Shown here: in pieces, positions 1 to 64,000 of the stretch
Layout: each line of letters opens with the position of its first letter
How positions within the stretch are numbered: the stretch's first letter is position 1
Assembly: GCA_026394605.1 (NCBI GenBank)
Contig: JAPKXY010000051.1
Location: forward strand, 1-64,000
Reading direction: 5' to 3'
Length of the DNA stretch: 64,000 nucleotides
Source: Methanoregula sp.
GTDB taxonomy: Archaea > Halobacteriota > Methanomicrobia > Methanomicrobiales > Methanospirillaceae
Program-made: the position numbers and the translations under genes
Notes under the pieces: model-generated
What the model was told of the DNA's origin: nothing
The model's database searches: none
Seen by the model: the letters and a program-made list of their open reading frames with translations, nothing else

Positions 1-2
1 TT

Positions 3-50
3 GAATATCGCATCATGGGGGTGTCTCCAGTAACTGAAGGTTGGGGATGA
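3..50 (+). CDS. Possible 3' tail of a gene entering from the left edge
   Basis: Frame 3 is open from the window edge and ends at TGA 48-50, giving a 15-residue tail. Nothing in it identifies a family. Frame 1 closes at TAA 31-33, so it is also possible that no gene enters here. The call rests only on the open frame and is weak. Confidence 0.2.
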   Translation, partial: EYRIMGVSPVTEGWG

Positions 51-70
51 CTTGAAAAAAAGCGTGTATT

Positions 71-244
71 AAAGTCAGAATGACTTTCATCCACGTTTGA
101 TGAAAATGCTTTTTTGCATTTTCATTCCAAATTGTCAAAAAGGACAATTTTTGAGTTTGCCACAGTGGCGGGGGTGGAGAGAATCGAAGATTTTTTTAAA
201 ATCTTCTCCAGTTTGCTCTTCCTTTCGGAACAGCAAATACCCCC
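71..244. other. Array of perfect hairpins, candidate structured RNA or multi-hairpin spacer
   Basis: This gene-free stretch holds consecutive inverted repeats. They are AAAGTCA/TGACTTT (71-77/81-87), a 9-bp stem (101-109/116-124), an 8-bp stem (129-136/143-150), GCCA/TGGC (159-162/166-169), a 9-bp stem (186-194/198-206) and a 6+4-bp stem (212-217, 219-222/227-230, 232-237). GGGGGT (170-175) can pair with ACCCCC (239-244), which would enclose the last two hairpins as a three-way junction. The strand and function are unknown. It could be an ncRNA, stacked terminators or a repeat remnant. Confidence 0.5.
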
Positions 245-309
245 AATAACGTCATATGATATTTTATTAAGCATTTCTAAAGAGCCAAAAAAAAAGTACA
301 GGTAATTTT

Positions 310-1233
310 CTATTTGGGTGATCGCGGGGGTTGCAGCAACTGCAGTTCCCGCACAATTTCACGGTGAAAAACAAGGAGCATGTCAGATATGATGCCGAAC
401 ATAAAAATCTCAATTCCGACGACGATGAGCAGCACGGTGAGAATCGTGAGCGGGATGTGATCAATATTGCGGAACCATTCAAGGACCACATAGACACCCA
501 CGAGCATCCCGAGCAGGCTCGTTAATAAACCCATCATGCCGAAATAAAACATCGGATTATTCACCCGTGCAAGACGGTAGATGGTGCTTACTATCTTGAC
601 CCCGTCATGGAACGGTGATAGTTTTGTCCCGGATCCGGGCCGGCATAGATACTTGATGGGAACGACCATGATCCGCTGCCCGTTACGCACCGCTTCGACT
701 GAGATCTCCGTCTCAATCTCAAAACCATGCTCTTTTAAGTGCATCTGCTGGATGGCCAGCCTGGTGAACGCGCGGTAGCCTGAGAGAATGTCGTGCAGAT
801 CACGGCTGTGCGCGATCTTGAACAGGAGGTTTAGCATATGGTTGCCGAACAGGTTAATCCTCGAGAACGACCCCGCCTCCGCATTGATGAGCCGATCCCC
901 GATCACCTGGTCAAATCCTAAAAAGAGCGGCGTCAACATCTTCTCCGCATCCTTTGCCGAGTACGTGCCGTCACCGTCCAGCATCAGGATATAAGGTTGT
1001 TCGATGTGCTCGAACGCCTCGATGATCGCGTTCCCCTTCCCTGTCCCTGACTGGGTGCGGACGGTTGCACCAGCTTCACGGGCGTTTTTAACCGTGCTAT
1101 CCGTGCTCTTTCCGTCCATCACAAGGATGTTGTTGTACCCCAGCGCTTTGAATTCCCGCACGATACTGCCGATGGTTGGCCCCTCGTTGAGGGTTGGAAT
1201 CAGGATACAGACCTCATCTTTGGAAAATTTCAT
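310..1233 (-). CDS. Membrane-anchored family 2 glycosyltransferase (dolichol-phosphate sugar transferase / AglJ-like)
   Basis: The protein has 307 aa. It opens with a GT-A Rossmann segment (IPTLNEG at about residues 12-18) and carries the DXD-type nucleotide-sugar site DGDGT at 86-90, followed by the SGYRAF segment typical of dolichol-phosphate mannose/glucose synthases. Two hydrophobic segments near 228-253 and 262-288 anchor the C-terminus. Such enzymes load a sugar onto a dolichol carrier at the inner face of the membrane, often as the first step of archaeal N-glycosylation of surface proteins. AglJ is the closest type I recognise, but the exact sugar cannot be read from sequence. It is divergent from the DUF99 gene with only 38 bp between them. 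Confidence 0.85.
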   Translation of the reverse strand: MKFSKDEVCILIPTLNEGPTIGSIVREFKALGYNNILVMDGKSTDSTVKNAREAGATVRTQSGTGKGNAIIEAFEHIEQPYILMLDGDGTYSAKDAEKMLTPLFLGFDQVIGDRLINAEAGSFSRINLFGNHMLNLLFKIAHSRDLHDILSGYRAFTRLAIQQMHLKEHGFEIETEISVEAVRNGQRIMVVPIKYLCRPGSGTKLSPFHDGVKIVSTIYRLARVNNPMFYFGMMGLLTSLLGMLVGVYVVLEWFRNIDHIPLTILTVLLIVVGIEIFMFGIISDMLLVFHREIVRELQLLQPPRSPK

Positions 1234-1241
1234 CAGTATAG

Positions 1242-1250
1242 TATTTTTAA
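1242..1250 (+). promoter_or_regulatory. Putative TATA box for the DUF99 gene
   Basis: An AT-rich box (TATTTTTAA) is centred about 26 bp before the ATG at 1272, so transcription should begin at or within a few bases of the start codon. No Shine-Dalgarno sequence is visible, which fits a leaderless mRNA. Confidence 0.4.
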
Positions 1251-1271
1251 TCGTTTGTCATAAGTGCTTCT

Positions 1272-1853
1272 ATGCACATCCCGAAAAAAGGGCTGCGTGC
1301 ACTCGGCATTGCCGAGAGTTTTGCAGGCAGAGAGCGTTCGACCCTGGCCGGTGTGGTGATGAGAAAGGATCTCTGCATCGATGGTTTTGCGTTCGGGACA
1401 GTAACGGTTGGCGGGATGGACGCTACGGACACTGTAATTACGATGGTGCAGGAGTTGGAGCGGCGTGATATCAATGTGATTATGCTCTCCGGTTGCGTCA
1501 TTGCATGGTTCAATATCATCGACCCTGTTGCGATTTGCCATGCAACCGGTATTCCGGTCATCGGCGTCACCTATGAGGCATCCGACGGTCTTTTTGAAGA
1601 TATCAAGTACCATTTTCCCAAAGACAGCAATCGTCTCGATGCGTATACGCGACTTGGAGAGCGGACGCCGGTTCTCCTGCATACAGGACAGACACTCTTC
1701 CTCCGCAGCTGGGGGATTGATATTTCCGATGCATCACGTCTCTGCGATGACTTCACACGTGAAGGGAAGATTCCAGAACCTTTGCGAGTTGCTCGTATCT
1801 GTGCACGCAGTATATTGCAAAAGTCCCATAGACATGGTATGATTCCGGATTGA
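1272..1853 (+). CDS. DUF99 (UPF0215) family protein
   Basis: The protein has 193 aa, the full length for the archaeal DUF99 family. Conserved features are LRALGIAESF near the N-terminus, a GMDATD segment and the central MLSGCVIAWFNIID stretch. The family is related in fold to endonuclease V, but its biochemical role is not established. The ATG at 1272 is chosen because the frame upstream is constrained by the divergent glycosyltransferase and a TATA-like box lies about 26 bp upstream. No operon partner is apparent; rubredoxin follows after 90 bp. Confidence 0.85.
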   Translation: MHIPKKGLRALGIAESFAGRERSTLAGVVMRKDLCIDGFAFGTVTVGGMDATDTVITMVQELERRDINVIMLSGCVIAWFNIIDPVAICHATGIPVIGVTYEASDGLFEDIKYHFPKDSNRLDAYTRLGERTPVLLHTGQTLFLRSWGIDISDASRLCDDFTREGKIPEPLRVARICARSILQKSHRHGMIPD

Positions 1854-1943
1854 TTGGTATATGTCATGAAAGATCCTTTCATATCTGAATATAAGCAAAA
1901 TTTTCTTAATACAGCAACGGAAAAAATGAGGAGTTGATTGTAA

Positions 1944-2135
1944 TTGTCACATGGTACCAATCTTGCACGATGGGTCTGTCTTGAATGTCATTATTTTTAT
2001 GATCCGTCAAAGGGTGATCCCAAGGGGGGCATTTCGCCCGGTGTTGCATTCGAGGATCTGCCGGATACCTGGCGTTGTCCGGAGTGCAACATCTTGAAGG
2101 TGAAGAAGGGCGTATTCAAGCGGCTCGATGAGTGA
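1944..2135 (+). CDS. Rubredoxin
   Basis: This 63-aa protein has two CxxC-type iron ligand pairs: CLEC at residues 13-16 and CPEC near 46-49. Between them lies the rubredoxin segment with Y, DP, G, PGV and FEDLPDTW. It binds a single Fe(Cys)4 centre and carries one electron, often to superoxide or oxygen detoxification enzymes in strict anaerobes. The start is TTG: GAGGAG lies about 10 bases upstream, a stop closes the frame just before it, and the nearby ATG at 1951 is out of frame. It appears monocistronic. Confidence 0.93.
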
Positions 2136-2585
2136 GCGGCTCTATTAATTGTTGGCGATTAGGTAACATCCACCACTAACCAATGGAAAGGATGATGTGT
2201 TGCATCTTGAAAAATTCTCTGAACATGAGATATTTTAGTAAGAAAATGATCCCATTTCCCTTGGTAATTTTATCGAATGCGCAGACAGATTGTTCCTGCT
2301 CTATCGTATTTGGGGGCTTGCCCCCGCCGCTGTGGCAGCTCGAAAATGCCGCAGTATTTTCTCGAGCCTGCCATGCCTTTGGCGATGGCAGCATCCCCCA
2401 CATTGCGATAGGTCGGGATAACGATACACTAAAATTGGTAATATTTTACTAATACCGGGTATACCTTTTTGACCTGCTTTCTAGGCATTGTATTGTAATT
2501 ACTTTTCCTGTCGTAATCTGGTTATAAGTTCGGTTGTTATATTGGTATCATACCCTTTGTTAATGGCACTACTACCTGTGCATGA
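2136..2585. other. 450-bp gene-free spacer with a hairpin cluster
   Basis: I see no convincing gene here. The middle (2312-2390) holds several adjacent hairpins: GGGGG/CCCCC around a CTTG loop (2312-2325), GCTG/CAGC (2329-2339), an interrupted 10-bp stem (2338-2367), and TGCCAT-GCC/GGC-G-ATGGCA (2369-2390). Short ORFs on both strands run across these stems and look like composition artefacts. The block may be a structured RNA or the remnant of a small repeat element. Confidence 0.4.
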
Positions 2586-3104
2586 CTACATCCGGTACAC
2601 ATGCCGTGAGATAACCCGACTCGTGCTTTTATCGATGATATCGACCTGCACCGAATCACCGGAATGAAACGTTCCGTCGGTAAAATCAATCGCAGTCATT
2701 TCACCGGGCGTCCACATTGAACCGCTGCATCCGCTGCCTCCCATCCACTGGACCCCAGCATGGGATGTACTGATAAAATCATGTCCGTTCATCGTAGCGA
2801 TGTATGCGTTTACCGGTTGTCCATTTCTGTAAAATTTCGCTTTCAGGTTGTTATTCTGGTAATTAAGAGTGCCGGTATGGATGAGCATAACACGGCTGTC
2901 GTAATTAAGATGTCCGGTGATTTCATCAACGTTATCGATACGGGTAATTGTAAAAATTGCCGGCACCATCCCGATAGTATATTCAAGAGATGGCATCTGG
3001 AACAGAAGGATGACGAGCAGTGCGAGCAGAATCGTGACTGCCACCATGAGGATTATCGCAATTGACTGGGAACTGGCATCAGGGTTGTTTTCGATCGCTG
3101 ACAA
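2586..3104 (-). CDS. Archaeal type IV pilin-like protein (DUF1628)
   Basis: The protein has 172 aa. Residues 11-36 form the hydrophobic helix typical of archaeal pilin N-terminal domains (QSIAIILMVAVTILLALLV), preceded by a short polar leader ending in serines. The remainder is a beta-rich extracellular domain. Such proteins are processed by a prepilin peptidase and assemble into surface pili or related complexes. The only available start is TTG at 3104, because an in-frame TAG lies just upstream. A TATA-like box centred near 3131 predicts transcription starting about at this codon. No pilus assembly genes are nearby. Confidence 0.75.
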   Translation of the reverse strand: MSAIENNPDASSQSIAIILMVAVTILLALLVILLFQMPSLEYTIGMVPAIFTITRIDNVDEITGHLNYDSRVMLIHTGTLNYQNNNLKAKFYRNGQPVNAYIATMNGHDFISTSHAGVQWMGGSGCSGSMWTPGEMTAIDFTDGTFHSGDSVQVDIIDKSTSRVISRHVYRM

Positions 3105-3127
3105 ATAGAAAGACTATCCCCTACTCT

Positions 3128-3135
3128 TTTATAAG
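3128..3135 (-). promoter_or_regulatory. Putative TATA box for the pilin-like gene
   Basis: On the minus strand TTATAAAA lies about 26 bp upstream of the TTG start at 3104. The geometry predicts a leaderless or near-leaderless transcript. Confidence 0.45.
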
Positions 3136-3302
3136 TCTATTCAAATTTACTCTGATATTTTCTATCCAACCGCACACAGGGGAAGGAGAGGAAGGCTGTT
3201 CTGTAGTACATCGGAAAAAATACCAGCAATCGAGAAATATATCAACATAAATATCTGCTCTTCCAAGCATCTGATACTGCAATACTCCCCACAAGGTGTC
3301 AA

Positions 3303-4268
3303 ATGGTACCCCTCTCCGAAGGATCCAGGTGTGAAGGGACGAACAGCCCTGCTCTCGATATATTTACCCAGGCACGAGCACTTGGGAGGCAGGGGCAGCA
3401 TGAAGAAGCCCTGGCTTTGTTTTCTCAGGCGCTTGCCCTTGAACCGGCGCTTGCCCTTGCCTGGGTGGGGAAGGGATTTGCGCTTGGAAAACTGGGAAGA
3501 TATGAAGAGGAGATTGAGTGTTGCGACAAAGCCATTGAGATTGACTCATCATGTGTTGATGCCTGGAATGCCAGGGCGTTTGCCCTTGGTATGCTGGGAA
3601 GGCTGGAGGAAAAGGTGGCATGTTGTGAAGAGGCAATAGTTCTTGATCCCCAGAATGCCTCGGCATGGAACAACAAGGGTATTGCACTCGGGATGCTGGG
3701 GAAGTATGAGGAGGAGATCAGGTGCTGCGAACGGGCACTTTCCCTGCGCCCCCGTTATCTCTCAGCATGGGTGAATAAAGGGTATGCGCTGGGGAGGCGG
3801 AAACAGTATAACGATGAGATTGCCTGCTATAACCGTGCATTGAAAATATATCCTTATTATATATCTGCACTTTTCAACAAAGCGGTGGCACTTGCCAACC
3901 TGAAACATCATACAGAGGCACTGGATGTATTCGACCGTGTGCTCGGGATCGATCCCCACCATCCAAAGGCACTCTACCGGAAGGGATTCGCACTCGCAAA
4001 ACTCGGAAGATATGAGGAGGCGATCGAGTATCTTGAAAAAGCCCTCTCGATCGATCCCGTGATTGCAGACGCATGGGTGGTATTGAGTAACTCCTGCTTT
4101 ATGCTGGGCAGACTTGACGAATCGGCGCGGGCATTTGACCAGGCATATTATATTGATGCTCAGGAAGTCGGGTCAGGGATCGTGAAGGGTATGTTGCTTT
4201 TAAAATCGGGAAGATTCGATGATGCACTGAGAAGCTTCTCCGAAGTGCTCGGTATCATGTTGAGGTAA
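3303..4268 (+). CDS. Soluble tetratricopeptide-repeat (TPR) protein
   Basis: The protein has 321 aa and consists almost entirely of 34-residue TPR units starting near residue 15, with the canonical AW-NKG, LG-YEEAI and AL-LDP positions. I see about nine units, the later ones less regular. There is no signal peptide or membrane segment, so it is probably a cytoplasmic protein-protein interaction scaffold. AGGTG lies a few bases before the ATG, and a TATA-like box near 3245-3253 fits a 28-base leader. The repeat style matches the giant TPR protein 29 kb downstream. Its partner is unknown. Confidence 0.85.
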   Translation: MVPLSEGSRCEGTNSPALDIFTQARALGRQGQHEEALALFSQALALEPALALAWVGKGFALGKLGRYEEEIECCDKAIEIDSSCVDAWNARAFALGMLGRLEEKVACCEEAIVLDPQNASAWNNKGIALGMLGKYEEEIRCCERALSLRPRYLSAWVNKGYALGRRKQYNDEIACYNRALKIYPYYISALFNKAVALANLKHHTEALDVFDRVLGIDPHHPKALYRKGFALAKLGRYEEAIEYLEKALSIDPVIADAWVVLSNSCFMLGRLDESARAFDQAYYIDAQEVGSGIVKGMLLLKSGRFDDALRSFSEVLGIMLR

Positions 4269-4315
4269 GTAAGCGAAATATCCCGGTATTTAGTTTCTCG
4301 CATCCTGACGTCGGC

Positions 4316-4325
4316 GTATATTTAT
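4316..4325 (+). promoter_or_regulatory. Putative TATA box for the AIR-synthase-related gene
   Basis: GTATATTTAT is centred about 28 bp before the ATG at 4349. No Shine-Dalgarno sequence lies between, so this mRNA is predicted to be leaderless or nearly so. Confidence 0.5.
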
Positions 4326-4348
4326 GATTCTTACACCAACAAAGCTGT

Positions 4349-5680
4349 ATGGATGCTGAAGAGTATGTCCGCCGCCGTCTTGAAAGGGGTAGTTCCGATC
4401 CCTCGATAGAAAAATCACTGTCAGAGCATATCATTGCCATCAAACAGGCAGACACTGCACATGCATCTGAGTTTGCACGTGCAGTTATCGAGGAGGTGAA
4501 AAATACTAGGAACCTCACGGGTGATTTTTTTTCATTCGAACCTGCCGGGGTGCATATGGGGGAGTTGGGGGTCGGGTCGCGCGGGAATGGAGATTTTTTT
4601 GCCCACCGCCAGATCGCCCGTATTATCGGTAAGACTCAAGCATCAGTCGGTGTCGATGAGATGGACGATGCAGGTGCAGTCAGCGCCAACGGGAAGTATA
4701 TCGTCTGCACGGTGGACGGCATGCATTCCCGTCTCTCTGATTATCCCTTCCTTGCGGGGTTCCATGTCACGCGTGCGACGCTGCGGGATGTATATGTGAT
4801 GGGCGCGCACCCCCTCATGCTCTTTTCCGATATCCATGTAGCGGATGATGGCGATGTGGCAAAGATCTTCGATTATACGGCTGGCATCGCGACGGTCGGT
4901 GAGGTGATGGGCGTGCCGCTAGTCACCGGATCCACGCTCCGGATTGGGGGGGATATGGTGCTCGGCAGCCGGATGACCGGCTGTGTTGGTGCAGTGGGTA
5001 TTGCCGAACACCTGACCGCACGCAAAGCAATGCAGCCGGGTGATGTCCTGTTAATGACCGAAGGTGCGGGGGGCGGCACCATTGCAACCGCGGCAATCTA
5101 TTCTGGTTTTCCTAATGTTGTGGAATGCACCATCAATCTCCATTTCCTTGTTGCCTGCGAAACGCTGTTGAAGAGCACGGTATTCCCAAACATTCATGCA
5201 ATGACTGATGTGACCAACGGCGGGTTGCGCGGGGATGCCTTCGAGATGGCGGAGACCGCCGGTTGTCGGATCATCATCGATGAAGAAGCCACCCGCGGGC
5301 TTGTGGAACCATCAGTGCAGGAGATGCTGGAAGAGCTTCATATCGATTATCTCGGTGTTTCGCTTGATGCCCTTCTCATTGCTGCCCCGCCGGATTCAGC
5401 TCAAGAGATCTGTCGTGTTGTGGAATCAACCGGTGTTGCGATACGAAAGATTGGATATGTGGAAAAGGGAGCCCGTGAATCGATCCTGCTGGTTGATGGG
5501 AAAGAGTGCGATTTTACCCCCCGGTTCAGGGAATCGGCATATACTCCGGTGAAAAAGGTTGTTGATACCCGGGTGCGCGATTTCGAAGAGATGAAAAAAG
5601 GGGTGATACATGCATCGGATGCAGCGATCGAAAAAAAACAGAGAGTGCTTTCACGGTTACAGCGTTATATGAAAAAATAA
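4349..5680 (+). CDS. AIR synthase (PurM/HypE/SelD)-superfamily protein
   Basis: The 443-aa protein carries the PurM-like two-domain fold signature. It has a Gly-rich ATP segment (GELGVGSRGNGDFF near residues 70-83), a conserved DDAGAV motif, a DVYVMGAHP segment and a second domain with TDVTNGGLRGDAFE. The superfamily includes HypE, SelD and ThiL, which use ATP to activate a carboxyl, carbamoyl or selenide group. The 440-residue length with an N-terminal helical extension and a basic C-terminal coil matches an archaeal AIR-synthase-related group found in methanogens. Its substrate is unknown. It stands alone, with a TATA box upstream and a hairpin/T-run terminator downstream. Confidence 0.8.
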   Translation: MDAEEYVRRRLERGSSDPSIEKSLSEHIIAIKQADTAHASEFARAVIEEVKNTRNLTGDFFSFEPAGVHMGELGVGSRGNGDFFAHRQIARIIGKTQASVGVDEMDDAGAVSANGKYIVCTVDGMHSRLSDYPFLAGFHVTRATLRDVYVMGAHPLMLFSDIHVADDGDVAKIFDYTAGIATVGEVMGVPLVTGSTLRIGGDMVLGSRMTGCVGAVGIAEHLTARKAMQPGDVLLMTEGAGGGTIATAAIYSGFPNVVECTINLHFLVACETLLKSTVFPNIHAMTDVTNGGLRGDAFEMAETAGCRIIIDEEATRGLVEPSVQEMLEELHIDYLGVSLDALLIAAPPDSAQEICRVVESTGVAIRKIGYVEKGARESILLVDGKECDFTPRFRESAYTPVKKVVDTRVRDFEEMKKGVIHASDAAIEKKQRVLSRLQRYMKK

Positions 5681-5721
5681 TCGGGAATGAATTCCCCGTA
5701 TGATTTTGTTGCACTTTTTTT
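5681..5721 (+). terminator. Hairpin plus T-run terminator after the AIR-synthase-related gene
   Basis: An imperfect inverted repeat CGGGAA/TTCCCCG lies directly after the stop codon, followed by a T-rich tract that ends in a seven- to eight-T run at about 5714-5721. It also lies downstream of the convergent methyltransferase gene. Confidence 0.5.
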
Positions 5722-5783
5722 ATCCGGCATAAAAAAATCTTCCAGTTATCAGGAATGAGAATAGGGGAATCTCCGGATCCCGC

Positions 5784-6515
5784 TCAGTATTCCGGTTTTG
5801 TGCCGTTCACGCAGATGTTGTACGCGAGCTGCGGCAGCCGCTTTTCGATAAAAGGCTCTACCCACCGTGCGAGATGAAAAAGCGGGTCGATCAGGTCAAT
5901 GTGGGCAAACGAACACCACTTCACAAAAATATTGTTAAACCCTGCGGTTGCGAACATCTCATTCATCTCATTTTCGTTATAGTAATGCTCCCCAAAGTCC
6001 CGGACAACGACATGGTTCACCTGTATCATCTCGCCAATCTGGTAGATGGCCGGGATGCCGCGGGTGAGCAGTTTCTTGCCGAGCGTGCAGAGTGCAATGG
6101 TTCCACCTGGCTTCAGGACACGGTACGCCTCATTGAGCATGCCCTGGGGCTCTCGCATGTAGCTGAAGGCGAGCAGACTGGTGACGGCATCGAACGAAGC
6201 GTCACGGAACGGGATAGTCTCCCCCGTCCCCACAACAAATTCACTGTCCACACAACGCCTGCGAGCCTGGCTTATCATGCCCCGGCTGATGTCAAGACCA
6301 GTTGCGGATCTTGCTCCTATTATGTATTTTTCAACAAAAAGACCTGTGCCACAACCGATATCAAGAAGATGTCCTCCTTTTGGCAGCATCTTTATCAGGT
6401 GACTGCTCAGATGGGTGTGATAACACCTGCCGCGTGAATGGTCGTAGTGGTGATCGTATTTATCCGCCACTTCGTCATAGTGCTTCCGGATTTTCTGTTG
6501 CTTGATATTTGTCAC
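5784..6515 (-). CDS. Class I SAM-dependent methyltransferase (UbiE/Methyltransf_11-like)
   Basis: The 243-aa protein contains SAM motif I LLDIGCGTGLF at about 50-60, the acidic TGLDIS motif II and the LKPGG motif IV, as in UbiE-like methyltransferases. Its substrate cannot be inferred. It starts with GTG at 6515, which overlaps the TGA of the upstream RFC-like gene (GTGA), so the two are translationally coupled. It is the last gene of the long minus-strand block. The C-terminal third, rich in aromatics and His, is less typical and probably binds the substrate. Confidence 0.8.
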   Translation of the reverse strand: MTNIKQQKIRKHYDEVADKYDHHYDHSRGRCYHTHLSSHLIKMLPKGGHLLDIGCGTGLFVEKYIIGARSATGLDISRGMISQARRRCVDSEFVVGTGETIPFRDASFDAVTSLLAFSYMREPQGMLNEAYRVLKPGGTIALCTLGKKLLTRGIPAIYQIGEMIQVNHVVVRDFGEHYYNENEMNEMFATAGFNNIFVKWCSFAHIDLIDPLFHLARWVEPFIEKRLPQLAYNICVNGTKPEY

Positions 6516-7513
6516 GTGAATACGTCCCTGATCTCCGCAATAAATGATTCTATCTGAACAAACTCGTTGTTGCAGTGACCGATCCGGATATCTGCATCAG
6601 CAAGCTCGATAACAAATTTCGGGTGATTGTATTCACGGCGGGCAGTAATGCGCATCTCAGAAAGAACCTCACGCGCCGAAAGCCCATACTCGATCATGAG
6701 CGACTCGAGCTTGTTTGCAGCTGTACGGATATCTCCCCCCCTTACTGCAACAAGTGCGGCAGCCGTTATGTTTCCCGTTTCCGACTGTGCCATCGCCGCG
6801 AGGTTCCCTTTCTTTCCTGACCTCATCTCGAGCTGGAGGAGCATGATGGCGCGGCGCAGATCTCCTCTCGATGCCTGAACAATAAGTTCAAGATGGTCCC
6901 TGTCACACGGGTGCATACCATACCCTCTGGATTCATTATCCCTGATCGCAGTAAGATGCTGCTGCATGACACCGCTTTCGATTGGCACAAAGAAGAGAGG
7001 GAGACATCGGGAAGATATGGCGGGGATTATAGCACTGGGGGTGGTCGTGGAAAGAATAAAACGACATGTGCTGCTTGTCCGCTCCATAATCCTCCGCAAC
7101 GCCTGCTGGGCTTCACGCGAGAGTGTGTGGGCATCCTCAAAAACCATCAGCTTGAATTCCGCGTCGAGGGGGCGCATAGCGGAGTAAGACTTGATGATGT
7201 ATTTGAAATTGGTCAGCAGGCTTGCCTGCTTCTGGTACAGGTGAGCGTATCGTTCATCCTGTTCAAGGTAGGTTTTACCCTGTAAAAAGAGATCAGCGGT
7301 CTGGAATATTGATGTATTCATCTGCCAGTTCTCACCATAGAGATGTTTTGCGAGGCATTCGATGGCAGACGTTTTTCCGGTACCGTGTTGTCCGGTCAGC
7401 ATGAGGTGAGGTACGGAACCGGTTTGTGCAAACAGGGTAAGGTGACTGATCACCTGCTCCTGCCCGATAATATCTTCCAGTGTCTGGGGACGATACTTTT
7501 CAGTCCAGAGCAT
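6512..7513 (-). CDS. Divergent second replication factor C small-subunit-like clamp loader ATPase
   Basis: This 333-aa AAA+ protein resembles RFC small subunits: WTEKYRP at the start, Walker A GQHGTGKT (41-48), an SRC arginine-finger motif (168-170) and the C-terminal collar helices. Two things differ from the canonical RFC encoded at 15916-16884. Walker B reads FEDAH (125-129) instead of LDEAD. The SRC-facing region before it has an insertion of about 20 residues in place of the NASDERG motif. Methanosarcina has a three-subunit RFC with two small-subunit types, and this could be the second type. Weak or altered ATP hydrolysis is an inference. It overlaps the phosphopantothenate synthetase gene by 14 bp. 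Confidence 0.8.
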   Translation of the reverse strand: MLWTEKYRPQTLEDIIGQEQVISHLTLFAQTGSVPHLMLTGQHGTGKTSAIECLAKHLYGENWQMNTSIFQTADLFLQGKTYLEQDERYAHLYQKQASLLTNFKYIIKSYSAMRPLDAEFKLMVFEDAHTLSREAQQALRRIMERTSSTCRFILSTTTPSAIIPAISSRCLPLFFVPIESGVMQQHLTAIRDNESRGYGMHPCDRDHLELIVQASRGDLRRAIMLLQLEMRSGKKGNLAAMAQSETGNITAAALVAVRGGDIRTAANKLESLMIEYGLSAREVLSEMRITARREYNHPKFVIELADADIRIGHCNNEFVQIESFIAEIRDVFT

Positions 7514-8231
7514 GGGAGAGCCTCATCGTCATCTCACGTATTGCCTCTGTCAAAAGATAATGATTATCGAGTGACGTGATGAGATGGTCACGTTCGCTTT
7601 GGGTAAGTTCAGTACAGGCTCTGGTTATTTGCGGCAGGGCACGGGTCAGTTCATCGACAATCGTCAGGTTCGCGGTGCGTGCGGTGCGGGAAAGCGGGTT
7701 GAGATCGATTGCTATCACGGTCTTGCCCATTTCGGCCAGAGCCCCGCACCGGTCACCATCCTCAAGCGGTACGAGCACAACATCAGCGGAGTACATACCA
7801 TCCCGCCGGCACCATGCACGGTCGTGCGGGAGGGGCAGGAGTTGTTCATATGTGCCGGAAAAGACTTGTGAACCTGCGTTCCGTAGCAGGTCTTCAATCG
7901 CCAGTACCCGCGAAGGGGTCCAATGGAACAGGTTCACTTCAACCTTCGCCCCGCATGCTTTCTGGAGAGCGGCAATCTGGGGAGCGGCGAGAGCTGCAGT
8001 ATTGCCATTGACCGAGATCACGGGTTGGCGGGCGGATAACAGAAGGGCTGCCGATGTGCGTTCTGCTAAAAGAGCGCTATCCATTGTCCGCTCCCCGATC
8101 AGGTAATCAAATGCCTCACCCCGTCCGTGCGCGGTGAGACCTTCGAGGGAGACGATGCCGTTCTTTGCACAATGGGCAAGATGCTCGCGTTTCATGAGGG
8201 ATCGGTACCGCGGGTGTGAAGGCGGGATCAT
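7500..8231 (-). CDS. 4-phosphopantoate--beta-alanine ligase (archaeal phosphopantothenate synthetase)
   Basis: The 243-aa protein matches the archaeal phosphopantothenate synthetase family (formerly DUF137): PPSHPRYRSLMKREHL at the N-terminus, a SVNGNTAALA segment and the DLNPLSRTA stretch near the C-terminal third. It joins 4-phosphopantoate to beta-alanine using ATP, replacing bacterial PanC in archaeal CoA synthesis. Its ATG overlaps the stop of the upstream pantoate kinase gene (ATGA at 8231-8228), so the two consecutive pathway enzymes are coupled. Confidence 0.92.
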   Translation of the reverse strand: MIPPSHPRYRSLMKREHLAHCAKNGIVSLEGLTAHGRGEAFDYLIGERTMDSALLAERTSAALLLSARQPVISVNGNTAALAAPQIAALQKACGAKVEVNLFHWTPSRVLAIEDLLRNAGSQVFSGTYEQLLPLPHDRAWCRRDGMYSADVVLVPLEDGDRCGALAEMGKTVIAIDLNPLSRTARTANLTIVDELTRALPQITRACTELTQSERDHLITSLDNHYLLTEAIREMTMRLSHALD

Positions 8232-9091
8232 GAGATAACCTCCACAATATGAGCCTCCTTTGTCGCAACACCCATATCATAGGTCAGCCCGAATTGCGAC
8301 AGTACACGTCCTGCTTCCTTCCCGTAAGCAAAGACACCGTTCCCTAACATAGTCATGCTCGCGGGAACATCGAGCTCGTCGCACCGGTCAAGCACGGTCT
8401 GAACCTGTGGAGTCAACAGCCCGCTGCGTTGTGCGAATACCCGTGAGCATCGAAAAAAATCTTCAATATTTTTAGGTTCTGTATGGGGAAATGCAGAGGC
8501 GACCTGTTCCATCCGCTCCTCTGCTTCAAGCACGGATGGAGTATGGATCGGTCCGAAACTCACCGCATATATCGGTTCGGGCAGATTGAAATACCGGTGG
8601 ACAGGTGCAGTGATGCCGGCTGTGGTGCGCACCACCAACCCGCCACCGCGGCACGCTGCAACATCCCCTAAACCTGTGTGGTGGGCGATCTCAGATTCAT
8701 GGGCTGCACGGGCGATATCCCCCTCGGCTAGACCGAGATTATAGAGCTTGTCCAGCGCGGTAAGGGTGGCAAGAAGGGCAGCAGCGGAAAGCCCGAACCC
8801 TGCACCAATCGGCAGGCGGCATTCTGTGATGACGGAGGCATTGATTGAAAGCAGGTTCATTGCGTAGGTAAGCGGCGGCGAGTCGTGTGCGACGACAGTC
8901 AATGCACCTGATTTAGCCTTCCTGCAGATTTGAACCGATGTGCGTTCTGAAGGTTCTACCCGCGCAAGCACACCTTCACTGATGACAATACCGGCTCCGA
9001 TACTTCCTGTGGTTGCAGCGTCACGTCCAATAATCTGTTTGAAATATCCAGAGATGTGGCCCGGACAGAATGCAACCACCCCACGCACCAT
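8228..9091 (-). CDS. Pantoate kinase (GHMP kinase family)
   Basis: The protein has 287 aa from the chosen start. It shows the GHMP ATP-binding loop PIGAGFGLSAAALLA and the family N-terminus VAFCPGHISGYF. It phosphorylates pantoate in the archaeal CoA pathway, just before the coupled phosphopantothenate synthetase. A longer frame reaches 9244, but the ATG at 9091 gives the family-typical N-terminus, and a TATA-like box at 9141-9150 puts the predicted transcription start near 9119, downstream of the other ATGs. The 118-bp gap to coaBC and this promoter suggest an internal transcription start within the block. Confidence 0.9.
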   Translation of the reverse strand: MVRGVVAFCPGHISGYFKQIIGRDAATTGSIGAGIVISEGVLARVEPSERTSVQICRKAKSGALTVVAHDSPPLTYAMNLLSINASVITECRLPIGAGFGLSAAALLATLTALDKLYNLGLAEGDIARAAHESEIAHHTGLGDVAACRGGGLVVRTTAGITAPVHRYFNLPEPIYAVSFGPIHTPSVLEAEERMEQVASAFPHTEPKNIEDFFRCSRVFAQRSGLLTPQVQTVLDRCDELDVPASMTMLGNGVFAYGKEAGRVLSQFGLTYDMGVATKEAHIVEVIS

Positions 9092-9140
9092 AAGTATCAA
9101 AAACCTGTATTCTGGATCATGGTTATGATTAATCATCCTC

Positions 9141-9150
9141 GATAAAATAA
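9141..9150 (-). promoter_or_regulatory. Putative TATA box for pantoate kinase
   Basis: The minus-strand TTATTTTATC lies about 54 bp before the chosen ATG at 9091, which predicts a leader of roughly 28 bases. It excludes the upstream in-frame ATG codons as starts. Confidence 0.45.
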
Positions 9151-9209
9151 TCATCGTAATAGAAAAAAATGGGGTACGTTTAAAGATCGGCTGGATGTTT
9201 TTTTTTAAA

Positions 9210-10370
9210 TCAGAATTTTTCCTGCTGTCCCGCAAGCAATGCATTCCAGATCGCTACCGCTGCCTCCTCCTTGGTTGCGTTGACTGTCATGGTTCCGTCT
9301 TTTGTCTGCAGAACAAATTCACCCCGATCATTTCCCATTGCTTCTGGGGTATTGGTGACGACCATCGAAGCCCCCCTCGTAAGAAGTTCCTGAACTTTTG
9401 ATCCCGTGTCCCGCCCGAGATTGAATGCCACGGTGAGGGGCCTGAACTGTACCATGACCTCATCGAGCAACTTGGGGAGCGGTGTAAGGTCTAAGCTCCG
9501 GGCTTTTCCGCTCGGGATCTTGCCTTGTACCCTGACAGGCGCAAAATCCGAGATTGCGGATGCGCTGATGTAGATGTCGGCACCATCATCGGAGCAACAC
9601 CGAAGGACGCCATCATGCATCTCCTGCGCAGTTTCTGCATGTACATTGACCACGCAGGGGAAGGTATCACGGTGCACCACCGTCACATCAGCACCGAGCC
9701 GGAATGCCTGGAGAGCGAGCTCCCTGCCCATCAGCCCGCTGGAGCGTGTGGTCAGCACCCGGATATCGTCCACCGGTTCTCTGCACGGCCCGCTCGTGAT
9801 CAGCACCTTTTTGCCTTTGAGCGGCTGTCCCAGCACAGCCCGCTCGCACCAGAGAAGGATCTCGCCTGCTTCAGCGATCTTTGCCTTTCCTTCCTCGATC
9901 CTCGGCCCCACGATGATGATACCCCAGCGTCTCAGCTGTTCGAGGTTCTCCGTAACAGCCGGGTGACGGTACATGCTCTGGTGCATGGCAGGCACGACAA
10001 CGATGGGAATGCCGCTTCCAAGCGCGGTCGTGGCAAAGGTGGTGACAGGTGTGTCATCGATGCCGGCAGCAATCTTTCCTATGGTATTTGCTGTACAAGG
10101 GGCGATCAGGAGGAGATCAGCAGTGCCACCATCACCGCAGGATATGACATGTTCCACCATGCCCGAGAGGCGCGTAATCGTTGGTTTCCCTGTGGCATAG
10201 GTGAGCGCTTCCGGATGGATGATCTCAGTCGCTGCCCGGCTCATCACCGCGTGAACTCCAGCACCTCTCCGTTGGAGCGCATGGACGAGTTTTACCACTT
10301 CGACAGCTGCGATGCTCCCGGTCACGCCGATAACAATCTCCCTGCCTTTTAAAAGCTGCACCGCTGTCAT
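9210..10370 (-). CDS. coaBC: Bifunctional phosphopantothenoylcysteine decarboxylase / phosphopantothenate--cysteine ligase
   Basis: The 386-aa protein has an N-terminal CoaC flavodoxin-like domain, with GVTGSIAAVEVVKLV at its start and the PAMHQSMY active-site region. The C-terminal CoaB domain has ITSGPCREPVDDIRVLTTRSSG and ASAISDFAP. It condenses 4'-phosphopantothenate with cysteine and decarboxylates the product, two later steps in CoA synthesis. The start at 10370 forms an ATGA overlap with the stop of taw2. Genes for three CoA enzymes follow in a row (coaBC, pantoate kinase, phosphopantothenate synthetase). Confidence 0.93.
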   Translation of the reverse strand: MTAVQLLKGREIVIGVTGSIAAVEVVKLVHALQRRGAGVHAVMSRAATEIIHPEALTYATGKPTITRLSGMVEHVISCGDGGTADLLLIAPCTANTIGKIAAGIDDTPVTTFATTALGSGIPIVVVPAMHQSMYRHPAVTENLEQLRRWGIIIVGPRIEEGKAKIAEAGEILLWCERAVLGQPLKGKKVLITSGPCREPVDDIRVLTTRSSGLMGRELALQAFRLGADVTVVHRDTFPCVVNVHAETAQEMHDGVLRCCSDDGADIYISASAISDFAPVRVQGKIPSGKARSLDLTPLPKLLDEVMVQFRPLTVAFNLGRDTGSKVQELLTRGASMVVTNTPEAMGNDRGEFVLQTKDGTMTVNATKEEAAVAIWNALLAGQQEKF

Positions 10371-11245
10371 ACAAACACCACGTCCTGCACCATGTGCCAT
10401 GTGTGCGGGCGATATTTCTTTACCTTATGTACATGGATCTCTGCAGAAAAACCTGCGCTTGAGACCTGCATTTGAATCTCATGTTTGACCATTCCGATGC
10501 TGTGAAGGTGGATGACGCTTCCAATTCTTACATGCCTGAGTGCATGCCCGAAGATAGTGATGGCATCGAAATGCCCCATGATGATTCGATCATAAATTCC
10601 CGAAAGCAGATTTCGGCAGTCCCCGCATGCTGCCTGCACGCGGTCTGAAAGCCTGTTTTCCATAATATTTTGCTGCAAGTACCTGAACGCAACAGGGTTG
10701 ATCTCCATCGCATGCACGTCCGCCCCGCAACCCGCCATCGGAATCGTGAAGTATCCAATACCGGCAAACATATCTGCAACCCGTTCGGGTTTTTCTGCTG
10801 TTTTTACAAGACCTGCCATCCGCTGCTTCTCCTCCCGGTTGCCCTGCGCGAACATGACAGACCGGGGATCGAACACATAGGTGAAGCCGTTCTCGTGGTG
10901 GCATACTTCATCCACATCGCCAAACATCACTTCGGCATCAGGAATGCGTGTATGGTCGTGAAAGGATCTGATCCAGAGTACCCCCCGGGGGTGGCGGAAG
11001 CTGACAAGCTCATTGATTCGTTTTTTTGAAGGTCTCATCCCGCGAATCACCGCGACATCACCGAGCATGAAAAAACCCCCGCCGTTGTACCGCCTGCGTT
11101 CGGCAATTTCGCGGTCTGCCGAAAACCCTTCTTTCACTGGAATGTATGCAATTCCCCCGTCAACATAGGGTCTGCGCCGGTTGTCGACCCAGTCTTCTCC
11201 TATTGCCCCCACAAGTTCCTCTTGCGCTACTTCCCTTACCCTCAT
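10367..11245 (-). CDS. taw2: tRNA wybutosine-synthesizing protein 2 homologue (Taw2)
   Basis: The 292-aa protein belongs to the Trm5/TYW2 class I SAM family: motif VADMFAGIGYFTIPMA at about 156-171, followed by AMEINPVAF. I assign Taw2 over the Trm5 methyltransferase because the active-site segment reads DRIIMGH, where Trm5 has an N-x-P motif. The C-terminus, with HKVKKYRPHTWH, also resembles the archaeal Taw2 tail. The enzyme transfers the aminocarboxypropyl group of SAM to the tricyclic base at G37 of tRNA-Phe. It lies directly downstream of the ribosome factor NMD3 gene in a translation-related run. Confidence 0.8.
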   Translation of the reverse strand: MRVREVAQEELVGAIGEDWVDNRRRPYVDGGIAYIPVKEGFSADREIAERRRYNGGGFFMLGDVAVIRGMRPSKKRINELVSFRHPRGVLWIRSFHDHTRIPDAEVMFGDVDEVCHHENGFTYVFDPRSVMFAQGNREEKQRMAGLVKTAEKPERVADMFAGIGYFTIPMAGCGADVHAMEINPVAFRYLQQNIMENRLSDRVQAACGDCRNLLSGIYDRIIMGHFDAITIFGHALRHVRIGSVIHLHSIGMVKHEIQMQVSSAGFSAEIHVHKVKKYRPHTWHMVQDVVFV

Positions 11246-11248
11246 GCT

Positions 11249-12289
11249 TCACCGGAGTACCACGAGTTGGTCGCCGTCACGGAGGATGCGGACGTGGTGC
11301 CCTGCCCTGACATCGAGCCCCGAACCGGCCATGCATTCCCGCGTGGCCCAGGTTGCCGGGTCGATCACACCGATCGTAGTGCCTGAAAAGAAGGCAACCA
11401 TCGCATCTTCGGCATTTCGCGCGTTCCCGACAATCTTTTCAATTTCCCCCTCTTTCACAGCCCTGATAGCCCCATCGCTCAAGTCAAGCACCCGCACATG
11501 CCGGGGTTCAACCTGGATGATCTCCCCATAGCGTTTCTTAAACCTGATCACATCGCGCTTCTGGTATTTCGGGAGTCGGATCGAGTACGTGATCCGGAAG
11601 AGTTGCCGCCCGTTCTTCTCTCCGATAAGCTTCGGGTGGGTTGTATACCTGCCGCCCAGTTCGGCAGTGATCCTCCTTGCTATAAGGAGACCGATGTGCT
11701 GGGAACCGACAACAATATCGAGCCCATCACGGATCTCATTCACATCCGAAATAAATGAGAGACGCTCACCCCCGGTCTGAAGCGACTCCTCAATTTCGCA
11801 CGCAATCGCCGCTACTATCTGGACCTCGTAGGGAGATGGAATCCGTTCCTGCGCCCGAACCTGAACCATCCCCTCATAGTAGTTTCCGCTGATCCGGTTA
11901 CACCGGTCGCACTGCTCCTTCTGCCATGCGATCTCCACCTCGCAAGTTCCGCGCACCGGCTCGTGGTATAGCATGCCCTCGACCGTAATGATCGCCCGCG
12001 AGCGGTTGGTGCTCAGGTCATTGATTTTAATATCAAGGTATGGTTTTTTCAGGTCTGGGTGAAAGTGAACTGCACTGCGCGCGAGGTCCTGTGCATGGGA
12101 AGAACGCTCCCGATCTGTATCGGTCCAGGTATTCACCTGCTTCAACGCGCCGCAGCTTGGACAGTGAATGCACCTGACCCTTGGTTCGCAGGAGAACCAC
12201 GGGGTTCCGGCAAGCCTGCAATGCACACACACCCCATCCTCCTTCGTTGGTCTGCCACATTTCGGGCAGAACCGGTCCTGGATGCCCAT
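11249..12289 (-). CDS. NMD3-related ribosome biogenesis protein
   Basis: The 346-aa protein starts with zinc-ribbon pairs typical of NMD3: CPKCG and CVHC, then CIHCPSCG, and later QCDRCNR. Beta-rich domains follow. In eukaryotes NMD3 is the export adaptor of the large ribosomal subunit; in archaea it is thought to act in 50S maturation. The ATG at 12289 is used because it lies four bases after the stop of the DUF424 gene, with GTAGGG just upstream. The taw2 gene follows immediately. Zn binding is inferred from the Cys pairs. Confidence 0.88.
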   Translation of the reverse strand: MGIQDRFCPKCGRPTKEDGVCVHCRLAGTPWFSCEPRVRCIHCPSCGALKQVNTWTDTDRERSSHAQDLARSAVHFHPDLKKPYLDIKINDLSTNRSRAIITVEGMLYHEPVRGTCEVEIAWQKEQCDRCNRISGNYYEGMVQVRAQERIPSPYEVQIVAAIACEIEESLQTGGERLSFISDVNEIRDGLDIVVGSQHIGLLIARRITAELGGRYTTHPKLIGEKNGRQLFRITYSIRLPKYQKRDVIRFKKRYGEIIQVEPRHVRVLDLSDGAIRAVKEGEIEKIVGNARNAEDAMVAFFSGTTIGVIDPATWATRECMAGSGLDVRAGHHVRILRDGDQLVVLR

Positions 12290-12293
12290 ATCC

Positions 12294-12587
12294 CTACAAC
12301 CTGAAGACCTGCGCATGCGGAACAGGACCAATCATAATACAATTCGACCGCGAAACAAGCCCCATCTCAATGGCGATGGCGACTGCGTGTTCCCCCATCA
12401 GGTTTGCGTTCGCCGCATTGGTGAGCGCTTCACGCACGTCATCTTCGCTGGCGCGGCGGTTGCCGTAGAACGCCTCTGTGATCCGCACCTCAAGTTCACC
12501 GTCGGTGATTGTGGTATTGAGCAGATCACCGTCACACACCGAAACGATGCTACCGGCTCCGGGGGAGTTGTGGATTTTCAAAAACAT
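12294..12587 (-). CDS. DUF424 family protein
   Basis: This 97-aa protein matches the archaeal DUF424 family in length and in its central segment (EVRITEAFYGNRRASEDD), followed by an AANLMGEHAV-like stretch. The function is unknown. The consistent placement next to NMD3 in this block suggests a link to translation or ribosome assembly, which is inference only. GAGTGAT precedes the ATG, and its stop lies a few bases from the NMD3 start, so the pair is co-transcribed. Confidence 0.85.
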   Translation of the reverse strand: MFLKIHNSPGAGSIVSVCDGDLLNTTITDGELEVRITEAFYGNRRASEDDVREALTNAANANLMGEHAVAIAIEMGLVSRSNCIMIGPVPHAQVFRL

Positions 12588-12628
12588 TGATCACTCATTG
12601 GAAGGGGGTAATAATAAGGTGAGCAGGA

Positions 12629-13459
12629 TCAGGGAAGGATAATAGGGACGCCGTATATCATCTCCACAGTCTCTGCGTGGATGCGATGGCAGTCCTCCTG
12701 ACTGATCAGCCCCTGTTCAAGCATCTGTTTTGTAAACCGCGGCACCGATTTCGGCCCGATCACCGCCCCCGGGCGTGAGTTCTCGTCCATGTAATCGCTC
12801 TCCATCATGAAGCGCCGGTTCGCTTTGCACAGCGCAGGGATTGCCTCGTTTTTTGCGATCAGGGAGGGGATAAGTGGGGTATCCGGTGATGCGTAATGCT
12901 TCACCACGCGCCCGGGTTGCATCCCTGCGCACCGTGCCATCTCAATGATATCAGTGCACGACCCGCTTTCCGCGTGGATCTGGAGAGCACACCCGCACTC
13001 CTTTGAAAGCCGCAGTGCGTGAGCAAGGATGTCGTTTGAGAACGACCATACCTCGGGACTTACTTCGTAATGCGGGCGACCGCTCTTGAGGGCGACCGCC
13101 TTTCCGTCTCTGACATAACGCGCGGCAATCTCAAGCCCCCTTTTCATCACCGCCACCGCACTCTCAAGTCCCAACTGTTCTGCAAGCCGGGAAATCTCTG
13201 CCGGGTGAACCCCCAGAACCGGAAAGACGATGATCCCGAGCTCCGATACCATCTCACCGATGCGGAGGGTCTCATCAAAAACTAGGGCATAATCAGCGCC
13301 GGTTTGCGGGTGCACCCCGAGCGACCATGATGGCTTTGACACAAGGAACATATGCGTACCGCCAGCACGTAAAAAATCCTTTGCGGCATCGATCCCCCGC
13401 CCGTTTTTCGGATCAATGTGGATGTGGTCGTCAGTGATCGGAAAGGGGTTCGATCTCAT
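12629..13459 (-). CDS. TatD-like metal-dependent hydrolase
   Basis: The 276-aa TIM-barrel amidohydrolase has the first metal motif DDHIHI near residues 9-14, VLGVHPAEI in the middle, LQIHAESG, and an acidic MESDYMDE near the C-terminal third. These match archaeal TatD-related proteins; the bacterial relatives are metal-dependent nucleases. The substrate here is not established. The ATG at 13459 is used; the longer frame upstream lacks family similarity and runs into the mptD gene, with which this start overlaps by 29 bp. Confidence 0.82.
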   Translation of the reverse strand: MRSNPFPITDDHIHIDPKNGRGIDAAKDFLRAGGTHMFLVSKPSWSLGVHPQTGADYALVFDETLRIGEMVSELGIIVFPVLGVHPAEISRLAEQLGLESAVAVMKRGLEIAARYVRDGKAVALKSGRPHYEVSPEVWSFSNDILAHALRLSKECGCALQIHAESGSCTDIIEMARCAGMQPGRVVKHYASPDTPLIPSLIAKNEAIPALCKANRRFMMESDYMDENSRPGAVIGPKSVPRFTKQMLEQGLISQEDCHRIHAETVEMIYGVPIILP

Positions 13460-13784
13460 GGTATTCCACAACCTGCATGAGCGGGTATCCCTGCTGTGGG
13501 GAAAGCCGCGCCCTGCAGTACGCAAATCCCATGCGTGTGACGATCTCGACATCAAACATCAGGCCTGAAAGTTCGCTGTACCCGAACCTGTTGGGCACCA
13601 TCAGACTGCGGTCGAGGCGGACTGTAATCTCCTCAACATGGGGCTGGAGGACGACGCTTTTCTCAATCGCGCGCTCCACGCTTTCTGCGCTCTCCTGTGA
13701 TACGGGGGTGCCGACCCACTGGTGGTAGAGCGCACCAAGTTTGATCCCCGCCTCAAAGATTGCCTGTTCCCGCTGGCTCCTCAT
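13431..13784 (-). CDS. mptD: Archaeal dihydroneopterin aldolase MptD (formerly DUF381)
   Basis: The 117-aa protein shows the MptD segments EAGIKLGALYHQW near the N-terminus, then RFGYSELSGLMFDVE. MptD cleaves 7,8-dihydroneopterin to 6-hydroxymethyl-dihydropterin and glycolaldehyde in tetrahydromethanopterin synthesis. The frame is open to GTG 13793, but GAGGTG sits six bases before ATG 13784, so that codon is the likelier start. The Shine-Dalgarno sequence overlaps the stop of mcm, which couples the two genes. An essential C1-carrier enzyme following the replicative helicase gene is notable. Confidence 0.9.
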   Translation of the reverse strand: MRSQREQAIFEAGIKLGALYHQWVGTPVSQESAESVERAIEKSVVLQPHVEEITVRLDRSLMVPNRFGYSELSGLMFDVEIVTRMGFAYCRARLSPQQGYPLMQVVEYHEIEPLSDH

Positions 13785-13794
13785 CCCAAACACC

Positions 13795-15906
13795 TCATAT
13801 CAGCTGGATGATGCCGTTCTTGGGTTCCATTGCCTCACCATTGCGCAGGAGCATGTCAATCCCCTCGCGCACTTTTTCTCTCGCAAAGCCCTTCTGGGAA
13901 GCCGTTTCGATCACCTGCTCGATCGAGGCGCGCCCCCCCTCCCCGCCAATGTCGCGGATCGCATCCTTGATCACCCGCACGATGTCCCGTTTCTCCTTGG
14001 ATATGCCGGTCGCGATCTTATCGATATCGAAGGTGCCGGTCTTTGCATCATACGCGATCTGGCGCAGGCAGGCGTCCACGATGTGAATCACCCGCTCCGC
14101 ATCACTTTTGTCGATGGTATTGGAAAGCCGGATGCGGGCGCTTGCTTCCGCAAGCCTGATGAGCGCTTCTATCTGCCGGGCGGTCACCGGCACCGCCTTG
14201 TTTGGTTCTGCGAGTCCTCTGAGCCTGAGGTAGTATGTCTTGAGCGCTTCGTCTGCTTCATCAGAGAGGATCGGGAAACATGATCGTTTTGCATATGCAA
14301 CATACTTACGGAAAAGAACCGGATCGATCTCCGGCTTCACCGGTATAAGCTGCTGTTCGATATACTCCTCGGTTACCCCCGGGATCGGCGATTTCCTGTG
14401 TTGTGCGATCAGCTCACCAATGCCATGCGCCGCCAGGATATGTTCGGCTATGGCAAGGTCGCGCCTCTGCTCGGGCTGATCGGTCATGATGAAGATGAGG
14501 TCGAACCGGGAGAGCAGCGACGGGAGAAGGTTGATCTGGTCACCGATATCGCCATACAGATCAAACCTGCCGTACTTTGGATTTGCAGCACCCAGAAGAG
14601 CGCAGCGCGATTTGAGTGTCGCCGTGATACCCGCCTTTGCGACACTGATGGTCTGCTGCTCCATTGCCTCATGCAGGGCGGATCTATCTTCCTTGCTCAT
14701 CTTGTCCATTTCATCCACAGCAGCGACGCCCATGTCGGCAAGCACCAGCGCCCCTGCCTCAAGCGTCCACCGCCCTTCCCCGAATTCGTCTTTGACTGCT
14801 GTCGCTGTGAGCCCGGCGGAAGTCGAGGACTGCCCGCTCGTGTAGATCGCACGCGGGGACAGTTTGACAACGTACCGGAGCAGCTGGCTTTTTGCAATAC
14901 CCGGATCCCCTACAAGCAGCACATGGATGTCGCCGCGAAGGTGACTCCCATCCGGCATCTCCTTTGCTATACCGCCAAAGAGCTGGAGTGCGATCGCTTC
15001 CTTTACATCCTCGGTCCCATAAATTGTGGGGGCAATTGAATGGGTGATCTTCCGGTAGATCATCGGGTCGGAGGAGAGCTGCTTAATCTCGTCTTCCGCC
15101 TTTTCATCGATTTCGACTTCTTCAAACTCCTTTTCCTGCATCTCGATGGAGTTGCACTCAAGAAAGATATCAAATACCGTGCTTTTCTCTCCTCTCACAA
15201 TGCGCTGCATCGAGCGGAGGACCCCGTTGATTATTACGCGGTCCCCGGGTGCCACCTGCCCGGCAAGATCATCCGTCACATCGATATCGAGCGTCTGGGG
15301 TTGTTCACCCCCCCTCAATCCCTCCGGTGATTCCTGCACCCGCAGTTTCTGAGAGTCGACGAATTTCGAGCGTTTGGGCAGCAGTTCCAGTTTCTTGAAT
15401 GTGCATCCGTCGGTGGCGCATCCTTCGGGCTCGATAAATTTCCCGTACTTCTGTTTTTTTTGTGTAAAATGCCCGGCAGGGCACTTGAAGACGGCTTCGA
15501 CAACCCGCGGGCGTACTTCGGTGGTCTTGCGCAGAATTCCCTCGATCGAGATAAACCGGTTGATATCGTCAGACCTTATCTGGCGGATGCCGACTTTCTG
15601 CGGAAGGTTCCTGAACCGGATGTTGATTCCTCTGGGTTCCTTTCCGTCCTTTGTTCTGATCATCTGGTTGGTTTTGATTGCGTCCCAGACATCCTCGAGG
15701 ACTTTTCCGGGGTTTTCGAGGAGCTCATCTGCGAGTGTGATCCCTATCTTGCCGAACTTCTCAACCTCGCGGTAATCGATATACAGGGAGCGCCGGTGAG
15801 GATACTCGCGGGCGAGTTCGCCAATCTCTTTTTTATACCGGCTTTTTAAGAACCTGCTCCAGTCCGAAGCCCTGTCAGAACCACTGCTTTCAGCACCCTT
15901 ATCCAT
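13795..15906 (-). CDS. mcm: Minichromosome maintenance (MCM) replicative helicase
   Basis: The 703-aa protein has an N-terminal OB/zinc region (Cys at about 142, 163 and 168), Walker A GDPGIAKS (333-340), Walker B VDEMDK (397-402), the LSRFDLIF arginine-finger region (465-472) and a C-terminal winged helix. It forms the hexameric 3'-to-5' helicase that unwinds DNA at archaeal forks. GAGGTG inside the end of the rfc gene precedes the ATG by five bases. The order rfc small subunit then mcm places clamp loader and helicase in one transcript. Confidence 0.97.
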   Translation of the reverse strand: MDKGAESSGSDRASDWSRFLKSRYKKEIGELAREYPHRRSLYIDYREVEKFGKIGITLADELLENPGKVLEDVWDAIKTNQMIRTKDGKEPRGINIRFRNLPQKVGIRQIRSDDINRFISIEGILRKTTEVRPRVVEAVFKCPAGHFTQKKQKYGKFIEPEGCATDGCTFKKLELLPKRSKFVDSQKLRVQESPEGLRGGEQPQTLDIDVTDDLAGQVAPGDRVIINGVLRSMQRIVRGEKSTVFDIFLECNSIEMQEKEFEEVEIDEKAEDEIKQLSSDPMIYRKITHSIAPTIYGTEDVKEAIALQLFGGIAKEMPDGSHLRGDIHVLLVGDPGIAKSQLLRYVVKLSPRAIYTSGQSSTSAGLTATAVKDEFGEGRWTLEAGALVLADMGVAAVDEMDKMSKEDRSALHEAMEQQTISVAKAGITATLKSRCALLGAANPKYGRFDLYGDIGDQINLLPSLLSRFDLIFIMTDQPEQRRDLAIAEHILAAHGIGELIAQHRKSPIPGVTEEYIEQQLIPVKPEIDPVLFRKYVAYAKRSCFPILSDEADEALKTYYLRLRGLAEPNKAVPVTARQIEALIRLAEASARIRLSNTIDKSDAERVIHIVDACLRQIAYDAKTGTFDIDKIATGISKEKRDIVRVIKDAIRDIGGEGGRASIEQVIETASQKGFAREKVREGIDMLLRNGEAMEPKNGIIQLI

Positions 15907-15915
15907 CTGAGCACC

Positions 15916-16884
15916 TCATGGCCTTTCCTGAGCAGAAAGCACGAACCGCGCAATGAGTGCCTCCATCTGGATATCGCTATCCCCGCCTTCGGAGAGCCGG
16001 AAATCTGCTTCACCCAGATGGTCGATCAGTCGAACCTTGAGCCCCCGCTCCATATCCCGCTTGAGAAGGGCGCGGTAACACTGGTTAATCAGTTCGTTCG
16101 GAGCGATACCGCGTTCATGCATGAGCTGCGAGAGGAGCGACTCGGCAGCGTCAAAATCTCCTGAAATGGAGAGGTTTAAGAGATCCTCGATCACCTCCGG
16201 ACGTGCTGTAGAAGTAGTCGCGTAGATCTTTGTACCATCGATGGTGCGATTGATGATTGCCGCCCCCTGCAGGGCATTGATTGCTTTGCGCATGTCACCC
16301 CGGGCAATATATACCAGGGCGTCCATCGCATCGGGGCTTACCGAGAGCCCCTCCCGGTGTGCAATTCGCCGGATCTCTTCTTTGATCGCATCGGGAGAAA
16401 GGGGTTTGAACCGGTAGATTGCGCACCGGCTCTGGATCGGATCGATGATTTTTGAGGAGTAATTACAGGATAGAATGAACCGGCACGTCTGTGCGTAACT
16501 TTCCATGGTCCTGCGCAGCGCTGCCTGCGCATCGGTGGTGAGCGCGTCCGCTTCATCTAAAAAGAGGATCTTGAATCCGGTATCACCCAGTGGTGTCGTC
16601 CGTGCGAATTGTTTGATCTGGTTGCGCACCACCTCGATCCCCCGTTCGTCAGACGCATTCAGCTCGCGGAAGTTCATATGCCATGATTCGCCGAAGATCT
16701 CCCGCGCGAGAGTGACGGCTGCGGTTGTCTTCCCGACACCGGCAGATCCGGTGAAGAGGAGATGAGGGATGTTTTTTGTCTTTACATAGGAGGAGAGGCG
16801 TTCAATAATCTCGTCCTGCCCCACGATATCGGCAAGTTTCACAGGGCGGTATTTTTCAATCCAGATTGTATGGTTCTCCTCCAT
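15916..16884 (-). CDS. rfcS: Replication factor C small subunit
   Basis: The 322-aa protein is a canonical RFC small subunit: WIEKYRP, Walker A GSAGVGKT (46-53), [12 protein letters not shown], Walker B LFLDEAD (107-113) and the SRC motif (152-154). As part of the clamp loader it opens the PCNA ring and places it on primed DNA. GGAGGA lies about six bases before the ATG. It is the first gene of the minus-strand block that continues with mcm. The divergent paralogue at 6512-7513 is nine genes downstream in the same block. Confidence 0.96.
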
Positions 16885-17027
16885 GGGGTTTCCTCCAGTT
16901 CAATTATGATATTGGCAGGGAAGGGTATAGCACTGATGCAGTTCCTTCATTTGGGACAAACGACAGCACTTCCGCGTACTACATGAATGTAATAATCTTT
17001 ATCATAAGAGTTTTGAAATTACTCCTT

Positions 17028-18038
17028 ATGAATTACCGGCTTGTCCTGTGCGTTGTTTTGTTAATTGGAATCACTGCTGTCCCAGTCTCGGCCCGCCTCA
17101 CCAAGATCGCTTCTGGTGCCCCCATATACATCGGTGAAGCCGGTCTGGACATCTCGTCAGCACTGAACGGCTGCCACCAGATCGCATGGTGGCCTGCGGG
17201 CAATGACACGGGAACCCCCCCGGGAAAAATACTCGAAATACAAGGTGATACGTATTATTACAATATCAGCCCCGACATATTTTCCGGTTACGAGGGCAAG
17301 TGGTATTCGTGGGATAAAAAACCGAATGTTGTTGTCTTTGATGTTGTGAAACCTGAATTCACATTCCGGATCTGGGATCTTGACGAGGACCGTGATGCCA
17401 CTGGACAGAGTGTGCCCCGGAGCACGCGGATCACCTACCGGATCGATACGAATCTGTATCATGCATTGAACAGTCTCTACCGTCCGGATGTCAATCCCCT
17501 GGATTTCTTCTTCGAGGTCCGACTCACAGGACCCAATGGTAAAGACTTTACGAATATCTACTCGGGCAGTGCAGGGGCCTTGGATACCGTAATTCTCAAA
17601 TTCGATACGAAGCCAGATGTGAAAACCTCCCCTTATATCTGGAAGGATGGGGGTAGCTGGAACCATACTGCCCGAAGTGGTGATGGCAGTCCCCTTTATC
17701 CTCTGGGGACCTACACGTTCACTGCGTCCCAGAATCTCAACAATATGCGCGACTATTACCATGATACGGTTAATGTCACCACATCAGGGCCGAAAACGGT
17801 CACGTTTATTGCTGACCAGCCAACCACCGAACCATCCGCAATCGTAACGACCCAGGTCACAACCTCAACGACAGCAGCAGCAACGACAATGAAGACTGCC
17901 GTGGTGACCAGCGCAACAAGCACAGCCCCGACAAAAAAGCAGACCTGGACGTCAACGCCGCTTCCGGCCTCTATTACTATCCTTGCGTTCGGAGCTGTGT
18001 GCCTGCTATTTTCCCTTCACCGAAGGAATAAAACCTGA
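17028..18038 (+). CDS. Exported DUF3821-type surface protein
   Basis: The 336-aa protein has a signal peptide (residues 1-22, ending VPVSA), a globular domain with IYIGEAGLDIS and PPGKILEIQGDTYYYNI, a Thr/Ser-rich stalk of about 60 residues and a C-terminal hydrophobic anchor ending in RRNKT. DUF3821 is a domain I associate with S-layer-like surface proteins of Methanomicrobiales. It is probably cell-envelope exposed and glycosylated on the stalk, which is inference. The frame is open to 16866, but the ATG at 17028 begins directly at a good signal peptide. Confidence 0.8.
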   Translation: MNYRLVLCVVLLIGITAVPVSARLTKIASGAPIYIGEAGLDISSALNGCHQIAWWPAGNDTGTPPGKILEIQGDTYYYNISPDIFSGYEGKWYSWDKKPNVVVFDVVKPEFTFRIWDLDEDRDATGQSVPRSTRITYRIDTNLYHALNSLYRPDVNPLDFFFEVRLTGPNGKDFTNIYSGSAGALDTVILKFDTKPDVKTSPYIWKDGGSWNHTARSGDGSPLYPLGTYTFTASQNLNNMRDYYHDTVNVTTSGPKTVTFIADQPTTEPSAIVTTQVTTSTTAAATTMKTAVVTSATSTAPTKKQTWTSTPLPASITILAFGAVCLLFSLHRRNKT

Positions 18039-18108
18039 TCTCCCAATCCCCTCTATTTATCTGGTTTTACAGTAAAAATAAGTGGACAATTGTGATGAGT
18101 GACGTATT

Positions 18109-18660
18109 ATGAGATCCGTATGTAAGATCATTTCGTTTGTGGTTCTCCTAATCCTCCTAACAGTACCAATAGTAACAGCCGAATCAGACCAGCTCAATAC
18201 CGCCGGTGCACTGTATTCAAAAAGTGTGGATCTGGCAAATGAGGGAAAGTATCAGGAAGCTCTCGTGGCTGCTGATGAAGCGCTGGCACGTAACGTGAGC
18301 TCTCTCATTCCCCTCATTCAGGCCAACAGGGCTGGAATTCTTGTCATGCTGGGAGATTATGAGGATGCTGTCAACGCGGCAGATGTGGCACTCTCATCCA
18401 GCGGGAACCTGACGACGACATTTTCTGTCGCGTATTATAACAAGGGTGATGCCCTTTACCATCTCGGCAGGATTGACGAGGCGAGAACCGCATTTTCTCA
18501 GGCACACGTCCTCGATCCCTCACTGGTCCCCCCTGATATGAGCGTGCCCCTGGCAACAGCGGTTCCGGCACCGACAAAGTCCCCCCAGTCCGGAATCACG
18601 ATTCTGGGAGGTTTCGCAGGTGCCTGTGCAGTCTATTTGTATTTCCGGCCAAAAATCTAA
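18109..18660 (+). CDS. Exported, membrane-anchored TPR protein
   Basis: The 183-aa protein begins with a signal peptide (residues 1-24, LLILLTVPIVTAES). It is followed by about three TPR units (AGALYSKSVDLANEGKYQEA; NRAGILVMLGDYEDA; NKGDALYHLGRIDEA), a Pro-rich linker and a C-terminal transmembrane helix (ILGGFAGACAVYLYF). The repeats should face the outside. It lies 70 bp after the DUF3821 gene and ahead of a lipoprotein gene, forming a small envelope cluster. No specific function is recognised. Confidence 0.75.
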   Translation: MRSVCKIISFVVLLILLTVPIVTAESDQLNTAGALYSKSVDLANEGKYQEALVAADEALARNVSSLIPLIQANRAGILVMLGDYEDAVNAADVALSSSGNLTTTFSVAYYNKGDALYHLGRIDEARTAFSQAHVLDPSLVPPDMSVPLATAVPAPTKSPQSGITILGGFAGACAVYLYFRPKI

Positions 18661-18713
18661 TATTTTTTGTTCAAAGAGCAATCAATGAATAGAATGCGTA
18701 CCAATGTTGGTCT

Positions 18714-19859
18714 ATGGGGCAGCATTTCCCTCGTATCGTTTTTTTTACTGTCGTGCTTTCGGCATGCATAATCACCGCAGGGTGTTCGGGACTTTTAACA
18801 GCTGAGGGTCCTCTGGCAAAATACGCACTCTCATCTCATACCCGATCTGATCAGGCATCTCGTTTTACACCTGTTCCCACCGAAACGACGGTGGTTGGCA
18901 CCCCCTTCGAAACACCGGTTATAACTGCAACCCCGACTGAGGATCCTTTTTCGTATAACCCGCTGCGCGTTATCCCGCAGGCTGGCGATGCGCCGGAATA
19001 CCGTACATTCTCTTTTGGCTACCGCACGGATGAATACACAGTGAAGATGCCGGTGAATTTATCCATTTACCGTGCCGCGAATATGTCTGGCAATAAGCAG
19101 ATGATCATCGATGACAAGGAAGTCGGATTGTTCTACCGGCAGATGATTGAGGATCCTGCGATGGAACCATTCTACCACGACCTGTCAAAAGAGATCCGGA
19201 GCCTCCGGTATAAGGGAGGCAAGACGCTCTCGGACGATGAATATCTCGAGATGGTCACAAGTTTTGTCCAGCAGATCCCGTACGACAACACTACCTCTGG
19301 GGCTCCCCGGTATCCGGTTGAGGTGATCTTTGACCAGAAAGGAGATTGTGATGAAAAATCCATTCTCCTTGCCGGGCTGCTCTCACGGGACGGGTACGAT
19401 GTCGGGCTCCTGATATTTCCCTCATTAAAGCATGCAACGGCAGGAATCCGGATCCACCTGACAACCAGCAACCCGTCGTTTAAGGTCTTTTCTGACAATA
19501 AACGGGATTATGTCTATATTGAAACGACAACAACACGGCTGATCGGATTCTATCCTGAAGAATATGAAAACGCTCCCAGGCCAATCGTTGTTCCGGTCGG
19601 TAACGGCACAATCGGGTATGGCAAGATCAACTATGTGATGACAATATTTTATGATACAAAGACCATTCTGACCAATATTCGTACTCTTGAGGAACGCGGA
19701 GGGCCAAACCGCGTACTGCAGCAATGGGATTACGATGCATACGTTTCCTATGTCAATACCTATAACTTTGTCATGTCGACCAATGACCGCGTTGCAGCGA
19801 TGGAAGCGATCAGGGAGAGCGAACTCCCGCATCATTCAGCATGTATGAGCTGCAACTGA
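18714..19859 (+). CDS. Lipoprotein with a transglutaminase-like domain
   Basis: The 381-aa protein has a lipobox ITAGC with Cys24, a Thr/Pro-rich stalk and a transglutaminase-like core. Cys212 in QKGDCDEKS and His240 in LKHATAG fit the Cys-His pair of this fold; the third acidic residue is not certain. Such archaeal domains may act as proteases or acyltransferases. It is likely attached to the outer face of the membrane. A run of eight T residues follows the stop and closes the three-gene exported cluster. Confidence 0.75.
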   Translation: MGQHFPRIVFFTVVLSACIITAGCSGLLTAEGPLAKYALSSHTRSDQASRFTPVPTETTVVGTPFETPVITATPTEDPFSYNPLRVIPQAGDAPEYRTFSFGYRTDEYTVKMPVNLSIYRAANMSGNKQMIIDDKEVGLFYRQMIEDPAMEPFYHDLSKEIRSLRYKGGKTLSDDEYLEMVTSFVQQIPYDNTTSGAPRYPVEVIFDQKGDCDEKSILLAGLLSRDGYDVGLLIFPSLKHATAGIRIHLTTSNPSFKVFSDNKRDYVYIETTTTRLIGFYPEEYENAPRPIVVPVGNGTIGYGKINYVMTIFYDTKTILTNIRTLEERGGPNRVLQQWDYDAYVSYVNTYNFVMSTNDRVAAMEAIRESELPHHSACMSCN

Positions 19860-19862
19860 CCA

Positions 19863-19870
19863 TTTTTTTT
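19863..19870 (+). terminator. Oligo-T terminator after the lipoprotein gene
   Basis: Eight consecutive T residues follow the stop codon by three bases. Short T runs are the usual archaeal transcription terminator. Confidence 0.5.
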
Positions 19871-19920
19871 CAATAACTATACCTTCAAGACGTCCTCTTT
19901 CCAAATACATTACCGAGTGT

Positions 19921-20691
19921 ATGGAAGGCGCAGTCAGGGTATTTGCCGGTGAGTTCAACCGTTCGAGCCTGTCGGTCCAGTCACCCGAGACCGGAGGGGC
20001 CCCCTATGTGGTGACACCAACAGGTGCATGGTGCCGCACCATGTACCTTTCCGGCGCCCTAACCGAAGTGTCGGGGAGCAGCGACATGCTCCGGTGCCGT
20101 CTTGCGGATCCCACCGGTGCGTTTGACCTTGTGATTGGAGGAGGGAGTTCAGAGCTTGCTGATGCGTTCAGAAGAATTGTCGTACCTTCGTTTATCACGG
20201 TGACTGGCAGTGCGCAGATATACCAGAAAAACGGCACCTGTACATGTTCTCTTCGACCCGACTCGGTGCATGTGGTCGACCGTACCGTGCGCGATACCTG
20301 GGTGCTCCGTACAGCAGATCTAACCATGCGTCGACTGGAGCGCCTTTCTGGCGCCATCCTTGGACAACCAGCTGATGAGCAGGTCCGCGTTGCTATTGAG
20401 CACTACCACCCGATACATGAACAGGTCCGGGAATTTATCGCCCTGGTCGAATTGGCACTGTCGGTTGTCCAGCTGTCCGCCACACTACCACTGGCTCCGG
20501 TAGATCACCGCGAGCTCATTATCAGGATTCTCAAAGAAAACCAGAGTGAGCGCGGGATAACCATCGACGAAGTGATCGCCCTTGCCGGTTTGCAGGGAAT
20601 TCCTTCTCATACTGCACAGGGAACAATCAACGATCTGATTCGCGAGGATGAGTGTTACCAGCCCCAGAAAGGTACCATCAAACTGCTATGA
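19921..20691 (+). CDS. RPA-associated OB-fold protein (RPA32-like, COG3390-type)
   Basis: The 256-aa protein has an OB-like segment at about 36-125 (YLSGALTEV then RLADPTGAFDLVI) and a C-terminal winged-helix-like region (ITIDEVIALAGLQGIP). It matches the archaeal RPA-associated family that is usually encoded beside RPA and a metallophosphoesterase. No RPA large-subunit gene is visible here. Its stop overlaps the start of the phosphoesterase gene (ATGA). A role in single-stranded DNA handling is known for the family's setting and inferred for this protein. Confidence 0.75.
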   Translation: MEGAVRVFAGEFNRSSLSVQSPETGGAPYVVTPTGAWCRTMYLSGALTEVSGSSDMLRCRLADPTGAFDLVIGGGSSELADAFRRIVVPSFITVTGSAQIYQKNGTCTCSLRPDSVHVVDRTVRDTWVLRTADLTMRRLERLSGAILGQPADEQVRVAIEHYHPIHEQVREFIALVELALSVVQLSATLPLAPVDHRELIIRILKENQSERGITIDEVIALAGLQGIPSHTAQGTINDLIREDECYQPQKGTIKLL

Positions 20692-21443
20692 ACCTCCAGT
20701 TTATCAGCAAAGGTCCTGCGCTCCTTATCCAGAACCGGCAGAAAATTCTTGTGATTGCTGATCTCCATTTTGGGATTGAATCCGACCTCGCCCTGCACGG
20801 CTGGCACTTTGCAAGCCGGAGCGCTGAGCGGCTCGAGCGGCTCTGTGCGTGCATAACAACAAATTCTCCCGACCTGCTCATCCTTCTCGGGGACGTGAAG
20901 CACAACATTCCGAAAACGACAAGGCAGGAATACCGTGAGATTCCTGATCTCATTTCGGCAATCCGAGACCTTGTCCCCTTCAGGATACTTCCCGGTAACC
21001 ACGATATCGGGATCGGGCGATTCCTGCAGGAAGGGGAACTCCTGCCGAAATGGGGGGCGATCGTTGATGGCGTGGGATTCATCCATGGACACACAACTCC
21101 AGCGCCCGACCTTTTAGGTCACCTGATTATTGCAGGGCACCACCATCCTATGGTTTGCCTGCACGATGAAGTGGGATGTGCCCTGCGTGCACCGGCCTAC
21201 CTGCTCGCTGAACTGGACGAGATCGGACCCTGCAGGAAAAAACAAGGGGGAGCACGAAAGACTACGCGGGTGCTCTTCATGCCGGCATTTTACGAGTGTG
21301 CGGGATTTGATGTGCTCCAGATCATCAAACGTCCATTCAGTCCCCTCTCGCGGTCCATCCGCACGTACGACGCTGAGGTATTTCTGACCGATGGCACGTA
21401 TCTTGGTCCCGTTTCTTCTCTGGAGGATGATGTTGCCGCTTGA
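20688..21443 (+). CDS. Calcineurin-like metallophosphoesterase (COG1407-type)
   Basis: The 251-aa protein has the phosphoesterase metal motifs in order: DLHFGIE, LGDVKHN, LPGNHDIGIG, IHGHT and GHHHPM. COG1407 proteins are predicted ICC-like phosphoesterases that recur next to RPA-associated proteins and Lhr helicases. The ATG at 20688 overlaps the preceding stop by the ATGA arrangement, and its 3' end overlaps the helicase start, so the three genes are likely one operon. The substrate is unknown; DNA or nucleotide processing is inferred from the neighbours. Confidence 0.85.
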   Translation: MNLQFISKGPALLIQNRQKILVIADLHFGIESDLALHGWHFASRSAERLERLCACITTNSPDLLILLGDVKHNIPKTTRQEYREIPDLISAIRDLVPFRILPGNHDIGIGRFLQEGELLPKWGAIVDGVGFIHGHTTPAPDLLGHLIIAGHHHPMVCLHDEVGCALRAPAYLLAELDEIGPCRKKQGGARKTTRVLFMPAFYECAGFDVLQIIKRPFSPLSRSIRTYDAEVFLTDGTYLGPVSSLEDDVAA

Positions 21444-24126
21444 TCGGCTTGATGAACGGGTCAGATCCTGCATCGCAAGACGGGGTTTTACCGGACTTTC
21501 CGATGCACAGGTCCAGGCGATCCCGCCGGTGCTCGATGGGCACAACATCATCCTCATTGCCCCAACCGGTACGGGAAAGACCGAGAGTGCTTTGCTTCCG
21601 GTCTTTTCCGCGCTGGTCTCATCTCCATCGAAGGGCGGAATCCGTGCGCTCTACATCACCCCGCTGCGCGCTCTCAACCGTGATATCCTTGCGCGCATGG
21701 AATGGTGGTGCCGTGAACTCTCGCTTACCATTGGTGTCCGGCATGGAGATACATCAGCATCAGAGCGGCGCCGGCAGGCACTCTCCCCGCCAGATCTCCT
21801 CATCACGACTCCTGAAACCGTTCAGGCACTCTTCATGGGAAAACGCCTGCGCCGGCACCTTGCCGGTATCCGGTATGTTATTGTTGATGAGATCCACGAA
21901 CTTGCAGGAAGCAAGCGCGGAGCTCAACTGGCTGTTGCTCTCGAACGGCTCCATGTCTATGCAGGGGATTTCCAGCGTCTCGGGCTCTCTGCTACAATCG
22001 GAAACCCCGATGAGATCGGGCGGTTTTTATGCGGCACGCGTCCGTTCACCGTTGTCCAGGTGCCTGGGGCAAAAGATCTTGAGATTGCGGTGAAGTTCGG
22101 GGGAGAATCCTTCAAACAGCAGGTGGAAACGCTCTATCCGATGCTCGGGCGAAAAGGGTCGACGCTGGTCTTTGTTAACACGCGGGTGACAGCCGAAGCA
22201 CTGGGACACGAGCTCTATGAGCGTGGAGATGTTGAGGTGCATCACGGGTCGCTCTCCAGAGAGGTGCGGATCGATGCAGAAGAGCGGTTCAAGCGCGGGG
22301 AGATAAACACCCTGATCTGCACGTCATCGATGGAGCTCGGCATCGATATCGGGAGGGTGGATCATGTGATCCAGTTTGGCTCCCCTCGCGAGGTCGCCCG
22401 CCTCATCCAGCGGGTAGGGAGGGCTGGTCACAAGCTCCGTGCCGTTTCGCGGGGGACAATCCTTGCTACCGGGTTTTCCGACCTTCTCGAATCGCTGGTC
22501 ATCGCGCGAAGGGCTCGTGCAAACGAGATCGAGAAGGTGACAGTACACAGAAATGCGGCTGATGTTCTCGCAAATCAGGTTGCTGCCATCGCCGTGGAGT
22601 ACGGGGAAATCGAGCGCGACCAGGTGCATACAATTGTCGAACGGTCGTACGTCTTTTTTGACTGCGGCACCCTGCTTGACGATGTCTGCCGCCAGGTGGA
22701 GGAACACCGGTTGATCCGGCTCGATGGCAGCCGGATCATCACCACCGCCCGGGCGCGGAAATACCTGTCTGCCAACCTGTCCATGATCCATGACGAGCGC
22801 AAGGTACCGGTCTTCGATATGGTATCCCGCCGGACGGTGGGCACGCTTGATGAGTCCTTTGTTGTGGGATGGGTGCACACCGGTGCGGTCTTCGTCACCA
22901 AGGGACAGCTCTGGAGGGTTATTGAGATTGCTGACGGGAAGCTCACGGTTGAACCGGCACGGAAGGTGCAGGGGGAGATCCCATCATGGGAAGGGGAGCA
23001 GATACCGGTACCGTACAGCATTGCCCGTGAAGCGGGAAGCATCCGGAGAAACCGGGTCGTGAAGAATTATTCCCACGAACCGGAGAGCATCCGGTATGCG
23101 GTGACCTTTCTTGAAGAGATGGATAAAAACCGTTCGCCGGTTCCCACTGACCAGCTCATCACCCTTGAAAACACGGATGAGGGCGTGGTCTGCAATGTCT
23201 GCGCCGGACACAAGGCAAACGAAGCGCTGGGGCGCGTCATCTCCATTCTCATGTCTGCGAAATTCGGCACCACCGTTGGGATTGAACTGGATGCATACCG
23301 GATCCTGCTGCGCCTCCCCTCCCATATCCGCGCATCAGATGTCCGGGATGCTCTTGTCACACTCGATCCGGCACACATGCCCGGTATCTTGCGGCTTGCA
23401 CTTAAGCGGACGGCACTCTTCAAATGGAAACTGGTGCAGGTGGCAAAGAAGTTTGGCGCCATCGATCCCGATGCAGATTTTGAGAAGATTAGCATCCAGC
23501 GGCTCCTGGATTTCTTCGATGGCACGGTTGTCCAGCAGGAGGCGTACCGCGAGCTTTTGTCGGATTATATGGACATCGATACCGCTGCGGCGATTGTCCA
23601 TCTGATTAATACCGGTGAGATATCGATTGCAATCGGACGACTTAGCATCATCGGCGCTGAAGGGCTTCTCTCATCCCGCGACGAGATCCCCCCGCCAACC
23701 GCAGATCAGGCGGTGATCTCCGCAATCCGTCGAAGGCTGGAATCAGACCATGTCGTGCTCTGCTGCATGAACTGCCGCGACTGGAAGAGCCGGACGGTTG
23801 TCTCGCGCGTTCCTGAAACTCCGCAATGCCCGAAGTGCAGGGCTCGGTTGATCGCGGCACTCAAACCCTGGGAGGAGCAGTTGTACGTGATTGCGACAAA
23901 AAAGAAAAAGTCAAAAGAAGAGCGTGCCACAGAGGTGCGCCTGCTGAAAAATGCCAATATCGTCCTCTCAAGCGGGAAAAAGGCGGTTGTTACACTTGCA
24001 GCACGGGGCGTGGGGCCCGAGAATGCATCCAGAATTCTTGGAACTCTTGCGGATGGCGATATGTTCTACCGGGAAATCCTGAAAGCAGAGCGCAATTATA
24101 TCCAGACACACCGGTTCTGGCAGTAA
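21430..24126 (+). CDS. Lhr-type ATP-dependent DNA helicase
   Basis: The protein has 898 aa from the chosen start. It has superfamily 2 motifs: Q-motif region, APTGTGKTES (motif I), VDEIHELAGSKRG (motif II, DEIH), SATIGN (III), STLVFVNTR (IV) and QRVGRAGH (VI). The long Lhr-specific C-terminal part includes a Cys pair set (CCMNC and CPKC). Lhr-core helicases unwind DNA and RNA-DNA hybrids and are linked to repair. The start is uncertain: GGAGG abuts ATG 21427/21430 and is six bases before TTG 21433. It overlaps the phosphoesterase gene by 14 bp. Confidence 0.93.
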   Translation: MLPLDRLDERVRSCIARRGFTGLSDAQVQAIPPVLDGHNIILIAPTGTGKTESALLPVFSALVSSPSKGGIRALYITPLRALNRDILARMEWWCRELSLTIGVRHGDTSASERRRQALSPPDLLITTPETVQALFMGKRLRRHLAGIRYVIVDEIHELAGSKRGAQLAVALERLHVYAGDFQRLGLSATIGNPDEIGRFLCGTRPFTVVQVPGAKDLEIAVKFGGESFKQQVETLYPMLGRKGSTLVFVNTRVTAEALGHELYERGDVEVHHGSLSREVRIDAEERFKRGEINTLICTSSMELGIDIGRVDHVIQFGSPREVARLIQRVGRAGHKLRAVSRGTILATGFSDLLESLVIARRARANEIEKVTVHRNAADVLANQVAAIAVEYGEIERDQVHTIVERSYVFFDCGTLLDDVCRQVEEHRLIRLDGSRIITTARARKYLSANLSMIHDERKVPVFDMVSRRTVGTLDESFVVGWVHTGAVFVTKGQLWRVIEIADGKLTVEPARKVQGEIPSWEGEQIPVPYSIAREAGSIRRNRVVKNYSHEPESIRYAVTFLEEMDKNRSPVPTDQLITLENTDEGVVCNVCAGHKANEALGRVISILMSAKFGTTVGIELDAYRILLRLPSHIRASDVRDALVTLDPAHMPGILRLALKRTALFKWKLVQVAKKFGAIDPDADFEKISIQRLLDFFDGTVVQQEAYRELLSDYMDIDTAAAIVHLINTGEISIAIGRLSIIGAEGLLSSRDEIPPPTADQAVISAIRRRLESDHVVLCCMNCRDWKSRTVVSRVPETPQCPKCRARLIAALKPWEEQLYVIATKKKKSKEERATEVRLLKNANIVLSSGKKAVVTLAARGVGPENASRILGTLADGDMFYREILKAERNYIQTHRFWQ

Positions 24127-24270
24127 AAAAAAAGATATCAAAGACCAATCCTTTGTTGCTTTTTGGTCTTCCTAACTATGTTTAATTCGGATTTTCACAT
24201 GTAAACCATGTTGCATAATTGAAATCCCCCGTAGTCAATAAAGATGGGTTAACCAGTAACAAAAAGAATA

Positions 24271-24825
24271 TTACATGATGCTCTCGAGTTTCTGCTCGAG
24301 AAAGTCGAGTCCCTTTTTGATATCTTCGAGATTTTTTCCACCGGTGAGGATGATCTTCCCAGAACTGAAGAGGAGTGCAACAATCTTGGGGTCCTTAATC
24401 CGGTATACAAGTCCGGGGAACTGTTCCGGCTCGTACTCAATGTTTTCCAGATTCAGCGTGATGACGACCTTATTCAGGTTGATATATTTCCCGATGTCGT
24501 ATGAGCAGACGATATTGGTGATCGCGACCCTGGGTTCCTTATAGGTTTTCACTCCAGCCCCTTTAAGAGAATTGATGATAAGTTTGAGGCCCTTATCCAG
24601 AGCTGCCTTGTCGCGGATACCTGTCAGCACAACTTTACCTGAAGAAAATATCAGGGAAGCGATCTTGGGGTTTTCAATCCAGTACACGGCACCGGGGAAC
24701 CTCTTGGTGTTGAGTTCGCAGCTGGGAATCTTTTTTGATACATCTGCAAGATCAATGGAATCAGCAATAATACCGGAAGCGACGATATTCTCTATTTTCA
24801 ATGATTCGTACCGTTTACCAGCCAT
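24271..24825 (-). CDS. tbp: TATA-box-binding protein (TBP)
   Basis: The 184-aa protein is made of two imperfect TBP repeats, about residues 1-92 and 93-184. Each has the segments IENIVAS / ITNIVCS, F-PG-VYRI (FPGAVYWIENPK; FPGLVYRIKDPK) and LIFSSGKVVLTG / LLFSSGKIILTG. It binds archaeal TATA boxes with TFB to recruit RNA polymerase. The gene is monocistronic between the convergent lhr gene and the divergent tRNA gene. There is no acidic C-terminal tail longer than usual. Only one tbp gene is present in this window. Confidence 0.98.
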   Translation of the reverse strand: MAGKRYESLKIENIVASGIIADSIDLADVSKKIPSCELNTKRFPGAVYWIENPKIASLIFSSGKVVLTGIRDKAALDKGLKLIINSLKGAGVKTYKEPRVAITNIVCSYDIGKYINLNKVVITLNLENIEYEPEQFPGLVYRIKDPKIVALLFSSGKIILTGGKNLEDIKKGLDFLEQKLESIM

Positions 24826-24952
24826 CCACTATACTATGCTGCTCGTCCAATCATAATACTAATGGACAACCTTTATGTCCCATTCTCCGATGAAAGTGGG
24901 ACTTTTTTAAAATTGATGAGAAGAGTGGTTAAAAGAAGCGAAAAACACCTAA

Positions 24953-24962
24953 CTTTATTTAA
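24953..24962 (+). promoter_or_regulatory. TATA box (box A) of the tRNA-Leu gene
   Basis: CTTTATTTAA lies 24-33 bases upstream of the tRNA 5' end, the usual distance for an archaeal stable-RNA promoter. Confidence 0.65.
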
Positions 24963-24985
24963 TTCAGAAAGTAATGTATTACGGC

Positions 24986-25070
24986 GCGAGGGTAGCCAAG
25001 CCAGGTCAAAGGCGCTGGATTCAGGGTCCAGTCGCGCAGGCGTTCGAGGGTTCAAATCCCTTCCCTCGCA
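24986..25070 (+). tRNA. tRNA-Leu (anticodon CAG)
   Basis: The 85-nt gene folds as a class II tRNA. The acceptor stem GCGAGGG pairs with CCCTCGC, with discriminator A. A five-base-pair anticodon stem CTGGA/TCCAG closes the loop TTCAGGG with anticodon CAG. There is a long variable arm, and the T arm contains GGTTCAAATCC. CCA is not encoded and no intron is seen. The long variable arm plus the CAG anticodon identify leucine. Confidence 0.97.
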
Positions 25071-25105
25071 TAATATCTTTTCTCTCTCTCATTGACAGAT
25101 TATCG

Positions 25106-27745
25106 TTACAATCCCCGTACGATCTCTTCAACCGCTGCAAGACACAAATCCACTTCCTGCTGCGTGTTGTAGAGCGCAAGGCTTGCCCTCACCGTCCCAT
25201 CTGTAATCCCGAGATACTCCATCAGGGGCTGGCAGCAGTGATGTCCCGACCTCACCATGATGTCAGCATTATCATCAAGCTGCTGTGCGACCTCATGCGG
25301 GTGGAGCCCGTCAATAGTGAACGAGACGACACCGATGCGGGACCCGGCGCGTTCAGGAGCATAGACATACACCCGCTTGATTTTTTTCAGCCCCTCTACC
25401 AACCGGGTCGTAAGCTGTTCTTCATGGTTCCTGATCTTTTCCATACCGATCGTTTGCAGATAATCGACCGCAGCACCAAGCCCAATCCCACCGGCAATAT
25501 TCGGCGTCCCTGCCTCGAACTTCTGGTAGCCTTCTGCCGCGGTATATCCCTCTTTTGTCACGGTCTCGACCATCCCACCGCCAAGTATCGATGGTTCGAT
25601 CAGATCTTCTTTCATCCAGAGGACTCCTGTGCCGGTCGGCCCGAGCATCTTGTGACCTGAAAATGCGAAAAAGTCGCAGCCAAGCTGATTGACATCGATT
25701 GGCATATGGGGGACCGTCTGCGCCCCGTCAACAAGCAGGAATGACCCGTAATCGCGGCAGATCTTCACAATCTTCTCCACCGGCACGACCACACCGAGCA
25801 CGTTTGATGCATGGGTGATAGCAACGAGCCGGGTGGCATCCGTGATTGCTGTTTTAAGCGCAGAAAGATCAAGGGAATAATCCGGGTTGATGCCGATGAT
25901 TTCGACTTCAACACCCTGTTTTGCAAGATCCCTCCATGGCAACAGGTTTGAGTGGTGTTCAAGAATCGTTGTGAGAATACGGTCGCCGGGTTTCCATTCA
26001 AGCCCGTGCGCAACCATATTGATCGCTTCCGTGGTATTCTTGGTAAAGACCGCGACACCGTCGCTCCCGCCAATGAACTGTGCCACCTTCTCGTGGGCAT
26101 GCCAGTACCGCTGCGAGGCGATGCGGGTCAGCCGGTGCACACCCCTGCCCACGTTCGCACGGTATTGGTGCTCGAACTCGACCATCGCCTCGATGACAGG
26201 TTCCGGCGACAAGCTTGTTGCGGCGTTGTCAAGGTAGATGATATCAGAAAGGATCGGGAAGTCCCCGCGGATTCTGTCCATCGGGAACGTATCTTCCGGC
26301 CGTTTTTCAAGGTTTGTCACAGTCTCCCCTATTTTTTTCATATCTTCTGTTGCTTCCCGGCGTACTCTCTCAATAACCTTCATTGTATAATCTTCGTTCA
26401 GTGCAATCCCCCGGTTGTTGCACAATTCACGCATTTTTGGGGGAAGTGCCTTCCACCTCCAGAGTCCCCAGCGGTAATATTCTTCCGGTAACCCTTTCTT
26501 TGCTGCCCACCGTTCCAGAAATTCGCTCCACCTGCGGGCAGCATCAGCGTGCATTACCCGCAACTGCTCGTACTCGCTCTCCAGCATCGAAGGGCAGAGG
26601 TAGCAGCCGATGCGCTCGATGCCCCTGTCATACAGGGGGCTGTACGGGATTTTCTGCCACCAGAGGTACAGGAATACCTCAAGCGCCCGCCAGTTCCGGA
26701 TCGGGGAGATGTTGAGTTGGAGCAAATTGTCGGGGTTCTGGCTTGTCTCACCGAGATCGGCCCGGTTCCACGACTCATACCAACGGTTGCCCTGCACCGT
26801 GACGCACGGACCGATCTTTGCAAGGTAGAGTTTGAGTGGTCGCAGTTTTAAGAGCTTGCAGCACCAGCGGTGATCTTTTCCCGGCGGCCCGGCTTTCTCC
26901 ACCGCCTGCCAGAAATCCCCGACCGGCGGGATGATCTCGACCCCATTTGATTTGACGAATTCAACGGTCTCGGGGAATTCGATGCCGGTATCGATGAAGA
27001 ACGCATCGGTCACACCTGCTTTTCGTGCAAGATGGAGGACGGCCGTACTGTCCTTTCCTCCGGAGAATGAGACATTTACTGTCGGGCGGTCGAGCATGTG
27101 CTTACGGATCGCACGGACTGCGTTGCGCTCAAGATTTTTTAAATGGTAACGGTTCTGCGCGACTGCAACATCCCAGCCAGGATTTGGTGGTTTGCGGGGC
27201 ACGACCGGGATGATCTCTTTGACCTTGATAGAACCGTCCTTTACCGTTCCGGTACCGAACCGGTTCCGGTATTTTACGATTACCGTCCCGTCAGGTACCA
27301 TGGATTTGAGCAAGAACCGCTTGCCACCAATCCGTCCCTGCTCTTTGCGGGCATCAGTCTGGATGTCGAGATCAACAATGCCCTGTTTGGCGTGAGCGAT
27401 GAGATACGGGAGCGCCTCCGGCGCGATATCGAGATTGAATGTTCTCGTAACAGGATCAAACGTGAGCCAGCCGAACCGTTCCCCATGCATGATGATAAGA
27501 TCAGCGCGATCGACACCGCCGGTCTTGTTGAAGAGCACGATCAGCGGGAGGGGTACCGTCCCGAACCGCTCCTGCACGAGCCTTTTGATGAGTCCCATAT
27601 CTTCGGCCAATGCCGGTCGGACATCGTACGGCTGGAGGAGCGTGATCCTTTTTCCTTCCGCTCCGCACGCACAGATCTTCCCGATCAGCGGGACGTTACA
27701 GTTCTCGCACCAGTAAAGAATTTTTTTTACCGGTGGCTCGCGCAT
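25106..27745 (-). CDS. Fusion of an APS/PAPS-reductase-like enzyme with a SufS-type cysteine desulfurase
   Basis: The protein has about 879 aa (numbering here from the GTG one codon upstream). Residues 14-28 form a Cys4 ribbon, and about 85-180 look like a PUA-type domain. A PP-loop SGGKDST lies at 229-235, and CC 296-297 with CxxC 382-385 matches the APS-reductase iron-sulfur motif. From about 495 a complete cysteine desulfurase follows: YLDNAATS, the PLP lysine in SGHK (700) and the persulfide Cys in RSGHHCCQ (838). A reductase-type C-terminal ECGLH motif is not seen. The gene is followed upstream by MoaE, MoaD and MoeB genes, so sulfur delivery to molybdopterin is a likely role. The start is ATG 27745 or GTG 27748. 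Confidence 0.88.
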   Translation of the reverse strand: MREPPVKKILYWCENCNVPLIGKICACGAEGKRITLLQPYDVRPALAEDMGLIKRLVQERFGTVPLPLIVLFNKTGGVDRADLIIMHGERFGWLTFDPVTRTFNLDIAPEALPYLIAHAKQGIVDLDIQTDARKEQGRIGGKRFLLKSMVPDGTVIVKYRNRFGTGTVKDGSIKVKEIIPVVPRKPPNPGWDVAVAQNRYHLKNLERNAVRAIRKHMLDRPTVNVSFSGGKDSTAVLHLARKAGVTDAFFIDTGIEFPETVEFVKSNGVEIIPPVGDFWQAVEKAGPPGKDHRWCCKLLKLRPLKLYLAKIGPCVTVQGNRWYESWNRADLGETSQNPDNLLQLNISPIRNWRALEVFLYLWWQKIPYSPLYDRGIERIGCYLCPSMLESEYEQLRVMHADAARRWSEFLERWAAKKGLPEEYYRWGLWRWKALPPKMRELCNNRGIALNEDYTMKVIERVRREATEDMKKIGETVTNLEKRPEDTFPMDRIRGDFPILSDIIYLDNAATSLSPEPVIEAMVEFEHQYRANVGRGVHRLTRIASQRYWHAHEKVAQFIGGSDGVAVFTKNTTEAINMVAHGLEWKPGDRILTTILEHHSNLLPWRDLAKQGVEVEIIGINPDYSLDLSALKTAITDATRLVAITHASNVLGVVVPVEKIVKICRDYGSFLLVDGAQTVPHMPIDVNQLGCDFFAFSGHKMLGPTGTGVLWMKEDLIEPSILGGGMVETVTKEGYTAAEGYQKFEAGTPNIAGGIGLGAAVDYLQTIGMEKIRNHEEQLTTRLVEGLKKIKRVYVYAPERAGSRIGVVSFTIDGLHPHEVAQQLDDNADIMVRSGHHCCQPLMEYLGITDGTVRASLALYNTQQEVDLCLAAVEEIVRGL

Positions 27746-27854
27746 CACACAGAATGATGGAGCGCTTGGGGAGATAAGAGAAACGCTGGCGAACTACGCG
27801 CTCTTACTATTGTAATAAAAAATGGAATAGTACACCCATTTTGAAAAAAAATTA

Positions 27855-28274
27855 TCAAATTTTTCCCGTACCATGCTGGTGTTCGCCCGGCACCCACCGC
27901 CCGCCATTCTTACGCAGCTCTTTTTTCCAGATCGGGACACCGGCTTTGATGGCTTCTATGATGAACCGGCAGCCGTCAAACGCTTTCGCCCGGTGCCCTG
28001 CGCCGACCACGATGATCAGGATGTTTTCTCCAACCGCAAGCCGCCCGATCCGGTGGATGATATCGACAGAAAGGAGGTTGTGGATTTTTTTTGCCTCTTC
28101 CGCGATCCGCTTGAGTTCTTTTAATGCTACATCATGATATGCTTCGAGTTCCATTTCCACAATATCGTCATCGCGGACGATGCCATCGAAGATGACGAAC
28201 GCGCCCGTGCCGAGCTGCTTTGCCGCGTCGATCAGCTTCCCGACATCGACATCCTCTTTCTGGATAGCAATCAT
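27855..28274 (-). CDS. moaE: Molybdopterin synthase catalytic subunit MoaE
   Basis: The 139-aa protein has the MoaE features: GAFVIFDGIVR, EAYHDVALKEL, HRIGRLAVGE and the active-site lysine region IWKKELRKNGGRWVPG. With thiocarboxylated MoaD it converts precursor Z (cPMP) to molybdopterin, which holds Mo or W in formylmethanofuran and formate dehydrogenases. It is one of a same-strand set with moaD and moeB upstream and the desulfurase fusion downstream. The C-terminus ends in GEHQHGTGKI. Confidence 0.93.
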   Translation of the reverse strand: MIAIQKEDVDVGKLIDAAKQLGTGAFVIFDGIVRDDDIVEMELEAYHDVALKELKRIAEEAKKIHNLLSVDIIHRIGRLAVGENILIIVVGAGHRAKAFDGCRFIIEAIKAGVPIWKKELRKNGGRWVPGEHQHGTGKI

Positions 28275-28294
28275 GTTCTGTATTTCTCCTGACT

Positions 28295-28573
28295 TTATCC
28301 ACCCGCAACCGGCGGAAATACTGCGATTTCGTCGCCATCTTCAATTTTTGTTTGTGGTGCATCCGTTGAGTCTATCCGTTTACCGTTCCTCATCAGGATC
28401 ACAAAATCTTTAAATGTTCCGTTCTCATCAAATATCTCATCGTAGCCTTCGCTGTTCTTTGCGGCAATATCGCGAATCAGCCCGTTGAGGGCAATACCGG
28501 TTGCTGCGTCAACAACAATATCGGTCCCGAGCAGTTCCTTGAACCGTGCAAAAAAACGGACTTTGACCTTCAT
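28295..28573 (-). CDS. MoaD/ThiS-family sulfur carrier protein
   Basis: The 92-aa ubiquitin-like protein begins KVKVRFFARFKELLG and ends in the diagnostic VAGG, the diglycine that is adenylated and thiocarboxylated. It should donate sulfur to MoaE. The start at 28573 overlaps the stop of the E1 gene by one base (TAATG), so it is coupled to its own activating enzyme. MoaD is preferred over ThiS because of the adjacent moaE, but a shared role in other sulfur transfers, or as a SAMP-type modifier, cannot be excluded. Confidence 0.9.
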   Translation of the reverse strand: MKVKVRFFARFKELLGTDIVVDAATGIALNGLIRDIAAKNSEGYDEIFDENGTFKDFVILMRNGKRIDSTDAPQTKIEDGDEIAVFPPVAGG

Positions 28574-29319
28574 TACTTTTTCCTCGTGGCAGTGGTTATA
28601 TCGCCGCACGACTCGCAGCTGGGATTTCTCTTAATCGCAATCTCTTCCGCACGCGCCTGCATTCCGTCCCAGATCAGGAGCCGGTTTGTCAGCAACTCAC
28701 CGCGGTTTGTCAGGAACTTGATCACTTCGGTTGCTTGCACCATACCGATAAACCCTGCCGTCACACCGATAACGGGTACCGTCTCTTTCGGGGGTGCTTT
28801 GGGAAAAATACACCGGAGGCATGCAGACGTATGTGGGATAATGGTGGATGCCTGCCCGTAAAAACCCCGCACCGCCCCGTGGAACAGGGGGACGTTCTTC
28901 ATGATCGCCACATCGTTGAGCACGTACCGGGTAGGGAAGTTGTCCAGCGCGTCCACGATTCCGTCTGCAGATCCAATGAGGGATGCCGCGTTTGTTGCAT
29001 CGATGGTGGTGTCGATCACACGTACGGATATATCCGGATTCAGGTCACGCAGTTTTCCTTCCGCTGATGCGGTCTTCCTCTTCCCGATATCCCTGTCAGA
29101 ATGGAGGATCTGCCGGTTGAGGTTACTTACCTCCACCATATCATTATCCACAATCGTAAGTGTACCAATGCCGGCAACTGCGAGGTATATCGCAACAGGT
29201 GACCCGAGACCTCCGGCACCTGCAATAGCAATATGCGCCCGTTTCAGCCGTTCCTGCCCTTCCTCGCCAAAGAGCGCCATCTGCCTTTTATACCGCTCCC
29301 GCTCCCGTTTTGATACCAT
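28573..29319 (-). CDS. MoeB/ThiF-family E1-like adenylyltransferase
   Basis: The 248-aa protein has the Rossmann ATP site GAGGLGSPVAIYLA, the NLNRQ segment, ADGIVDALDNFPTRY and two zinc CxxC pairs (CLRC and CESC). MoeB/ThiF enzymes adenylate the C-terminal glycine of MoaD/ThiS-type carriers. A rhodanese domain is absent; sulfur may come from the fused cysteine desulfurase two genes downstream. The start at ATG 29319 is favoured over 29334 because AGGA lies six bases before it. Confidence 0.93.
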   Translation of the reverse strand: MVSKRERERYKRQMALFGEEGQERLKRAHIAIAGAGGLGSPVAIYLAVAGIGTLTIVDNDMVEVSNLNRQILHSDRDIGKRKTASAEGKLRDLNPDISVRVIDTTIDATNAASLIGSADGIVDALDNFPTRYVLNDVAIMKNVPLFHGAVRGFYGQASTIIPHTSACLRCIFPKAPPKETVPVIGVTAGFIGMVQATEVIKFLTNRGELLTNRLLIWDGMQARAEEIAIKRNPSCESCGDITTATRKK

Positions 29320-29546
29320 TATATTCCTGTACATTCATTATGTGCGCTCTGGGATTGACATATTTTTTCCTGATTACCTGTCTTTCATAACCTGCACCAT
29401 GGTATCAAAGGGAAATCAAGGAAATACCGGCTCCCTTCGGTCCATTCCCTGAAATACACTTATTTGAGTTCCGATCGTAATTCTCCATAGGACATTCAAC
29501 CGGATCGATACAGAATCTCCCGCTTGGCTTTCCAAGGTGGTCTTTC

Positions 29547-30344
29547 ATGAACCGGACACAGAAATACGATGCGGTACAGCAGAATATTGCATACCATGGA
29601 TCCATGCTCGTTGCATTTTCCGGTGGTGTGGACAGCTCGCTGCTCGCTGTTCTCGCAAGGGACGTGCTGGGTGATAAAACCCAGTGCGTTCTCCTTGACA
29701 GCCCGTTGGTACCGAGAGCTGCTATCACCGAGGCAAGGCAGATTGCACGGGATCATAGGCTTCATCTTGAGATCATGCCGGTTCCCCTAATGAGTGATGA
29801 GCGGTTTATAAAAAATCCCCCCAATCGATGTTATTACTGCAAAAGGATTGCGGCAAAGAGCCTGAAGCAGCGGGCGGCTGAGCTGGGCTTTACCAGTGTT
29901 GCCGACGGCATGAATATCACCGATACCGGGGAGTATCGCCCGGGACTCATTACCAGCACCAGAGAGGGGATTGTTCACCCATTCATTGAAACCGGCATCA
30001 CCAAGGATGATATCAGGAGCATAGCGCAGGGGTCAGGGTATCACTTCTGGAACAAACCATCTGCTGCCTGTCTTGCGTCACGCATTCCGTACGGCGAAGA
30101 GATAACTGCGGAAAAGCTCATGATGATCGAACGGGCAGAGGCATTTATCGCAGGAAGAGGATTTGCGCAGGTCAGGGTCAGGCTGCATGGGAATGTTGCC
30201 AGAATTGAAATCGGTAAAAAGGATGTACGAAAACTAATGACCATTACAGAAGAAGTGGTACAGGAACTCAAATCGATTGGGTTCTCCTATATCACGGTCG
30301 ATCTTGAGGGATACCGCAGTGGGAGCATGGATGAGGTGCTCTAA
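29547..30344 (+). CDS. larE: LarE-like ATP-dependent sulfur transferase
   Basis: The 265-aa PP-loop protein has FSGGVDSS at 24-31. Three cysteines are placed as in the cluster-type LarE group: Cys95 and Cys98 in NRCYYC, and Cys175 in SAACLASR. Classical LarE sacrifices its single Cys equivalent to 175 to make the nickel-pincer cofactor; the three-Cys type binds a [4Fe-4S] cluster that carries sulfide. AGGTGG precedes the ATG. Lactate racemase LarA and LarBC are not in the window, so the substrate may differ. It starts the plus-strand run with fdhD and nadA. Confidence 0.85.
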   Translation: MNRTQKYDAVQQNIAYHGSMLVAFSGGVDSSLLAVLARDVLGDKTQCVLLDSPLVPRAAITEARQIARDHRLHLEIMPVPLMSDERFIKNPPNRCYYCKRIAAKSLKQRAAELGFTSVADGMNITDTGEYRPGLITSTREGIVHPFIETGITKDDIRSIAQGSGYHFWNKPSAACLASRIPYGEEITAEKLMMIERAEAFIAGRGFAQVRVRLHGNVARIEIGKKDVRKLMTITEEVVQELKSIGFSYITVDLEGYRSGSMDEVL

Positions 30345-30400
30345 ACGTGTTAGGGTATGAAGATACTGGACTCGCGGTTCATTCGGGATGGGTGAGTTGA

Positions 30401-31198
30401 TTGTACAGGAAACTGCCTTGTATCCGCGTCGATGGCGAGACATCAGAGAAAACAATGCACGACGTTGTCGAGGAGATCCCCATTGCCCTGTTTGTGAACG
30501 GGCGACATGCGATGACCGCGATGATGAGCCCGGTAAACCTTGAGGATTTTGTCACCGGCTATATGTTCACCGAACAGATCATCAAAGGTGCCGACGAAAT
30601 CGAATCGATCAAAATCGAGAAAAACCGGGTTAGCGTCATCACCAAAAACCTGTTCAAGGTGCTCGGCCCGAAAAAGACCATCCTCTCCGGCTGCGGTGGA
30701 AGCACATCCTACATCGATGCCGGAAAGCTCCCGAAAATCAAATCAGATTTTGTGATCAGCACAGAAAAAATCCGGGACGTGATCAAGGCCGTGCTGGATT
30801 CTGACGTCCACCGCACAACAGGGGGAATCCATGTGGTTGCTCTGGTTGGTAAGGAAAAAACATTCTCGGTCGCTGAGGATATTGGGAGACATAACGCACT
30901 CGATCGGGTAATCGGGTTCGGGCTCCGCACAGGGATTGATTTTTCACAGACCCTCGTCATTTCATCAGGACGCATCTCTTCAGAGATGGTGCGCAAATGC
31001 CTGATCGCAAACATCCCGGTGATCGTGTCGCGCAGTGCGACTACAACACTCTCAATAGAGATTGCAGAAAAGACCGGGCTTACTGTAATCGGGTTTGCGC
31101 GGGGAGCTAAAATGAATATCTACACCCATGCCCAAAGAGTCAAAGGGATGGCTTCTGTAAATACACTATCACACGATGAAAAGGGGAAAAAGCATTGA
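30401..31198 (+). CDS. fdhD: Formate dehydrogenase sulfurtransferase FdhD
   Basis: The 265-aa protein has the FdhD segments EEIPIALFVNG, NLEDFVTGYMFTE, SGCGGS with the likely sulfur-carrying cysteine near residue 91, AEDIGRHNALDRVIG and SSGRISSEMV. FdhD passes sulfur from a cysteine desulfurase to the molybdenum/tungsten bis-MGD cofactor before insertion into formate dehydrogenase. The motif has one cysteine (GCGG) where E. coli FdhD has two (CxxC). The start is TTG with GGTGA nearby. It fits with the moaE/moaD/moeB set 1 kb away. Confidence 0.9.
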   Translation: MYRKLPCIRVDGETSEKTMHDVVEEIPIALFVNGRHAMTAMMSPVNLEDFVTGYMFTEQIIKGADEIESIKIEKNRVSVITKNLFKVLGPKKTILSGCGGSTSYIDAGKLPKIKSDFVISTEKIRDVIKAVLDSDVHRTTGGIHVVALVGKEKTFSVAEDIGRHNALDRVIGFGLRTGIDFSQTLVISSGRISSEMVRKCLIANIPVIVSRSATTTLSIEIAEKTGLTVIGFARGAKMNIYTHAQRVKGMASVNTLSHDEKGKKH

Positions 31199-31228
31199 TA
31201 CGTTCTTTAATCATCTGTTCTCGTTAGG

Positions 31229-32197
31229 TTGTATCATGCCTCATCCAGAGCAAAGGGGTTCAGTAATAAATATCGGGACGTGCATTTTGTGTTGGACACC
31301 TTGACGCCTCAAAACGATATCATCAGGTTAAAAGAAGAGCGCAACGCAATCATCCTCGCGCACAATTATCAGATCGGTGAGGTGCAGGATATCGCAGATG
31401 TGGTTGGTGATTCACTGGAACTCTCGCGGGCAGCAGCTGAGATTGATGGCGAGGTGATCATCTTCTGCGGGGTGGATTTCATGGCAGAGACTGCCGCTAT
31501 CCTCTCACCGGAAAAAATTGTCGTGCTCCCGGCGGCGGATGCCTGCTGCCCGATGGCGCAGATGATCACCCCAGCAGAACTGCGGTTCGCCAAATCCCTC
31601 CATAAGGATGCAGCGGTGGTCTGCTACGTGAACACGACCGCGGAGGTGAAGGCTGAGAGTGATATCTGCTGTACCTCATCAAATGCAGTGAAGGTGGTTC
31701 AGTCACTGGATCAGGACGAGGTTATCTTTGTCCCGGACAGGAATCTTGCGCGGTATGCCGCACGGTTCACGAAAAAAGAGATCCTCCCCTGGGAGGGGTT
31801 CTGCATCGTCCATGACCAGATAACAGCGGATCAGGTGCGCACCGCGCGGGAGCGCCATCCGCAAGCGGAGGTGCTGGTGCATCCGGAATGCCGTCCGGAG
31901 GTAATCGATTGCGCTGACCATGTGGCAAGCACATCGGGCATCATCCGGCATGTCTGCATAGCACAAGAAAAGGAATTTATCATCGGTACCGAGGTAGGCA
32001 TCCTGCACCGGATCTCACATGAATGTCCCGGTAAGAGATGCTATCCCCTTTCAGAGGCAGCGGTCTGCCGTAACATGAAAAAAACAGATCTTTTAACGGT
32101 ACGCGATGCACTTGACCGGCTCCAGCCACGTGTCACGGTTCCACCTGGCATTGCACGCAGGGCACGTCGTGCAATCGATCGGATGCTGGTGGTTTGA
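31229..32197 (+). CDS. nadA: Quinolinate synthase
   Basis: The protein has up to 322 aa. It has NadA segments AIILAHNYQIGEVQDIADVVGDSL, FCGVDFMAETA, HPECRPEVI and CPGKRC; cysteines in the last three match the three [4Fe-4S] ligands of the family. It condenses iminoaspartate and DHAP to quinolinate for NAD synthesis. The start shown is TTG 31229; GTG at 31280 or 31289 would give the usual 305 aa and cannot be excluded. No nadB/nadX or nadC partner follows. It lies 30 bp after fdhD, possibly sharing its transcript. Confidence 0.93.
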   Translation: MYHASSRAKGFSNKYRDVHFVLDTLTPQNDIIRLKEERNAIILAHNYQIGEVQDIADVVGDSLELSRAAAEIDGEVIIFCGVDFMAETAAILSPEKIVVLPAADACCPMAQMITPAELRFAKSLHKDAAVVCYVNTTAEVKAESDICCTSSNAVKVVQSLDQDEVIFVPDRNLARYAARFTKKEILPWEGFCIVHDQITADQVRTARERHPQAEVLVHPECRPEVIDCADHVASTSGIIRHVCIAQEKEFIIGTEVGILHRISHECPGKRCYPLSEAAVCRNMKKTDLLTVRDALDRLQPRVTVPPGIARRARRAIDRMLVV

Positions 32198-32290
32198 TTT
32201 TTTTTAAGACATTCAAATATCCGGACAACAGGTGCAGCTCTAAAATAATAGATAATAGATCATCAGGTTTTCTTCTATGAGTAAAAAATT

Positions 32291-32319
32291 GAGAAAAAGA
32301 TCATCAGATCTTCTTCGAA
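32291..32319. repeat. Direct repeat copy 1 of the mscL 3' end/terminator
   Basis: The 29-bp sequence is identical to 32335-32363. It repeats the last codons of mscL plus its terminator hairpin and T run (minus strand). A shorter, decayed third match to the ATCATCAG core lies near 32257-32266. Confidence 0.85.
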
Positions 32320-32334
32320 ATGCGCATAGCGCTC

Positions 32335-32363
32335 GAGAAAAAGATCATCAGATCTTCTTCGAA
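32335..32363 (-). terminator. mscL terminator overlapping its own 3' end (repeat copy 2)
   Basis: On the minus strand AAGATC-TGAT-GATCTT forms a six-base-pair hairpin (32341-32356) followed by Ts. The mscL stop codon TGA (32350-32348) lies in the loop. An identical 29-bp copy lies 44 bp further downstream. Confidence 0.6.
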
Positions 32364-32737
32364 GTGTCGCCTTTCATGATATATTTGACAACAAGAAACA
32401 CCACGAGAGCGATGATTATAAAGTCAATGATTGCTCCGAGCAGATCGCCGAAAAGGAATTTGATGGGACCTATTAAAAATTCCGAAGTCCGCCAGTCCCC
32501 CTTTGGCATAAGGACTGCCACGATCGGCATGACAACATCCTGAACCAACGATGTGACAAGCTTCGTTGCCGCTGCACCGATCACGAACGCAACAGCAAGC
32601 CCGACTACCTGGTACTTTTTTAAAAAATCCAGAAATTCTTCCTGAAATCCCCGTGCTCCGCCAGTCAGTCCCTTGATACCTTCTTCAACTTTTTTTTCCG
32701 TTTTCTTGAGATCTTCTCCTGTCATCTGATTGATCAC
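32348..32737 (-). CDS. mscL: Large-conductance mechanosensitive channel MscL
   Basis: The 129-aa protein has a charged N-terminus, a first transmembrane helix with VVGLAVAFVIGAAATKLVTSLVQDVVMP, a short loop and a second helix (LGAIIDFIIIALVVFLVVKYI). These are the features of MscL, the pentameric safety valve opened by membrane tension on hypo-osmotic shock. Its N-terminal stretch (about 40 residues, with EEGIKGLTGG) is longer than the E. coli protein, while the C-terminal bundle is truncated to MKGDTSKKI. It may start at ATG 32737 or ATG 32725. It appears monocistronic. Confidence 0.93.
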   Translation of the reverse strand: MINQMTGEDLKKTEKKVEEGIKGLTGGARGFQEEFLDFLKKYQVVGLAVAFVIGAAATKLVTSLVQDVVMPIVAVLMPKGDWRTSEFLIGPIKFLFGDLLGAIIDFIIIALVVFLVVKYIMKGDTSKKI

Positions 32738-32899
32738 CTCTTCGTGAACACCCGTTGTCCACGCATGTGTGAGATGTTGGTTTCATAGTTCAAAAACATT
32801 ATTTAATTGGATGCAATCAAACGACGATTACATCCCAAAAATCAACTCTGGCAATACGCCGATTCGTATCCCGTGAGGAAAAAATAGAACATGTTGATA

Positions 32900-35800
32900 T
32901 CATTCTGACGACTGCTTGAGCACACGGATGAGATCCTTTTTCATCCGCTGCACCCGCTCGTCATGAGGATTGATCGCAAGGACCCGGTTGTATGCAGCGA
33001 GCGCCTCGCGGTGCCGCCCGAGCATCTGGAGTGCTGTGCCCTTGTTGAACCATGCAAGAGAGTCATTGGGGTCTAAAGCAAGGGCGCGGTCAAATGCCGA
33101 GAGTGCTTCTGTATGCCGCTGGAGTTCCCCGAGCACAGAGCCCATGGAGAACCAGCCTTTTGCATAGTTCGGTTCGATCGCAAGACCCTTCTCGTACGAG
33201 GCGATAGCCTCCTCGAACCGCCCGAGTTTCTTGAGCGCTGTTCCGCGGTTGATCCATCCTACTGCATTTTCTGGGTCGAGAGCAAGGGCACGGTCGTACG
33301 CGTCGACTGCTTCGGCATGCATACCAAGCCGGTTGAATGCCGAACCCTTATTATTCCAGGCTCCGGCATCATCCGGATTGATGGTCAGCGCCCGGTCATA
33401 TGCACTCAACGCCTCCTGGAACTGCCCGAGTTTTGTCAGCGCATTTCCCTTGTTGAACCAGGCATCTGCGTCATCAGCATTCAGTGTGAGCGCTTTATCA
33501 TAGGATGTGATTGCGTCAGCATGTTTTCCGAGCCGGTTGAGTGCAGAACCCCTGTTATTCCACGCACTGGCATCTGTCGGGTTGATGGAAAGCGCTTTAT
33601 CGAGTGCTGCGATTGCTTCGGGGTATTTTCCAAGCCGGTTGAGTGCGTTGCCCTTGTTATACAGGAGATCCGGATCCTCAGGTTTGATTGCAAGGGCACG
33701 GTCGTATGCTGCAATTGCTTCATCATACCGCCCGAGCTTGTGGAGTGCGAGCCCTTTGTTCTTCCACCCGACAGGGTGGTTCGGGTGCCGGGCGAGCGCC
33801 GCGTCATATGCAGCGATCGCCTCCTCATGTCGCCCGAGCCGGTGAAGCGCGTTACCCTTGTTGTTCCATCCTACAGCATGCTCGGGATCGAGGGCGAGAG
33901 CACGATCATATGCGTCGACCGCTTCTTCGAACCTTCCGAGTTTATTAAGCGAGAGCCCTTTGTTCTTCCACCCGATCGGATGGGACGGGTTGAGAGCGAT
34001 CACTTTGTCATATGCAGCGATCGCCTCCTCATGCCGTCCGAGTCTGTCGAGGATTGATCCTTTGTTGTTCCATGCGTCAGCGTCATTTGGGTTGAGTGAG
34101 AGTGTACGGTCAAGCGCCGAAAGGGCATCGGTAAATTTCCCCAGCTCAATGAGTGCAATCGCCTTGTTCTGCCAGGCTTCTCCGTCATCAGTCCTGATCC
34201 TGATCGCACGGTCGTATGCTTCAAGCGCGTCTCCAAATCTTCCAAGATCGGCAAGGACATTGCCTTTGTTGAACCACGCATCACCATCATCTGGATTGAG
34301 TGCAAGCGCATGGTCGTACGATGCAATTGCATCTTCGTGCATCCCGATCATGTTGAGAGCTGTTCCCCGGCTGTTCCAGGTCGGCGCATCATCGGGATCA
34401 AACGCCAGCGCCCGGTCGAATTCTGTAATCGCATCCTCTATCTTACCGGACCGGATCAGGGCAAGACCTTTGTTGTGGAGGGCAACTGCATCGCCAGGGT
34501 TCAAGGATAGTGCCCGGTCAAAAGCTGCGATGGCGTCATCAAGGGTACCGAGCCGGAGCAAGGACAGTCCTTTGCTATGCCATATATCAGCGTCGTCAGG
34601 AAGACTTTCGAGAGCACGGTCAAACACCACCACCGCCTCAGAGTGATGACCGAGGCTCCCGAGTGCCAGGCCCTTGTTGTAGAGAACGACCGGATCACCC
34701 GGGTCAATCGAGAGCGCCCGCTCAAACGAACGCAGTGCATCATCAAACCGGCCGAGCCCGATGAGAGCGGAACCACGCCCGTTCCACGCTGCAGTCCGAC
34801 CGGGGTCAATGGCAAGTGCCCGGTCATATGCAGCGAGCGCTTCCTGGTTAAGGGTGATATCAGCGAGTGCGTTTCCTTTCCTGTACCATGCACCGGCGTT
34901 GGAGGAGTCAAGGGAGAGCCCGCGCTCAAAAGCGCCGACCGCGTCTCTCGAACGTTTGAGCAGGACGAGGGCATCCCCTTTTCCAAACCATGCGGCAGCG
35001 CATCGCTCATCGATTTCGAGTGCAGAATCAAATGCAGCTACAGCCTCATTATATTTCCCGAGCTTATTGAATGCGGAACCCTTGCCGTACCATGTATCCG
35101 CGACCCCGGGTTTTATGGTAAGGGATCGGTCAAAGGCAGCAATCGCCTCTTTTACGTGCCCCATCCTGCTGAGCGCCTGCCCCTTCCAGTACCAGGCATT
35201 GGCATGGTCACGATTGATCGCAAGCGCCTGATCGAGAACTGATACCGCTTCATCAGATCTTCCCAGATCATGGAGCACCAATCCCTTTGACACATATATA
35301 TCCGGATCACCCGAATCAATTGTAATGGCGCGGTCGTATGCTGCAAGCGCCTCTTCAGTGTGGTTATTTTTGTGTAATACATCGCCCTTGTTGGACCAGA
35401 CCACCGCATTGCCGGGTTCGATTGCAATTGCCCGGTCAAATGCTTCTATTGCTTGATCGTAGCGACCAAGACGGGCCACGGCATTGCCGAGGTTGTTCCA
35501 GGCATCGGCATCATCAGGAGCAAGTGAAACGGTCCTGGTATAGGCTTCGAGTGCATCGTCATAATGTTCGAGACTGTCGAGAGCGACCCCCCGGTTGAAC
35601 CAGAGGATTGCATCATCAGGTTCGAGCGCGATTCCCTTGTCGTAGGCGTCAATCGCCTCGGAGTAACGGCGTAGTTTTTGGAGGGTATTCCCCCGGCTGT
35701 TCCAGGTCGCGGCATCGTCAGGACCAGTTGCGATCGCCCGGTCGTATGCGTCGAGTGCCTCATCGTACCGTTCGAACTCGGTCAGGGCATTGCCCCGCAG

Positions 35801-38800
35801 GTTCCAGATATGGGAGCTCTCCGGCTGGCTTTTAAGGGCAAGGTCGTATTCCGCGATTGCCTCGTCCGCCCTTCCGAGGTTCTCGAGTGCCTGTCCTTTG
35901 ACCGTACGGGCGTCAGCGTCTCCAGGTTGAAGAGAAAGCCCACGGTCGAGCGCCAGAACTGCCTCGCGGTACTGCCCGAGCATGCAGAGGAGGGATCCTT
36001 TGGAGAACCACGCATCCGCGGACGTTGCATCAAGGGTTGTTGCACGGTCATAGGCATCGACAGCTTCCTGCATCCGGCCGAGTTCCTTGAGGATTGACCC
36101 CTTTGCATGCCAGAGGGCCGCTACATCAGGCGTGAGTGCCAACGCATGGCTGTATGCATCAAGTGCCTCAACATAGCGCTTCTGTGCGGTAAGGGCGTGC
36201 GCACGTGCATCCCAGAGTTGAGCGTTGCCTTGATCGAATGAGAGAGATCGATCAAACGCTTCGATCGCTTCTTCAAACTGTTGCTGTGCGGCAAAAATGG
36301 TGCCGAGGCTTAACCATGCGTCCGGATAGGATGGTCGGATCTCAATTGCGTGATGGTACGCGGTGATTGCTTCATCGGGACGCTGGAGCGTTTCCAGCAC
36401 ATGTCCCTTATTGTACCAGGCCTCTGCATACGTCGGAAGGATGGTGAGAGCCATATCATAAGCGGCGACCGCCTCGTCATAGTGTTCCTGCGCATCGAGT
36501 GCATGCCCCTTATTATACCAGGCCTGAGCATAGGATGGCGCAATCCTGATTGCCGTATTAAACGCCTCGATCGCCTCGTCGTATCTGCCAAGATTGATGA
36601 GCGCCGATCCTTTATTGTTCCAGACAATCGCGTCATTGGGATCCAGCGCGAGCGACTTACCGTATGCTTCAATCGCCTCATCAAAGCGCCCGAGTTCGTT
36701 GAGTGCCGATCCTTTATTGTTCCACACAACATGGTCCGTGGGTTCCAAGGAAAGCGCGCTTGTGAAGGCACGAATTGCCTCATCATATCTTCCGGTGCTG
36801 CCCAGCACATTCCCTTTCGCTGCCCAGCTCTGGACATTCCCCGCATCCAGTGCGAGCGACCGGTCAAACGTCTCCAGCGCCTCGCTGTACTGACCGAGTG
36901 CGTGGAGTGCGCGCCCACGAGTGGAAAGGGTCGCTGCATTGTCCGGCTGGAGGGAGAGTGCCCTGTCGAGCGCGCCGATCGCTTCATCATACCTGCCGAG
37001 TCTGACAAGCTCGCTCCCTTTAGCAGCCCATGACGAAGAATCTTCGGGGGCACCGTCAAGTGCTTTCTTAAATGCGTCGACCGCTTCTTCAGCCCGTCCG
37101 AGTATGGAAAGTGCACGACCCCTGCCAGACCATGCAGGAGCGTCATCGGGATCGAGGGCGATCGCCCGGTCAAATGCTGTGATCGCCTCCTCTATTCGAT
37201 TGAGTACGACCAGTGCCGCACCCTTGCTGACCCAGATTGAAGGGGAATCAGCGTCGATTTCCAGTGCCTGTCCGAGTGCCTCGAGTGCCTTATCGGCATA
37301 TCCAAGGGCGGTAAGCGCGCGTCCCTTTCCTGACCATGCTGCAACATCATGTGGACGGAGTGCGATTGCCCGGTCAAATGCAGTGATTGCCTCGTCTCTA
37401 CGCCCCAGCATTGCAAGTGCGGACCCTTTTCCAATCCAGAGGTCTGCATCATCCTGTCGAATAGAGAGCGCGGTGTCAAGCGAACTGACCGCTGCCTCGT
37501 ATTTCCCGAGGTTTGTAAAGGCGGTACCTTTGCCCGCCCACGCAGCAGTATCCTGTGGATCGAACGCGATTGCCTTTTCAAATGCGGCAACCGCTTCGGT
37601 GTCACACCTGAGTGTCAGGAGCACAGCGCCCTTTTTGCACCAGAGTTTTCCATCCGCGTCATTAACTTCAAGAGCCCGGTTGAACGCCTCAAGTGCCTGT
37701 TCGGAGCTGCCGAGGGATGCAAGAGCCTCGCCCCGGCCTGCCCATGCAGTGGCGTTATCAGGGTCAAGCGCAATTACCCTGTCAAAGGCAGCGACCACAT
37801 CATCGGTTTTTCCAAGTTTCCACAGCACGGCCCCTTTGAGAGTCCAGGTACCGGCACTATCCGGTTCGAATGATAGGACTTTTTCAAATGCCTCAAGCGC
37901 TTCAGTATAGCGCCCCAGGTCCGATAATGTCTGCCCCTTGCTCCGCCAGATTGCAGGGTTGTCGGGATCGAGCGCAAGAGCTTTATCGAAAGACCTGACA
38001 GCTTCTTTATATTTTCCCAGAGTGCGGAGTGCCGCGCCTCGCTGGTTCCACCCCCATGCATGGTCAGGTTCGAGAGCCAGTGCGCGGTCAATTGCGTCTA
38101 TCGCATCGTTGTTCTTGCCCAGGGCACTCAACGCAGCTCCCTTTCCCGCCCACGCATGCCCGTACTCAGGGCGCAGCGTGATTGCCCGGTCAAAGGCGTT
38201 GATTGCCTCATCAAGTTTATTGATTTTTACAAGCGCTGCACCTTTGCTGTACCACAGCATGGCATCCTGTGAATCCAGCGCCAGCGCATGGTCATATGCC
38301 CCGAGTGCCATGTCGTACTGCCCGAGTTCAGAAAGCCCGTTGCCTTTGTTTACCCACGCTTCGGTGAAGTCCGGACGGATCGCTGTAGCCTGCTCGAATG
38401 CGGTGACCGCTTCCTTTTGCATGCCGAAATTACTCAGGGCAAGTCCCTTATTGTTCCAGATTGAGGCATCACCGGGTTCGATCTCGAGGGCTTTCTGGAA
38501 GGCGGCAACAGCATCCTCGTACCGCCCAAGATCCCTGAGTGCCTGCCCTTTCTCGTTCCAAGCGAAAGCATCCTGTGTTTTGAGATCGGGCGTGGGGATG
38601 AGGGGTTCAATCACCTGTTCACTTTTCCTGATTTGATCGAGTGCTGCCCCACGAATTTTCCATGCTGCCGGGTGATCCTTTTCAATTGCGATAGCACGAT
38701 CACAGGAATCTGCGGCTTCTGCGTATCTTTCGAGGGCAAAGAGCAACTCCCCACGGATAACCCAGCCGCGGGTGTACTGTGGTTCAAGTGTGAGCGCCTT

Positions 38801-40219
38801 TTCCAGTGCAGCAAGCGCTTCTTCGATATGATGGAGCTCGTACAGGATCAACCCTTTGTTGAGCCATGCGACCGCATCTTCAGGATCGATTGCAATTGCC
38901 CGGTCGTACGCTGCGTCCGCATCATCCATCCTTCCGAGCGCTTTGAGTGCTGAACCCCTGTTGCACCAGACAATCGCATCATGGGCATCAACTGCGAGCG
39001 CATGGTCGTATGCCTCAATTGCGTCGTCATGGCGCCCGAGCCGGTCGAGTGCCGTTCCCTTGTTGTTCCAGATAATGGGGTCATCCGGATCAATGGCGAG
39101 CGCCTTGTTGTATGCCTCGATTGCCTCATCAAACCTGCCGAGCGGGATCAGGGCAAGCCCCTTATTGTGCCATGCTGCGGCATCATCGGGTTCCACAGTA
39201 TAATCAGGTTCTGGTGCGGGCTCTCTCTCCATGGTCTCAACAACGTCCACCGGTGCAACAATATCCGGGGTTTCAACAACGTCTACCGGTGCAACAATAT
39301 CCGGGGTTTCAATCACTTGGCCGGGTAGTTCGGCTTTTGCTGGTGCCGCGTGCGCCTGCTGCCACGTCCCGGCATACTCTGGATCGAATGCAACGGCGGT
39401 GTCATAAGAAGTAATCGCTCGTCCATCCTGCCCGAGTTCCCGGAGTACCTCTGCCTTGGCGAACCATGCGGCCGCAAAATTCTGGCGAATCGCCGTCGCA
39501 TGGTCGAAGGCATCGATTGCCTCCTCAAGCCTGCCAAGGTGCCGGAGCACGATGCCCCTGCCGTTCCATGCCTCTGCGTACTTGGGGTCAAGGGTTGTTG
39601 CGGTATCGTACGCGCCGAGCGCTTCATCGAACTGTTCTGACCTGCAGAGTGCGTTCCCCTTATTAAACCACGCGGTGACGAACTTCGGGAGGATGCCAAT
39701 AGCCTTATCAATTGCTGCGACCGCATCAGAAAACCGCGCGAGTTTGATCAGCACGACGCCCTTATTGTTCCAGGCATCAGCATCGTTGGGGCGCAGTGCT
39801 ATCGCACGGTCGTATGCTGTAATCGCTTCTTCATGTTGTCCGAGGTTATCCAGTGCGGTACCCTTGTTGAACCAGACCACCGCCTGCTCGCGGTCGATGG
39901 AGAGGGCGTGGTTGAGCGCGGCGAGTGCTTCTTTGTACCGCCCGAGTTTATTGAGGGCTGAGCCTTTGTTGTTCCAAGCCACGGCATGATTTGGGTTGAG
40001 CTCGAGGGCTTTGTCATACGCAGCGTTCGCCTCACCGTACCGCCCAAGACGGTTGAGCGCGTTCCCCTTGTTGTACCATGCTTCGGCGTAGCGGGGAAGG
40101 ACGGTGAGAACACGGTCAAACTCCGCGGTCGCCTCCTCGTAACGCCCGAGCTTGATGAGCGCAATCCCCCTGTTGAACCACTTGTAAGCACCCTCCTGAT
40201 CACTGATCTCCTTGCGCAC
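32900..40219 (-). CDS. Giant TPR solenoid protein, about 69 repeats
   Basis: The protein has about 2,439 aa made almost wholly of 34-residue TPR units. I counted about 69 in register (W4, G8, L11, Y/F, A20, A27, P32 positions), each of the form AW-NKG-AL-LGRY-EAI-AYD-AL-L-PD. Two short breaks occur: an acidic/Pro linker near residues 290-345 containing a duplicated 12-residue unit, and a partial unit near 530-550. No signal peptide, membrane segment or catalytic domain is seen. GTG 40219 is chosen because AGGAGGGG lies at 40234-40227; TTG 40243 would contain that sequence. It is presumably a very long cytoplasmic protein-binding scaffold. Confidence 0.92.
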   Translation of the reverse strand: MRKEISDQEGAYKWFNRGIALIKLGRYEEATAEFDRVLTVLPRYAEAWYNKGNALNRLGRYGEANAAYDKALELNPNHAVAWNNKGSALNKLGRYKEALAALNHALSIDREQAVVWFNKGTALDNLGQHEEAITAYDRAIALRPNDADAWNNKGVVLIKLARFSDAVAAIDKAIGILPKFVTAWFNKGNALCRSEQFDEALGAYDTATTLDPKYAEAWNGRGIVLRHLGRLEEAIDAFDHATAIRQNFAAAWFAKAEVLRELGQDGRAITSYDTAVAFDPEYAGTWQQAHAAPAKAELPGQVIETPDIVAPVDVVETPDIVAPVDVVETMEREPAPEPDYTVEPDDAAAWHNKGLALIPLGRFDEAIEAYNKALAIDPDDPIIWNNKGTALDRLGRHDDAIEAYDHALAVDAHDAIVWCNRGSALKALGRMDDADAAYDRAIAIDPEDAVAWLNKGLILYELHHIEEALAALEKALTLEPQYTRGWVIRGELLFALERYAEAADSCDRAIAIEKDHPAAWKIRGAALDQIRKSEQVIEPLIPTPDLKTQDAFAWNEKGQALRDLGRYEDAVAAFQKALEIEPGDASIWNNKGLALSNFGMQKEAVTAFEQATAIRPDFTEAWVNKGNGLSELGQYDMALGAYDHALALDSQDAMLWYSKGAALVKINKLDEAINAFDRAITLRPEYGHAWAGKGAALSALGKNNDAIDAIDRALALEPDHAWGWNQRGAALRTLGKYKEAVRSFDKALALDPDNPAIWRSKGQTLSDLGRYTEALEAFEKVLSFEPDSAGTWTLKGAVLWKLGKTDDVVAAFDRVIALDPDNATAWAGRGEALASLGSSEQALEAFNRALEVNDADGKLWCKKGAVLLTLRCDTEAVAAFEKAIAFDPQDTAAWAGKGTAFTNLGKYEAAVSSLDTALSIRQDDADLWIGKGSALAMLGRRDEAITAFDRAIALRPHDVAAWSGKGRALTALGYADKALEALGQALEIDADSPSIWVSKGAALVVLNRIEEAITAFDRAIALDPDDAPAWSGRGRALSILGRAEEAVDAFKKALDGAPEDSSSWAAKGSELVRLGRYDEAIGALDRALSLQPDNAATLSTRGRALHALGQYSEALETFDRSLALDAGNVQSWAAKGNVLGSTGRYDEAIRAFTSALSLEPTDHVVWNNKGSALNELGRFDEAIEAYGKSLALDPNDAIVWNNKGSALINLGRYDEAIEAFNTAIRIAPSYAQAWYNKGHALDAQEHYDEAVAAYDMALTILPTYAEAWYNKGHVLETLQRPDEAITAYHHAIEIRPSYPDAWLSLGTIFAAQQQFEEAIEAFDRSLSFDQGNAQLWDARAHALTAQKRYVEALDAYSHALALTPDVAALWHAKGSILKELGRMQEAVDAYDRATTLDATSADAWFSKGSLLCMLGQYREAVLALDRGLSLQPGDADARTVKGQALENLGRADEAIAEYDLALKSQPESSHIWNLRGNALTEFERYDEALDAYDRAIATGPDDAATWNSRGNTLQKLRRYSEAIDAYDKGIALEPDDAILWFNRGVALDSLEHYDDALEAYTRTVSLAPDDADAWNNLGNAVARLGRYDQAIEAFDRAIAIEPGNAVVWSNKGDVLHKNNHTEEALAAYDRAITIDSGDPDIYVSKGLVLHDLGRSDEAVSVLDQALAINRDHANAWYWKGQALSRMGHVKEAIAAFDRSLTIKPGVADTWYGKGSAFNKLGKYNEAVAAFDSALEIDERCAAAWFGKGDALVLLKRSRDAVGAFERGLSLDSSNAGAWYRKGNALADITLNQEALAAYDRALAIDPGRTAAWNGRGSALIGLGRFDDALRSFERALSIDPGDPVVLYNKGLALGSLGHHSEAVVVFDRALESLPDDADIWHSKGLSLLRLGTLDDAIAAFDRALSLNPGDAVALHNKGLALIRSGKIEDAITEFDRALAFDPDDAPTWNSRGTALNMIGMHEDAIASYDHALALNPDDGDAWFNKGNVLADLGRFGDALEAYDRAIRIRTDDGEAWQNKAIALIELGKFTDALSALDRTLSLNPNDADAWNNKGSILDRLGRHEEAIAAYDKVIALNPSHPIGWKNKGLSLNKLGRFEEAVDAYDRALALDPEHAVGWNNKGNALHRLGRHEEAIAAYDAALARHPNHPVGWKNKGLALHKLGRYDEAIAAYDRALAIKPEDPDLLYNKGNALNRLGKYPEAIAALDKALSINPTDASAWNNRGSALNRLGKHADAITSYDKALTLNADDADAWFNKGNALTKLGQFQEALSAYDRALTINPDDAGAWNNKGSAFNRLGMHAEAVDAYDRALALDPENAVGWINRGTALKKLGRFEEAIASYEKGLAIEPNYAKGWFSMGSVLGELQRHTEALSAFDRALALDPNDSLAWFNKGTALQMLGRHREALAAYNRVLAINPHDERVQRMKKDLIRVLKQSSE
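39235..39306. repeat. Tandem 36-bp repeat coding the TPR linker
   Basis: Two adjacent 36-bp units differ at two positions and encode two copies of a 12-residue Val/Pro/Asp-rich unit. It is the only non-TPR spacer of note inside the giant gene. Confidence 0.85.
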
Positions 40220-40265
40220 GCGATCGCCCCTCCTGATCTGCAATCAAGGAACTATCTTTAAGTTG

Positions 40266-40280
40266 AATATAAAAATAGAT
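40266..40280 (-). promoter_or_regulatory. Putative TATA box for the giant TPR gene
   Basis: The minus strand reads CTATTTTTATATTC-like, with a TTTTTATA core at 40275-40268. The predicted transcription start near 40248 leaves a leader of about 28 bases with a Shine-Dalgarno sequence before GTG 40219. Confidence 0.5.
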
Positions 40281-40384
40281 GCCTTTTCGGATCAGACAGT
40301 AACTATAAAAAATGTTCTTTTTGTCAATTGCGCGGCACCATCCGCTTTCCTCGAACTGCCCGCCACGTGATCTCTCACGTATCG

Positions 40385-41332
40385 TTAAAATCCCGATCGT
40401 CCTGTCTTAAACACCAACGCGTTATCAAACGCAGCCCTTGCCTCCTTCTGCTGCCCGAGGTTCTTTAAGGCAATGCCCCGGTTGTTCCAGATCCATTCGG
40501 AATCGGAGTTCTGTACCAGAGCCTGATCTGTGTAATACAGCGCAGCATCATACCTACCGAGCCCGAGAAGCGCCGATCCTTTCTGTCCGAGTGCCAGCGA
40601 ATCCCCGGGTGCCATTGCAAGGACGCGGTCAAAGGATTGCGATGCGTCCTGGTAGCGACCTAAAACGTTCTGGGCGATACCACGGTTGTACCACACCTCC
40701 TTTTGTGCAAGGTCGGGGTTCTTTGCGATCACCGCATCATACATCCTGAGTGCGCCTTCATAATCCCCGGCTTCGAGGAGTTCATCGCCCTGTACGATGG
40801 ACTGAGAATAGGCGCCTGTTGAGGTAGTCGGGCTGGCGCGGGTTGCGGGGAGGGTGTTGTAGGGTGAAGCCTGCGACAGGTTCAGCATGCTCACACCATT
40901 CATGAGCAGGACAGAAAGGACAATAACTACGAATATCCAGGCACAGCACCCTGCAGCGAACCGGACGGTTGCCGGGGAAACCCACGGCCCTGCCCGCGGG
41001 GTCTTCATGCGGGATCTGCCATTATGTTGTGGATTTTTGTCGTGTGCTGGGGCTGCATCTGTTCCCGTCGCCTGCTCTTTCCATGCGCTGTTATGATCCT
41101 CCTGTTCAGAAAATGTTGCCCTTGTCAAAGCTTGGTCGTATTTTTTCCGCCTACGCACATCACACAGGATCTTTGCCGCTTTATTAATCTCCTTCATCCG
41201 CTCTTCGGCATCCGGGAGGCGGCAGACATCCGGGTGCCACTGCTTTGCCTTTTTCCTGAATGCAGCGGCAATCTCTTCGGTTGTTGCATCGTCAGATACG
41301 CCAAGGATGTGGTAGTATGTAATAATCATCAT
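40385..41332 (-). CDS. DnaJ-domain, membrane-spanning TPR protein
   Basis: The 315-aa protein combines three parts. An N-terminal J domain (residues 1-68) has the diagnostic HPD in WHPDVCR. A hydrophobic segment near 123-145 (FAAGCCAWIFVVIVLSVLLMNG) spans the membrane. The C-terminal part has about four TPR units. The J domain should stimulate DnaK ATPase, with the TPRs on the other side of the membrane if there is a single span. It is co-oriented with and immediately upstream of the giant TPR gene, though that gene has its own TATA-like box. No dnaK or grpE is in the window. Confidence 0.85.
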   Translation of the reverse strand: MMIITYYHILGVSDDATTEEIAAAFRKKAKQWHPDVCRLPDAEERMKEINKAAKILCDVRRRKKYDQALTRATFSEQEDHNSAWKEQATGTDAAPAHDKNPQHNGRSRMKTPRAGPWVSPATVRFAAGCCAWIFVVIVLSVLLMNGVSMLNLSQASPYNTLPATRASPTTSTGAYSQSIVQGDELLEAGDYEGALRMYDAVIAKNPDLAQKEVWYNRGIAQNVLGRYQDASQSFDRVLAMAPGDSLALGQKGSALLGLGRYDAALYYTDQALVQNSDSEWIWNNRGIALKNLGQQKEARAAFDNALVFKTGRSGF

Positions 41333-41490
41333 AGTACGATGACAGCGATTTTTTCACATGATCATGGGATTTTTGATCTCATGAATCATCTTATTTGAAC
41401 ATGGGGTTCTGGCTGTAGTGACAGGGTATGTCATGCTTTTTTTTTAAACCAGTCAATACCAGCGATTACATTGAGTGTAACCCTGACGTC

Positions 41491-42351
41491 TCAAACCAGC
41501 GGGAACGGTTGTGCATCGCCTCCCACCGGAAGCCTGGTAGTCTTGACGAGAAAGGGTTCGGGTGATTGTGCCAATTTCTCAACGATCAACTGTTTACCTT
41601 TCGGTGTCATCGCAAAGACCGGTATCGCGGTTCCCGCCTGGACAAGTGCCGTCCTGCCCGCGATCTCGCGGATATGTTTTGATGCGCAGGCAGTCACAAG
41701 ATCAGAGACGGCGACGAGACGTTGCGCCTCATCGCGGGAAAGTCCGGTTACATGCACGGAGACAATAAAGATATCTGGGTGGGACAAGCGGATCCGTTCA
41801 GCATTACCAGGATCAGCAACAGTGACCGCAATCGTTTTGAATTTTTTTGCTAAAGCAAGATCGACACCGGCAGGCTGATCGATTTGGGCGGTTGTGCGGT
41901 CGAGAACGATTCCGCCATGATGTTCGATCCGGTCCATCACCGCAGGTATGGGGCTGGTGCTTACCAGCCCCGACATCCTGCCCCCGATGCCCTGCACAAG
42001 ATCCGGGGTGGTCGCAATCACGGTGCCAGCACCATCGCATGCGAGGACAACCGCATCCAGAAGCCCGGCATGGACCCCGAAGCTGAACAGTTCTGATGCA
42101 CCGAACCCAACAAACTCCCGCGTATCGGTCACCTCGCGGCGCGCTGTGCACATACCAAACGATTTGATCCGGTGCTCGATATTTGCCTTTACTGCATCTT
42201 TTGTAATTGCCGGAATGGGGTACGCAAATCGTTTTGCAAGTGGGCAGTCTTTGATAAAAGGCTCACCGACTTCCACCACTACCCCGTTGCGGATCACGAT
42301 ACGGCACTTACCGATCGCTTCGATGACATGTTCACCGTCTTCATGTCCCAT
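41491..42351 (-). CDS. Putative methanogenesis marker protein 8 (DUF2099)
   Basis: The 286-aa protein matches the marker-8 family: HVIEAIGKCRIVIRNGVVVEVGEP near the N-terminus, then a CP motif (KDCPLAKRF), GFGASELF and ACDGAGTVI. The family is found in methanogens and its biochemical role is not established. The presence of such a gene supports the assignment of the organism as a methanogen. A G-rich Shine-Dalgarno sequence (GGGGGGT) lies before the ATG at 42351. It is unlinked to other methanogenesis genes here. Confidence 0.85.
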   Translation of the reverse strand: MGHEDGEHVIEAIGKCRIVIRNGVVVEVGEPFIKDCPLAKRFAYPIPAITKDAVKANIEHRIKSFGMCTARREVTDTREFVGFGASELFSFGVHAGLLDAVVLACDGAGTVIATTPDLVQGIGGRMSGLVSTSPIPAVMDRIEHHGGIVLDRTTAQIDQPAGVDLALAKKFKTIAVTVADPGNAERIRLSHPDIFIVSVHVTGLSRDEAQRLVAVSDLVTACASKHIREIAGRTALVQAGTAIPVFAMTPKGKQLIVEKLAQSPEPFLVKTTRLPVGGDAQPFPLV

Positions 42352-42483
42352 TGCTTACCCCCCTGCTGAGAACTGTTGACGGGTTTGCTGATAACACTCA
42401 CCCAGATAATATGAAAAAAATCTTTCCGGATATCCACAAGCAGCTGCCAAATGATTATTGCAGATCGGCAATGATAGTCCACT

Positions 42484-43248
42484 GTGGTACCAACGGGTCG
42501 GTATGATGAGATCGATGTCTTCCGTGGCATTGCAATCCTCATGATGATCCTCTTTCATACGCTTTATGACCTTGCCTTTTTCGGTATTTATCCGGTTAAT
42601 ATCTCGACCGGGTTCTGGCGCTGGTTTGCAATTGCTACAGCATCGCTCTTTCTTTTGATCGCGGGTCTTTCCCTCACCATCAGCCATGCGCGGGCGCTGC
42701 AGCGGTTACGAGGAGCTGTCAAACCGCACGTCAGGCTTTTCGTCAAGTATATCAAACGAGGCGCGGGGATTTTTAGCTGCGGGCTTCTGGTCACACTCAC
42801 CACGTGGCTCTATCTCGGTGACGGTTTTGTAATTTTCGGAATCCTGCATCTGATTGGAGTCTCAATCATGCTCTCACCACTCTTTTTCTGGTTCAGAAAG
42901 AAGAATATCCTGATCGGTGCCGTTTGCATCGTCATTGGCATCATGCTCACAGTTTCCGGGATCAGTGGTCCGATATTTTTACTCTGGCTCGGCATTCACC
43001 CTGTATCATTCACGTCAGTGGACTACACGCCACTCTTTCCGTGGTTCGGTGTCGTTCTCATCGGCATGGGTCTTGGTGAACACCTGTACCCGAGTGGTAA
43101 GAGGGCGTTTAACACACCACACATGCCCGGCATGGTGTCTGCAACGATCGCTCTGCTCGGGCGGCACTCGCTTGTGATGTATCTTGTACACCAGCCGGTG
43201 ATCCTTCTGCTTCTGCATATTGTTACCGGTCTACCCATGCTGGGATAA
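42484..43248 (+). CDS. DUF1624 (heparan-alpha-glucosaminide N-acetyltransferase-like) membrane protein
   Basis: The 254-aa protein has about seven hydrophobic helices and opens with EIDVFRGIAILMMILFHTLYDL, the signature of the acyltransferase-3-like DUF1624 family, including the conserved Arg and His. A later LGRHSLVMYLVHQPV resembles the C-terminal signature of membrane acyltransferases. It may transfer acyl groups to sugars or lipids at the membrane; the substrate is unknown. The start is GTG 42484 without a clear Shine-Dalgarno sequence. It sits alone between convergent or divergent neighbours. Confidence 0.82.
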   Translation: MVPTGRYDEIDVFRGIAILMMILFHTLYDLAFFGIYPVNISTGFWRWFAIATASLFLLIAGLSLTISHARALQRLRGAVKPHVRLFVKYIKRGAGIFSCGLLVTLTTWLYLGDGFVIFGILHLIGVSIMLSPLFFWFRKKNILIGAVCIVIGIMLTVSGISGPIFLLWLGIHPVSFTSVDYTPLFPWFGVVLIGMGLGEHLYPSGKRAFNTPHMPGMVSATIALLGRHSLVMYLVHQPVILLLLHIVTGLPMLG

Positions 43249-43386
43249 CGATGCGACAGCCATACAAAAACTTTGGTATAACGTTGCACCACGAGAATAA
43301 GAGTTAATACGAGCATTGACGAACGGGCTGGTCATTGATTATGTGTTCCTGATCCTGCTTTTCACTTTGTCAGAAAGAAGAATTTC

Positions 43387-45054
43387 CTATTCCACAAAAA
43401 GCGGGACGTCCTTGAATTGCCCGACATCAAATAAACCGCGATCAGTGATGCGCAGGTTCGCGATCACTGTCAGGGACAGAAAGGAGAGATACATGAACGG
43501 GTCGCTGATCGCACCCATCTGCGACATAGTATTTTTCAGGCTTTCCAGTTCTGAGACGACCTTTTCGAATGGCTGAAGCGACATGAGCCCGGCACATTCG
43601 AGAGGGAGCACTGTTTCCTGCCGGCCATCTACGACGACCATTGCACCGCGGTTGCGGATTACTGCATTGATCGCCAGAACAATCTCATGATCGCTGACGC
43701 CCACCGCCACGATGTTGTGGGCATCGTGAGCAACACTTGCGGCAATCGCACCCCTTACAAGGCTGAATCCATGCACAAGCCCGATACCACAAGGGTGTGC
43801 CTTATACCGGTTGCAGACCACTACCTTCAGGATGTCGCGGTCAAGATCCGGAATATTATGTGCATCGAGATCGAATTCCAGCGAATCGGTGATGATCTGG
43901 TGCGGTACGATCCCAATAACGCGGGCGCGCCCGCGGCCGGAAATCCTGATAGCATTGCGACCCTGTTTGGCGCATGCAAACGGGAGCGGTTTCCATGGTG
44001 TCTGGCGTGGGGGGAGCGAACCGATGGCAACCCCGCGCTTGAAGGTGGATTTCACCGAGAATGTCCGGCAATCATCGATGACGCAAAAGTCCGCGAGTCG
44101 TCCGGGCGCAAGTGCCCCACGGTCAAAGAGCCGGAAGCGTTCTGCCGCTGAGAGCGTCGCCATCCGCAGGGCGATCTCGGGCTCCAGCCCGGCGGCGATC
44201 GCAGTCCTTACACAATTATCGATGTGTCCGTCAGCAGCGAGCATGTCTGCATGGCAGTCATCGGTGGCAAAGCAGCAGCGCGGTGCGGTGAAGGGAGTTA
44301 CGATCCCGGCAAGATCCCTGATATTATGTTCGGTGGATCCCTGTCTCAAAAAGATATACATCCCGCGCCGGAGCTTCTCTGTGGCTTCCTCACGCTGGGT
44401 ACACTCATGGTCGCTCTGCATACCGGAGAGGAGGTACGCGTTCAGATCAGCGCCCGAAAGCAGCGGGGCATGACCGTCCACTAACGGGGCAAGGGCGATC
44501 TTGTCAAGGACTTCCTGGTCCTGTGCCAGCACGCCGGGGACGTTCATCACTTCACCGATGCCGAGCACGCCCGCGCGCCCGATAAATACCGCCAGATCAG
44601 AAGCGGTGAGCACTGCACCGCCGACATCCCGGGGTGTCGCAGGCACGCACGACGGGAGCATGAACAGGATATCGATCTGGGTATCCTTGGCTTCCCGCAC
44701 CATGAACTCAATTCCCGCGGCACCGGCAACATTTGCAATCTCGTGGGGGTCGGCGATCACGGTTGTTGTCCCATGGGTTGCGACAAGGCGAGCGTATTCC
44801 TTTGGGGTGAGCAGCGAACTTTCGATATGGACATGGGCGTCGATCAGCCCAGGGACGATCCTAGCACCGTGCAGGTCGTGTTCGACTCTGCCGAAATAGG
44901 TACCGATACCGACGACGATGCCATCGGTTACCGCAAGGGTGCCCTGCTCCCATGTGCAGGAGAATGGATTAAAAATTACTGCGTTGGAAAAGACCACGTC
45001 AGCAGGTGCGAGCCCGCGGGCAGCGTCGATGAGGCGGCGTCTGCGTTTACGCAT
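43387..45054 (-). CDS. ade: Adenine deaminase
   Basis: The 555-aa amidohydrolase has the metal motif DAHVHIESS, ADPHEIANVAG, VDGHAPLLSG and FATDDCHADML in order, as in Ade-type adenine deaminases. A C-terminal domain carries the VVDG and glycine-rich segments. It converts adenine to hypoxanthine for purine salvage, in the cytoplasm, with two metals. The stop of the upstream lipoprotein gene lies just before its ATG (3 bp). Full length for the family. Confidence 0.95.
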   Translation of the reverse strand: MRKRRRRLIDAARGLAPADVVFSNAVIFNPFSCTWEQGTLAVTDGIVVGIGTYFGRVEHDLHGARIVPGLIDAHVHIESSLLTPKEYARLVATHGTTTVIADPHEIANVAGAAGIEFMVREAKDTQIDILFMLPSCVPATPRDVGGAVLTASDLAVFIGRAGVLGIGEVMNVPGVLAQDQEVLDKIALAPLVDGHAPLLSGADLNAYLLSGMQSDHECTQREEATEKLRRGMYIFLRQGSTEHNIRDLAGIVTPFTAPRCCFATDDCHADMLAADGHIDNCVRTAIAAGLEPEIALRMATLSAAERFRLFDRGALAPGRLADFCVIDDCRTFSVKSTFKRGVAIGSLPPRQTPWKPLPFACAKQGRNAIRISGRGRARVIGIVPHQIITDSLEFDLDAHNIPDLDRDILKVVVCNRYKAHPCGIGLVHGFSLVRGAIAASVAHDAHNIVAVGVSDHEIVLAINAVIRNRGAMVVVDGRQETVLPLECAGLMSLQPFEKVVSELESLKNTMSQMGAISDPFMYLSFLSLTVIANLRITDRGLFDVGQFKDVPLFVE

Positions 45055-45057
45055 GAA

Positions 45058-45408
45058 TCAGACCACGATGTCTTTGATGCCTGCGGTCTTGCGTTCGCTG
45101 TTCACCGTCAGGTACATGTAGAGTTTGTATGTTCCTGGTTCTAGCTTTATAGGAACCACAAAATCGTTCTCACCCCTGCGCACAGAAACAGGGAAACCGA
45201 CGACAGTGAGTTCGCGCTGGTTGAGATTTTTTATTTCATAGACCCTGACCTGGATACCGGCGTCAACCGGGTCGCCGCTGTTGGTGACATGGACCAAAAG
45301 ACCTTGGTTTCTGTAGTTCACATCACCGATGGCAAGCGACGTACACCCCGCTGACAGGACAATCAATACAAAAAGAGCAAGCGCAGCAAGGCACCCTGAT
45401 ATGGACAT
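45058..45408 (-). CDS. Small exported lipoprotein of unknown function
   Basis: The 116-aa protein has a hydrophobic signal ending in the lipobox LSAGC (Cys near residue 22). It is followed by a single beta-rich domain of about 90 residues with GLLVHVTNSGDP and PGTYKLYMYLTV, resembling an immunoglobulin-like or FxLYD fold. I do not recognise a family. It should be lipid-anchored to the outer face of the membrane. It is immediately upstream of adenine deaminase with a 3-bp spacing, which may reflect compact genome layout and not shared function. Confidence 0.65.
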   Translation of the reverse strand: MSISGCLAALALFVLIVLSAGCTSLAIGDVNYRNQGLLVHVTNSGDPVDAGIQVRVYEIKNLNQRELTVVGFPVSVRRGENDFVVPIKLEPGTYKLYMYLTVNSERKTAGIKDIVV

Positions 45409-45525
45409 GATTCAATGGTAAAATTATAAGCATAAATAATATGTGGTTCTCTGGCATTCAGGATGCACCAGTAACATTGCCGGTTTACGGAAACCAGATC
45501 AATGCATCATGGCACAATAGTTGTG

Positions 45526-45714
45526 TTATAATTTTTCGACCGTGATCCGGACGCGATCACCGGCTTTGATGCCGTGTCCCTTTGGGATGTCGATGTTAAA
45601 CCAGAGGGCGTTCGATTGGTCCTGCGTAGTGTCCTGCGACATCAGGCAGTCCTTGTGCTCGTTGATGTCGGCGACAAATTCGATCCCCGCCTCAACCTTG
45701 AAAGGTTTTCCCAT
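45526..45714 (-). CDS. Small 62-aa protein of unknown function
   Basis: From ATG 45714 the protein reads as a compact beta-rich domain (KVEAGIEFVADI, then KGHGIKAGDRVRITVEKL) with a C-terminal element like those of small beta barrels. A longer frame to 45882 exists but its extra part overlaps the winged-helix gene and lacks protein-like composition, so I use the inner ATG. It is 28 bp downstream of that gene on the same strand, so the two may be one transcript. No family was recognised. Confidence 0.6.
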   Translation of the reverse strand: MGKPFKVEAGIEFVADINEHKDCLMSQDTTQDQSNALWFNIDIPKGHGIKAGDRVRITVEKL

Positions 45715-45742
45715 ACAGAAAAAAGGGGCGCGGATGGTTAAA

Positions 45743-45994
45743 TTATATCGATCTGGGCGTGACCATCCACGTCGTGCTGTTCGAATAGCTCCACCGTATG
45801 ATGTTGAGATCCTTGCAGATCTCGGCAAGGATTGCCATGTTTGTCCCCACTTCTTTTGGGGATAACCCGAGATCCTTTGCAATGTACTTGGACTTGAAGT
45901 AATGTTTGCCCTTGGTTATCCCCGATTGGAGATAACCTACGATTTTGTGCTGGGTCTCGTTATACGTCTCGCGAATTCTTTTTGAAGTTGACAT
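45743..45994 (-). CDS. Winged-helix DNA-binding protein (DUF7123-like)
   Basis: The 83-aa protein has an N-terminal helix and a winged-helix core: KIVGYLQSGITKGKHYFKSKYIAKDLGLSPKEVGTNMAILAE, ending in a Thr/Trp-containing wing (NSTTWMVT). It resembles a short archaeal regulator family known mainly as DUF7123 in haloarchaea. GAGG lies seven bases before ATG 45994, preferred over the 46009 start. An AT-rich region near 46030-46045 could hold its promoter. Targets are unknown. Confidence 0.75.
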   Translation of the reverse strand: MSTSKRIRETYNETQHKIVGYLQSGITKGKHYFKSKYIAKDLGLSPKEVGTNMAILAEICKDLNIIRWSYSNSTTWMVTPRSI

Positions 45995-46220
45995 GTTTCG
46001 CCTCAGCATTAAAAACTCATATAGATCAGCTCATATATATAAATATCTATCCCAAGTGGCAGAATTTGGCTCCTTTTTGATTTTGCACACCAATTTTTTG
46101 ACCAGAAAGCATTTATTGCCCACCGGTTTGAATTGGTTTTTCGATCCGCGCATATCAGCGAGATCCAATTTTTTTACAAACATTCCTGTGAATTTTAAAA
46201 TTGAATTATCTAATTTCACG

Positions 46221-48059
46221 TTATTTTTGCACCTGCGCCCCGCCAATCTTGTTGATCAGCGCTTCGAGCACGGTATTGCGCATGCCTTCCACGAACTTGA
46301 TGCTGCCAACAACCAGGTGTCCTCCACCACTGATGCCCCCGCCAGGTATCTCGACATGCAGCTCCCGCACCATGCGGGGAATGTTCATCAGAACACCGCG
46401 GGAGCGGAGCACAGCAAAGTCAGGACCAAAACCGATCGTGACCACGGGTGAGCCTTCGTTAGCTTTACAGAGCCGATCGTGCACCTCACCGCTTGTCTTG
46501 CCCGGTGGAGGGAAGGTGAACTTGTGGGCGTGGATCTCAACATCAATCAGGAAAAGCTTCGCACCATTGGGCAGTTCTCTTTTGACAACATGCGGCATGC
46601 AGGCACTCATCTGATCTTCAATCATCACGTTCGCCCCCTCGACAAGGAGTGCTACGAGCTTCGTGTGCCGGGTGATATTACCGCTGATGTTGAGTATATC
46701 TTTTACGATCTCCCGTCCGTCATTGAACCGGAGCCAGAACTGCTCGTAATCAAGGGCGAGCGCGATGTTCTTGCAGGTGTCCTCGCTGTACTGGTCGCGC
46801 ACGAGGGCAAGGTACCGTGCGCGTTCGGGAGCTTCGCTCCGGTCTCCGACCCCTGCGATGGCAGGGAGATGGCGGATGAGTGGTTCAACCTTGGGGTTGA
46901 TAAGCCGCGCGACCTCGGTGCCCAGCATGCCTGCTGTAATCCCGAAGTCACCACCGACATGGTACGGGTTGACGTGGGCGATCAGGTATTTGTCGATCGT
47001 TGCATCGGGATGGTGATGGTCGATGACGGCAAAGGGGATGTCGTAGACACTTGCGATCTTGTATGAGGGTTCGTCCTCTTCAGTCGAACCGTTGTCAGTG
47101 AGGATTACCAGCGGCATCTTCTGGCCGAATCGGACATGGTCCTTTAATGAGAAATCGAGATCGCGGGTAATGTCCTCGATTTCATAGAAGGGTGCTTTTG
47201 AAGGAGCTCGTTTAAAGAGGTAATAATCAGCATCAAAGTCTGCACCGCTCTCCCTGATGAGCGCGATAATCGCCTGTTCGATCGCAACTGCGGAACAGAT
47301 ACCGTCTGCATCCGCATGGTGCCGGAGGATGATTGGCTGCGCGGTAAATACCGCCTTCCGAACAATCTTCGCAATCTTTTTCATCTCGGGACGCAGGCTC
47401 TCAATCACTTCAGACTTCACGAGCAGGGGTATATCTTCGGGTTCCGCACGGGCATCGAGTGCCGTATCGATCCGTACCCTGACTGCAGTCTCATCATCTC
47501 CTGTCAGGGCTGTGATCACATGTGCTTCAATCTGAAGCTGATTGTTGCGTTTCATGACCTCGCCAACGACTTTAACGATATCGTTGAGCTCCACTTCGGG
47601 GAATGCCCGGACGCCAGCCTCGACAAACGCAGCGACATTCTGGGTGCCCGATTCATCAACTATCGTGAATATGGTAGGGCCGCTCGTCTGTTTGATCTGC
47701 GCGACTTCACCCTCAATGGCAACCGTCTTTCCCACCCGGGTCCCGAGATCATTGATGCGGATGGTCGTCGATTTCTTTTCGATGTTTTGCACCTGGTAGA
47801 CCTGGATCTGCACCTCCTCAAGGTCGATGTTGCCGTTCGGGCGGATCTGCCGCACTTTAACAATAATAGGGTCCTTCTCCCTATGCTCCGTCTTCATGTT
47901 GCTCTTGTGGACGAGCCCCTTGATCCGGTCGTTTAACTGGACAAACATCCCAAAGTTGGCAAATCCCTGTACCTTACCTGCATAGATCTGCTGCTCCTCA
48001 ACATCAGCCAGATCGCATGTCGCACCAAGCCGGATAACGAGGATATCTTCATCTTGCAT
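46221..48059 (-). CDS. RecJ-like DHH-family phosphoesterase with N-terminal S1 and OB domains
   Basis: The 612-aa protein begins with an S1-type OB domain (YAGKVQGFANFGMFVQL) and a second OB region (VGKTVAIEGEVAQI). The DHH phosphoesterase domain has HHADADGIC and VIDHHHPD, and the C-terminal DHHA1 part ends in GGGISGGGHLV. Archaeal proteins of this layout are RecJ-like exonucleases, some associated with the replisome or acting on RNA. The ATG at 48059 is used, with GGGAGAGTGG upstream. Whether it acts on DNA or RNA cannot be decided from sequence. Confidence 0.88.
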   Translation of the reverse strand: MQDEDILVIRLGATCDLADVEEQQIYAGKVQGFANFGMFVQLNDRIKGLVHKSNMKTEHREKDPIIVKVRQIRPNGNIDLEEVQIQVYQVQNIEKKSTTIRINDLGTRVGKTVAIEGEVAQIKQTSGPTIFTIVDESGTQNVAAFVEAGVRAFPEVELNDIVKVVGEVMKRNNQLQIEAHVITALTGDDETAVRVRIDTALDARAEPEDIPLLVKSEVIESLRPEMKKIAKIVRKAVFTAQPIILRHHADADGICSAVAIEQAIIALIRESGADFDADYYLFKRAPSKAPFYEIEDITRDLDFSLKDHVRFGQKMPLVILTDNGSTEEDEPSYKIASVYDIPFAVIDHHHPDATIDKYLIAHVNPYHVGGDFGITAGMLGTEVARLINPKVEPLIRHLPAIAGVGDRSEAPERARYLALVRDQYSEDTCKNIALALDYEQFWLRFNDGREIVKDILNISGNITRHTKLVALLVEGANVMIEDQMSACMPHVVKRELPNGAKLFLIDVEIHAHKFTFPPPGKTSGEVHDRLCKANEGSPVVTIGFGPDFAVLRSRGVLMNIPRMVRELHVEIPGGGISGGGHLVVGSIKFVEGMRNTVLEALINKIGGAQVQK

Positions 48060-48244
48060 AATTTCCCACTCTCCCCGCACATTGCGTAACGAACGTCGTG
48101 GTATTGTTCATGCCATTGATAATTGCACGATTCAACAATGCTCAACAACGGCACATCTGATGGTACATAAATGACGTTTAGATTGTTAATTACGTTGCCA
48201 TTGCTCCATACAATAAAAGCCCCGGGGGGGATCTCAGGTTTTCC

Positions 48245-49183
48245 TTATCCCCGGAATGCCACGTCAACCATCTCGAGGTCATTGGGTGCGATGATCCTGC
48301 CGGAAAATTTTCTCCCTGCACCGGCAATGTGTGCATCCGCATCAGTATACCGAGAGCTGATGTGGATGAGGGCAAGTGTCTGCACGCATGCCACCGCGGC
48401 CGCCTCGCCAGCCTGTCCGGCTGTCGCGTGGTAGAACTCCGCTGCGCGGCCCTCTTCCGCATCATCGTACGTAGCATCGTGGATGAGGAGGTCTGCTTCA
48501 TGTGCGATCGTCGCAAGCCGCTGCGGGATTGGCTGCGTGTCTCCGGTATACACTACTTTTCGTCCCGGCCTGGGGGCACCCATCACATCCGACGGCTGGA
48601 TAACCCGCTGTTCACCATCCTTCTCCACTGTAACCGTTTCTCCCCGCTGGAGTCTGCCAAAGAGGGGACCTGCAGGGATGCCAAATGCGATTGCCCGTTC
48701 CCGGTCGAACCTTCCCGGTCGTTTGTCCTCATCGAGAACGTAACCGAGTGCGGGAAGCCCGTGGTACGCAGTAAAAGCAGTGACGGTATAGCCGTTAAAC
48801 CTCACCCATGAACCGTCTCCCAGTTCTACCGATTCAATGGGAAAGCTGAGGTTGAATTTCCCAATTTGCCTGATGGTTCGAACACACTCATGCACCCATT
48901 CGGGACCGTAGATTGTGAGCGGGGCGGTTCTGCCATTGAATGAAAGGGTCTGGACGAGCCCGAAGATGCCAAGAAAATGATCGGCATGCCAGTGGGTGAT
49001 AAAGATCGCGTCAATGGTAAAGCCGGTACGCGCCCGCATCATCTGTTGTTGTGCCCCTTCACCACAATCGAAGAGCAGGGTGTCGGACCCCCGACGGATC
49101 ATGATACAGGACGGGTTGCGATGAGGTGTCGGAAGTGCCCCGGCCGTGCCAAGGAAATACACATGAAGCGTCTCACCGCTCAT
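48245..49183 (-). CDS. rnz: Ribonuclease Z (tRNA 3' endonuclease)
   Basis: The 312-aa metallo-beta-lactamase-fold protein has the zinc motif HWHADH near 63-68, LGTAGALPTPHRN at the N-terminus, VVYTGDT and HATAGQAGEAA, as in RNase Z. It removes 3' trailers from tRNA precursors, which fits the CCA-less tRNA-Leu gene in this window. The ATG at 49183 forms an ATGA overlap with the stop of the TIM-barrel gene, so the two are translationally coupled. Confidence 0.95.
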   Translation of the reverse strand: MSGETLHVYFLGTAGALPTPHRNPSCIMIRRGSDTLLFDCGEGAQQQMMRARTGFTIDAIFITHWHADHFLGIFGLVQTLSFNGRTAPLTIYGPEWVHECVRTIRQIGKFNLSFPIESVELGDGSWVRFNGYTVTAFTAYHGLPALGYVLDEDKRPGRFDRERAIAFGIPAGPLFGRLQRGETVTVEKDGEQRVIQPSDVMGAPRPGRKVVYTGDTQPIPQRLATIAHEADLLIHDATYDDAEEGRAAEFYHATAGQAGEAAAVACVQTLALIHISSRYTDADAHIAGAGRKFSGRIIAPNDLEMVDVAFRG

Positions 49184-49953
49184 GCAAAACACCTCTTAAA
49201 GAGCGTGAGGCTGCGTTTTGCCTCCTCGATCGACCGCCCCTCGATTACAACCACACCTGAATAGTCTGCCGCGATTGTTTTCCCCACCGTTTCCCATGAG
49301 ATGGCGCCGTCACCCAGTGCGAGGTGCTCGTCTATTGCACCGTGATTGTCGTGGATATGGATATGGTCAGCCCGTTTTACCTGCTGGAGGAACTCGTTCA
49401 CCTTTCCGACCGTGTTTGCATGCCCGAAATCAAACGTCATCCCAATCCCCTCGATCCCTTCAGTTATACCTATGAGCTCTTCGGGGAACCGGCAGAGAAA
49501 CTCTTTTATACCGATCATGTTCTCAACACATGCCAGAACAGAATTATCAGATGCCACTGCGCCAATCTGGACAAGTGCTGCTTTCTGGAGATCCCAGGTT
49601 TTTTTGGGCACAAGCTTTCCCACCGGCGAGAGATAGCCCGGGTGGAGTGTTACCCGGTCGGTGAGGTCTGCCGCGTGCTCAATGCATGTACAGATCTGCC
49701 GGATCGATTCGCGGTAGATCGGGTCGTTGAGTGTGGCGAGGTTCAGGTCGCCATAGGGAGCGTGCACTGATACACCGAGTCTGGTGCTCGCGATGACATC
49801 GGTGATCATGGTGTAATTTTTCTTGTTATCAAGCCGGTAGTTGCCGTCCGCAACGATTTCCCAGCCGGTATACCCGCATTCCTCGATACCCGCGACCCAT
49901 TCGATTGCGTCCCAGATCTTGGCTGAGGATGAGAAGTATGGCAGGAGGGTCAT
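49180..49953 (-). CDS. Sugar-phosphate isomerase / AP endonuclease-like TIM-barrel protein
   Basis: The 257-aa protein has features of the xylose-isomerase-like/AP endonuclease family 2 TIM barrel: VHAPYGDLNLATLND, TLHPGYLSP, CVENMIGIKEF, TFDFGHANTVG and HIHDNHGAIDEHL, whose Glu, His and Asp would bind metal. The substrate is unknown and it may be a sugar isomerase, epimerase or endonuclease. It is coupled by ATGA overlaps on both sides, to the UPF0200 gene upstream and the RNase Z gene downstream. Confidence 0.82.
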   Translation of the reverse strand: MTLLPYFSSSAKIWDAIEWVAGIEECGYTGWEIVADGNYRLDNKKNYTMITDVIASTRLGVSVHAPYGDLNLATLNDPIYRESIRQICTCIEHAADLTDRVTLHPGYLSPVGKLVPKKTWDLQKAALVQIGAVASDNSVLACVENMIGIKEFLCRFPEELIGITEGIEGIGMTFDFGHANTVGKVNEFLQQVKRADHIHIHDNHGAIDEHLALGDGAISWETVGKTIAADYSGVVVIEGRSIEEAKRSLTLFKRCFA

Positions 49954-50498
49954 GCGCGAGCCTCAATCTGTTTTAATATCTCCTTGACTGACGTTGTGAA
50001 TGCAAAAAGATCCCTATTATTGTTTATCTGGAAATCAGCCTGATCAAGTGCAGCCCCCAGTCCCCATCCCAGCTCGCGTTCATCACGGAACCGCAGCGAA
50101 GATTCCGTGGTCGTGTCATCGGAACGACCCCGTGAGTGGAGGCGTGCGAGGCGCGAGTTAAAAGGCGCGGCAACCGCAACAAGGACAAAGCCAGAAAAGC
50201 TGGCACGGAATGCCTTGACCTCAGCATCGCCCCGTATGCCATCTACCAGAACGATCGGAGCTCTCTGGTCCTGGATCTCCGGAATGCAGAGCCTGGCAAT
50301 TGCGTCCATACCGAGATCCAGCCGCAACTTTGTTGCCAAAGCCCCCATATTCTCATCAGTTGGTGCCATTCCCGCTTTTTCTACTGCCCTGCGGATTACA
50401 TCTCCCATCACGACGATTGGGATATCATGAGCTGCCGCAATCTTTGCAAATTCCCCTTTACCGCTTCCGGGAAGCCCGACGACTCCGATCACTTTCAT
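49950..50498 (-). CDS. UPF0200-family nucleotide-kinase-like P-loop protein
   Basis: The 182-aa protein has the P-loop GLPGSGKGEFA near residues 8-18 and VDGIRGDAEV, with an Arg-rich lid (LARLHSRGRSDD). These match the archaeal UPF0200 group, which resembles dephospho-CoA kinase and adenylate kinases. Its substrate is not established. The ATG at 50498 lies inside the end of the radical SAM gene (41-bp overlap), and its 3' end overlaps the TIM-barrel gene, so four genes form one operon. Confidence 0.8.
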   Translation of the reverse strand: MKVIGVVGLPGSGKGEFAKIAAAHDIPIVVMGDVIRRAVEKAGMAPTDENMGALATKLRLDLGMDAIARLCIPEIQDQRAPIVLVDGIRGDAEVKAFRASFSGFVLVAVAAPFNSRLARLHSRGRSDDTTTESSLRFRDERELGWGLGAALDQADFQINNNRDLFAFTTSVKEILKQIEARA

Positions 50499-51201
50499 AG
50501 AGCAGCTCACCCCCTTCGCGTGTCCGTAGCTTGACAGCATGTTCCAGCCCGTCAGCAATCATCTTGAGTTCATCTTCCGAGAGCGGTTTCAACTCACCCG
50601 TGACCCCCTGCTGGAGCACGATATCGACGTCGCCTGCGTCAGCTGCAATGTACGGCACTTCATCCTCATACCCGCGGAACAGGGTGATTACGACCTCGAA
50701 TTCCGGCAGCATTCCTGATTCGTGGGAATCCCTGCAAAGGGTAAGCGATCGCTGGACTTTCCTGACATAGTTTCCGCCCAGCAGGTTATTATAACGCTCC
50801 CATCGTGCCTTGATATCGAGCGCCAATCGGTCCACCATTCGTTTTTTGATAAGCGCATCGATGGTATCGGGATAAATCCCATTGGTCTGCACACCAACAA
50901 GAAGGTTCATCTCCTTTGAGGCTCCCGCAAGCGCAAGAAGTGCATCCTTCTGCATTGTCGGTTCGCCCCCGGAAAAGATGACACCGCTCACCAGCATGCG
51001 CGACCCGCGGATCATTTCGATCACTTCATCAATCCCGCGCAGATCGCTTCCGGAAAGGATCGCGGTGTTCTGGCAGTAGATGCAGCGGACGGGGCACCCC
51101 CGTAAAAAAACCGTACACACTGACCTGCCCCGCCAGTCCACTGTAGAGAGTGGGACAAATCCCCCGAAGTTGACCTGAATAAAAATCACCGTGCTACACA
51201 A
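50458..51201 (-). CDS. Radical SAM protein, anaerobic RNR/PFL-activase-like
   Basis: The protein has up to 247 aa with the radical SAM cluster motif CPVRCIYC (Cx3Cx2C), then the GGEPTMQ and QTNGIYPD segments. It resembles glycyl-radical activating enzymes of the NrdG2 type that activate anaerobic ribonucleotide reductase. No nrdD gene is in the window, so the target is uncertain. The start shown is TTG 51201 and is uncertain; GTG four codons later is also possible, and neither has a clear Shine-Dalgarno sequence. Confidence 0.82.
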   Translation of the reverse strand: MCSTVIFIQVNFGGFVPLSTVDWRGRSVCTVFLRGCPVRCIYCQNTAILSGSDLRGIDEVIEMIRGSRMLVSGVIFSGGEPTMQKDALLALAGASKEMNLLVGVQTNGIYPDTIDALIKKRMVDRLALDIKARWERYNNLLGGNYVRKVQRSLTLCRDSHESGMLPEFEVVITLFRGYEDEVPYIAADAGDVDIVLQQGVTGELKPLSEDELKMIADGLEHAVKLRTREGGELLYESDRSRRASRKR

Positions 51202-51302
51202 TGTTGGTACCGAGGTTATTTGAGGATATTGAATCGGTGCCTGTGCTATAAAGGGGTGTTATCTGCATGTGAGGATGCCATCTTCCGTCACCAAAATATT
51301 CG

Positions 51303-52580
51303 TTAAAATTTGAAATACCGGTTCACGATCTTTATTGCGCAGTAATCGCCGCACATCGTGCACCCGTCCGTATCTGCCGGCATGCGTTCGTCACGGATCT
51401 GGCGTGCCCGAACCGGGTTCATGGCAACGGCAAACTGACGCTCCCAGTCAAGGTCACGGCGGGCATGGCCCATCTCGAGATCTGCCTCGCGGGTCTTTTT
51501 CAGTTTGATCATGTCGCCGACGTGTGCCGCGATGCGTGAGCTGATAACACCTTCATAGACTTCCTCAGGTGTCGGGAGCGCGAGATGTTCAGCCGGCGTC
51601 ACATAACAGATAAAATCCGCACCGCAGGATGAGGAGATTGCTGCACCAATAGCGGCAACCCGGTCATCATAGCCTGGTGCAATGTCTGTGACGATCGGTC
51701 CGAGCATGTAGAACGGTTTGTTGTTGGTGACGCGCTTCATCAGCGTGACATTTGCCGCGATCTCATCGATGGGAACATGCCCGGGACCCTCGACGATGAC
51801 CTGCACATTCTCTGCATGCGCCTTGTCCGCAAGCTCAGCATTGATGAGGAGTTCCTGTACTGCAGCCCTGTCAGTGGCATCATGTACTGCGCCTGCCCGC
51901 ATACCATTACCCATCGAGAGCGTAACCTCGTGCTCCTTCATGATCTCAACAAGGTAGTCAAACTCTGTGTAGAGCGGGTTCTCTTTCTCATTATGGAGCA
52001 TCCATGCCGTCATGAAGGCGCCACCCCGGGAAACAAGTCCCGCATGGCGTCCTTGGTTCCGGAGCCTTTTTACCGTTTCCCAGTTGATGCCGGTGTGGAT
52101 TGCCATGAAGTTAGTGCCAAGTTTCGCCTGCTCGGCGGTGATCCTGAAAAGGTCGTCCTCTTTCATGTGGACGACTGCGCCGTACTTATCCACCGCTTCG
52201 ATGAATGCCTGGTACAGTGGCACGCTGCCCACGGAAAGATTCGTGTTAGCTATCACCTGTCTGCGGATCTCTGCGAAGTCACCACCGGTTGAAAGTTCCA
52301 TCAGGGTATCAGCTCCCGCAAGCTCTGCCTGACGCGCTTTCTCGATCTCCATCTGGATATCCACAATATCAGTCGATGTCCCGATGGAGGCGTTTACCTT
52401 GGTGCGTAACCCTTCGCCAATCCCGCATATCCTGACGGTGCGGTATGGGGAGACAGGGATGACGATGTGCCCTTCAGCGATGCCGCGCCGGACAAAGTCT
52501 TCGGTGACCCCTTCCTGACGAGCGACGATCTTCATCTCATCGGTGACGATGCCACGTTTGGCATCAGCGACAATACTCAT
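51303..52580 (-). CDS. thiC: Phosphomethylpyrimidine synthase ThiC
   Basis: The 425-aa protein has the ThiC radical SAM core with the C-terminal cluster motif CTMCGDYC, and the conserved IEGPGHVPIDEI (as VEGPGHVP), MLGPIVTDIAPGYDD and CYVTPAEHLALP. It converts aminoimidazole ribotide to hydroxymethylpyrimidine phosphate for thiamine. The length is that of the archaeal short form. I saw no TPP riboswitch upstream. It is followed downstream, after about 100 bp, by the radical SAM activase gene on the same strand. Confidence 0.96.
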   Translation of the reverse strand: MSIVADAKRGIVTDEMKIVARQEGVTEDFVRRGIAEGHIVIPVSPYRTVRICGIGEGLRTKVNASIGTSTDIVDIQMEIEKARQAELAGADTLMELSTGGDFAEIRRQVIANTNLSVGSVPLYQAFIEAVDKYGAVVHMKEDDLFRITAEQAKLGTNFMAIHTGINWETVKRLRNQGRHAGLVSRGGAFMTAWMLHNEKENPLYTEFDYLVEIMKEHEVTLSMGNGMRAGAVHDATDRAAVQELLINAELADKAHAENVQVIVEGPGHVPIDEIAANVTLMKRVTNNKPFYMLGPIVTDIAPGYDDRVAAIGAAISSSCGADFICYVTPAEHLALPTPEEVYEGVISSRIAAHVGDMIKLKKTREADLEMGHARRDLDWERQFAVAMNPVRARQIRDERMPADTDGCTMCGDYCAIKIVNRYFKF

Positions 52581-52783
52581 ACCATATCCGTTGCCGTAAA
52601 AACAAGATAAAGGCTCGTTTTCTCGATTCTGGACTAAATTTTAGTTGTTTAATGGACAAGTAAAATTGATTTGGTTTAAGGAAGATTTTGTTGTGTTTCT
52701 GTACTAACCACCGTGTATTCCATAAATGCCATTCTATCATCTATGACTTTCGCCAATATCACAGGTGGATGACTCTCATAACA

Positions 52784-52791
52784 TTTATATG
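52784..52791 (+). promoter_or_regulatory. Putative TATA box for cdc48
   Basis: TTTATATG lies about 50 bp before the cdc48 ATG at 52841 in an AT-rich context (52784-52791). The predicted transcription start is near 52814. Confidence 0.5.
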
Positions 52792-52840
52792 CAATAGCAC
52801 GCTAACTTATGGTAAACCTTGAAGAAAGTGGTGTATTACG

Positions 52841-55228
52841 ATGACTGAAAAAGATTTCACAGAAGTTACGGTAAAGGAGGCAGCCCACGACGATGCAGGA
52901 CGCGGTATTGCGCGGGTGAGCATCGATGTGATGAAGAAGCTGGGACTTGTCTCCGGTGATGTAATTGAGATCCAGGGCAAGCGGAAAGCCGCTGCGATCA
53001 TCTGGCCAGGGTTCGCACAGGACACGGGCGGAGCCATCCTGCGGATCGATGGCAACATCCGAGGTAACGTCGGGACCGGTATCGATGAAAAGGTCCGGAT
53101 CCGGAAATCCGAAGCCGCGTACGCCACGAAAGTTGTCATCCAGCCGACCCAGCCGATCCGGCTTGTTGGGGGTGAGCAGTACCTCTCCCGGCTCCTGCGC
53201 GGGCGCTCGGTGATCGAGGGGCAGACCGTCCGGGTTGACGTGATCGGCAACTCAATCACGCTCGTGATTGCCAAGGTCGCACCCAAGGGTATCGCGATTG
53301 TCACGGACGACACGGAGATCGAGCTCAAGGAGGAGCCCTACAAACCGGAAGAGGGCAAGAAAGAGCTGTCTGATGTGCACTATGAGGACATCGGCGGGCT
53401 CGGGCGCGAGCTTCAGCTGGTCCGGGAGATGATCGAGCTCCCGCTGCGCCACCCGGAGATCTTCGAACGGCTCGGCATTTCGCCGCCCAAGGGGGTGCTG
53501 CTGTACGGGCCGCCGGGAACGGGAAAGACCCTAATTGCAAAGGCGGTCGCAAATGAGGTGGATGCACACTTCATTTCGCTCTCCGGCCCCGAGATCATGA
53601 GCAAGTACTACGGCGAGAGCGAGAAGGGGCTGCGCGAGAAATTCGAGGAGGCGGAGCAGAACGCGCCGGCGATTATCTTCATCGATGAGATCGATGCGAT
53701 CGCCCCCAAGCGTGCCGAAGTGCAGGGTGAGGTGGAGCGGCGCGTGGTTGCCCAGCTCCTCGCGCTCATGGACGGGCTTAAGAGCCGCGGTCAGGTAATC
53801 GTAATCGCGGCGACCAACCTTCCCGACTTCATCGACCCGGCGCTCCGGCGCGGCGGCCGGTTCGACCGGGAGATCGAGATCGGCATCCCGGACAAGAAGG
53901 GACGGCTGGAGATCTTCCAAGTCCACACCCGCGGCGTGCCGCTTGCAGAGGATGTAAAAGTCGAGCAGTACGCCAACTCCACCCACGGGTTTGTCGGCGC
54001 CGACATCTCGCTGCTGGTCAAGGAGGCAGCGATGCATGCACTGCGCAAGGTGATCCCGCAGATCAAGATCGATGAAGATATTCCCAACGAGGTCCTCGAT
54101 GCCCTCAAGGTCAACAAGGACGACTTCGATGAGGCAAGAAAACATGTCGAACCATCCGCAATGCGCGAGGTTCTGGTCGAGGTGCCTGACGTTACCTGGA
54201 AGCAGGTTGGCGGGCTCGAGGAGGTCAAGCAGGAACTGGGCGAAGCTGTTGAGTGGCCGCTGAAGTACCCTGAAGTGTTTTCCCAGCTCCAGACAAAGCC
54301 ACCCAAAGGCATCCTGCTCTTCGGTCCGCCGGGCACGGGCAAGACACTGCTTGCGAAGGCGGTCGCAAACGAGAGCGAATGCAACTTCATTGCGGTAAAG
54401 GGCCCGGAACTCCTTTCCAAGTGGGTGGGGGAATCAGAGAAAGGGGTGCGTGAGATCTTCCGCAAGGCGCGGCAGGCGTCACCTTCCATCATCTTCTTTG
54501 ATGAAGTCGATGCGCTCGTCCCGAAACGGGGGACGTACATGGGTTCGTCGCATGTCACCGAAAGTGTCGTCTCCCAGATCCTCACCGAGCTGGATGGTAT
54601 GGAGGAGCTCAAAAACGTCACCGTGCTCGCAGCGACCAACCGCCCGGATATGCTGGATGAGGCACTGCTTCGCCCCGGGCGACTCGAGCGACATATTTAC
54701 GTGCCTGCACCGGACGAGGAGAGCCGAAAAAAGATCTTCGATGTATATATCGGGGGGGCAGGCGCGATACTCGCGAAGGATGTCGAAGTCGGTGAGCTCG
54801 TGAAGCATACCGAAGGCTATGTCGGCGCAGATATCGAGGCACTTGTCCGTGAAGCGAAAATGGGTGCGATACGCGAGTTCATCCTCGCCATGGCAGACAA
54901 GAGCGAGCAGGAGCGGACCGATGCGATCAAGAATGTGATGATCACGAAAAAGCACTTTGAGGCTGCGATGGGCAAGGTCAGGGGATCGCTCGACCGCGAT
55001 GCGATTGAGAAGTCTGAGCGGCAGGCTTGGGAGATGCTCTACAACCAGGAGCAGCGTACCATGCTGGAACATGCTGCATCCACCCTCAGGCGTGCCGGGC
55101 TGATGAGCGGGAAGGTTGATTTTGCAGCAATTGATGAACTGCGCAGGCAGACGTTCCTGCGCAGGAAAGATTTTGCCGCAATCAAAAAGCAGACCGAAGT
55201 ACTGGAAGCAATGATGGAGAAAAAGTAA
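52841..55228 (+). CDS. CDC48/VAT AAA+ ATPase
   Basis: The 795-aa protein has the N-terminal VAT-type double-psi barrel domain (about 1-180), then two AAA domains with Walker A GPPGTGKT at 223-230 and 495-502, Walker B ([24 protein letters not shown]) and the arginine-finger segments. It forms the hexameric unfoldase that hands substrates to the proteasome. A C-terminal helix follows. The Hsp20 gene starts 20 bp downstream and probably shares the transcript, giving a small protein quality-control operon. Confidence 0.97.
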
Positions 55229-55248
55229 CATTGGGGAGATGAAGAACC

Positions 55249-55707
55249 ATGAAAGAAGATCCACAGGACGTATTCGGGCAGATGGATGCGATATTTGCGC
55301 ACATGGTCGCTGAGATGACACGGGGGATGGTTTCTGGCATGCCGCCCCATGCAGTCGGGTACCGGATCGTCATAAGGGGCAATGGAGCGATGCCGGACGG
55401 GGCACCATTTGAATCCGTTATCAGCGCCCGCGATCAGCAAGGGCCGGCACCCGAAGTGCATCGGATCGGTCATGAGGTGAAGGTAGTTGCAGAGTTGCCC
55501 GGTGCAGTAAAAGAGAGTATCCGGCTCAATGTGCAGGGCAGTACACTCACCATTGAAGCGGATGGGAGAGACCGGCACTACCAGACAGTTGCGGAGTTGC
55601 CACCTGTCGATGCGGATTCGATGCAGACGTCGTTTAAGAACGGGGTGCTTGAAGTAACGTTCAAAGCACGACTGGACGTCGGTGCAGAAAGGCCTGGCAG
55701 GAGCTGA
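55249..55707 (+). CDS. Hsp20-like small heat-shock protein
   Basis: The 152-aa protein has an N-terminal Met/Gly-rich region (MDAIFAHMVAEMTRGMVSGMPP) and a C-terminal alpha-crystallin-like beta sandwich with VKVVAELPGAVKESIRL, STLTIEADGR and FKNGVLEVTF. Such proteins hold unfolding substrates; coupling to the CDC48 unfoldase upstream fits this. GGGGAGATGA lies before the ATG. The core is close to the Hsp20/ArsA-like group; the usual C-terminal IXI motif is not seen. Confidence 0.85.
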   Translation: MKEDPQDVFGQMDAIFAHMVAEMTRGMVSGMPPHAVGYRIVIRGNGAMPDGAPFESVISARDQQGPAPEVHRIGHEVKVVAELPGAVKESIRLNVQGSTLTIEADGRDRHYQTVAELPPVDADSMQTSFKNGVLEVTFKARLDVGAERPGRS

Positions 55708-55778
55708 AAAATCCCTTGTTTTTCCCTATCATTACCTATTTTATACTGCCAGCAATACCTATTATAGAGTGATTTTTC

Positions 55779-56876
55779 ATGCCAAAGACTACCGTTTCCG
55801 TCATTAAAGCGGATGTGGGAAGTTTTCCCGGACACTCCCGCACCCACCCCAAGCTCCTTGAGAAAGCCGCACAGATGCTCAAGGCTCAGGAGGGCAAGCT
55901 GCTGATCGATTCGTTCGTCACCCACTGCGGCGACGACCTCGAGTTGATCATGACGCACACGCATGGCGTGGACAATGAGAAGGTGCACAAACTTGCTTGG
56001 GACGTCTTTACCGAATGTGCCGCGATCGCAAAGAGCCTCAAACTCTACGGAGCAGGGCAGGACCTGCTCTCCGATGCGTTCAGCGGAAACGTCAAGGGGA
56101 TGGGACCTGGCGTTGCCGAGATGGAGTTCGAAGAGCGGGGAAGCGATCCTGTCCTCGTTTTTATGGCGGATAAGACCGAGCCGGGCGCGTGGAACTTTTA
56201 CCTCTACAAGATCTTCGCTGACCCGTTCAATACCCCTGGACTTGTGATTGATCCCTCAATGCACAAGGGTTTCGTCTTTGAGGTGCATGACCTGATCGAG
56301 AAGCGTAAAATCATGTTCAGGACGCCGGAGGAGAGTTACAGCCTGCTTGCCTACATCGGTGCTCCGTCCCGGTATGTGATTAAGCATGTCTTTAAAAAAG
56401 ACGGTACGATCGGCGCCTCCACCAGTACCCAGCGCCTCAATATGATGGCAGGAAGGTATGTAGGGAAGGACGACCCGGTGATGATCGTCCGTTCCCAGAG
56501 CGGTTTCCCGGCAGTCGGGGAGGTGATCGACCCGTTCTGTATACCCGTGCTTGTCGCAGGCTGGATGCGGGGTTCACATCACGGACCGTTTATGCCTGTG
56601 GGGTTGCCTGATGCCAACTGCACACGTTTCGACGGACCGCCCCGCGTGATCTGCTTCGGGTTCCAGATCTGCAACGGCAAGCTGATCGGTCCGGCTGACA
56701 TGTTCGATGACCCTGCTTTTGACCGTGTTCGGGCACGCTGCAACGAGCTTGCCGATGTGATCCGGGCGCAGGGCCCCTTCGAGCCGCACCGCCTATCGCT
56801 CGACGAGATGGAGTACACTACGTTGCCTGCAGTAGAAAAAGAACTGGCAAAGCGGTGGGAACCTCTCATCGAATAA
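55779..56876 (+). CDS. fbp: Bifunctional fructose-1,6-bisphosphate aldolase/phosphatase
   Basis: The 365-aa protein is the archaeal class V FBPase: TTVSVIKADVGSFPGHSRTHP at the N-terminus supplies the metal and substrate residues, followed by THCGDDLELIMTHTHG and GMGPGVAEMEFEERGSDP. The enzyme performs aldol condensation of triose phosphates and the dephosphorylation to fructose 6-phosphate, the committed gluconeogenic step of autotrophic archaea. It is monocistronic, with strong T runs downstream. Confidence 0.97.
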   Translation: MPKTTVSVIKADVGSFPGHSRTHPKLLEKAAQMLKAQEGKLLIDSFVTHCGDDLELIMTHTHGVDNEKVHKLAWDVFTECAAIAKSLKLYGAGQDLLSDAFSGNVKGMGPGVAEMEFEERGSDPVLVFMADKTEPGAWNFYLYKIFADPFNTPGLVIDPSMHKGFVFEVHDLIEKRKIMFRTPEESYSLLAYIGAPSRYVIKHVFKKDGTIGASTSTQRLNMMAGRYVGKDDPVMIVRSQSGFPAVGEVIDPFCIPVLVAGWMRGSHHGPFMPVGLPDANCTRFDGPPRVICFGFQICNGKLIGPADMFDDPAFDRVRARCNELADVIRAQGPFEPHRLSLDEMEYTTLPAVEKELAKRWEPLIE

Positions 56877-56894
56877 TTTTTTTTAAATTTTTTT
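56877..56894 (+). terminator. Oligo-T terminator after fbp
   Basis: Eight Ts at 56877-56884 and seven at 56888-56894 follow the stop codon, a typical archaeal double T-run terminator. Confidence 0.6.
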
Positions 56895-56974
56895 ACTTGT
56901 GGGGATGATCACCGCTGTTACGGTCGTTGCACATGTTAATTTGACATCATGCACCGTTTGTATCGACAGGCAAA

Positions 56975-56982
56975 CTTTAAAT
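56975..56982 (+). promoter_or_regulatory. Putative TATA box for the LSm gene
   Basis: CTTTAAAT lies about 26-33 bases before the ATG at 57008, predicting a transcription start only a few bases upstream of the start codon. Confidence 0.5.
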
Positions 56983-57007
56983 TAGCTGGCTGACCAATTT
57001 AGGGCAG

Positions 57008-57244
57008 ATGGTTAACGGAATTGTTTTGCCGATAAAAAAGGTCTTTGCTCTCGTGGACTCAAAGATTACCGTTGAAATCAAGGACGAGGGGCGCAAGCTG
57101 CAGGGCCGTCTTGTTGCCGTGGACGAATATTTAAACATCCACATGGACGAGACCATCGAATTTATTGACAACCAGCGGGGCAGGAGTCTCGGGACAGTTG
57201 TAATCCGGGGTAATAATATTTTAACAATCGCCCCGCTCATCTGA
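57008..57244 (+). CDS. LSm/Sm-like RNA-binding protein
   Basis: The 78-aa protein has the Sm1 motif (KITVEIKDEGRKLQGRLVAVDEYLNIHM) and the Sm2 motif ending VVIRGNNILTI. Archaeal Lsm proteins form rings that bind U-rich RNA. The TATA box spacing suggests a leaderless or nearly leaderless mRNA. It is followed at once by a winged-helix gene whose Shine-Dalgarno sequence GAGGTGA overlaps this stop, so the pair is co-transcribed. Confidence 0.93.
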   Translation: MVNGIVLPIKKVFALVDSKITVEIKDEGRKLQGRLVAVDEYLNIHMDETIEFIDNQRGRSLGTVVIRGNNILTIAPLI

Positions 57245-57251
57245 GGTGACC

Positions 57252-57596
57252 ATGGCAGACCCTGAAGAAGAGGGACTGAAACTGATCCAGTCAAGACCGG
57301 AGGGTTTTCTTCAGAGCGAGCTCTGGAAGGAGCTGGGTGTTGACAGCCGAAAATGTTCACGGATTGTAAAGAAGCTTGAAGAGAACGGGCTTATCAACAG
57401 GATTGAGTACAGGAAAGACGGCGTAAAAACCTACCTTTTACGCGCCAGACGACAGCCGGTCAATCCCGGAGATCTGCTCGCAGGCGACGAACTCATCCCC
57501 TGCATCGGGTGCGACCTTGAGTGCTTGGTCAAAGAATGCCACCCGCTCATGGACTGGATGTACCAGCTTGCCATCGTTCAGCAAGCTGGTGAATGA
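57252..57596 (+). CDS. Winged-helix transcriptional regulator with a C-terminal Cys cluster
   Basis: The 114-aa protein has an MarR/Lrp-like winged helix (GFLQSELWKELGVDSRKCSRIVKKLEENGLINRI) followed by a wing (KTYLLRA). The C-terminal CIGCDLECLVKEC (CxxCxxxCxxxxC) is a possible zinc or iron-sulfur site. The ATG at 57252 follows GAGGTGACC. It lies 7 bp after the LSm gene. A redox- or metal-sensing role is inferred from the Cys cluster only. Confidence 0.78.
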   Translation: MADPEEEGLKLIQSRPEGFLQSELWKELGVDSRKCSRIVKKLEENGLINRIEYRKDGVKTYLLRARRQPVNPGDLLAGDELIPCIGCDLECLVKECHPLMDWMYQLAIVQQAGE

Positions 57597-57684
57597 GTGG
57601 GGCAACTCTTATAAAAATTTTAATTATCATAAAGATTTCACTTGGACAATCACCGCAGGTATCATTATTCAGAGGACGTCATTA

Positions 57685-58197
57685 ATGGACAATAAAATTT
57701 TTTTACTCATCACCCAGGCGCTCCCCCTTATTGTTCCCATGAATATTTATGTGATTGGCGACTGGCTGGGTACGGGCATCCAGTGGGCGCTCTTTCGGTA
57801 CCAGCAGACATATTTAGGTACCAGCCTGATCCCCGTGTCAAACGATTTCAGGTATGTGCTTGATGGCATCATGGGCGGGCGTAGCGGGGTTTCAGTATTG
57901 ATATGGTGCGCAGGCGCGGTTGTGCTTGTTACCGCATTGTTACTTTTAACCTATGCACTGTCTTTGGAATCCGATCCGAGATGGGGTACATATCCCCCTC
58001 TTCTTTCGATCCTTGGGGGTATCCTGTTTATTATCAGTTGTATTGTGCAATATGGAGTTCTCCTCCACAGCCAGGCAGGGTTCTCGATACCGATCGGTAT
58101 GCCCATTGTCATTATTCTCGGTTGGTATCTCTACCGGCAAAACGATAAAAAAGAAGGAGCATTATCGGATATGGAAAAACCCAGGGATGGGGAATAA
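57685..58197 (+). CDS. Small integral membrane protein of unknown function
   Basis: The 170-aa protein is predicted to span the membrane about four times: FLLITQALPLIVPMNIYVIG, SVLIWCAGAVVLVTALLLLTYAL, LLSILGGILFIISCIVQYGVLL and IPIGMPIVIILGWYLY. A charged tail (RQNDKKEGALSDME) follows. AGAGG lies about nine bases before ATG 57685, preferred over the longer frame from 57517, which overlaps the winged-helix gene. No family was recognised. It precedes the cyclase gene by 135 bp; a functional link is speculative. Confidence 0.55.
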   Translation: MDNKIFLLITQALPLIVPMNIYVIGDWLGTGIQWALFRYQQTYLGTSLIPVSNDFRYVLDGIMGGRSGVSVLIWCAGAVVLVTALLLLTYALSLESDPRWGTYPPLLSILGGILFIISCIVQYGVLLHSQAGFSIPIGMPIVIILGWYLYRQNDKKEGALSDMEKPRDGE

Positions 58198-58332
58198 CAA
58201 ACGATTATACTGATCTTTTCTATCCTTCATATTTGCCTGTGAGAGGCATCAGCACATGCTCAACAACTATTTATTGCACCAGCCTCCACCTCATATGAGT
58301 AGTGTACCGTCGGTTATTTGCGGAGAATCCTG

Positions 58333-60015
58333 ATGATCGCTGTTTTGTTTGTGGATGACACCTCCGAGCTGATGGCGCTTGCCCGGACAGTGCTTGAAAA
58401 ATCCGGTGAGATCCGGCTCGATATTGCCCGTTCCACAAAACAGGCGCTTGAAAAGGTCAAGAACCGGACTTATGACGTGATCGTTTGCTTTGAACAGGTG
58501 CCGGATGTCAATGGGATAGAGTTTGTCTCCGATATGAACGGGATTGAGTTTCTCAAATATATCAAATCGCAGGGCAACTCAACACCGTTTATCGTCATCT
58601 CACGAAGAAGCCAAAACAAGGTGGTCATCGCCGAGGTTTTCAACGGCACAGAATTCCCGCTCCCGAAAACCGGGGACTCACGGTCACAACTGACAGACCT
58701 TGTCATGATGGTCAAGCAGTCCATGTTGCGACGGAAGGCAGAGCGGGAGATCAAAGCGCAGAATGACCAGCTCACCGCTATTCTCTCCGCCACCCCGCTT
58801 GGCATCTTCCAGATGCGCAACCATGTGCTCGAGTGGGTGAACCACCCTTTTGCCGTCATGCTCGGTTATGATGACAACCAGCTTGCAGGGAAAGAGATCA
58901 GGATACTCTTCCGGAACCCTGAAGAGTACGAGCAGGTTCTTCGCGACCTTCAGATGAAGCGGGATGCACGTGGCACCGAACTGGCAGAGTGTGATCTTGT
59001 GCGCACGGATAAGATTCTGGTTCCCTGCCAGATCCAGGCGCAGGTACTTGACACCCGCGATGTGGCAAAAGGTGGGACATTCGTCGTGACCAATATTACG
59101 GAACGAAAACGGCTTGCTGATGCCCTCAAAGAGAGCGAGGCCAAGTACCGTGAGATGATGCAGAACACCCAGAGCATCATTATCCGCATTGACACGCAGG
59201 GAGCAATCACGTTCTTTAATACCTATGCACTTTCATTTTTTGATTTCACCGCCGAAGAAGTGATTGGTAAGAATGTGGTGGGTACCATCATCCCCTCAAA
59301 AACCCGCGCCGGTCATGATCTCTCGATGATGGCAAATGATCTCGGGTTCAATGCAGAAGGATATGCGATTAACGTGATGGAGAATGCCCGGAGGAGCGGA
59401 GATCGCGTCTGGATCGCCTGGATAAACAAGGCGATCCGCGATGAACAGGGCCACATCATCGAGATCCTCTGCATCGGTAATGATATTACTGATCGCCATC
59501 GGGTGAGCGGGGAAGTCAGGATCAGCACCGATACCTGGAAGGACCAGGTTGTAGCTGACACCGATGTGCGGGAGAATGTGTTTGATTCGGTCTTCCATAT
59601 CTGTACTGAGATATCAATAGAGGGCAGGGAGGGAAAATCTGTCGGAACGACGTTTTTGATCGGCGATGCAATGAATGTCCTCTCCAAATCCCGCCAGATC
59701 ATGTTAAACGCCTTTGAGGGGCACCAACCGGAATTGAGGATGGTAACCAACCCTGACTTAAAGGAGAACATCAAGGAATTTGCACAACTTGACGGCGCCT
59801 TTATTGTCACCGGTGATGGCTTCATCGAAGCATCGGGCAGGTATATCACCGTGGACACGAGCTGTGTAAACCTGCCGAAGGGGATGGGCACCCGGCACAA
59901 TTCTGTTGCCGCGATCACCGATGTGACAAAAGCGGTCGGTATCGTGGTATCACAGAGCGGTGGCGGGATCACAATTTTCAAGAATGGTCAGATATTAAAA
60001 AAGATCAGCCTCTGA
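58333..60015 (+). CDS. Receiver-PAS-PAS-diadenylate cyclase (c-di-AMP synthase) fusion
   Basis: The 560-aa protein has a receiver domain (1-130), two PAS domains (about 141-258 and 268-388) and a C-terminal diadenylate cyclase domain (about 410-545). The DAC domain is marked by GREGKSVGTTFLIGD, DGA (487-489) and GTRHNS (519-524). It should join two ATP molecules to c-di-AMP. The receiver keeps the D8-D9 acidic pair and Lys112, but the phosphoacceptor Asp is replaced (VCFEQVP, Phe53), so it is probably not phosphorylated. The PAS domains suggest control by a small signal. GGAG lies before ATG 58333, preferred over TTG 58318. Confidence 0.88.
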   Translation: MIAVLFVDDTSELMALARTVLEKSGEIRLDIARSTKQALEKVKNRTYDVIVCFEQVPDVNGIEFVSDMNGIEFLKYIKSQGNSTPFIVISRRSQNKVVIAEVFNGTEFPLPKTGDSRSQLTDLVMMVKQSMLRRKAEREIKAQNDQLTAILSATPLGIFQMRNHVLEWVNHPFAVMLGYDDNQLAGKEIRILFRNPEEYEQVLRDLQMKRDARGTELAECDLVRTDKILVPCQIQAQVLDTRDVAKGGTFVVTNITERKRLADALKESEAKYREMMQNTQSIIIRIDTQGAITFFNTYALSFFDFTAEEVIGKNVVGTIIPSKTRAGHDLSMMANDLGFNAEGYAINVMENARRSGDRVWIAWINKAIRDEQGHIIEILCIGNDITDRHRVSGEVRISTDTWKDQVVADTDVRENVFDSVFHICTEISIEGREGKSVGTTFLIGDAMNVLSKSRQIMLNAFEGHQPELRMVTNPDLKENIKEFAQLDGAFIVTGDGFIEASGRYITVDTSCVNLPKGMGTRHNSVAAITDVTKAVGIVVSQSGGGITIFKNGQILKKISL

Positions 60016-60040
60016 GTAAATAACCAGACATTATCGTTTC

Positions 60041-62107
60041 TTATTGTTGTTTTTCCTTCATAGAGCACATGCCGGAGTGCCTGCAGATAGTGCCCACTGC
60101 CTTGAATGCATCCTCGAGATCCGGGAAGTTGGGGATGTTGGCGTCCCGCAGGATCCGCAGCGGTGTCTTCATTGAGTCGCCGCCAATCATGCATCCCACG
60201 ATCATTTTGCGGGTGTGCTTTGAGAAGCGCACAAGTTCATTTGCAACCTGGATAGGATCGGAGAGCGCAGACGGAACCGTGATCACAAAAGCGATGTCCC
60301 AGGAATCCTGGTTTCTGATCATGACATCGAATGCGCGGGTGAAGCGTTCGGCACTCGAATCACCAACGATATCAATGGGGTTCTCATGGCTCCAGTCCGC
60401 GGGTAAGACTGCATCGAGGTCTGCGATGAGTGTGGGCGGAAATTCGATTAATTCGATGCCGAACCGTTCAGCATAGTCCGACGAGAGCACAGCAAACCCG
60501 CCGGCGTTCGTGATCACGACCGCCCGGACTCCTTTGGGGTAGCCTTCGGAGGAGAGGAGCTCCGCTGCCTGGAATGCTTCACGAATTGACTGTACTGGTA
60601 TGACACCCACCTGACGGAATGCTGCCATATATACTTCATGACTTCCGGCTAGGGAACCGGTATGAGAAGATGCCGCTTTCTGCCCTCTCTTTGATGCGCC
60701 GGATTTGATCGCAATAATGGGTTTTACGGGCGTTATGGGCCTGACAATATCCATAAACCGTTTCCCATCACGGATCTGCTCGATGTACAGGATGATCGCG
60801 TTCGTATTTGGCTGAGCCCCCGCATATTCGATGAAATCCTCAAAGGTGAGGTCTGCCTGGTTGCCTACACTAATCACGGCGGAAAACCCAATCTCCTCCG
60901 GGAGGCTCCAGTCAACAATTGTCGTTATGATTGCACCACTCTGGGAGATGAATGCAATCTTCCCGGGCTTTGGGGAAACAGGATCAAACGTCGTATTAAT
61001 CCCCTGCAGGGGAAGCATAAGTCCAAGGCAGTTCGGACCCATGATCCGTATGCCGTACCGGTGGGCAGCCGCAATTACATTCCTCTCGAGGTCTTCTCCT
61101 CCAGGGCCGCTCTCACGGAAGCCGGAAGATATAATGATTGCGAGCGGGATGCCCTTACTACCTGCCTCCTCGATGATCTGCGGGACGATTTGGGCGGGAA
61201 CTGCCACAACGGCGACATCGACCGATCCGGGGATTGAATTGAGCGAATGAAATGCCTTCCTGCCAAGGATCATAGGGTGTTTTAAGTTTACCGGATATAA
61301 TGCACCGGGGAAGGCGAGAAGGTTTCTTGTGATCGCATAGCCCACTTTGGTGGGCTCCGGGGATGCGCCGACCACAGCAATTGACTTGATATTCAACAGT
61401 CCTGATATCGCCCCTTTTTGAGGTCTGGGAGGTGTCTTCTGCTCACTATCATCGCTGATGTAAAACCGCGCATCCACCGCGCAGCCCCCGTGTTCATACA
61501 GGACGACAGGGTTGATGTCAAATTCAACAATATCAGGGCGCGTGACAAAAAGGTGTATGATTGCGTCAATCATCCCAATCAGCGCCTGCTCGTCCCGCGC
61601 AGGCTCCCCGCGAAACCCAGCGATGAGCGGGTAACCGTGGAGTTCATGGATCATTGTCTTGATTTCTTCGCGTTCAATCGGGAGGACACGGGTTGTTGCG
61701 TCCCTGAGCAATTCGACGAACGTACCGCCAATCCCTACCGTGATTACCTTTCCAAATGAAGGGTCCGTCCTTCCGCCGATGATCAGTTCAAGCCCCTCCG
61801 GGAGCTGCTGTTCGACTATCACCCCTTCAATCACCGCTGAATTATTGAAGGATGCCACATGTTTCAGGATCGTAGCATATGCCCTGCTTGCTTCGTTTGC
61901 ATTTCTGATGTTTACGATGACCCCCCCCGCGTCGCTTTTATGGACAATCTGCGGTGAGATGATCTTGAACACGACCGGATACCCGATCCGATCAGCCGCT
62001 TCAGCCGCCTCAGCTGCGGATGTACTCATCTCATAGCGGGGGACAGGAATCCCGGAGGCTTTCAAAAGTTCATACCCCTCTGCTTCACGGATGAGTGTGC
62101 GTGACAT
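60041..62107 (-). CDS. ADP-forming acyl-CoA synthetase with ATP-grasp domain first
   Basis: The 688-aa protein has an N-terminal ATP-grasp domain (about 1-225, FEINPV-type end FDINPVVLY) followed by a CoA-binding Rossmann domain (IAVVGASPEPTKVGYAI) and two succinyl-CoA-ligase-like domains. The conserved phosphohistidine region SSHTGSLAGSHEVY is present. These synthetases convert acyl-CoA, ADP and phosphate to acid, CoA and ATP, or acetylate targets. The usual order is CoA-binding alpha part first and ATP-grasp beta part last; here they are reversed. The acyl substrate is unknown. Confidence 0.85.
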   Translation of the reverse strand: MSRTLIREAEGYELLKASGIPVPRYEMSTSAAEAAEAADRIGYPVVFKIISPQIVHKSDAGGVIVNIRNANEASRAYATILKHVASFNNSAVIEGVIVEQQLPEGLELIIGGRTDPSFGKVITVGIGGTFVELLRDATTRVLPIEREEIKTMIHELHGYPLIAGFRGEPARDEQALIGMIDAIIHLFVTRPDIVEFDINPVVLYEHGGCAVDARFYISDDSEQKTPPRPQKGAISGLLNIKSIAVVGASPEPTKVGYAITRNLLAFPGALYPVNLKHPMILGRKAFHSLNSIPGSVDVAVVAVPAQIVPQIIEEAGSKGIPLAIIISSGFRESGPGGEDLERNVIAAAHRYGIRIMGPNCLGLMLPLQGINTTFDPVSPKPGKIAFISQSGAIITTIVDWSLPEEIGFSAVISVGNQADLTFEDFIEYAGAQPNTNAIILYIEQIRDGKRFMDIVRPITPVKPIIAIKSGASKRGQKAASSHTGSLAGSHEVYMAAFRQVGVIPVQSIREAFQAAELLSSEGYPKGVRAVVITNAGGFAVLSSDYAERFGIELIEFPPTLIADLDAVLPADWSHENPIDIVGDSSAERFTRAFDVMIRNQDSWDIAFVITVPSALSDPIQVANELVRFSKHTRKMIVGCMIGGDSMKTPLRILRDANIPNFPDLEDAFKAVGTICRHSGMCSMKEKQQ

Positions 62108-62179
62108 CGCTTCTTTTCAGCTCCACACTACAAATCTTTGCAGGGTTGATTAAGAGCATTGCTATAAAAAAAAGAGACA

Positions 62180-63289
62180 TCAATATCCGTAAGGGCGGTT
62201 TTCCCTCAGGCATTGCGCCATATCTGCCATGACAGGAAAAATGTCACCCTCAGTCTCGAACCGGTTACGCATCAGCTCCGCAAGGCTGCCGCGTTCGATC
62301 CGTTTTTGTATCACCGGCAGGTAGGCACGCTCATCACTGGTTGCATGCTGCCATGCCATTTCATACATCTGGTCAAGCTCAGGTCGCAGTGCAGCAGTGC
62401 CATCCCGTATGATTTCATCCAGGAGTGAAAGCAGTACATCGCGGTCAGTGGGCACGCGCAGACTCCGGCAGCGCAGGAGAGCCTTAATGAAAGCACACAC
62501 TGCCATATCCGAACGGACGCATTCCTGTTCGTCCAGTGCTTTAATCTCCAGACAGCTGCGGGAAAACCTGATGATGGCACCGCCGGAGTTCACCCATTCT
62601 TGACAGAGAATATCTGCACCGCGGGACCTGAGCGCGCAAAAGATCTCCTTTTGCATCGATGTATAGTCTTCGATTGACGTGATTTTTTCGGGAATGATCC
62701 TATCACAGATAAGCGGGACTCCCTCCTGATTTTTACGGTAATATATGAGGCGGTTGTCAGCATATCCTGTTAACCTTCCTTCCACCATCGGTGAAGAGGC
62801 GGTGACCGCGACAAGGTAGGGCAAGAGCGAACGGACGCGGTTATACATCTGCACCAGATCCCTTTCGCGGCTGTATGAGAGATTGATCTGGAGCGCCTGA
62901 ATGTTCAGCCATCCGTGCTGCTGAATATCAAAGAGCCGGTTATAGACGTCATAATATTCGCTTTCATCGTGATCCCAGACCGCGGTTCTGTCAAGGGTAA
63001 GGGTCGGGTGCATGCCAAGCCCGAGAAGGTTGTAGTTATCGCGGAATATATGGTAGAATTTCTGGATGCCATGATAGACCTGCTGTTCAAGAGCTGCAAG
63101 GGTATGTTCCGGTCTTTTCGGAATGAATTCAAGCACTGTTTTTTGCAGCTCTTTGCCTATTTTCACATCGCCAAAGAGGATTTCGTTTTTCACTCTCCCG
63201 CAGATCTTTTTGATAATCTGGTCAGACACCGGCAGAGGGTTGAACTGGGTGTCATTGATCGAATACTCGTGTTCAGTACCGATTGTCAT
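62180..63289 (-). CDS. GCS2-family glutamate-cysteine ligase-like protein
   Basis: The 369-aa protein has features of the GCS2 (YbdK-like carboxylate-amine ligase) family: TIGTEHEYSIND at the N-terminus, LGLGMHPTLT, NIQALQINLSYS and a later ALRSRGADIL segment. Family members join a gamma-carboxyl of glutamate to an amine. It lies 70 bp downstream of the truncated ATP-grasp gene on the same strand. The pair could make a gamma-glutamyl or small peptide product. Catalytic residues beyond the N-terminal Glu-His region cannot be fixed by eye. Confidence 0.82.
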   Translation of the reverse strand: MTIGTEHEYSINDTQFNPLPVSDQIIKKICGRVKNEILFGDVKIGKELQKTVLEFIPKRPEHTLAALEQQVYHGIQKFYHIFRDNYNLLGLGMHPTLTLDRTAVWDHDESEYYDVYNRLFDIQQHGWLNIQALQINLSYSRERDLVQMYNRVRSLLPYLVAVTASSPMVEGRLTGYADNRLIYYRKNQEGVPLICDRIIPEKITSIEDYTSMQKEIFCALRSRGADILCQEWVNSGGAIIRFSRSCLEIKALDEQECVRSDMAVCAFIKALLRCRSLRVPTDRDVLLSLLDEIIRDGTAALRPELDQMYEMAWQHATSDERAYLPVIQKRIERGSLAELMRNRFETEGDIFPVMADMAQCLRENRPYGY

Positions 63290-63359
63290 AGGAAGAACGT
63301 GTACGCCCCGTAAACTCTCCTAGGTCTACCGTTTCCGGTTCTATGGTCAGGCAGGGACA

Positions 63360-64000
63360 TCATGTCCGCAGGAGATGTGAGACAATGGTTTGATAGACCA
63401 ATGGGTAGCATGTGTCTTCTCCGCTTTCGAGCGAAGGATTATCGTTTACCTCAATGACGTAGGCATCCCCGTTGTTATTTTTTATATCCACCCCGTACAA
63501 CCCGCTCCCAATCGCGTTTGCCGCGTCGATCCCGAGCTGTATAACCGGGGGCGGTACACAATCCGGTGGCACACTCTCAACTCCGCAATAGATGAGGTGC
63601 CCGTTCACTGAAGCTTGGATCTTGAATGTCACCGAAGGAATCGTGTACTTGCACGCATAGAGGAGTTTTCCGTCAAGCACACCGATACGCCAGTCATATT
63701 TGCTCTCGATAAACTGCTGCACCACGATCCAGTCGGACATCTTGATGAACCGACGCGCCACCTTGAAAAATTCCGCAACGCTGTGGACCTTCTCAACACG
63801 CAGGGAGAATGAAGTGGACGGTTCTTTGACCACGAGCGGAGACCCCATCTCATCGAACAGGTGCGACACGTGCTCTACCGAAAGATCATTGCGGGACAAG
63901 AAGATGGTCTTGGGGAGCGAAACGCTCTTTTTCATCAAATGAGAGTACATGTTGATTTTATCGGAGCAGATCTGGATCGATTCCGAGTCATCGATCACCG
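63360..64000 (-). CDS. RimK-like ATP-grasp ligase, truncated at the window edge
   Basis: At least 212 residues of an ATP-grasp enzyme are visible; the 5' end lies beyond base 64000, and the GTG at 63998 is probably internal. The visible part has SPLVVKEPSTSFS, VVQQFIESKYDWRIGVLDGKLLYA, GLYGVDIKNNNGDAYVIEVNDNPSLE, with the metal-binding Asp, Glu and Asn of the RimK/GshB fold. It probably ligates an amino acid to a carboxylate. It is followed immediately by the GCS2-family gene. Confidence 0.85.
   Translation of the reverse strand, partial: VIDDSESIQICSDKINMYSHLMKKSVSLPKTIFLSRNDLSVEHVSHLFDEMGSPLVVKEPSTSFSLRVEKVHSVAEFFKVARRFIKMSDWIVVQQFIESKYDWRIGVLDGKLLYACKYTIPSVTFKIQASVNGHLIYCGVESVPPDCVPPPVIQLGIDAANAIGSGLYGVDIKNNNGDAYVIEVNDNPSLESGEDTCYPLVYQTIVSHLLRT

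Follow-up and report, generated by a model that had tools for sequence, protein, structure and literature searches.

A 69-repeat TPR protein encoded beside a J-domain gene in Methanoregula-related archaea, and a second TPR giant whose length differs mostly in steps of eight repeats

The giant gene and its J-domain neighbour

The DNA analysed here (the window) is a stretch of 64,000 nucleotides from a Methanoregula sp. genome. On its reverse strand a gene for a giant TPR protein, here termed family A, lies between the genes for a J-domain protein and MscL. The features of the locus are the following:

32348..32737 (-): MscL, downstream flank
32900..40219 (-): gene of family A, the giant TPR protein; 69 TPR units, 2,439 aa from the most likely start (GTG)
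32954..34279 (-): conserved array of the C-terminus, units 57-69; units 57, 58, 60-67 and 69 have an invariant Asn at TPR position 6 (Asn-6)
32954..39175 (-): units 9-69, unbroken 61-unit array in register
36320..36727 (-): units 33-36, central conservation peak; Asn-6 invariant in units 33-35
37136..37951 (-): units 21-28; the orthologue from genome G002 lacks 7 units (238 aa) inside this stretch
38564..38665 (-): degenerate unit 14 (aa 519-552), second helix lost: AWKIRGAALDQIRKSEQVIEPLIPTPDLKTQDAF
39176..39367 (-): Pro/Glu/Val-rich linker, 64 aa (aa 285-348)
39368..40183 (-): units 1-8, an N-terminal module as long as one superhelical turn
40385..41332 (-): partner gene encoding a J domain, one hydrophobic segment and three TPRs, 315 aa
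41491..42351 (-): DUF2099, upstream flank

The open frame of the giant (32900-40243, reverse strand) begins with TTG and comprises 2,447 codons. The GTG at 40219 is the most likely true start, since GGAGG lies upstream of it and every orthologue begins GTG-RKE[IM]SDQE. An earlier note on this DNA, made from the letters alone, had counted about 69 in-register units over about 2,440 residues at 32900-40219, with two short breaks. Dynamic programming on the protein returned 70 windows, one of which scored low and was an artefact in the linker, leaving 69 units and bearing out both the count and the coordinates; the two breaks are the linker and degenerate unit 14. The layout is therefore eight units, the linker and 61 further units, with 68 units canonical and one degenerate. 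Autocorrelation of the protein reaches 0.38 at a lag of 34 residues, against 0.04-0.12 at other lags, and the unit consensus, AWNNKGSALNKLGRYDEAIAAYDRALALDPDDAD, carries the canonical W4-G8-A20-A27-P32 pattern. The Pfam TPR_1 model scores 1726 bits and, among the best 25 of 48 Pfam matches, solely TPR-type families were found and no catalytic, membrane, sensor, kinase or TM domain, in keeping with the earlier claim that the protein lacks catalytic and membrane domains; the tail after unit 69 is 17 aa long. The giant is a member of the TPR superfamily, and the observation of a protein of about 69 repeats is confirmed.

Several minor features of the window accompany the array. Within units 18-31 two unit types alternate (AW[AS]GKG and [LI]W.xKG), and net charge per unit in the protein has a lag-2 autocorrelation of 0.48, that is, a two-unit alternation. 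Long antisense frames, the largest of 329 aa, are numerous opposite the repeats (33113-39989, forward strand); they are a by-product of the codon periodicity of the array, and no genes are assigned to them. A further TPR protein of about 321 aa, encoded at 3303-4268 (+), matches the N-terminus of the giant.

The partner gene lies 165 bp upstream of the giant on the same strand. Its J domain matches Pfam DnaJ with an E-value of 1e-20, and the HPD motif (H33-P34-D35) is invariant in all eight sequences. All eight genomes of the genus have the gene, and the 53 relatives, drawn from 28 other genera, lack it; the giant adjoins it in the same order in all seven loci that are assembled far enough. 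Two genomes of a sister genus (g5) keep the order of DUF2099 and MscL, but there the interval holds a response-regulator/PAS protein and lacks both the J-domain gene and the giant. Because the J-domain gene and the giant co-occur, adjoin and are both missing from the sister-genus interval, they behave as one two-gene module, which is new here; the adjacency is known from one genus and with a 165-bp gap, which makes it limited evidence, and an operon is putative.

MscL lies downstream in all seven family A loci. It was considered as a functional partner and rejected, as the sister genus has the DUF2099-MscL synteny but not the module. The same interval bears on the idea of a signalling or regulatory hub, according to which the module replaced the response-regulator/PAS gene and may sense or relay the state of the membrane together with MscL. 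The content of the g5 interval and the constant presence of MscL would fit such a hub, but both genera have MscL and DUF2099 on either side of the site, which makes the MscL linkage independent of the module, and the giant has none of the sensor, kinase or TM domains that were looked for; we regard a hub as very improbable.

DnaK was found in 61/61 genomes searched. The co-chaperones Hop, CHIP and TOM70 likewise tie TPRs to Hsp70 biology. A Hop-type carboxylate clamp, for which we assumed the pattern K5-N9 / N6 / K2-R6 over three consecutive TPRs, was not found in family A, where any unit triple has at most two of the five clamp residues, and DnaK does not end in an EEVD tail. On this sequence evidence a TPR-Hsp70 contact of the classical type is thus unlikely, and any contact between the giant and Hsp70 would be of another kind. 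The one-TM topology of the partner, with basic residues before the TM segment, suggests that its TPRs lie outside the cytoplasm, and direct TPR-TPR contact between partner and giant is therefore uncertain.

Conservation, predicted shape and groove of family A

Full family A orthologues were found in seven members (the present one included) of one Methanoregula-related genus; an eighth genome has the partner gene at a contig end. Comparison of orthologue repeat numbers, a check proposed by the earlier note, gave 69 units in five of the six further assemblies and 62 in the sixth (G002), so that 6/7 genes have 69. Orthologues are 54-81% identical, and their alignment is gap-free in all repeats save for one loss of 238 (7 x 34) residues in G002; other length changes concern the linker (61-150 aa) and a few C-terminal residues. 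The G002 deletion (locus L049, alignment columns 877-1115) is exactly seven units, in an assembly of 170 contigs, and may be either a real deletion or an assembly collapse. Values of dN/dS are about 0.12-0.17 for most pairs with unsaturated synonymous sites, several pairs being saturated. Between species, units of the same index are 58-67% identical, compared with 38-39% for units of other indices. Conservation peaks at both ends (0.76-0.91 in units 1-4, which are among the most conserved, and 0.79-0.87 in units 60-62), with lesser peaks in units 32-35 and elsewhere. The comparisons indicate that family A is under strong purifying selection.

Two alternatives are to be set against these data. 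The first is that the array is an artefact, namely mis-assembled or non-expressed repeat DNA, which the earlier note had named as a possible refutation. Repeats in general assemble badly and the window comes from a 60-contig draft, but the DNA repeat copies are only about 50% identical, so that short reads can resolve them, and the array recurs in six independent orthologous assemblies. One of these is a single contig of 2.17 Mb, which excludes mis-assembly as the cause of the array. The strong purifying selection and the Shine-Dalgarno sequence before a conserved GTG also speak for a real gene, and an artefact is extremely improbable. The second alternative is an ordinary multi-purpose TPR protein that has grown by repeat duplication and whose length is just more binding surface. 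TPR arrays expand readily, and TPR proteins abound in the genome and in the order (131 matches, spread over several contigs); against this stand the 69 units held in register in 6/7 species at such identity and dN/dS values, and the unit-specific conservation. As to length, conservation has largely refuted this explanation, which we hold to be improbable overall.

Structure prediction in pieces, also proposed earlier, was carried out with AF2 on the C-terminal 960 aa (the last 28 units; seven sequences), and the description that follows thus concerns a predicted, part-length model. It forms a continuous TPR superhelix with a pLDDT of 93.8 and 56 regular helices, equal to 28 units; the pTM of 0.48 is expected because the rod is long and flexible. 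In Foldseek the model matched the crystal structure of a 16-repeat CTPR (9qhb) with a TM of 0.96 and 1.2 Å over 270 residues (8 repeats), and the OGT TPR domain (6eou) with a TM of 0.91 and 2.2 Å. CTPRs have eight repeats per superhelical turn (PMC7885266), or seven to eight with a pitch of about 72 Å according to PMC4191447. The model, the CTPR match and these papers support the seven to eight units per turn suggested in the earlier note, and its figure of roughly nine turns is close to 69/8 = 8.6. Family A is predicted to form a continuous right-handed superhelix, which would make about 8.6 turns; should it share the CTPR pitch of 7.2 nm for every 8 repeats, it would measure roughly 60 nm. 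The likeness to CTPR8 and CTPR16 (8chy, 9qhb) thus covers the 34-residue unit, the turn of eight repeats and the backbone fit, and extends to a near-consensus sequence (phmmer E-value 6e-118). However, CTPRs are designed and have near-identical units, whereas family A is natural and has 69 units each with a conserved identity, a linker and Asn ladders at its ends.

The concave face of the superhelix was scored at positions 2, 5, 6, 9, 12, 13, 33 and 34, an assignment that partly follows the TPR literature. Unit-specific conservation is 0.47 at concave and 0.29 at convex positions (rank test over positions, p 0.0009); a cruder paired per-unit test on raw conservation gave p 0.07. Asn-6 occurs in 33/69 units and is invariant in 25, mostly in units 1-5 and 57-69 (in full: 1-5, 11, 12, 17, 33-35, 44, 53, 55, 57, 58, 60-67 and 69). 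In SPINDLY and OGT, Asn at TPR positions 5/6 forms a ladder that binds the backbone of the substrate (PMC9715652). The asparagine ladder at positions 5/6 that marks GT41 (OGT/SPINDLY) is present in family A, which also shares with these proteins the right-handed TPR superhelix. It differs in having 69 units rather than 11-13, in a ladder broken into end and middle runs, and in the absence of the GT41 C-terminal glycosyltransferase domain, as TPR matches alone and the short tail were found. Membership of GT41 was rejected for want of that domain; at most, family A works like a GT41 TPR domain. Asn-6 is common in consensus TPRs and may in part be ancestral in family A.

A second TPR giant and its steps of eight repeats

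Family A is the smaller of two TPR giants in its own genome. The other, family B, is a near-pure TPR protein of 3,807 aa encoded on contig C38 at C38:18542-29965 (+) (L003:5043-16466); it has 111 full units and a last one of 26 residues, and is counted as 112. The gene is convergent to grpE-dnaK-dnaJ and lies about 3.3 kb from dnaK. AF2 modelling of units 1-28 gave a pLDDT of 93.1 and a match to 8chy with a TM of 0.95 and 1.5 Å. Like family A, family B is a near-pure, cytoplasmic TPR giant of the same genus, and its gene lies near Hsp70 genes. Unlike family A, it has 112-159 units and length steps that are mostly of 8 units, occurs also in the sister genus, complete genomes included (36/108 genomes of the taxonomic family, two genera) and has almost no Asn ladder; Asn-6 was found in 7/112 units, and the ladder is therefore no general feature of these giants.

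Unit counts of the 26 full-length members are 112 (3 members), 120 (7), 121 (2), 128 (5), 136 (4), 144 (2), and 134, 151 and 159 (one each); 21/26 are divisible by 8, the short last unit included. In unit-level pairwise alignments, whose pairs are non-independent, the gaps measure 8 units (464 times), 16 (67), 24 (20), 32 (3), 7 (67), 15 (55) or 1 (23), every other size occurring at most 7 times. On a maximum-likelihood tree, built from the ends of the same proteins, the counts need at least 13 changes and the count modulo 8 only 4; moduli 3, 5, 6, 7, 9 and 10 need 10-12 changes, and modulo 4 also needs 4. For 9 or more of 13 changes to keep the modulo-8 class, at a chance of 1/8 each, p = 3e-6. 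Recent internal duplications, defined as unit pairs at least 62% identical, were found at lags of 8 (100), 16 (33), 24 (7) and 15 (2), all other lags as far as 39 having none. The duplications affect three or more sites in several lineages, and the copies are 62-83% identical in DNA, which means that they are not assembly duplicates.

A lag-8 DNA template behind the steps was looked for and not found: genes that lack recent duplications have a DNA identity of 0.457-0.471 at lag 8, compared with 0.444-0.476 at other lags. Protein similarity in such genes shows no excess at lag 8 either, and a period of 8 was looked for in family B conservation and not found. After one 8-unit duplication, unequal crossing-over can add further steps of 8 at the same site. 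The step counts are therefore inflated at the hot spot in units 76-112; the other sites (units ~18-25, 42-53 and 67-75) argue for independent origins of the 8-unit steps. Family B lengths differ by up to 47 units, as those of an ordinary, freely growing TPR array might, but free growth would not yield the steps of 8 seen on the tree.

The simplest reading of these steps is selection on geometry, eight repeats being one predicted turn. We lean towards the view that the superhelical turn is a unit of selection, giant arrays changing mostly by whole turns of 8 (sometimes 7) repeats; such changes would be favoured because only they keep both ends and the groove in rotational register. Under such selection family A would be held at one length and family B would sample 14 to 20 turns. 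Over the same species, the steadiness of family A at 69 units may not differ significantly from that of family B.

Two further observations concern family B loci. In one near-complete assembly (G102, locus L098, on a large contig) the frame ends early in a non-TPR tail, in the manner of a frameshift, which may be a sequencing error or decay. A small TPR protein with a signal-peptide-like N-terminus (L078:1064-1729 and equivalents) is encoded alongside family B and the neighbour of dnaJ in 5/6 loci read, being absent in the M. boonei-like G011; it may be a secreted counterpart.

Possible functions, known systems and further giants

The earlier note had named a scaffold or molecular ruler among possible roles; to this idea can now be joined, we propose, the linked J-domain partner, the concave Asn ladders, the conserved length and the turn-sized steps of family B. 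Our tentative first choice is a fixed-length, multi-site holdase or scaffold that binds polypeptides and works with Hsp70. In the cytoplasm the giant would form a long TPR superhelix with about 8-9 turns, in which a flexible linker joins a one-turn head of 8 units to a rod of 61 units. Its concave groove, with invariant Asn-6 at the ends and in the middle, would hold extended or unfolded polypeptides by their backbone at several points. Clients would be brought to DnaK by the J-domain/TPR partner, anchored in the membrane. The length would stay fixed because the spacing and rotational phase of the two ends must be preserved.

An architectural ruler or scaffold, that is, a rigid rod of about 60 nm that spaces the proteins of one large complex through specific docking and has no unfolded clients, is possible if somewhat doubtful. 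It is consistent with the conserved unit number, the unit-specific concave residues and the strongest conservation at both ends, and the turn-sized steps of family B are as expected if end-to-end phase matters; CTPR arrays have themselves been called molecular rulers (PMC7885266). Detrended per-unit conservation in family A rises and falls with a period of 8.3-8.7 units, which would fit the docking of one face, but the AR1-null p ranges from 0.004 to 0.45 with detrending and range, so that the period is insignificant under some detrendings, and the 8.5-unit peak is absent in three close family A pairs; the period is a suggestive hint only. A ruler also sits poorly with G002, which lives with a version 7 units shorter, and with a linked partner that is a chaperone-type protein.

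The top Foldseek matches by E-value were SKI3/TTC37, IFT-A subunits and CTR9, which like family A are long TPR scaffolds; they differ in having irregular arrays, low TM-scores (0.2-0.35) and known other subunits, and the homology seen is limited to the TPRs. Among the titles and abstracts of open-access papers (subscription papers lying outside the search), no prior report was found of TPR giants in Methanoregula or methanogens, of repeat gain or loss by whole superhelical turns, or of archaeal J-domain/TPR pairs. New here, besides the two-gene module, are the invariant OGT/SPINDLY-like Asn ladder, mostly at both ends, and the 8-repeat blocks of family B. Designed TPR arrays serve as rulers and scaffolds, but selection of natural arrays for an exact geometry has been hard to test. 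The present archaea have two natural giants, of which family A is held at 69 units and family B steps mostly by 8, and the pair would give a direct evolutionary readout of superhelical geometry. Through its linked J-domain partner, the giant becomes a candidate Hsp70-associated module of methanogens that can be put to the test, and the ladder singles out exact residues for binding tests.

The remark in the earlier note that few TPR proteins are this long did not hold up, given the larger giant in the same genome and frames of 5,408 and 6,719 aa in related archaea. The 6,719-aa frame (genome G038, contig C6, ~153800-173930; L061, L062) has about 196 TPR units and belongs to another family of the order, and its sole relative is a partial one in G053 that is cut by the contig end.
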